Shown here piece by piece: positions 1 through 21,712 of a stretch of 21,712 bases of DNA (position 1 is the stretch's first letter; each line of letters begins with the position of its first letter). Source of the DNA: a virus; IMG/VR virus record IMGVR_UViG_3300046484_000039, positions 1 through 21,712 of that record; one strand, written 5' to 3'. The notes beneath the pieces are model-generated. The model had not been told where the DNA came from, ran no database searches, and saw only the letters and a list, made by a program, of their open reading frames with translations. Position numbers and translations under genes: made by a program.

Positions 1-9
1 TTTTCTCAT
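1..9 (-). CDS. Possible start of a further leftward gene (partial)
   Basis: Downstream of the fibre-like gene there is an ATG on the minus strand at 7-9, followed by AGA AAA, so a new frame would begin MRK and run off the window. It is preceded by an A/T-rich leader ending AATT, the same style of leader seen before most genes here. Three codons say nothing about function, and the call rests only on start context and operon position. Confidence 0.3.
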
Positions 10-14
10 AATTT

Positions 15-1040
15 TTATACTATTGTTCCATAAATTGTAGACTGAAAATCATATCCATTAGCAAGTGTAAATGTATTATCCCATTTGCATAAACCGGTAA
101 TTGCACCATATGAATAGGGTTGCCATAAATATCCAGTAACAGCGTTTTCTCTGCAAACACCCATTACATTACCGTTTATTGTCATGGCATTAGAAAAAGA
201 ACATCCAGAAGCCGAACCTTTATCGGTAATGTGTGCACCTGTCTGTTCCCATAACATTTTTCCAGTTATTACATAATAACCATTAGAGGTCGTTGAGTTA
301 TATGAACCACTACTAGGAATTAAAGTAGGCGTATAATTTAACATTCTTGTTTGATAAATAGGTCTCTGAATAAGATTAACAGCAGTGAAAGTTGGAACAC
401 TCCAAGTATAACCAGCACCTGCGGAAAGAGTAGCGGCGAAACGACCGATAAGTTCTACTACATCAGTTGCGGCTGGTTGAGAACTACCATTTCCTTCAAA
501 CATTTTTTCAGCTATAGAAGACCAAGTTCCAAAATCAGATATTGCAGTTGCTCCTGGAAACCTTGAAAATCCTATTTGCAAAGCCGCATCGACCGTATTG
601 TAATTAAGATAAACAAACAAATCACATTCCTTTGTGGCAATTTCCGCACTTCCCATATTAGCCCAATTCGTTCCTGCAGGTTTAGTGACTGAAATAGCAG
701 AAGTAATACTCCTAACTGTATCTCCAATCCTACAATAAATAGGGTCAGTTGCAGACGGGTCTGTTCCTGCAAGAGTTTTAAGAGCGACTGTTAAATCTCC
801 ACCTGCAACTGTTGGTGATATTTTTCCGTTGATTAAAAATCCCTCTGGAGCGTTAATTGAAAAATGATTTATTTTATAATCTAAAGAATTAGTATCGGCA
901 GAACTATTTGTGCCAACCTTCGTTTCCAACGCCTCAATAGCAGCATTTTCTGCCTGATGAATGGTTGAATGAGAAGGAGCATTAGTATATTCTCCCGCTG
1001 TTGGGTCAGTTAATGAATCTAAGTTTGTTGGATATGCCAT
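15..1040 (-). CDS. Fibre-like or other minor virion protein
   Basis: 341 residues with no recognisable enzymatic motif. The N-terminus (AYPTNLDSLTDPTAGEY, then a PSHSTIHQAENAAIEALETK stretch) resembles a segment I know from many phage tail-fibre and virion proteins, in which a short head is followed by a helix ending IEALE-K-G. The rest is rich in Gly, Ser, Thr, Ala and aromatic residues with little charge, as in beta-rich fibre or appendage proteins. The C-terminal third has short aromatic beta-like runs (SNGYYVITGKMLWEQTG, GYLWQPYSYG) that could form a receptor- or glycan-binding tip. It lies 1 bp downstream of a methyltransferase gene at the end of the glycan block, so the two may be co-expressed. 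The exact role (fibre, spike or whisker) is inference. Confidence 0.55.
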   Translation of the reverse strand: MAYPTNLDSLTDPTAGEYTNAPSHSTIHQAENAAIEALETKVGTNSSADTNSLDYKINHFSINAPEGFLINGKISPTVAGGDLTVALKTLAGTDPSATDPIYCRIGDTVRSITSAISVTKPAGTNWANMGSAEIATKECDLFVYLNYNTVDAALQIGFSRFPGATAISDFGTWSSIAEKMFEGNGSSQPAATDVVELIGRFAATLSAGAGYTWSVPTFTAVNLIQRPIYQTRMLNYTPTLIPSSGSYNSTTSNGYYVITGKMLWEQTGAHITDKGSASGCSFSNAMTINGNVMGVCRENAVTGYLWQPYSYGAITGLCKWDNTFTLANGYDFQSTIYGTIV

Positions 1041-1041
1041 A

Positions 1042-1587
1042 TTAAGGTTTTAATCTTATGCACAACATATAGTCTGTTCCCCATCCTATTGTGCTAATCA
1101 TTTCATAATTATATTTTTTAAAATCTTCTTCTGTCCAATCAGAAAGGTGAGTTTCTGATTTATTTCCATATACTCCTTCTTGTGGTCTAGCTGGAGACGG
1201 TGTTGCGATTATTACCCAAGCATTACAGTGAGATAACATTTTTTCAATCAACTTATGACCATCTTCCTTGGTGAGGTGTTCTATCATATCACCACAATAA
1301 ACTACATCATATTTGTCCAATCCAGCTATCTCCGTTAGTGCATCACCTACGTATATAGTATCGTAGAAATCCCAAGCTAGGTTTCGATATGGTTCAAAAA
1401 TCTCAATTCCATCCAACTTTAAACCCCAATCTTCCTTTTGCAATCTTCCACAACGGACATCCGTAAAAACTTGGAATATAGAACCCATCATTCCCCAACC
1501 CATTCCAACATCTAGGATAGACTGCGGCTTGATACATAGTATTTCTTCTATGATAGCGGATAGGTGAGCCCCTCTGTTTATTGGCAT
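1042..1587 (-). CDS. Class I SAM-dependent methyltransferase
   Basis: 181 residues. The S-adenosylmethionine motif I is clear near residues 25-31 (DVGMGWG). An acidic end of strand 2 follows (DGIEIFEPY), and the post-motif region VVYCGDMIEHL near residues 95-105 matches Rossmann-fold methyltransferases of the Methyltransf_11/23 type. The substrate cannot be read from the sequence. It sits between a methyltransferase-deacetylase fusion (4 bp upstream) and the fibre-like gene (1 bp downstream), so a sugar or virion-protein substrate is a reasonable inference. The ATG at 1585-1587 follows an AAAACT leader with no Shine-Dalgarno sequence. Length is usual for a minimal small-molecule or glycan methyltransferase. 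Confidence 0.8.
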   Translation of the reverse strand: MPINRGAHLSAIIEEILCIKPQSILDVGMGWGMMGSIFQVFTDVRCGRLQKEDWGLKLDGIEIFEPYRNLAWDFYDTIYVGDALTEIAGLDKYDVVYCGDMIEHLTKEDGHKLIEKMLSHCNAWVIIATPSPARPQEGVYGNKSETHLSDWTEEDFKKYNYEMISTIGWGTDYMLCIRLKP

Positions 1588-1591
1588 AGTT

Positions 1592-2716
1592 TTATTGGTA
1601 CCGATTAGGCAGATACCTATCTAACGGAGCTTCTGTTATAAAATAAAAATTAGTATTATCTCCAAAATTGCATTTAGTGGTGGAGAGTTCTTCTATCCCA
1701 TTCATATTACAAGGCCAAGTATGTCCGTGAACCTCCATTAAATGTCCCGTAGTATATCTCTTTCCCCCCAGTTCTTCCCACCTGTCATGTCCGAGATGGT
1801 CGCATATTATATAGCCTCTCTCTATTAAAACCTTATAAGTTTCTTGATTCAACCCCCAACCTGGTGGACGAAAAGTCTTTTTAAAACAATTCATCTCTTC
1901 TGCCATATCCAGGTACTTATTGGCTTCTTCCTCCGTCCAATGGTTAGACTCCTGTGCCCTGCCATGCTCTTTCGTGTCGTGAAACCATCCGTGGACACCC
2001 AGTTCAATCCAGTCGTATTGCTGAAGTTTTTGGATGTGCTCTGAAGAACACTTTGAGGGGATACAAAATAAAGTAACTTTTAGTTTAGGAAAACGTTCTT
2101 TGAGTTTAAGGAGTTCCGGCAGAGCTGAGGTTTCATCGCACTCATCGTCGAGCTCGAATACTACTTCATCTAAATGTTTTCCTATTATCACAAACTCTTC
2201 ATCATTCACTTTGCCAAAACTTACGTTAGTGGATAGATGACGAGCTACATCGTTTAGTTCCAGGTAATTTATCCTCCATTCGAAAGTATCATCTTCAAAA
2301 TCTATACGGTTGCTGTCGTGTTCTATAAACTCTTTTCTTAAATTAATAATAACTTTTTTATTAGCGATTCTAAATGCGTCCTGAATAACTTTTTTCCAAT
2401 CCTCACAATTCTCAAGGAAATGCCTCATCACTACCACATCGTAACTATTGTCTTCGAAACTCTCTAAATCACGTACATCCCCAATTATCCATGTTTTATC
2501 AGGATATTTATCTCTAGCTGACTTAATGGCTGTTTCTGAATAATCTAATCCTGTATATTTATTATTTAAAAGACTAGAGAGTGCTCCTTGACCACATCCT
2601 AAATCAAGAACCGAGTCATTGGGACTAATATTTTTTACTATTTCCGCATAAGAAGGTTCATTCGGAATAGAATAGTATTCTGGACGTCCTTGGTAAATTT
2701 TCTCCCAATAGTTCAT
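1592..2716 (-). CDS. Methyltransferase fused to NodB-type polysaccharide deacetylase
   Basis: 374 residues in two domains. Residues 1 to about 180 form a class I methyltransferase with motif I VLDLGCGQG (36-44), the acidic residue in GLDYS (56-60), and the later region SYDVVVMRHFLEN. Residues about 185-374 look like a NodB-type carbohydrate esterase. A di-aspartate sits in FELDDEC (190-191), a metal-binding HxxxH is H242 and H246 (HGWFH), an RPP-G motif lies at 283-286, and a late HGHTW is at 330-334. These match the family motifs in order, although the first is divergent from the usual TFDDG. The predicted pairing is methyl transfer and N- or O-deacetylation on one sugar. The start codon overlaps the upstream stop (TAATG). 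The assignment of both domains is firm; substrate and order of reactions are not known. Confidence 0.75.
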   Translation of the reverse strand: MNYWEKIYQGRPEYYSIPNEPSYAEIVKNISPNDSVLDLGCGQGALSSLLNNKYTGLDYSETAIKSARDKYPDKTWIIGDVRDLESFEDNSYDVVVMRHFLENCEDWKKVIQDAFRIANKKVIINLRKEFIEHDSNRIDFEDDTFEWRINYLELNDVARHLSTNVSFGKVNDEEFVIIGKHLDEVVFELDDECDETSALPELLKLKERFPKLKVTLFCIPSKCSSEHIQKLQQYDWIELGVHGWFHDTKEHGRAQESNHWTEEEANKYLDMAEEMNCFKKTFRPPGWGLNQETYKVLIERGYIICDHLGHDRWEELGGKRYTTGHLMEVHGHTWPCNMNGIEELSTTKCNFGDNTNFYFITEAPLDRYLPNRYQ

Positions 2717-3300
2717 TATATAGTTTTAGCAATTATAGTATAGGTATAGCTTCCCTTTGGGTCAGTCTTTACGATTTCAAATCCGTTTTTAGTCAACAGA
2801 TTACACATCTCATCCATCGATTCAAAGGTAGTATAGTGTCCGAATCTGAGATTTTCTACCGCTTCAGCAACGCTTTGAATTGGAAAATTGATATAAATGT
2901 ACCCGTCCAGAATACGCCTTATTTCCTTTATTCCCGCTTCAGGTTCATTCAAATGCTCGATAACCTGAGTAGCAATGGCTGAGTGAAAATGTCCATCCTC
3001 CCATTCTGTCCGCTTCTGAATATCCCCTTTAACCACGTTTCGGCCTAAACTCTTGGCGTGGTCAGCTATATCAGTGACTTCTATTCCAGTAGCGTCGGGA
3101 TAACCTCGACTAGCTAACTCTTCTAGTAACAGTCCGTTCCGTGTCCCGATGTCTAAAATCGGTTCTTTTAGGTATTCTCCGAACTCGTCAAACATCTCCA
3201 AGTGCCACGGCGAGAGAGGATATTCGTGAGTATTAGAGGTGTGGCGTTGTTCTTGTTGCCATTTAAATTCTGCGTCGTCTTTAGGTTGTAAGGAGAACAT
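2716..3300 (-). CDS. Class I SAM-dependent methyltransferase
   Basis: 194 residues. SAM motif I is near residues 49-56 (LDIGTRNG), the strand-2 acidic residue is in TGIEVTD, and the region after motif II reads AIATQVIEHLNEPE, typical of Methyltransf_11-like enzymes. The C-terminal half carries the usual beta-hairpin (GYIYINFPIQ, then a terminal TYTIIAKTI strand). The gene overlaps the end of the upstream glycosyltransferase by 20 bp and its stop touches the next start, so translation is probably coupled. It is distinct in sequence from the other two methyltransferases of the block rather than an obvious tandem copy. The substrate is unknown; a sugar or lipid-sugar is inferred from context. 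Confidence 0.75.
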   Translation of the reverse strand: MFSLQPKDDAEFKWQQEQRHTSNTHEYPLSPWHLEMFDEFGEYLKEPILDIGTRNGLLLEELASRGYPDATGIEVTDIADHAKSLGRNVVKGDIQKRTEWEDGHFHSAIATQVIEHLNEPEAGIKEIRRILDGYIYINFPIQSVAEAVENLRFGHYTTFESMDEMCNLLTKNGFEIVKTDPKGSYTYTIIAKTI

Positions 3301-4159
3301 TTATTTTTTCCATCTCGGAATCCAAAGAATACTTGGAAACGAATTCTCGATATTTCTTGGAATCGTAGGATGAGATTAAAATATTATAAAATCCAGTAAA
3401 ATCTTTATAAATTAATTCTTTAGGCCAGAGTTCTTCTGCTCCATAGAAGGAGTTGATAATAGGTTTAATGCCTTTTGCCATCGCTTCGCCGACAATGAGA
3501 GAGAAACTTTCAGCGTATGAGGGTTGCCAGAGGTAATCAATACTGTCGAACCATTCGTCAATATTAGAAACTTCCCCACTTTCTTCAATTGGTAAATCTT
3601 GGACATAGTGTTTATAATATTCGCCTTCCCTGCCAGCGAATCGGTTAAGTCCTACCATTTTTAATTTAAACCACGGTTCTTTTTCCAATAACTCCCTGAA
3701 ATAATGGAACATCGTGAGGATTCCTTTGGTCTGGACGATATTTCCGGCATAACCAATAGTGAATCCCTTACGCCTTTCCCTGAATGTTAATTTATCCAAA
3801 TCTATACCATTATGAATGACTGACTGTTCCACCCCTTGGACATTGCAGAGTCTTTTTAAATGTTCTGAAACAAATATCAAATGAGAAACGCAACTCCAGT
3901 CTATCTGCTGGTGAAATCCCATGTAATATTCGACGGCATGAAGCCGTGCGATAACTTTTTTCTTTTTCAGTTCTTCTTTGTCGTCTTGGCTGGCTGAAAT
4001 CAGGTTATTATCACAGAAGTCAAACCAATAAATATCAGCATCGGTTATAGTCCAGTTATTTAATAATTGGCACTCGTGACCTTCGAGTGCTAATCGGTCA
4101 ATAATGGGTTGAATAAAACGATGGTTTCCTGGGTCAGCACTAAAAAATGTTATTTTAAT
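3281..4159 (-). CDS. GT-B (GT4-like) glycosyltransferase with probable ATT start
   Basis: The first ATG in this frame is at 3922, but the open frame continues upstream with coding-like sequence up to a stop near 4166. From the ATT at 4157-4159 it reads (I/M)KITFFSADPGNHRF and later DADIYWFDFCDNN, a typical GT-B N-terminal domain. No ATG, GTG or TTG occurs in this 79-residue extension, so the start is probably ATT, inside the last codons of the upstream gene. The full protein is then about 292 residues. The C-terminal donor-binding domain has an HNGID segment, IGYAGNIVQTKG, and the GT4 E-x7-E motif (E217 and E225, in AESFSLIVGEAM). It probably transfers a nucleotide-sugar residue. The alternative is an N-terminally broken gene expressed from 3922. 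Confidence 0.7.
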   Translation of the reverse strand: MKITFFSADPGNHRFIQPIIDRLALEGHECQLLNNWTITDADIYWFDFCDNNLISASQDDKEELKKKKVIARLHAVEYYMGFHQQIDWSCVSHLIFVSEHLKRLCNVQGVEQSVIHNGIDLDKLTFRERRKGFTIGYAGNIVQTKGILTMFHYFRELLEKEPWFKLKMVGLNRFAGREGEYYKHYVQDLPIEESGEVSNIDEWFDSIDYLWQPSYAESFSLIVGEAMAKGIKPIINSFYGAEELWPKELIYKDFTGFYNILISSYDSKKYREFVSKYSLDSEMEKINVLLTT

Positions 4160-5043
4160 ATTTGTTCAAAAACTTCCTTGAACTTGTCTGCACATACCTT
4201 GTCGTTAAGTTCAGTTAAGACCCGTTCTCTCACTCTCAGTCTTAACTCTGGAAGATTATCTTTAAATTTTTTAATCGCTTCTTCAAATAATAAATCATCT
4301 ACTGTCTCAACATCATCCATGTTCCACATAGTGTCTTCGCTGTCATTTAAGATTATCACTTGAGCCACTTCTTTCGCTCCTCCGTGATTTGTGACAATAC
4401 AGGGGAGGCCGTAGGCTAGGGCTTCGAGAACAGTGTTTGGCATACCTTCCTTTCGAGAGAGATGGATATATCCGTGGCAATCATGATAATAAGAAAAATC
4501 ATCAACATTTCCTTCCGCAACTATCAGCTCAATACCGTACTTCTCACAGAGTCTCTTGGTTTCTTCCAGCCTTTTAACGGGTCTTGGAATACAGGTGGTT
4601 GCTAGTTTTAACCTACCATTAAATTCGGGATAGGTATCTGGGAGCTTTGGTTCATCGGCTGGGATAATGACGTACTCGTCCGTTCGTTCTTCATTAAAAA
4701 CCTTTTGAGTAATAGCCTTACAATACTTGGAAATATGAACCACAGCGGCTGACTCTTCGTATAGTTCTCTTATTGGTTCGTTGGCTTCCAAAAGATTAAT
4801 CCCCTTCTTCCATTCAGTTCCAATTGAATACATTACGGTCGGCTTGTCGTGGGGAATTTCATCCCAAGTGTGGCTAAATCCCTTAACAAGAATAATATCG
4901 TATGGTTCCGTATAAATTCCTTTATCTTTATGCCAACGAATTAAATTCATATCCGACTTTAAAAATCCTTTCTGAAATCTAAAAAATTCTTTATCTGAGA
5001 CCATGTGGCCATCCTGAAATGTATAAAATAAAATGTTCAGCAT
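4150..5043 (-). CDS. GT-B (GT4-like) glycosyltransferase
   Basis: 297 residues. The N-terminus (LNILFYTFQDGH) is a GT-B first strand. The C-terminal domain holds LATTCIPRPVKRLEET, the usual domain-2 start with basic residues for the donor diphosphate, and then EGMPNTVLEALAYGLP with the GT4 E-x7-E pair (E199 and E207). It is shorter than most GT4 enzymes (350-400 residues), with a compact acceptor domain. It is preceded by an 86-bp gap with an extended -10 promoter-like sequence. Its stop codon overlaps the proposed start of the next glycosyltransferase, suggesting coupled translation. Donor and acceptor are not predictable from sequence alone. Confidence 0.8.
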   Translation of the reverse strand: MLNILFYTFQDGHMVSDKEFFRFQKGFLKSDMNLIRWHKDKGIYTEPYDIILVKGFSHTWDEIPHDKPTVMYSIGTEWKKGINLLEANEPIRELYEESAAVVHISKYCKAITQKVFNEERTDEYVIIPADEPKLPDTYPEFNGRLKLATTCIPRPVKRLEETKRLCEKYGIELIVAEGNVDDFSYYHDCHGYIHLSRKEGMPNTVLEALAYGLPCIVTNHGGAKEVAQVIILNDSEDTMWNMDDVETVDDLLFEEAIKKFKDNLPELRLRVRERVLTELNDKVCADKFKEVFEQILK

Positions 5044-5104
5044 AAGTTTAGTAGTCTATTTTCCTATGTTCTATTGTGCATTTTGAACCTTTTTTCATAT
5101 CTAT

Positions 5105-5113
5105 ATTATAACA
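5105..5113 (-). promoter_or_regulatory. Possible extended -10 promoter inside the glycan block
   Basis: On the minus strand the sequence reads TGTTATAAT, an extended -10 element (TG-n-TATAAT), in the only gap of any size between the glycosyltransferase genes (5044-5129). No convincing -35 lies 16-18 bp upstream. If used it would start transcripts close to 5098, where a 16-codon frame begins MKKGSK and ends at 5048. That frame is too short to call as a gene. The promoter could give separate control of the genes from 5043 leftward. Confidence 0.35.
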
Positions 5114-5129
5114 CAATAAAATTTTATTC

Positions 5130-5915
5130 TCATCCGAAATATTCTCCCGAAATCCCACCTACCTTAGCGTATTCGTAAGCCCAGTTTTCTGTTCTCACGT
5201 ACGCAATGTAGGGGAGTAAAGGAAGTTTTTTAGATTTATTCTCACGGGTCAGGAGCCAAAATAGTGCGTGGTCTTGTCCCCAAGGATTACCGACAAATTT
5301 ATCTTCTTTGTTATATCTTGGATATTCTCCTGGTAAATTTCTTTCTGCCCAGTATTCCTTAACCCTTTCTCCAAACCAATCAGCAAAAGCATAAACATCG
5401 TCAATCTCTGGCAGGTAAGCCTTTTCATTAAGCAGTTCCTTCTTGAAACAGAACGACCCTGCTCCCACCATACCGCAGTCGAAATAGGCCATCCCAAGAC
5501 CATCAGGACTTTCGTCAATATCTTTAGCCTCCTTAACCGTTGAGCCTCCCAGATAAGCTAGGATATGACCGTAATGGAAAATGCTGTAATCAGGGAATGC
5601 TTCAATGCAGTGTTTTAGTTGTTCCAGATATCCAAATATAACTTCATCGTCAGAATCCAGAAAGCATATCCAGTCTCCCGTAGCTGCTCTCATTCCGTCA
5701 TTCCAGCTAATAATTCTTTCCCGACAGATATCGTGTGTTATGACTTTGATTCTTGGGTCGGTATATTTTTTCAGGACTTCCTGTGTGTTGTCTGGACTGC
5801 CATCGTCAATGATAATCAACTCCCAATCTGAATAGGTCTGGTCAATGACAGATTGAATAGCAAGCGGAATGATATTTTCTCTGTTCCATGTGGGACAGAT
5901 TATTGAAAACTTCAT
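5130..5915 (-). CDS. Family 2 (GT-A) glycosyltransferase
   Basis: 261 residues. The N-terminus MKFSIICPTWNRENII is the classic GT2 opening. It is followed by the nucleotide-binding LIIIDDGSPDN (DDGS at 37-40) and the metal-binding CFLDSDDE (DSDD at 87-90). The acceptor half includes ADWFGERVKEYW and a WGQDHALFWLL segment, where the aspartate could serve as catalytic base. No membrane segment is seen, so it is probably cytosolic. The ATG overlaps the upstream gene's stop by 4 bp (ATGA). A family-2 enzyme beside three GT-B enzymes suggests stepwise assembly of a short oligosaccharide. Sugar identity is unknown. Confidence 0.85.
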   Translation of the reverse strand: MKFSIICPTWNRENIIPLAIQSVIDQTYSDWELIIIDDGSPDNTQEVLKKYTDPRIKVITHDICRERIISWNDGMRAATGDWICFLDSDDEVIFGYLEQLKHCIEAFPDYSIFHYGHILAYLGGSTVKEAKDIDESPDGLGMAYFDCGMVGAGSFCFKKELLNEKAYLPEIDDVYAFADWFGERVKEYWAERNLPGEYPRYNKEDKFVGNPWGQDHALFWLLTRENKSKKLPLLPYIAYVRTENWAYEYAKVGGISGEYFG

Positions 5916-7252
5916 ACGGGTTTTGTTCCGAATACCGGATTTCCTAATTTCTCAAAATATAGAAGTGGTTCTAGCTCCTTCTTAAACACGGTCTGAAGAC
6001 TTCTATTTTGTCGGATAAACCGCCATTGGTTGATTACAGGATTTCCTTCCACGAAGTACAAAATCTTATTCGCCAAATTGGTGAAGTGAACGTCTTCGTC
6101 TTGGATGTTTAAGTCCGTCCTTCCGTTCTCACCATCCAGAATATTAACAGTGCTTCCGAAAGGTTCAAACAAACAATTCTTGCTTCCATAGATATCCCGC
6201 ATTACCGGAAGATGATAATTCAGAACGCAGAAATTCTTGGTTGCCATACTCTCCTGACAAACTAATGAATAGGTTTCCGTGTTGGATGGGTGCATTGCAA
6301 AGTCAGAAATCTTTTTCATGTTCATTATGAACTGTCGTGGGACATTATAATGAGTTTCTGGTTTCCATTCTGAAATGAAAATCAGTTCCTTTTCCGTCAG
6401 TCCCCACTGTCTGCCAATCTGCTTGAGCTCTTCTTTGTAAATCAATTTGTCTCCTCCAGTAGAGTGGAAATCAAATAGAATCATTCTGACACTTCTCCCT
6501 TGCTTCTTAATCGCCCCCATCGTCTTGATGTTGAACTCAGGTTGTTTTCCCCTATCCAATCGGCAAGGATAAACTGAAATTACATCAGCACTTAGAATGT
6601 CAAATTCTTTTACCAGGTCTCTAGTAAGTCTCCACGCCTTCAATCCCTTCTCTGAAAAATCTTCTTCGTCTCCGCAAAGGAGAGAGATAAAATCCGAAGG
6701 ATGATGGACGCATTTTACTTCGTCCAGTTCCATCCCGAAATTGAGAGCTACTCTCTTCCTGTCCCAGTCATTCGGATAACAGATAAACGCATTGGGAAAT
6801 TTAGGAGCGATTAACTTGGAAACTTCTTCTATGTTGCAATTCAATTGTGGTTGAGTGGGTGAGTGAAGCCAGTGCAACCATCTTAAATCGGTTTCATTAG
6901 CCAGCCTCCTGCACGCTACATTGTGGATGAGATGGGCTGGTTGGAGCAAAATATCGTGGGTCAACACAACATCATAACCTTCTAATTCAGTTTTTAAAGA
7001 ACTGTACATCGCATCAACCTCTGATTGCCATTGGTCATTCAGTTGCCCCTCATTACTTCTTTGAACTTGCGGAGTGTATCCGTAAGACACTTTGTCCCAG
7101 TATCCACCAGGACTCTTAAACGCTTGGTCTACTATGAGTTTTATCTCATAACCGTTGTCCACTAACATTCTAATTTGGTCTTCTACGCAATGAACGAGAG
7201 AGTATCCTTGGTCGAAATCGTAGAAGGTCGTCAGAATCACAATTTTCTTCAT
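5912..7252 (-). CDS. Long GT-B (GT4-like) glycosyltransferase
   Basis: 446 residues. The N-terminus KKIVILTTFYDFDQGYSLVH is a GT-B first strand and loop. The second domain begins near DVISVYPCRLDRGKQPEF (about 223-240), where R231 and K236 are placed to bind the donor diphosphate. It contains the E-x7-E motif ETYSLVCQE (E326 and E334) followed by SMATKNFCVLN. It is the first gene of the glycan block, after a 94-bp gap with a long hairpin, and ends in an ATGA overlap with the GT2 gene. The leader before its ATG is A-rich (AAAAAAACTACT) with no Shine-Dalgarno. Function beyond retaining-type glycosyl transfer is inference. Confidence 0.75.
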   Translation of the reverse strand: MKKIVILTTFYDFDQGYSLVHCVEDQIRMLVDNGYEIKLIVDQAFKSPGGYWDKVSYGYTPQVQRSNEGQLNDQWQSEVDAMYSSLKTELEGYDVVLTHDILLQPAHLIHNVACRRLANETDLRWLHWLHSPTQPQLNCNIEEVSKLIAPKFPNAFICYPNDWDRKRVALNFGMELDEVKCVHHPSDFISLLCGDEEDFSEKGLKAWRLTRDLVKEFDILSADVISVYPCRLDRGKQPEFNIKTMGAIKKQGRSVRMILFDFHSTGGDKLIYKEELKQIGRQWGLTEKELIFISEWKPETHYNVPRQFIMNMKKISDFAMHPSNTETYSLVCQESMATKNFCVLNYHLPVMRDIYGSKNCLFEPFGSTVNILDGENGRTDLNIQDEDVHFTNLANKILYFVEGNPVINQWRFIRQNRSLQTVFKKELEPLLYFEKLGNPVFGTKPV

Positions 7253-7266
7253 AGTAGTTTTTTTAA

Positions 7267-7329
7267 TAAATTAATATGGTAGCCCTCTTTGAAAAAACTA
7301 CAAACAAAGAGGGCGAGCATATTAATTTA
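7267..7329. repeat. Long inverted repeat between virion genes and glycan block
   Basis: Two nested perfect inverted repeats: outer arms TAAATTAATATG (7267-7278) and CATATTAATTTA (7318-7329), inner arms GCCCTCTTTG (7282-7291) and CAAAGAGGGC (7305-7314), with a 13-base loop. Only the 3 bases between inner and outer arms do not pair. It lies in the 94-bp gap before the first glycosyltransferase. On the transcribed (minus) strand there is no run of U after the stem, so it is not a classical terminator. It could attenuate transcription, end or stabilise the upstream mRNA, or bind a protein as DNA. Confidence 0.7.
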
Positions 7330-7346
7330 CCAGTAGTTTTAGTTAT

Positions 7347-8744
7347 TTAAAAATTGTTAGGCCAAAATCCTTGTGTTCTTGTAAACTTAGAATCTCCATC
7401 CATAGACATTAATGCTCCATAATCATTGTAGCGAGGCACCAAGCGTATTCTTCTCCCCATCACTTCTGTCTGTTTAAGTTTCTTAAGTCTAGCATCAAAA
7501 TTCTCATGTGCGTAAGTAGATGCGTCATCTTCAGCACCGCCATTCATCCTAAGCAAAAATTTCCAGATTAGATAGTTTTTAATCAACATTGGGTCTGGAA
7601 CAATTATTGTTTGCGTATCGGTAGTAATTGGAGTCAGTGTTGAATAATAATCAGCATAAAAATTCTCTTTGTCGTTACTGGAATCCACTATCGGCCAGAC
7701 ATAGATATATCCATTATAGGTTGTGTAATAAGAAGGAGTTCCATAGGTTGCTCCCATGAACACATCTGTTCCAGTCGGATAAGTTACGGTGGAATTGGCA
7801 GACAAAGTTAATACTCCAGTATTTTTGTTATTAGCTGAAAAAGTAAGATTATCATCACCAATAGAAATAGTTCCTGATGAATCAAAGTCTTTACTATTAG
7901 TAAGTGTAACAGTAGAATCTCCGACCTGAAGAACTGATGACAGTGTACCATAATTTACCTGAGATGTCAAATTGTTCCATTGTTCCTTATCTGCCCAAAT
8001 CAGGTTACCGGAATTACCCATTTTTAGGTTATATATGGACTTATTGGTGTTTGGGTCATCAATATCAGTTGGCATTGCGTATTTCCAAGTTCCGACAGAA
8101 GTTGTGGCAAATGGAGAGTTAAATTTAGCCATCCAACTCCAACGTTTCAATTCTCTTAAAACCTCTAGTTGACCATTGTTTAACTGTTTAAATCCGTATT
8201 CATCTGAGAAAATTGGAGACGTTGTCTTATTTATTTCCATTAAAGCCGAATCAATCAGATAACGGGCGGAGTTTATTGGATAATCAGTAATCGGAATTGG
8301 GTCTGAATAAGTTGAATAAGTACTGGTAATTGAGTTCTTATAACGGATAAAGTAATAACCTGTCGCAGTTGAATCATCATAAATAGTCTCGTCATCCACA
8401 TCCAGATAAATAGTTGTTATAACTGTTTTTGTTCCAGTAGCTGTAACGGCATAAGAAATTTCTACTTGGTCATAAAGAATGATACTGACGTAATCTGAGT
8501 TAGAATGATTCTGTGTTGTTGCCGAAGCAAGAGTGATAGTTGAACCTGTGGGAGCTGTTGAAGAATGGGTGTGGATAATTTCAGAGCTTTCGTTTCCGAT
8601 GTTGCCAATAAACAGAATCTGATTCACGGCAAAACCATAAATATTCTGTACCGTCAGAGAAGATGAACCGGCAGCAAAGTCATTAGTAAGAAACGTTTGC
8701 TGTGCATCTTTTAATAAATTTATGATTGGTATTCTTAATCTCAT
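7347..8744 (-). CDS. Virion protein, possible head-tail connector with beta modules
   Basis: 465 residues with no enzymatic motif. Two segments look like the same beta-rich module: residues about 19-60 (AAGSSSLTVQNIYGF, then ILFIGNIG and SSEIIHTH) and about 275-330 (VGDSTVTLTNSKDF, TISIGDDNLTF, GVLTLSANSTV). Between them is a helical stretch (INSARYLIDSALMEIN and ELKRWSWMAKF). The end of the protein (NGYIYVWPIVD, ADYYSTLTPITTDTQ, IIVPDPMLIKNYLIWKFLL, then a long helix) resembles adaptor or tail-tube-A-like proteins of short-tailed phages. I rate the connector role as plausible, not proven. The gene ends the structural run before the glycan block and its start overlaps the upstream stop by 4 bp. 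Confidence 0.55.
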   Translation of the reverse strand: MRLRIPIINLLKDAQQTFLTNDFAAGSSSLTVQNIYGFAVNQILFIGNIGNESSEIIHTHSSTAPTGSTITLASATTQNHSNSDYVSIILYDQVEISYAVTATGTKTVITTIYLDVDDETIYDDSTATGYYFIRYKNSITSTYSTYSDPIPITDYPINSARYLIDSALMEINKTTSPIFSDEYGFKQLNNGQLEVLRELKRWSWMAKFNSPFATTSVGTWKYAMPTDIDDPNTNKSIYNLKMGNSGNLIWADKEQWNNLTSQVNYGTLSSVLQVGDSTVTLTNSKDFDSSGTISIGDDNLTFSANNKNTGVLTLSANSTVTYPTGTDVFMGATYGTPSYYTTYNGYIYVWPIVDSSNDKENFYADYYSTLTPITTDTQTIIVPDPMLIKNYLIWKFLLRMNGGAEDDASTYAHENFDARLKKLKQTEVMGRRIRLVPRYNDYGALMSMDGDSKFTRTQGFWPNNF

Positions 8745-9151
8745 TTAATTTTAGTTAATGTGGGACATCCTTTCTTGTGTCTAAATCCCTTAGAACCACA
8801 CAACTCACATTTAATTTTACTTGGTTCACTAACAACCTCCTTGGGTTTAATTTTTTCTAATTCAACTTCCAACTCTTTCTCACTCATATTCATTTGTTTC
8901 AGAGCCTCTTTTTTTCGTCTGTCAATTTCAGTTTGAAACTCTTGTTCCTGTTCTATGGTAGCGATATTAGCTCCCTTAATGTCGTTGTCGAATATTTCAA
9001 CTCTTGGAGGACGCTTATCCTCTGACAATTTAGAATAAATAGCTTCTTGTAACATCTGTTCTTCTTCGGGATAAAGCACCCTTAAAGAACGCAACTCAGG
9101 AAGAGTCATTTTCCGAAGCTTTTCCTGAGTAGGAAATGTCGGGTCAATCAT
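8741..9151 (-). CDS. Small protein with C-terminal zinc knuckle
   Basis: 136 residues, not recognised as a named family. The N-terminal half is helical and charged (PTFPTQEKLRKMTLPELRSL, a possible short protein-interaction motif). The middle is a Glu/Lys-rich coiled-coil-like helix. The C-terminus has C-x2-C-x6-H-x3-C (CELCGSKGFRHKKGC), a likely zinc-binding knuckle. It sits between two virion genes and overlaps the connector-like gene by 4 bp (ATGA), so an assembly or accessory virion role is inferred. The ATG follows an AAAACT leader. Confidence 0.6.
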   Translation of the reverse strand: MIDPTFPTQEKLRKMTLPELRSLRVLYPEEEQMLQEAIYSKLSEDKRPPRVEIFDNDIKGANIATIEQEQEFQTEIDRRKKEALKQMNMSEKELEVELEKIKPKEVVSEPSKIKCELCGSKGFRHKKGCPTLTKIK

Positions 9152-9170
9152 AGTTTTGTTTATTTAAAAA

Positions 9171-9554
9171 TTAACCAGCTGCCTCCATAAAAGCACTATA
9201 TGTTCCGACTCCAGCTACTGCCACGTTGGCACGGATATATCTCCATCCAGGCTGAACGATAACTCCAGTTGATGTTTTTGAAGTTATTGCTTTAGAAACA
9301 ATAGGCGTTGTTGGTGTTACTGATGTAGCGTCAACAAAGGCAATACTATTTATCCAATTAGTTCCATCATTAGATACATCTATGGTAAACATTGCGTCTC
9401 CAGATGTATATGCTGTGCAAACAAACTGAATAGTAATAAGTTGCCTTTTTGAAATATCATAAGCACCACCAACAGTATTGGCAGATACTCCGCTTGTAGC
9501 TGCTGGAGAATAACCAGTCAATAAGTCCACACTGTCTGTGTAAGGTAACGACAT
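9171..9554 (-). CDS. Small beta-rich virion-like protein
   Basis: 127 residues of alternating hydrophobic and Thr/Ser/Gly residues, almost no Lys and no Cys cluster. The segment GDAMFTIDVSNDGTNW is the kind of sequence seen in beta-sandwich phage proteins (F-I-x-V-S-N-D-G-x-x-W), and the end (GWRYIRANVAVAGVGTYSAF) continues the beta pattern. The location inside the structural run and the composition suggest a minor head, decoration or appendage protein. No finer assignment is possible. Confidence 0.6.
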   Translation of the reverse strand: MSLPYTDSVDLLTGYSPAATSGVSANTVGGAYDISKRQLITIQFVCTAYTSGDAMFTIDVSNDGTNWINSIAFVDATSVTPTTPIVSKAITSKTSTGVIVQPGWRYIRANVAVAGVGTYSAFMEAAG

Positions 9555-9573
9555 ATTATTTTAGTTAAGTTAA

Positions 9574-10056
9574 TTAAGTTGTAGTACTAGAACTTGATGA
9601 GCTCGAAGATGAACTTGAAGATGAGCTGCTGCTCGAAGAGCTAGTGCTTTTTGAACTACTGGACGATGAACTGGAAGTGCTAACACTCGAAGAACTTGAT
9701 GATGAAGAAGATGTGGAGATTGAGCTGCTAGAAGAACTAGTACTAACAGAACTGGATGAACTAGAAGTACTAATACTAGAAGATGAACTAGAAGAACTGG
9801 AACTAGAACTCGTAGAAGTTGTTACCTGTGCTATTACAGAAAAAGAACATGAGGTGATAGAACCAGTGTTGGTATAAGTTCTGCCATCTTTATCCATCGT
9901 CTGTAGAATACATCCCACAGCATAGCCCTTAACTCCAGAAGGAATTTTGGCTACCTTGCATTTACACCAAATAGTGTTTCCAACTTCATCCACCAATATA
10001 TCATCAACATCATCAGGCGAGTATCCAACAAAATCTGTTCCTGCTTGATAAACCAT
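9574..10056 (-). CDS. Virion-like protein with an 80-residue serine-rich tail
   Basis: 160 residues. Residues 1-78 are a small folded-looking domain (VGYSPDDVDDILV, WCKCKVAKIPSGVKGYAVG, TYTNTGSITSCSF). Residues 79-160 are almost only Ser with some Thr, arranged as degenerate repeats of about nine residues, (I/V/K)STSSSSSS. The DNA of this tail uses mixed Ser codons (AGC, AGT, TCA, TCT, TCG), so it is kept as a protein feature and is not a simple DNA microsatellite. The N-terminal domain is clearly related to the 74-residue protein encoded just upstream. In a genome with four glycosyltransferases the tail is a candidate O-glycan acceptor, but this is inference. It may equally be a flexible linker. 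Confidence 0.7.
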   Translation of the reverse strand: MVYQAGTDFVGYSPDDVDDILVDEVGNTIWCKCKVAKIPSGVKGYAVGCILQTMDKDGRTYTNTGSITSCSFSVIAQVTTSTSSSSSSSSSSSSISTSSSSSSVSTSSSSSSISTSSSSSSSSSVSTSSSSSSSSKSTSSSSSSSSSSSSSSSSSSSTTT

Positions 10057-10072
10057 AAGATTAGAAATTAAA

Positions 10073-10297
10073 TTAAGTTAATACTACAAAGCTGCAAGAG
10101 CTTGACGTACCTTGATTAGTGTATAAAGCACCCGAATCAGTAGCGATACAAATACAGCCTTTTCCATAGCCCGATGTAGCGGCTGGAATGTTTACCACCG
10201 TACACTTAATAAGCATATAGTAATTGCTTTCATCGGTAAGAGCTACCATCACACTTGTGCCAGGTATAGTAGTAAATATTCCTGTCCCTGTTGCCAT
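10073..10297 (-). CDS. Small virion-like protein, paralog of the next gene's N-terminal domain
   Basis: 74 residues. It aligns over its length with the first 75 residues of the neighbouring serine-rich protein: shared features are FTTIPGT versus FVGYSPD, the IKCTVVNIP versus CKCKVAKIP strand, GYGKGCI versus GYAVGCI, then LYTNQGTSSSCSF versus TYTNTGSITSCSF. The conserved cysteines (strand, GCI and CSF) could form a disulfide or a metal site. It has no serine-rich tail. The pair probably arose by tandem duplication, with one copy gaining or losing the tail. Role in the virion is inferred from position. Confidence 0.65.
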   Translation of the reverse strand: MATGTGIFTTIPGTSVMVALTDESNYYMLIKCTVVNIPAATSGYGKGCICIATDSGALYTNQGTSSSCSFVVLT

Positions 10298-10380
10298 AAG
10301 TTTGAATTAGATTAATTGAATTAACAGGCGGTTTTTAAGAGAAAGGTGCCGCCAAACTTTCACTGGGATGAGTAATAGAG
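10298..10380. other. Non-coding gap between HNH gene and virion genes
   Basis: 83 bp holding a short inverted repeat, GGCGG near 10329 and CCGCC near 10351 (minus strand reading GGCGG, about 17 bases, CCGCC), upstream of the 74-residue gene. No U-tract follows on the minus strand. There is no sign of a group I intron core around the neighbouring HNH gene. It may be a weak mRNA structure. Confidence 0.3.
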
Positions 10381-10959
10381 TTACCCAGCATCTCCTATTA
10401 GGTGGTCGAATTTGCACATAGCTTTGATACCATAGTTATCTGTTTGTCTGTGGCAATCAATACACAATGTTTGTCCATTTGAAATCTCAAATTGTAATTC
10501 TGGGAAATTTTTTCTTTCTTTTATGTGATGAGGATGTAAATATCCACCTCTTTTATGACATTTTTGACAAGTGTAATCATCTCTCTCGAAAATTGTTCGT
10601 CTCCAATTTTTCCATTCAATAGAATTTTTTAATTTGTCATATTCTCTTGATGTTCCACCCTTCCATAAATTGCATTTTTCACCTGTTCTTCCCGTTGGTC
10701 TTCCCAATAAAGATATTCTAATCTTTTCTTTTTGCTCATCACTCATCGCCTTTCCTTTATTGTGAGCAGGTTTTCCTATGTGAGATATACTAAATCGTTT
10801 CTTTAATTTAGTAGACCACCTTTTACCTTTATTCCAAGAAGAACGTCCAGTGTTTATGCATCTTCTAGAACAATATTTACTTTTTTCCCAGTCTTTTAAT
10901 GAACAATTTTTCTTTTTTATGTACTCATTGCCACAAACAATACATTTTTTTGTTAGCAT
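10381..10959 (-). CDS. Free-standing HNH endonuclease with NUMOD3 repeats
   Basis: 192 residues in three parts. The N-terminus is a zinc-finger-like module (CIVCGNEY near 6-13, then YCSRRC at 29-34). The middle holds NUMOD3-type DNA-binding motifs (SWNKGKRWS, ISHIGKPAHNKGKAMSDEQK, LLGRPTGRTGE). The C-terminus is an HNH nuclease: CQKC at 131-134, catalytic LHPHHI (H144-H145), N161 in SNGQTLC, and CIDCH with H170. This is the usual architecture of phage homing-type endonucleases. It lies between intact genes, so it is free-standing and not intron-borne. The neighbouring major capsid gene is intact, typical of an intergenic insertion. A possible own promoter overlaps the end of the capsid gene. 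Confidence 0.88.
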   Translation of the reverse strand: MLTKKCIVCGNEYIKKKNCSLKDWEKSKYCSRRCINTGRSSWNKGKRWSTKLKKRFSISHIGKPAHNKGKAMSDEQKEKIRISLLGRPTGRTGEKCNLWKGGTSREYDKLKNSIEWKNWRRTIFERDDYTCQKCHKRGGYLHPHHIKERKNFPELQFEISNGQTLCIDCHRQTDNYGIKAMCKFDHLIGDAG

Positions 10960-10986
10960 AGTTATTGTTTAAGTAATTATACTAAC

Positions 10987-11015
10987 ATATTATCATATAA
11001 CTAAGTTGGTGTCAA
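10987..11015 (-). promoter_or_regulatory. Possible sigma-70 promoter for the HNH gene
   Basis: On the minus strand TTGACA (11010-11015), a 17-bp spacer and TAATAT (10987-10992) stand just after the capsid gene stop and about 28 bp before the HNH ATG. The -10 is imperfect. The spot is right for separate expression of an inserted endonuclease, but AT-rich DNA gives such matches by chance. Confidence 0.35.
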
Positions 11016-11017
11016 CT

Positions 11018-11944
11018 CTATGTCGTACTATTTGCCCCGACTGCCCATTGAAAACTTGAGAATCCTGGTTGAAACATCGTTGAAGCTGTATAGACTTTCG
11101 TACCGTTATTGACAATCTTGTCGCTGTCAAACTTAGGTCTCCATGCCCATACCATTTTAGCCATTTTGGCTGCTCTATCGAGGTCAATCAAGAACCAATA
11201 TTTACCATAACCAGAAGGAATCCAAGAAGCAACCTTGTAGTCAATTCCGCCCATGCCATTAGCAAAGACGTTATTAACCCTGTTGGCTGAATCTGGGTTT
11301 CCAAAGGAGCGAAGAACTTCTTCAGCTCTCTCTTTGTTTTCCTGAGCCACGATTAACCTTAGGTTTCTGCAAGTCTGTAGTGGAACTCCCTTATCATCGT
11401 ACATGCGGTCAAGAGCCTGTCTGGCTGTTTTGACGTTGTCGTATGAGAGTGGAATTGCTCCCAGAGTATTAGATTGAGTTGAACCATCCTTCATTGTGTG
11501 GGAAGCGGAGAATAAAGCTACCGCATCTCCACCTGTGAAGAAAGTTGTTCCGAAGCCAAGATAAAAAATCTTAGCTGCGTTCTCATTAATTATCTGGTTG
11601 ACAGAGTTTGCTGTCGCAGAGGTTATTTCGTTTATTTCAGGCCACAAATTGAAGAGAAGCATTTCTTCTGTAATCACTGCCGCTTGGGTGTACTTCTGTG
11701 GGGTAATAGTAACGCTATATCCTTGAACCTTATCCTCACGGTTGTAAGGTTCGCCTTCACCTGTCAACTTAGCTCGGCCAAGACCCGAAAAATTTTCGTA
11801 TACTGGAGATTTGATGTCCGCTTCGATGTCCTTGAATCCAAAGTATCCATACTCTAGTGTCTTAGACAACTGGTCGTTCGTTTCATTCCAAATACCACGA
11901 ATTTTTGCTTCTGCTAGGTCAGCTAATTGTTGTAATGATAACAT
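11018..11944 (-). CDS. Major capsid protein (HK97 fold, Mu gpT-like)
   Basis: 308 residues. The middle contains AVALFSASHTMKDG (about 141-155), like the F-S-x-x-H segment I know from Mu gpT-type major head proteins. Around it are the expected elements: an N-terminal helix (LQQLADLAEAKI), an E-loop-like region (LGRAKLTGEGEPY), a spine-helix region (TANSVNQIINENAAKIFYLG), and ETNDQ and EVLRSFGNPDSANRVNNVF in the later half. Position fits: it follows scaffold-like and decoration-like genes. No separate protease gene is seen in the head module. The fold class is well supported; the Mu-type subgroup is by recollection of motif. Confidence 0.82.
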   Translation of the reverse strand: MLSLQQLADLAEAKIRGIWNETNDQLSKTLEYGYFGFKDIEADIKSPVYENFSGLGRAKLTGEGEPYNREDKVQGYSVTITPQKYTQAAVITEEMLLFNLWPEINEITSATANSVNQIINENAAKIFYLGFGTTFFTGGDAVALFSASHTMKDGSTQSNTLGAIPLSYDNVKTARQALDRMYDDKGVPLQTCRNLRLIVAQENKERAEEVLRSFGNPDSANRVNNVFANGMGGIDYKVASWIPSGYGKYWFLIDLDRAAKMAKMVWAWRPKFDSDKIVNNGTKVYTASTMFQPGFSSFQWAVGANSTT

Positions 11945-11947
11945 CTA

Positions 11948-12454
11948 TTAGGTGTTAGATTTAACGTTAAATACCTTCACGAATTTGAAGTTTCCTTGGC
12001 GAAGTCCACTACCTGCTCCTGTACCACCGATGCCACCTGGGTCAACTGCGGTGCACATCACAACCCTGTTGGTTGTGGTTTGTGCTCCTGCATTGGTATC
12101 AACCTGTTGAGCTCCTGTACCTCCAGCAACGAGTTTGTAATAAACTCCTACTGAAGTTAAGGCACTCATATCAGAGTTGGTTCCCATTAAGAATTCGTAA
12201 TCTTGGTCTATCGGAATGTAAGAAGGTTTTACTTTAGCTACCGTTTCATTGGTGGCTGCCATAGTCAACGCTACATTCGATATTCCAATTATTGAATCCG
12301 TGGCTCCAGCAACGTAGATTCCATCAGAACCCGCTGTAAGGATGTCGCCTACTGCGAATACTTCAGAGTTCTTTCCGATGAAATTACTATCGTTGTTGTT
12401 GGTATTTGTTGGAGTATTTATTAGTTGGGCTCCATAAATAGTTTGTGTTGCCAT
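11948..12454 (-). CDS. Capsid decoration or stabilising protein
   Basis: 168 residues, mostly beta-type, Gly/Thr/Ala/Asn-rich, with a GDILTAGSDGIYVAGATDSIIGI segment resembling the small head proteins that lie directly before major capsid genes (DUF2190/lambda gpD-like placement). The KPSYIPIDQDYEFLMG segment continues the beta pattern. It is 3 bp from the major capsid gene, which supports co-expression at high level. The exact family is not certain. Confidence 0.6.
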   Translation of the reverse strand: MATQTIYGAQLINTPTNTNNNDSNFIGKNSEVFAVGDILTAGSDGIYVAGATDSIIGISNVALTMAATNETVAKVKPSYIPIDQDYEFLMGTNSDMSALTSVGVYYKLVAGGTGAQQVDTNAGAQTTTNRVVMCTAVDPGGIGGTGAGSGLRQGNFKFVKVFNVKSNT

Positions 12455-12473
12455 TTCTGTATTTAACTTTTAA

Positions 12474-13196
12474 TTAAGCAAACTTCTTCATCATAGCATT
12501 ATAGGCATCGAGGCTTCCATACATCCGTACGACCGCTTCCCTTTCCTCTTTAGATAGGGAGTCGGAGGGAATATCCTCACTTTCCTCTTGATAAGAAGTT
12601 GCACCACGAGATATCGCCGGTTCAGAAAAAAGCAAATCTTCTTTAACTTTTTCCTTGCGGTTTACTCTCGCTCGATTGATGAGTTCAGTAGAGTACTTGA
12701 CAGCAAAGGCACGGTCTAAATCCGTTTCCACTCCTTCACGAGTAAGTCCTGTTGAAGATTTCACCTTATCATAATCACTTATGAAAGATTTAATTTCTTC
12801 AGGATTATCACGAAGAACTGGTTTGTCTTCCAGCCACTTGGAAAAAGTATAGTTGAAAATTTCACCTTTTACTTTATCCTGTTCTTGCCGAACTGGATTT
12901 AACTCGTCTTTGATGTGTTTGTCCCAAGCTTTACTGGCGGGGTCATTGAAGTCGATACTTGGAACCTCTTCCTCTTCTTGAGGATTAAGTTTCTTTAGTA
13001 TATCCCGCTTACGCTTCAACTCAGCATTAGCTTCAGCAATCGCTTTTTCCAGATTGGATTTCTGCTCTTGCTTTTTACGTAACTCACTATCTTGCTTTTT
13101 TTCTTCTTCGGCTTTCGCCTCTAACGCTTTTTTCTGAGTTTCATCCTCAGCCTTAGCGGTCTCGTCCGGAGACAAGATTTTATCCAATTCATCCAT
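12474..13196 (-). CDS. Capsid scaffolding protein
   Basis: 240 residues, highly charged and mostly helical. Residues about 15-80 form a Lys/Glu/Ala/Gln-rich coiled coil (KALEAKAEEEKK, KQEQKSNLEKAIAEANAELK). An acidic linker follows (EEEEVPSIDF) and then a helical core (NYTFSKWLEDKPVLRDNPEE). The C-terminal SKEEREAVVRMYGSLDAYNA helix is the basic-amphipathic end expected to bind the capsid protein. Size, composition and location two genes before the capsid gene fit a scaffold. No protease motif is seen. The start has no Shine-Dalgarno (leader CGTAAACGTC). Confidence 0.72.
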   Translation of the reverse strand: MDELDKILSPDETAKAEDETQKKALEAKAEEEKKQDSELRKKQEQKSNLEKAIAEANAELKRKRDILKKLNPQEEEEVPSIDFNDPASKAWDKHIKDELNPVRQEQDKVKGEIFNYTFSKWLEDKPVLRDNPEEIKSFISDYDKVKSSTGLTREGVETDLDRAFAVKYSTELINRARVNRKEKVKEDLLFSEPAISRGATSYQEESEDIPSDSLSKEEREAVVRMYGSLDAYNAMMKKFA

Positions 13197-13294
13197 GACG
13201 TTTACGATGTGCTAACCCGACACCGAGGGGTTCTTAGGATTAAATAGACTTAGATGGAGCCCCGAATAATTCAGTGCTCCTAAAAGGCTATTTT
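13197..13294. other. Structured leader before the scaffold gene
   Basis: 98 bp between two minus-strand genes. It contains inverted repeats TTAGGA (13234-13239) with TCCTAA (13278-13283), and GGAGC (13256-13260) with GCTCC (13276-13280), which share bases and so could form competing hairpins. There is no clear promoter and no U-run on the minus strand. It may be an RNA processing or translation-control site ahead of the scaffold, decoration and capsid genes. Confidence 0.35.
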
Positions 13295-13756
13295 TTAACC
13301 TTCTTGACTTTCTTGATAGCCATTTTGGCTATCTTTTTTGTCTTTTTTTTCTTTGCCATTTGGTTTGTTTTCTTTTGGGACACTTATAGTGTCTCCTTTG
13401 GATAAAATTAAATCTTGCATCTGCTCTTGAAAAGAATTCTTGAGTTTTGTTTCAAAATCTTTAGCATCATCCAAATCCATGAGTCTTAGTTCTACAAGTC
13501 CATTTTCCTGATTAGGAAACGCAATGAAAGCAGCGTGATTAATTTCCAGAAGTTTCTCAACCTTCTTATAAAGTTTCTTAATCTTCAGCGTCTTATTTTT
13601 GTTTTCCCTTGAGTCCAAAATGGATTTTTCTGGCTCGATTGAACATGTCGTACTTTTTTCGTTTTTTTGTTCCTGATTTTCTGGCGGTTGAGAGGGCGAC
13701 TGCGATTGCTTGTTTGTTGGCTTTGTCTTTTCCGAACTTTTTTGTAGTTTTTGCAT
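13295..13756 (-). CDS. Hypothetical Lys/Glu/Gln-rich protein (start uncertain)
   Basis: 153 residues from the first ATG at 13756; no family recognised. The first 55 residues are low complexity (Lys, Ser, Gln, Pro, Asn, Glu) and are read from DNA that also codes, in another frame, for the end of the 78-residue protein upstream. The middle (KIKKLYKKVEKLLEINHAAF, then LVELRLMDLDDAKDFETKL) looks like a genuine fold. The end is again Lys/Glu-rich. The real start may lie near 13590, just after the upstream stop, at a non-ATG codon such as CTG or ATT in the KTLKIKK region. Then the protein would be about 95-100 residues. Position suggests a head-assembly accessory protein. Confidence 0.5.
   Translation of the reverse strand: MQKLQKSSEKTKPTNKQSQSPSQPPENQEQKNEKSTTCSIEPEKSILDSRENKNKTLKIKKLYKKVEKLLEINHAAFIAFPNQENGLVELRLMDLDDAKDFETKLKNSFQEQMQDLILSKGDTISVPKENKPNGKEKKDKKDSQNGYQESQEG
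13315..13340 (+). terminator. Plus-strand intrinsic terminator inside a minus-strand gene
   Basis: Perfect 7-bp stem GATAGCC (13315-13321), loop ATTTT, GGCTATC (13327-13333), then TTTTTTG. In shape this is a factor-independent terminator for plus-strand (antisense) transcripts, lying in the C-terminal codons of the Lys-rich gene. On the minus strand no U-tract follows, so sense transcription should pass. It could also be a chance result of AAA/GAT/GGC codon use. Confidence 0.4.
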
Positions 13757-13829
13757 AAGTTTTACCTTTATGAAACTCGCTTATATTTTTAGAAATTGTT
13801 TTTTTACTTTTTCCTTTAGTGAGCGGCAT
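13593..13829 (-). CDS. Small basic protein of a recurrent phage-associated type
   Basis: 78 residues, very Lys-rich. The pattern MPLTKGKSKKTISKNISEFH, then GKTYAKTTKKFGKDKANKQA and IAVALSTARKSG is one I know from many uncultured phage and bacterial small proteins (KGKS-x-x-TIS-N-I, then KQA-IA-ALS-AR), similar in style to DUF6496-type proteins. Function is unknown; nucleic-acid binding inside the head is a guess from charge. Its stop lies 164 bp inside the long version of the following gene, so one of the two starts may be wrong. Confidence 0.65.
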   Translation of the reverse strand: MPLTKGKSKKTISKNISEFHKGKTYAKTTKKFGKDKANKQAIAVALSTARKSGTKKRKKYDMFNRARKIHFGLKGKQK

Positions 13830-13830
13830 A

Positions 13831-14022
13831 TTATTTCATTCCGAAAAACTTTTTACGGGCAGATTCGTATTTAGATGAATTAAACTTTTTACCACCCTTT
13901 TTTCCTTTCGCCTTACTCTTGGTTGGTTTAGCTTTCCGACCTTTCATGAATTGTTTTGCAACATCAGCGGTATTTGATGTAAGCGTTCCGCCAATAGCGT
14001 AACCTCCCGATTTATTTTTCAT
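13831..14022 (-). CDS. Small basic Lys/Gly-rich protein
   Basis: 63 residues with a Gly-rich N-terminus (KNKSGGYAIGGTL) and a strongly basic C-terminus (KGRKAKPTKSKAKGKKGGKK and ARKKFFGMK). The ending resembles that of the next protein (KIHFGLKGK), which hints that the two small basic proteins are related or act together. It lies 1 bp from the 78-residue gene and 2 bp from the 89-residue gene. The ATG follows an ATAACT leader. It could be an internal DNA-binding virion protein; this is inference. Confidence 0.6.
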   Translation of the reverse strand: MKNKSGGYAIGGTLTSNTADVAKQFMKGRKAKPTKSKAKGKKGGKKFNSSKYESARKKFFGMK

Positions 14023-14024
14023 AG

Positions 14025-14294
14025 TTATTTTTTAATTTTATTAATTATTTGAAAATCGTAGTAGCAAGATTTAGATGTTTTTAAAATCTTTTCTACTATT
14101 CCTATTGCTCCTCTGTTCTCTGCTATATCAATCTCTGTTGTTCTTTTAGTTGCCGCCAAAATTATTAGTGCGTTTAACATGTTCTCCAGATATTTCCTGA
14201 AGCCTGGCATATTATAACAATGTGCCAGAGCATCTTTCATCTCTGTTGACATCTGGACTGGTTTTCGGAAAGTTAGTTTTATATCCTCGGTCAT
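14025..14294 (-). CDS. Hypothetical helical protein between portal and scaffold genes
   Basis: 89 residues, not recognised. It is mainly helical: VQMSTEMKDALAHCYNMPGF, then YLENMLNALIILAATKRTTE, and a C-terminal basic end. The hydrophobic stretch NALIILAA is short for a membrane span. Its stop lies 2 bp before the next ATG and its own start is 1 bp after the portal stop, so it belongs to the same transcription unit. A head-assembly accessory role is inferred only from position. Confidence 0.5.
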   Translation of the reverse strand: MTEDIKLTFRKPVQMSTEMKDALAHCYNMPGFRKYLENMLNALIILAATKRTTEIDIAENRGAIGIVEKILKTSKSCYYDFQIINKIKK

Positions 14295-14295
14295 A

Positions 14296-16299
14296 TTATT
14301 GTCCCATCATGCTTTGTAAATTAAGTTGATTGCCAGGTGCCATAGCTGCTGCTGGCTGAGGCATGCCACCTTGTCCTCCTCCGCCTTTTTGCATCTGTGC
14401 CATTGCCATTGCACGAGGGTCGATTCCTCCATTGTTCTCCTGTTTAGTTTGTTCGAATTCTTCTGCATCAATATCGTATGTATCTTCAACTTTTTTAATT
14501 AAAGCTGAAATATTAAACGGTGCAATTTGTGCTAGTCCAATTCTCCAATTAGCAAATTCCATAATCTCTGCTCGGTCTAATAGTTGATTGTTCTCATAGC
14601 TAGAACGCTTAACAACTTGAATCTTATAATTAAAATCAAAGAACACATCAACATTTAAAGCCAAAGCTTCTACTGGTGTTCCCTTTAATTCTCCTTTCGC
14701 CTCAATCTTAGAAAGTTGGTCAGCCATTTTCTTTCTGCCATTCGTATCCAGTGAATCATTGTCAGTCAGTTTCAGAATACGTGTTCCAATTTTTCCATCT
14801 GACAATTTTGTTTTTGGTAGAACAACGTCCCTGTAAAAAAACTTTTCAATATCTTTACCTTTCTTATCTGTAATGGTTTCAATTTTTGGAATAGAATAAA
14901 ATTGTAATATGTGATTTAAGCGGAGTATTGTTCTGTCTCTTTCAAAATCTTCCAAATATTCAGAGGTGAATCCCATCTTACTTTCGGCTTCCTGTTGCTT
15001 TAGCATAGCCTGACGCATAGTAACCTTTCCTCCCTGAGGAGAAGCTGCACCATACCCGCCCTCCGAACCTGCATTGTCTTTTATAAAACTTAATGCTGAC
15101 TGGAGCATTGATTCCTCGCCTTGGTTTACGCCAGGTAGAGTTGCAAATTTCCAGTTATTGATGTCTCCAACTTTTCTAATCTTGTTGGGTTCCAAAACCG
15201 TATCTTCTACTAAGTCATCTAGGTCGGAAGAAAGTCCAAAGGGTTGCAGAGAACCATAGGTCTTATCAACCATCATGTTCCAGAGAGTGTTAATCAGGTC
15301 TTGGTCTCCCATTATCTTCTGAACCAATGATGAGCCCCAGAAGAAATTTACATTGAAAGGTTCATGCCAACCCTTGGCGAACGGATAATTACCGTCTTTA
15401 AATGGAATAACTCCACGATACATCGGAATTCCGTTGACCAAAATTATGTGTTTGTTTTTTCTCTTGTTGTAATATCTTAAAACCTCTACCTGATTGCTGT
15501 TGAGTTCTGTTACCTGAAGATTAGAATAAAAAGTCTCCACTTCAGAATTTATAGAGTAGTTTCCTTTAACTACATACTTCCAATTGGAATAATGACCAAG
15601 TTCTCTTTCCGCCTCATCATACATCATAGTCTTTTTCCAAATAAGAAATGGCTGTTTCTGGACATCAGGCTGGTATGGATTGGAAATATAAAAATCCTGC
15701 AAAAAAACATTCTCCTGATAACAGTTATCAAATAATGTTCTGGTTTCTTTTTTAGTTTTAATCTCTCCAGTTTCAGCGTCAAAATCTACCGGTACTTCTG
15801 TTTCCTGTTCGTATTTTAAATAACCTTCATATTTTATAACTGTGCCCTTGATAGCTGCTTCCAATACTGACTCAGTATAACGTGCATCAGCATTTTCTTC
15901 GTTGTTGGAATAGTCATTCAAATCCTCTAGAGCCCTTGCCATTTGGGCAGACTCAGTTCCAGATTCTTTGTTGACTGCTATAATTTTTGGTTCAGGCATT
16001 TTAAGACCAACCTTAGATACAAACCCAATAACAATATTGCGAGTTATATTAAGGAACATGTTGCTCCGGTCTTGGTTCATAAAAGGAGCCATCGGCAACC
16101 AGCCGTTCCAACGCTTCTCCCAGTCATCAATACAGTCAGTTAAATTCCTGCCATTAAACTGGTTGTATGATTTCTGCATTACATTCCTAACTGAGATATA
16201 GTCTTTAGCCACTTGGTCAACGTCTTTCTGCTCATCCCATGTAGGTTTGAATGTTAGGGTCTGCTCTTCTAGAGCTGTCTTTTTAGTGGATTCTCCCAT
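14296..16299 (-). CDS. Portal protein
   Basis: 667 residues. Directly after the large terminase, with a 17-bp overlap, it has the size and composition of a portal that forms the dodecameric DNA-entry vertex. Visible elements include an N-terminal helical region (DVDQVAKDYISVRNVMQ), a helix-loop core (RSNMFLNITRNIVIGFVSKV), the long middle region GDQDLINTLWNMMVDKTYGS, a stem/crown-like helix (RQAMLKQQEAESKMGFTSEY), and a Gly/Gln/Met-rich C-terminal tail (QMQKGGGGQGGMPQPAAAM). It is long for a portal (often 450-600), similar to short-tailed-phage portals with a C-terminal extension. The assignment rests on gene order and this general architecture. Confidence 0.82.
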   Translation of the reverse strand: MGESTKKTALEEQTLTFKPTWDEQKDVDQVAKDYISVRNVMQKSYNQFNGRNLTDCIDDWEKRWNGWLPMAPFMNQDRSNMFLNITRNIVIGFVSKVGLKMPEPKIIAVNKESGTESAQMARALEDLNDYSNNEENADARYTESVLEAAIKGTVIKYEGYLKYEQETEVPVDFDAETGEIKTKKETRTLFDNCYQENVFLQDFYISNPYQPDVQKQPFLIWKKTMMYDEAERELGHYSNWKYVVKGNYSINSEVETFYSNLQVTELNSNQVEVLRYYNKRKNKHIILVNGIPMYRGVIPFKDGNYPFAKGWHEPFNVNFFWGSSLVQKIMGDQDLINTLWNMMVDKTYGSLQPFGLSSDLDDLVEDTVLEPNKIRKVGDINNWKFATLPGVNQGEESMLQSALSFIKDNAGSEGGYGAASPQGGKVTMRQAMLKQQEAESKMGFTSEYLEDFERDRTILRLNHILQFYSIPKIETITDKKGKDIEKFFYRDVVLPKTKLSDGKIGTRILKLTDNDSLDTNGRKKMADQLSKIEAKGELKGTPVEALALNVDVFFDFNYKIQVVKRSSYENNQLLDRAEIMEFANWRIGLAQIAPFNISALIKKVEDTYDIDAEEFEQTKQENNGGIDPRAMAMAQMQKGGGGQGGMPQPAAAMAPGNQLNLQSMMGQ

Positions 16300-17749
16300 A
16301 GTTTCTTAAATAAACACTGCCGGACAGAGGTCTGTCTCCTTCTTTTCTCCGGTAATAATCAAATTGTTTTAAAGTTTCTTTATCTTGATTAACGTGCATA
16401 GAGGCTGGAGATACTATTTGATTCTGGTAAGCTAGTGCGTCAATTAAATCGTCATGCACTCCACGTGGGAACCTTATAAGTTCATCTATGATGTCGGTCT
16501 GAGATTTTAGGAAATAAATCGCTCCAACTTCATAGCGTGGAATCAGAGATTCTATTCTTCGGTTTTTAGCCTGTCCAGCATCTTTAAGTTCTGTAATAGA
16601 GAAAAACGAATTTCTATTTCGCATCTCATTAATCAGGTTTGGTTTTAGCGTGTACTCAAACGCTTTCTGTTCAATACCAATTTTGTAAGGTTTGAAATAA
16701 TTTTTCAAGTCAAATATTTTTTGGATGAGTTCTCCCTCTGTCCCTTTAAATCTCTCGCTCCTAATGTACCAATTGTTTTCTCTGTCTACCCTGTTAATTA
16801 CTATGCCTGTAAAGTCTGCTGTCTTTTCAGCACTGTAAGCTCGGTCAATCGTGATGTAGCATTTTAGGTTCTTACCATTCAGTTCTTCTTCCTCGTAATA
16901 TTTTAAATTCTCAATTTTAAATTTTCGGTGTTCATCTGATACAGGGTCGTTCTGATACTCCTGATAAAAAAGGTATCCCTGTCCCTGCTCGATATAATTT
17001 TTTTTAATAATATCCAGCTCGGTTAAATTCAGGTGTTCCGGCCACAACGCTTTTCCGTTATCTATGGCCTTGTAAGTCTTCTTTTTAAACTCTGTGTACT
17101 TGTCCTTGTCTAGAACTTTAGCCATTAGAGAATCGTAGTGCAAAATCGTTCCAATCATCACCAGCCTTCCTTCTTTGGAAAGACTTGGAATTAAGGCTCC
17201 GTTGAACCAGCGTTCCAACTTCTCTCTACGTTCCTTACTAGATACCAAATCATCGTTCTCCAAATCGTCTACGACTATCAGGTCAGGTCTGGATTCACGA
17301 TACTTTAAACCCCTAACCTTCATTCCAGCACCTAGGCACTTAACTAACGTGCTTCCTGCAATTATCTCATCTTCCGCCCAATGTCCGGAGGACAACTTCC
17401 CATAAAAGGTTCTGAGCTTATCATTTTCTTCAAACTCAGCCTTGAGAGCCTCTAGGAAGAGTGTAGCTTGAGAATAGGTATCTGACACCAGTAGGACGAA
17501 CTTTGTCTTGCCGTAAACAATCTCATGGGCTAGGAAGACCAAGTCTGTGATGGTGCTCTTAGCATGACCTCTCGGAGCTCCTATGGCAATCCTTTCTGCT
17601 CCAGATTCGTAAATCTTATAAATCTCTTGGTGAAAATCCGGTGTAGCTAGCTTTAGATGATGAGGAAAAAAGAATTTGCCAAACAGTTCTACATCTTCTT
17701 CAAATATCTTTTTCAGGGTTCCAATCTTCTGTTCGTTTGTCAGATTCAT
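16283..17749 (-). CDS. terL: Terminase large subunit
   Basis: 488 residues with all expected motifs. ATPase: Walker A GAPRGHAKST (57-66), Walker B DLIVVDDLEND (156-166) with the catalytic acidic residue, and the coupling motif LVMIGTILHYDS near 196-206. Nuclease: ITIDRAYSAEKTADF with D301, IGIEQKAF with E359, and GVHDDLIDALAY with D432/D433, which together make the RNase H-type metal site. It translocates DNA into the head through the portal and cuts concatemers. It overlaps the portal start by 17 bp and is itself overlapped by 50 bp by the zinc-ribbon gene upstream. The ATG follows an AAACT leader. Confidence 0.95.
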   Translation of the reverse strand: MNLTNEQKIGTLKKIFEEDVELFGKFFFPHHLKLATPDFHQEIYKIYESGAERIAIGAPRGHAKSTITDLVFLAHEIVYGKTKFVLLVSDTYSQATLFLEALKAEFEENDKLRTFYGKLSSGHWAEDEIIAGSTLVKCLGAGMKVRGLKYRESRPDLIVVDDLENDDLVSSKERREKLERWFNGALIPSLSKEGRLVMIGTILHYDSLMAKVLDKDKYTEFKKKTYKAIDNGKALWPEHLNLTELDIIKKNYIEQGQGYLFYQEYQNDPVSDEHRKFKIENLKYYEEEELNGKNLKCYITIDRAYSAEKTADFTGIVINRVDRENNWYIRSERFKGTEGELIQKIFDLKNYFKPYKIGIEQKAFEYTLKPNLINEMRNRNSFFSITELKDAGQAKNRRIESLIPRYEVGAIYFLKSQTDIIDELIRFPRGVHDDLIDALAYQNQIVSPASMHVNQDKETLKQFDYYRRKEGDRPLSGSVYLRNYGRIH

Positions 17750-17930
17750 AGTTTAGTTCGATTATTGGTTCCTCTGTTACGCTAACTGGTTCCTCTTGCA
17801 CGCTAAGGGGTTTCTCTTGCACGCTAACTTTTTTATGGTATCTGAATAAACTCCTGCATGTAGAGCCACAAAATAGCTTTGTATCTCTATCTTTATAAAA
17901 AATCTTGTTACAATATTTGCAGTTTGGCAT
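17700..17930 (-). CDS. Small zinc-ribbon protein with SV-x-E-x-P repeat tail
   Basis: 76 residues from the ATG at 17928-17930. A GTG at 17940-17942 would add four residues but lies inside a DNA repeat, so I prefer the ATG. The N-terminus is a zinc ribbon (CKYCNKIF, then LFCGSTC), close in style to the N-terminal zinc module of the HNH endonuclease encoded at 10381-10959. The second half contains three tandem heptads, SVQEKPL, SVQEEPV and SVTEEPI, then an acidic end. The heptads are written by copies of the 11-bp DNA repeat found both inside and upstream of the gene. The gene overlaps the terminase start by 50 bp. Role unknown; a packaging-linked DNA-binding or regulatory protein is a guess. 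Confidence 0.6.
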   Translation of the reverse strand: MPNCKYCNKIFYKDRDTKLFCGSTCRSLFRYHKKVSVQEKPLSVQEEPVSVTEEPIIELNYESDKRTEDWNPEKDI

Positions 17931-17989
17931 AGATATTTGCACGCTAACTTAATACTTGCACGCTAATTCTATTTTTAGTTGCACGCTAA
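17775..17989. repeat. Cluster of 11-bp direct repeats TTGCACGCTAA
   Basis: Five perfect copies at 17796-17806, 17817-17827, 17937-17947, 17956-17966 and 17979-17989, plus a degenerate one at 17775-17785, all in one orientation (TTAGCGTGCAA on the minus strand). They form two clusters with spacings of 19-23 bp, about two helical turns. Flanks are also shared: GGGG follows two copies and CTT follows two others. One cluster is inside the zinc-ribbon gene, the other just upstream of it, between small and large terminase genes. Phased direct repeats in this place suggest a protein-binding array such as a packaging (pac) site or iterons. Confidence 0.85.
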
Positions 17990-18145
17990 GGGGATTGTGT
18001 GTCGCAAAATAAGATAACAATATTAAACAGTAGAGGGGGGTGCCCGTGTGTGAATAGCCCTTTTTCTAAGCCATAACTAGGCTATATATTGTCGCACAAT
18101 CTATATTGGGCGACATAGAACAAAGGACAACACTACCCTACCTGC
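17990..18145. other. Non-coding spacer between terminase small and zinc-ribbon genes
   Basis: About 155 bp with no convincing gene. It contains a direct repeat TGTCGCAAAAT (18000-18010) and TGTCGCACAAT (18090-18100), an inverted repeat ATAGCC (18054-18059) with GGCTAT (18080-18085), an inverted repeat TGTCGC (18090-18095) with GCGACA (18110-18115), and a G-run near 18034. With the adjacent 11-bp repeats this makes a dense site region next to the terminase genes, a natural candidate for the cos or pac site. Confidence 0.45.
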
Positions 18146-18526
18146 TTAATGGCTCTTATAAGCCCTTATTATCTCTATAAAGTCCACATCAGGTATATCT
18201 ATAGTAGTATGTTGCTCATTATCTGCCTTGTATAGACCCTTAACCTTGCATGCTATAGCTAGTTCTTTGCTTCTATCTTGCTTTTTTACGCTTATATCTT
18301 CTGCTAATGCACTTAATATCATATTATCCGTTAAACCTACTTCATCACATAATTGCTTGAATCCCTTGCTTTCCGTCACTAATTGAGGTCTGTTTGCTGT
18401 TGTTATGCTGTACTCACTCTTTAGCAAAGCATCTTTTAAAGTACCTCCATTTAAGATATTATCAGATATGTTTTTTACTGCTAGTTTTTGTTTTGCTGTT
18501 GGCTTTGTATTGTAATCCTTTGGCAT
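18146..18526 (-). CDS. terS: Terminase small subunit
   Basis: 126 residues. The N-terminus KPTAKQKLAVKNISDNILNG followed by TLKDALLKSEYSITTANRPQ is a helix-turn-helix-type start as in small terminase subunits that recognise packaging DNA. The middle (ESKGFKQLCDEVGLTDNMIL) resembles the common TerS pattern SxxFxxLLDxxGLTD. The C-terminus (DIPDVDFIEIIRAYKSH) would contact the large subunit. It lies upstream of terL in the same operon, separated by the repeat region and zinc-ribbon gene. The frame has a stop only seven codons upstream of this ATG, which supports the start. Confidence 0.8.
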   Translation of the reverse strand: MPKDYNTKPTAKQKLAVKNISDNILNGGTLKDALLKSEYSITTANRPQLVTESKGFKQLCDEVGLTDNMILSALAEDISVKKQDRSKELAIACKVKGLYKADNEQHTTIDIPDVDFIEIIRAYKSH

Positions 18527-18599
18527 ATCCTTTGCGTTTTTTAGCTATCCTTAATGCTTTTAGCACCTTTAAGCGGTTTATAGTAGCGATACTATCCAT
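18462..18599 (-). CDS. Possible small basic ORF overlapping the terminase start
   Basis: A 45-codon frame starting MDSIATINRLKVLKALRIAK, Lys-rich to its end. It overlaps the end of the small membrane-protein gene by 22 bp and the first 65 bp of terS. Coupled overlaps are common in this operon, but the 3' half is forced by the terS reading frame and no homolog is recognised. It may be only an out-of-frame shadow. Confidence 0.25.
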   Translation of the reverse strand: MDSIATINRLKVLKALRIAKKRKGYAKGLQYKANSKTKTSSKKHI

Positions 18600-18730
18600 A
18601 TAATTATTACGATAAGCCCGCCAATTATAACGCCCTTTGCAATGTCTATCTTTTGTTGATGTATACGCTTAAAACATCGCCAATGCGATTTATACACTAT
18701 TTTACGTGGTTTTTTGCGTTTTGTTTGCAT
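18578..18730 (-). CDS. Small single-pass membrane protein at the head of the leftward operon
   Basis: 50 residues: a strongly basic N-terminal half (MQTKRKKPRKIVYKSHWR, then CFKRIHQQKIDI) and a hydrophobic C-terminal span of about 20 residues (AKGVIIGGLIVIIIWIVSLL). The charge pattern predicts a cytosolic N-terminus and one helix. It is the first gene after the leftward promoter at 18781-18809, about 50 bp from the -10, with an A-rich leader (CTAAAAA before ATG). Small phage membrane proteins of this form include holin-like and superinfection-exclusion proteins; nothing here decides between them. Confidence 0.5.
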   Translation of the reverse strand: MQTKRKKPRKIVYKSHWRCFKRIHQQKIDIAKGVIIGGLIVIIIWIVSLL

Positions 18731-18780
18731 TTTTTAGCGTTTGAGCCTTTGTGCTCACAAGTTAGCAAACTATTATCTAT
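18731..18780 (-). other. Leader of the leftward operon
   Basis: The untranslated stretch between the leftward -10 element and the first ATG. It is AT-rich with no strong hairpin. Transcription would start near 18774. Confidence 0.4.
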
Positions 18781-18809
18781 AATATATAGTCATAATGCCA
18801 TTTTGTCAA
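18781..18809 (-). promoter_or_regulatory. Leftward sigma-70 promoter for packaging and structural genes
   Basis: On the minus strand TTGACA (18804-18809), a 17-bp spacer, and TATATT (18781-18786), one base from the consensus -10. It faces the terS-terL-portal operon. Its -35 is part of a 9-bp element ACTTGACAA that is repeated in inverted form at the rightward promoter and again at 20863-20871. Confidence 0.75.
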
Positions 18810-18844
18810 GTACTGAAAGTTATCCACACCTTAACACTTGACAA
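18803..18844. repeat. 9-bp inverted repeat spanning both -35 elements
   Basis: TTGTCAAGT (18803-18811) and ACTTGACAA (18836-18844) are perfect reverse complements separated by 24 bp, which contain the DnaA box. Because each arm covers a -35 element, one protein bound symmetrically could control both promoters. The right arm also forms a small palindrome, ACTTG-A-CAAGT (18836-18846). Confidence 0.65.
18820..18828 (+). promoter_or_regulatory. Perfect DnaA box between the divergent promoters
   Basis: TTATCCACA, identical to the strongest known DnaA-box consensus, is centred between the two -35 elements. An AT-rich stretch (18771-18795) lies beside it. It could be part of a replication origin, or DnaA may act as a regulator here. 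Only one exact box was noticed. Confidence 0.6.
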
Positions 18845-18866
18845 GTTTATAATGTGGGTGTATAAT
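18838..18866 (+). promoter_or_regulatory. Rightward consensus sigma-70 promoter
   Basis: TTGACA (18838-18843), exactly 17 bp, TATAAT (18861-18866): a perfect consensus match. Transcription would start near 18873 and give a leader of about 130 nt before the first small ORF at 19004. It shares 24 of 29 positions with the promoter at 20841-20869. Confidence 0.85.
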
Positions 18867-18925
18867 GGATATAACAGGAATGTAATATAATAGCTATTCA
18901 GTTGTAGTACATTCTATAATCAACA

Positions 18926-18976
18926 CCAAGGCGGGACAAGAGCATATTTAATACATCTCTTATAGTCCCGCCAAGG
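18926..18976 (+). promoter_or_regulatory. Structured 5' leader hairpin of the rightward operon
   Basis: GGCGGGAC (18930-18937) pairs with GTCCCGCC (18965-18972). Inside, AAGAG (18938-18942) pairs with CTCTT (18957-18961) past a 3-base bulge, leaving a 14-base AT-rich loop. No U-run follows, so this is not a simple terminator. It lies in the leader between promoter and first ORF and may be a regulatory RNA element or mRNA stabiliser. No known riboswitch class is recognised. Confidence 0.6.
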
Positions 18977-19003
18977 TTTCAATAATCATTAAATAATAAC
19001 AAT

Positions 19004-19087
19004 ATGAAAAAAGTATATTTCGCGTGTTATGCTAAACAATTAAAAATGTTTCTAGCAATTTGGATAAAATTGTTCGAAACAAAATAA
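19004..19087 (+). CDS. 27-residue leader peptide
   Basis: A short frame MKKVYFACYAKQLKMFLAIW followed by IKLFETK, ending TAA two bases before the ATG of the next gene. The start has the same AACAAT leader as the gene at 19542. The peptide is amphipathic with aromatic residues and a basic N-terminus. The tight spacing suggests translational coupling. It may be a real micro-protein or just a leader that sets translation of the following gene. Confidence 0.45.
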   Translation: MKKVYFACYAKQLKMFLAIWIKLFETK

Positions 19088-19089
19088 CT

Positions 19090-19464
19090 ATGGAAAATAG
19101 CAACGAGTACAAAGACGCAATGGACAGCGTCAGGGAGTCAATTTTAAAAGGGGAAGTTTATGCTCATGTCGAGAGCGTAAGCAATAGCGGAATGTCTAGG
19201 CGGATTTTGTTTTATCGTATTGAATCAGACACTTACAACGATGAAGCAAAAAATATCAATTATCACATAGAAAACATAACTTGCGAGGTTGCTTGGCTCA
19301 CTGAATGGATAAAGCAAGGAGAAGTCAAACAAGGAGGAAAATGGATAAGTGAGGCAGGTTTTCGTGTTGGTGGTTGTGGAATGGATATGATTTTTCACAC
19401 GCTATATTCTGCACTAGGTGCAGAAGAGGCGAAAAAGTGGAATCAAAAATATAATACATTATAG
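19090..19464 (+). CDS. Conserved phage protein of unknown function (GGCGMDM type)
   Basis: 124 residues from the ATG at 19090. A TTG at 19060 would add ten residues but lies inside the leader-peptide frame, so I prefer the ATG, which has the frequent ATAACT leader. The motifs SVSNSGMSRRILFYRI (about 36-51) and FRVGGCGMDMIFHTLYSAL (about 96-114) are a combination I recognise from small early proteins of many phages (SGMSR then GCGMDMGF-LVY). No function is known to me. It lies in the short rightward early operon under the strong promoter. Confidence 0.7.
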   Translation: MENSNEYKDAMDSVRESILKGEVYAHVESVSNSGMSRRILFYRIESDTYNDEAKNINYHIENITCEVAWLTEWIKQGEVKQGGKWISEAGFRVGGCGMDMIFHTLYSALGAEEAKKWNQKYNTL

Positions 19465-19472
19465 CCATCTTT

Positions 19473-19524
19473 TATGCTTCATAAACTTTGTGGAGCATAT
19501 AAAGCGGACTAATTAAAACGCTTT
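19473..19524 (+). other. Two small hairpins between early genes
   Basis: First hairpin: TATGCTTC (19473-19480) with GGAGCATA (19492-19499), eight pairs including one G-U. Second: AAAGCG (19501-19506) with CGCTTT (19519-19524). No U-run follows either, so they are more likely RNA processing or stability elements than terminators. Confidence 0.45.
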
Positions 19525-19541
19525 CCCTGTATCTTAACAAT

Positions 19542-19760
19542 ATGAAGAAAAAGCAATTATTGATGTATTTAGATCAATACAGATATAAATACTATGCCCA
19601 TAGCTTACAAGAGTTAAAAAAAGAGGTGTGCCCATATACCAAGAGCCCAAAAGTGTCAATCATGTATCAAGATAAAAAAGACGGGTCAATAGTAAGGTGT
19701 GGCTATATAGTAAGCGATCACTGGCTAACGGCATACATTCCATACGAAATTAAAAAATAA
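19542..19760 (+). CDS. Hypothetical small early protein
   Basis: 72 residues, unknown family. It is rich in Tyr and Lys (LLMYLDQYRYKYYAHSLQEL), with a beta-like second half (VSIMYQDKKDGSIVRCGYIV, HWLTAYIPYEIKK). Phage early genes of this size are often inhibitors or modulators of host enzymes, but nothing specific is visible. It sits 13 bp before the next gene in the same operon. Confidence 0.55.
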   Translation: MKKKQLLMYLDQYRYKYYAHSLQELKKEVCPYTKSPKVSIMYQDKKDGSIVRCGYIVSDHWLTAYIPYEIKK

Positions 19761-19773
19761 ATACATTAATATT

Positions 19774-20076
19774 ATGAAACTATACGCAACAACAACAAGT
19801 GAAAGAGCTAGCAAAGGGCAAGGAGGCAACTGGCTAAAAATAAAAATATGCAATGAAAAAGAACAGGAACTTTGCAGGATATATGTTGAAATGATAAACA
19901 ATCAGCCAGTAGTACAGTTATGGGATATGAATCAGAAAATGTTGGAATTTATACCAACAAAAGGCAAACAAGAAAAAGGCGAATGTCAACACGAATGGCG
20001 AAAAATGGATAATGATGTCTATTATTGCCAAAACTGCCAAGCTACAAAAGACAGCGACGGCGGAATAATTGACTGA
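19774..20076 (+). CDS. Small protein with C-terminal zinc ribbon
   Basis: 100 residues. The N-terminal 65 residues look beta-rich (LYATTTSERASKGQGGNWLK, IKICNEKEQELCRIYVEM, QPVVQLWDM). After a Lys/Gly linker there is C-x-H ... C-x2-C (ECQHEWRKM, YYCQNCQATK), a likely zinc-binding ribbon as in several small phage proteins. It is the last gene of the rightward operon and ends 18 bp before a good terminator stem. Function is unknown; nucleic-acid binding is inferred. Confidence 0.6.
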   Translation: MKLYATTTSERASKGQGGNWLKIKICNEKEQELCRIYVEMINNQPVVQLWDMNQKMLEFIPTKGKQEKGECQHEWRKMDNDVYYCQNCQATKDSDGGIID

Positions 20077-20094
20077 TAGCCAAAAACTAATAAG

Positions 20095-20131
20095 CCGACA
20101 ACATTGAACAGGGCAATGAGGTCGGTTTTTT
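20095..20131 (+). terminator. Intrinsic terminator of the rightward operon
   Basis: CCGAC (20095-20099) pairs with GTCGG (20121-20125). Inside, CATTG (20102-20106) pairs with CAATG (20114-20118) across a 2-by-2 internal loop, with a 7-base apex. TTTTTT follows directly. On the minus strand the same stem is followed by CTTATTAGTTTTTGG, so it may also work, less well, for the convergent lysozyme transcript. Confidence 0.85.
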
Positions 20132-20178
20132 GTTGGATAAAATAGGAATTATAAAAACCAAAATTTTTAAACTGTAAA

Positions 20179-20238
20179 TAGTACGTTTGAAATCCACCTA
20201 CCAATTGGTACATTTAGTACGTTTGGGTTTGACCTACC
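20179..20238. repeat. Pair of imperfect direct repeats around a palindrome
   Basis: TAGTACGTTTG occurs at 20179-20189 and 20215-20225. Each is followed five bases later by a related block ending ACCTACC (20196-20202 and 20232-20238), giving 24-bp imperfect repeats 36 bp apart. Between them lies the perfect 12-bp palindrome TACCAATTGGTA (20199-20210). The stretch is in the convergent gap of 20077-20253 and codes for nothing convincing. It could be a protein-binding site, a decayed mobile-element end or an attachment-like site. Confidence 0.65.
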
Positions 20239-20253
20239 TATGTCTTACAATTA

Positions 20254-20796
20254 TTATATCGCTTTGTTGTTAATTATTGCATATTGATAACTACACCATG
20301 CCCACTTTCCCTGTTTATTATACACTTCTTTAGCTGCTTTTATGTTGTTGTCAGGGTTTTTTAGCCATTCACAAGCATATCCGTGTACTGAATTTATTTG
20401 AAATATTCCACAATCTTTAGTTCCATTTGAATTTACATGAACAGCATCCGGTTTTAGATGTGATTCTGCTATGGCTATTTTAATCATATCTGGGTCATTT
20501 GGAAATGCTTTATTAATTTTCTCTCTAATTCCCTGGTCAGGAGAGGGTTTCCCCTCCCCAACGCTAGATAAATCTTGCGTACTGACTTCGGGCTCACCAG
20601 ATGCAGCAGCCTCAACCACCACACGGTTGTTTATATTATATTCATTTCTTGCTATTAACTGACCATAAATGTTCTGTGCTTCCGAGAACACTATTGTTAT
20701 AAGCAATATTAGGAGTATATACTGCAAAACTCTATCTATGTGAGTATCCCTATATTGCCTTATTTGAGCGTGTTTTAACTTCCAATAGAAGTTCAT
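20254..20796 (-). CDS. Membrane-anchored lysozyme-like lytic transglycosylase
   Basis: 180 residues. A basic N-terminus is followed by one membrane span (about 22-39, RVLQYILLILLITIVFSE), a Ser/Glu/Pro-rich linker (about 60-95), and a C-terminal SLT/lysozyme-type domain. The motif IAIAESHLKPDAV holds the likely catalytic Glu111, followed by the family pattern NGTKDCGIFQIN (124-135) and the late NPDNNIKAAKEVYN helix. It would cut peptidoglycan outside the membrane while anchored to it, for lysis or for genome entry. Cys129, Cys142 and Cys168 may form a disulfide. It has its own strong promoter and one of the few Shine-Dalgarno-like leaders (GAGG). Short length of the domain (about 85 residues) is near the minimum for the fold. 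Confidence 0.82.
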   Translation of the reverse strand: MNFYWKLKHAQIRQYRDTHIDRVLQYILLILLITIVFSEAQNIYGQLIARNEYNINNRVVVEAAASGEPEVSTQDLSSVGEGKPSPDQGIREKINKAFPNDPDMIKIAIAESHLKPDAVHVNSNGTKDCGIFQINSVHGYACEWLKNPDNNIKAAKEVYNKQGKWAWCSYQYAIINNKAI

Positions 20797-20840
20797 TTGT
20801 TTGAATCCTCACCCGCTTGATAATTACTTATTACCTATTA

Positions 20841-20869
20841 AGTATACACCCAAATTACACATTTGTCAA
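20841..20869 (-). promoter_or_regulatory. Sigma-70 promoter for the lysozyme-like gene
   Basis: On the minus strand TTGACA (20864-20869), 17-bp spacer, TATACT (20841-20846). The spacer ends TGGGTG as in the rightward promoter at 18838, and both start with ACTTGACAA. It overlaps the last codons of the upstream gene, so transcription can begin separately for lysis. Confidence 0.75.
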
Positions 20870-21175
20870 GTCTATTTCCTTACAATCCATGCCTGATTTT
20901 ATTTTTCCCCAGCCATGTACAACTATTCTTATTCCAGATTTTTTTACAATTTCATAGTTTTCATTTTCTAAAATCTTTTTTACTCTAGTGGAAAAGTTTA
21001 CCCTGCTAGTTGACTGAACTCCCAAAATTTCATTTTCTTTTATTGCTAAAATATCTATAAATCCAAATAAATCTTTTCTTATAAAGCATTTTGGAATAAC
21101 TTTTTCTACTATACCACATAAATATCCTTCCTTTCTTAATTTTGCTAAACTTCTTTGTGTTGGTGAAACTGGCAT
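20855..21175 (-). CDS. PD-(D/E)XK-like nuclease-fold protein
   Basis: 106 residues. The core RKDLFGFIDILAIKENEILG followed by VQSTS (54-58) matches a nuclease-fold family common in phages (VEKW...R-DLFGF-D-LAI ... VQ-T). D41 would be the metal-binding aspartate, Glu24 the helix acid, and the usual E-x-K is replaced by Q54-S-T56. The end (VNFSTRVKKILE) gives the basic helix. It could process DNA ends or junctions, or the Q variant may alter activity. It overlaps the upstream HNH-like gene by 31 bp. Its last codons contain the lysozyme promoter's -35. Confidence 0.6.
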   Translation of the reverse strand: MPVSPTQRSLAKLRKEGYLCGIVEKVIPKCFIRKDLFGFIDILAIKENEILGVQSTSRVNFSTRVKKILENENYEIVKKSGIRIVVHGWGKIKSGMDCKEIDLTNV

Positions 21176-21474
21176 CTTTTTGGTCTTAATTTGTTAAAGA
21201 TAGCATTTTTTTCTTTTTCAGTAGTTTTACTCCGGTCATCTAATATGCTATGACAGTTCTGACAACCAAGCAACGTCTCATCAAATGCTCCTAAACGCTC
21301 AAAATTGCCCCTGTACGCATCTCTACGCTCTTTATGGCAGAAAGATAGCATATAATCTCCCAAACACCCTGGGAAGCCTAATTCACACCTTGTAATACCA
21401 TAGTCATTATAAATCCACTTCAGGGTTTTATTTGCCTCTAAATTTATTTTTCCTATTTTTCCCATTTGTTTCAT
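21145..21474 (-). CDS. HNH-like zinc-binding protein
   Basis: 109 residues. Two Cys pairs frame a histidine-rich core: C30 and C37 (RCELGFPGC), SFCHKERR with H47, and GCQNCHSILDDR (C71, C74, H75). The order Cys-x6-Cys, H, then C-x2-C-H with a following KLRP end fits an HNH nuclease fold of the small phage recombination type. The canonical double-His is not obvious, so catalytic activity is uncertain. It is co-transcribed with a PD-(D/E)XK-like gene, which suggests a DNA-processing pair. Its start overlaps the stop of the membrane-protein gene (ATGA). Confidence 0.6.
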   Translation of the reverse strand: MKQMGKIGKINLEANKTLKWIYNDYGITRCELGFPGCLGDYMLSFCHKERRDAYRGNFERLGAFDETLLGCQNCHSILDDRSKTTEKEKNAIFNKLRPKRCQFHQHKEV

Positions 21475-21641
21475 GATTTTCTTATTTCATTAAAAATTTC
21501 TGCCATAAACCATAGTACACAACCATAAACTGCTAGAACTATTAGAAATGTTATACCAGTTTCTTTTAGCATTACATTTATTAAAGTCCAGCTAAATAAG
21601 AATATTAGTATAAACCATAAACAGAACCATAGTGTTTTCAT
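21471..21641 (-). CDS. Two-helix small membrane protein, holin-like
   Basis: 56 residues with two hydrophobic spans: LWFCLWFILIFLFSWTLI (about 4-21) and ITFLIVLAVYGCVLWFMAEI (about 30-49), a short loop (NVMLKETG) and a basic end (NEIRKS). Its TGA overlaps the following ATG (ATGA), so translation is coupled to the HNH-like gene. The start follows an ATAACT-type leader. Two-span topology with short tails would fit a class II holin, and a lysozyme-like gene is about 700 bp away, but other small membrane proteins look the same. Confidence 0.6.
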   Translation of the reverse strand: MKTLWFCLWFILIFLFSWTLINVMLKETGITFLIVLAVYGCVLWFMAEIFNEIRKS

Positions 21642-21662
21642 ATAGTTATTTAATTTAAAGAG

Positions 21663-21712
21663 TTAGAGTTTCTTTTTCTTTATAAATTTATCGCTATCGT
21701 CAAAGAATTTAT
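21663..21712 (-). CDS. C-terminal end of an upstream gene (partial)
   Basis: An open frame enters from the right edge reading KFFDDSDKFIKKKKL and stops with TAA at 21663-21665. A charged Lys-rich end followed by an A/T-rich gap and the next ATG fits the operon style here. Too short to name. Confidence 0.35.
   Translation of the reverse strand, partial: KFFDDSDKFIKKKKL

Follow-up and report, generated by a model that had tools for sequence, protein, structure and literature searches.

The question raised by this locus is why an 11-bp word should recur, in one orientation, in both coding and untranslated DNA between the two terminase genes of a phage, and which protein would read it. The window, i.e., the whole stretch of 21,712 nucleotides analyzed here (IMG/VR record IMGVR_UViG_3300046484_000039), carries these genes on the minus strand in the order TerS-like (18526-18146), an untranslated gap containing three words, the gene of a small zinc-ribbon (ZR) protein (17930-17700) and TerL (17749-16283), with the ZR gene overlapping the start of terL by 50 bp. 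Elsewhere in the window, a run of ORFs resembling methyltransferases and glycosyltransferases was observed 3' of the structural genes (1042-7252), and a protein with a long Ser/Thr low-complexity tail adjoins the structural genes (9574-10056). The features of the array and its surroundings are as follows:

16283..17749, minus strand: terL, 3' of the array; phrog_38 terminase large subunit, E 7.6e-93.
17700..17930, minus strand: ZR gene, 76 aa; CxxC...CxxxC zinc ribbon, then a low-confidence tail.
17775..17785, minus strand: site 6, TTAGCGTAACA; coding, with SVT as its reading; exact match to the AAC-class word of relatives, among them L006 (TerL 78% identical).
17796..17806, minus strand: site 5, TTAGCGTGCAA; coding, reads SVQ.
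17817..17827, minus strand: site 4, TTAGCGTGCAA; coding, reads SVQ.
17829..17864, minus strand: codons of residues 23-34 (STCRSLFRYHKK), the predicted recognition helix; helical in the AF2 model, with covariation between the word and the residues that follow the last Cys.
17937..17947, minus strand: site 3, TTAGCGTGCAA; non-coding, immediately 5' of the ZR start codon.
17956..17966, minus strand: site 2, TTAGCGTGCAA; non-coding, exact copy.
17979..17989, minus strand: site 1, TTAGCGTGCAA; non-coding, exact copy.
18035..18040, plus strand: G-tract GGGGGG, in the interval from terS to the array; may be a second part of the module.
18146..18526, minus strand: TerS-like gene, 126 aa; 5' of the array on the gene strand; 35% identity over 83 aa to the TerS of locus L067.

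On the plus strand, TTGCACGCTAA, which is TTAGCGTGCAA on the minus (gene) strand, was found in five exact copies starting at 17796, 17817, 17937, 17956 and 17979, all in one orientation and with start-to-start spacings of 21, then 120, then 19 and 23. Only 0.01 copies were expected by chance, five copies were obtained in none of 100 shuffles, and no further copy was detected outside the terS-terL interval in the rest of the 21.7-kb record, even when one mismatch was allowed. The five perfect copies in the same orientation between terS and terL, described in an earlier note on this DNA, were thus confirmed, as was the division into a coding and an untranslated cluster, with three words inside the ZR tail codons and three 5' of the ZR ATG, in the terS-ZR gap. 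The same note had counted a sixth, degenerate copy. This copy is indeed present at 17775-17785, but it is not degenerate: TGTTACGCTAA is TTAGCGTAACA on the gene strand, the exact word of other loci (e.g., L062, L067 and L126), and it is better called a site of another predicted specificity class. The repeated flanks that had been pointed out (GGGG and CTT) are real, but they occur in two copies each, which is near chance level. Finally, the description of the repeat as phased did not hold for the family of related loci described below, in which 83 spacings from 27 loci revealed no ~10.5-bp period (R=0.16, p ~0.1); the sole period was 3, arising from the coding copies. Helical phasing as a family property was therefore rejected.

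The 76-aa ZR protein was examined by alignment, profile searches and structure prediction. Residues C4, C7, R15, C21 and C25 were invariant in an alignment with 19 relatives, and the AF2 model showed a pLDDT of 93 at residues 1-30, falling in the tail, with a helix at residues 23-34. Small ZR proteins belonged to no named family in Pfam, NCBIfam or PHROGs, the best matches being PHROGs of unknown function or HNH PHROGs, along with sub-threshold Pfam and NCBIfam matches. For the window ZR, the match to phrog_6975 covered residues 3-40 only, not the full length (E 0.0055), and a tblastn search against isolated phages returned no match. No HNH nuclease motif was present in the 76-aa protein, as PHROG HNH profiles covered just the ribbon and the adjoining tail, and neither Pfam, PHROG nor NCBIfam detected a replication initiator domain. 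In comparison with FCS/MYM/TRASH-type fingers, the ligands were invariant and the predicted helix spanned residues 23-34, although PDB profile and fold matches were weak (E >0.5). With regard to the TerS-like protein of the window, no direct PHROG match and no gathering-level Pfam match was obtained; its L067 relative matched the phrog_641 terminase small subunit (1.1e-8).

Among the relatives of the window TerL retrieved for comparison, L006 was the closest (78% identical). Directly 5' of its terL, three TAGCGTAAC words lie within the codons of a ZR-type tail, which reads NSVT..DSVT..DSVT, and the contig starts inside that gene. A more distant relative (L207, TerL 60% identical to that of the window) carries a ZR and five words. 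By contrast, 15 further TerL relatives whose upstream DNA extended over at least 500 bp had neither ZR nor array, indicating that the two are present or absent as a pair in a single terminase family. The array is remote from both ends of the window contig, and a fixed cos end at the array is thus unsupported.

Word scans together with profile searches yielded around 30 distinct related loci, each combining a ZR (CxxC...[FY]C[SGN]xxC[RK]) with an array of TTAGCG plus variable bases. Their anatomy was shared, in that the small ZR gene adjoins terL, TerS is usually found on the other side, and the arrays sit in the codons of the ZR C-terminal tail and/or in adjacent non-coding DNA. TerS and/or TerL adjoined nearly all of these loci, as expected from the position of a packaging site. 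TerL was confirmed by PHROG in nine of the ten loci tested, with at least four profile types (phrog_979, phrog_2, phrog_3717 and phrog_675), while that of L043 was Terminase_6; TerS was confirmed by PHROG in L067, L072, L113, L134, L148 and L149. This variety of TerL profile types suggests that the array moves between unrelated terminases. In L167, TerL lies upstream of ZR, and in L161, a ZR-RecA locus, no TerL was found nearby. In L144, L175, L159, L185, L191 and L116, ZR is fused to an ATPase resembling RecA/UvsX; the fusion gene precedes a 100-aa gene, after which comes TerL, e.g.:

L144, 4001-4945: ZR-RecA fusion.
L175, 3965-4951: ZR-RecA fusion.
L159, 3702-4676: ZR-RecA fusion.

In some of the ZR-RecA loci, convergent arrays occupy the non-coding DNA that separates a TerS-like gene from the fusion gene. 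Word scans alone were rejected as evidence, since many matches to three copies of AGCGTAAC were unrelated repetitive coding sequences, such as SVTPT tail-fibre-like ones. Two further loci were recorded separately. In L058 (7971-8044), SVT words (AGCGTAAC) lie in the coding sequence of a prophage protein resembling a replication protein, and in the Streptococcus satellite phage Javan395 (L321, 3001-3429) a small protein has a like zinc ribbon (E 8e-3), with no array seen near its gene.

The earlier note had proposed that the DNA site, and not the peptide, is the selected feature, a claim that gained strong support from fixed codons, frame changes, reversed arrays and non-coding copies. Firstly, among ZR tails that a protein profile alone had detected, the Ser codon of SV was AGC in 36 of 38 cases, compared to 4 of 29 other tail serines and to 9.7% in long ORFs, and the wobble base preceding this codon was T in 37 of 38. 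Secondly, the word TTAGCGGGAC of L332 is read in two frames of one protein, giving LAG at three places and VSGT at two, and SVT is encoded by TTAGCGTTACA in L362 and by TTAGCGTAACA in the AAC class. Further, the AAC word is reversed in L072, where it reads VTL and is present in three coding and two upstream non-coding copies, and the arrays of L116, L144, L159 and L175 are in non-coding DNA. Judging from these patterns, selection almost certainly acts on the words at the DNA level; the coding sequence appears so constrained by the DNA site that the DNA is retained even where the repeat is read in a different frame.

The bases that follow the TTAGCG core differed between loci along with the helix of the ZR protein:

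Helix CR[VM]xxxR: word bases TAAC.
Helices CRVKAAQ and CRVKWNN: word bases TAAA.
Helix CRKLAF: word bases TTC[CT].
Helix CRNLAF: word bases TTGC.
Helix CRMKYNY: word bases TTGA.
Helix CRSLFRYHK (window and L043): word bases TGCA.
Helix CKQKNK: word bases TGTC.
Helix CKKQYLR: word bases GGAC.

In Mantel tests with 27 ZRs, which controlled the relatedness of the loci just in part, through pairwise contrasts, the helix correlated with the word (r 0.59, p 0.0002), compared to r 0.15 (p 0.10) for the rest of the ZR. As the helix codons of the LAF classes contain the word (TTA GCG TTC = LAF) and would inflate the covariation, the test was recomputed with LAF helices removed and duplicates collapsed; here, 20 ZRs gave r 0.58 (p 0.0004). 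In these LAF classes (L256, 338-748; L148, L157, L333 and L334), the recognition helix is encoded by its own predicted target word. At the level of single residues, C was the fourth base after TAGCG in 15 of 15 cases with Arg at helix position 6 vs. one of five without it (Fisher p 0.001). The apparent recognition code, in which Arg at position 6 goes with C and either Gln or Asn with A, would represent a compact, naturally occurring code for zinc ribbons.

The similarity of the terminases did not predict the word. L144 and L159, with TerL 81% and TerS-like proteins 66% identical, have TAAA and TTTC, respectively; L322 and L337 (TerL 83%, TerS-like 65% identical) have TTCT and TGTC; and the window and L006 (TerL 78% identical) have TGCA and TAAC. 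Similar terminases with words that differ along with the helix were also found in L069 and L157. Conversely, the window and L043 have word and helix in common and TerL proteins of different types. Covariation of the repeat with either TerS or the ZR protein across relatives, the check that the earlier note had called for, was thus seen with the ZR helix and not with TerS or TerL. Of the two mechanisms that had been offered, an array for the ZR protein agreed with this outcome, while TerS as the binder was contradicted by the pairs of similar terminases with different words. Since the word tracks the helix and differs between near-identical terminases, the ZR protein is the most likely binder, and we infer with considerable confidence that it binds the words; a packaging site bound by TerS would be expected to follow TerS, and these words appear to follow the helix.

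Several lines of evidence bear on what such binding would be for. In actinophages, the same zinc ribbon forms the N-terminus of gp1, whose gene is 55-110 bp away from the end of the genome and is followed by that of TerL (gp2); this was observed in the mycobacteriophage and Gordonia phage genomes of Charlie, Kevin1, Redi, Butters, Sbash and Eyre. Several IMG contigs of the ZR-gp1 kind begin 50-100 bp upstream of the gp1 gene, as would be the case if assembly ended at the physical termini. TAGCG/CGCTA was present within 60 bp upstream in 13 of 30 actinophage-type loci, with 3.2 expected (e.g., GTCACGCTAAG and GTAGCGCTAC). The TAGCG core was absent near the ends of the cluster N phages Charlie and Kevin1, with AGCAAAC repeats in its place; these lie no more than 90 bp from the end of the genome, immediately 5' of the gp1 zinc ribbon, three times in Charlie (L142, 44-90) and twice in Kevin1 (L143). 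The gp1 C-terminal domain was not recognized as TerS by PHROG, Pfam or fold search, and its assignment as TerS was not retained as more than conjecture.

In the ZR-RecA phages L159, L175 and L144, the words converge on a spacer from both sides, and G-tracts lie inside this spacer or close to it. G/C runs of at least 6 were found within -500 to +400 of ZR in 14 of 30 loci, compared to 4.3 expected from local shuffles, and in 8% of windows elsewhere in the ZR loci. G-rich tracts near arrays (e.g., GGGGGGTGGGG and GGGGGGAGGG) were noted in the window, L144, L159, L175, L334, L337, L165, L091 and others; the G-tract is a possible cleavage or processing element. Gene position, gp1 at the actinophage genome end, convergent arrays and the G-tract favor a pac- or cosB-like role, and the array probably serves packaging initiation.

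On balance, we lean towards an explanation of the whole locus in which the repeats would be ZR binding sites that mark the genome for the start of packaging by terminase. The ZR helix (STCRSLFRYHKK in the window) would read TTAGCG plus about four further bases, TGCA in the window phage; the array-bound protein would mark the phage genome between terS and terL, and the terminase would start packaging at the array so marked. The result would be a pac- or cosB-like site whose sequence specificity resides in a separate zinc-ribbon protein instead of TerS. With sites partly inside the ZR tail codons, protein and sites would travel jointly between phages, and specificity would change by joint alteration of helix and sites. 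While the selection at the DNA level, the covariation, the co-occurrence of ZR and array and their place beside the terminase genes are seen in the sequences themselves, physical binding and the packaging step are what we infer from them. In several pac phages, purified TerS binds the pac site weakly or non-specifically (PMC9611059, PMC4737164). For a broad group of phages, ZR plus array, if this reading is true, would offer an answer to the long-standing question of how a terminase recognizes the genome of its own phage. The chances appear about even that these loci represent a widespread, undescribed module, in which a stand-alone ZR would confer packaging specificity via a helix-to-base code, with sites written into the ZR gene in whichever frame or orientation, and re-targetable as a unit. 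No prior description of such a module was found in the literature searched, where coverage of subscription papers was limited and an earlier description is possible.

The strongest rival, although unlikely, is an origin of replication or recombination, with ZR as an origin-binding or recombination-loading factor and the words as iterons. It can draw on the origin of direct repeats inside the initiator gene 38 of SPP1 (PMC6316719), on the fusions of ZR with RecA-like ATPases seen in several loci whose arrays are non-coding, and on arrays of the 11-mer beside a plasmid-type replication initiator (RPA) in Nitrospirota contigs. In these MAG contigs, the TTAGCGTGCAA arrays (L046, 4510-4631; L052, 768-885) lie just 3' of RPA-type genes, in repeated ACCGGACTTAGCGTGCAAAA units; the RPA call was made by PF10134 in L046 and by similarity in L052. 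However, neither contig gave a match in the scan for ZRs with at least three words. Further, the arrays otherwise go with TerS and TerL of unrelated terminases and not with replication genes, and the actinophage ZR is gp1 at the genome end. Where iterons lie beside or inside an initiator gene, the ZR gene encodes no initiator domain and has terminase genes as its neighbors.

Autoregulation, in which ZR would bind its own gene and the words 5' of its start and thereby tune terminase expression, was judged a step less likely again. Small zinc ribbons can act as repressors, and in the window one word lies immediately 5' of the ATG, with others in the tail codons. Nevertheless, three to ten sites, often in tail codons only, would be an unusual operator, as would the convergent arrays of L159 and L175, which lie at a distance of 200-600 bp, and the position at the actinophage genome end and the enrichment of G-tracts would be left unexplained.

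More improbable still is a self-targeting or exclusion element, e.g., an HNH-like homing remnant whose zinc ribbon targets related phages. The actinophage ZR module does superpose on the ribbons of phage HNH endonucleases (0.6-1.1 A over ~34 residues), but the 76-aa protein has no nuclease domain, and the sites are kept and clustered in the phage's own packaging region. A packaging site bound by TerS, with ZR incidental, has very little probability left. It would account for an array between terS and terL, and the pac site of SPP1 has direct repeats near the TerS gene (PMC4737164), yet the words differ within near-identical TerS/TerL pairs and follow the ZR helix, and TerL relatives without ZR also lack the array. 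A peptide repeat or simple repeat expansion without DNA function, as the low-complexity look of the tandem SV-x tails and the many unrelated repetitive proteins matched by three copies of AGCGTAAC might suggest, was rejected as having next to no chance, given the non-coding copies, frame changes, reversed arrays and fixed codons with variable linkers.

The putative ZR-marked packaging site can be set against several known systems. In the cosB site of lambda, short repeated R sites between the cleavage site and the terminase genes are bound by the TerS protein gpNu1; in contrast to the ZR arrays, no zinc ribbon is involved, and the sites are not in the binder's tail codons in variable frames. 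The gp1 proteins of Charlie and its relatives (phrog_6975, unknown function) share the N-terminal zinc ribbon and the position beside TerL and the genome end, but have an extra helical domain (AF2 pLDDT 88.5) and usually one site or another word, not an array. HNH endonuclease ribbons, NinG and FCS/MYM/TRASH-type fingers likewise display a CxxC...FCxxxC ribbon followed by a helix, whereas ZR lacks the HNH nuclease and its PDB matches were weak (E >0.5). Iteron origins (SPP1 gp38, lambda O and RPA plasmids) have site arrays inside or beside the binder's gene, as here, although the ZR arrays are located with terminase genes and ZR has no initiator domain. The pac sites of SPP1 and SF6 (TerS gp1, direct repeats boxA/B/C) also feature repeat arrays beside or inside packaging genes and overlapping coding sequence (PMC4737164, PMC6316719), and in SPP1 the arrangement is pacL-pacC-pacR, with binding regions flanking the cleavage region (PMC4737164), which the convergent ZR-RecA arrays around a spacer with G-tracts resemble. 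In SPP1 and SF6, binding has been ascribed to TerS, an HTH ring whose DNA-binding domain has little sequence specificity, whereas in the loci described here the word tracks a separate zinc-ribbon protein.
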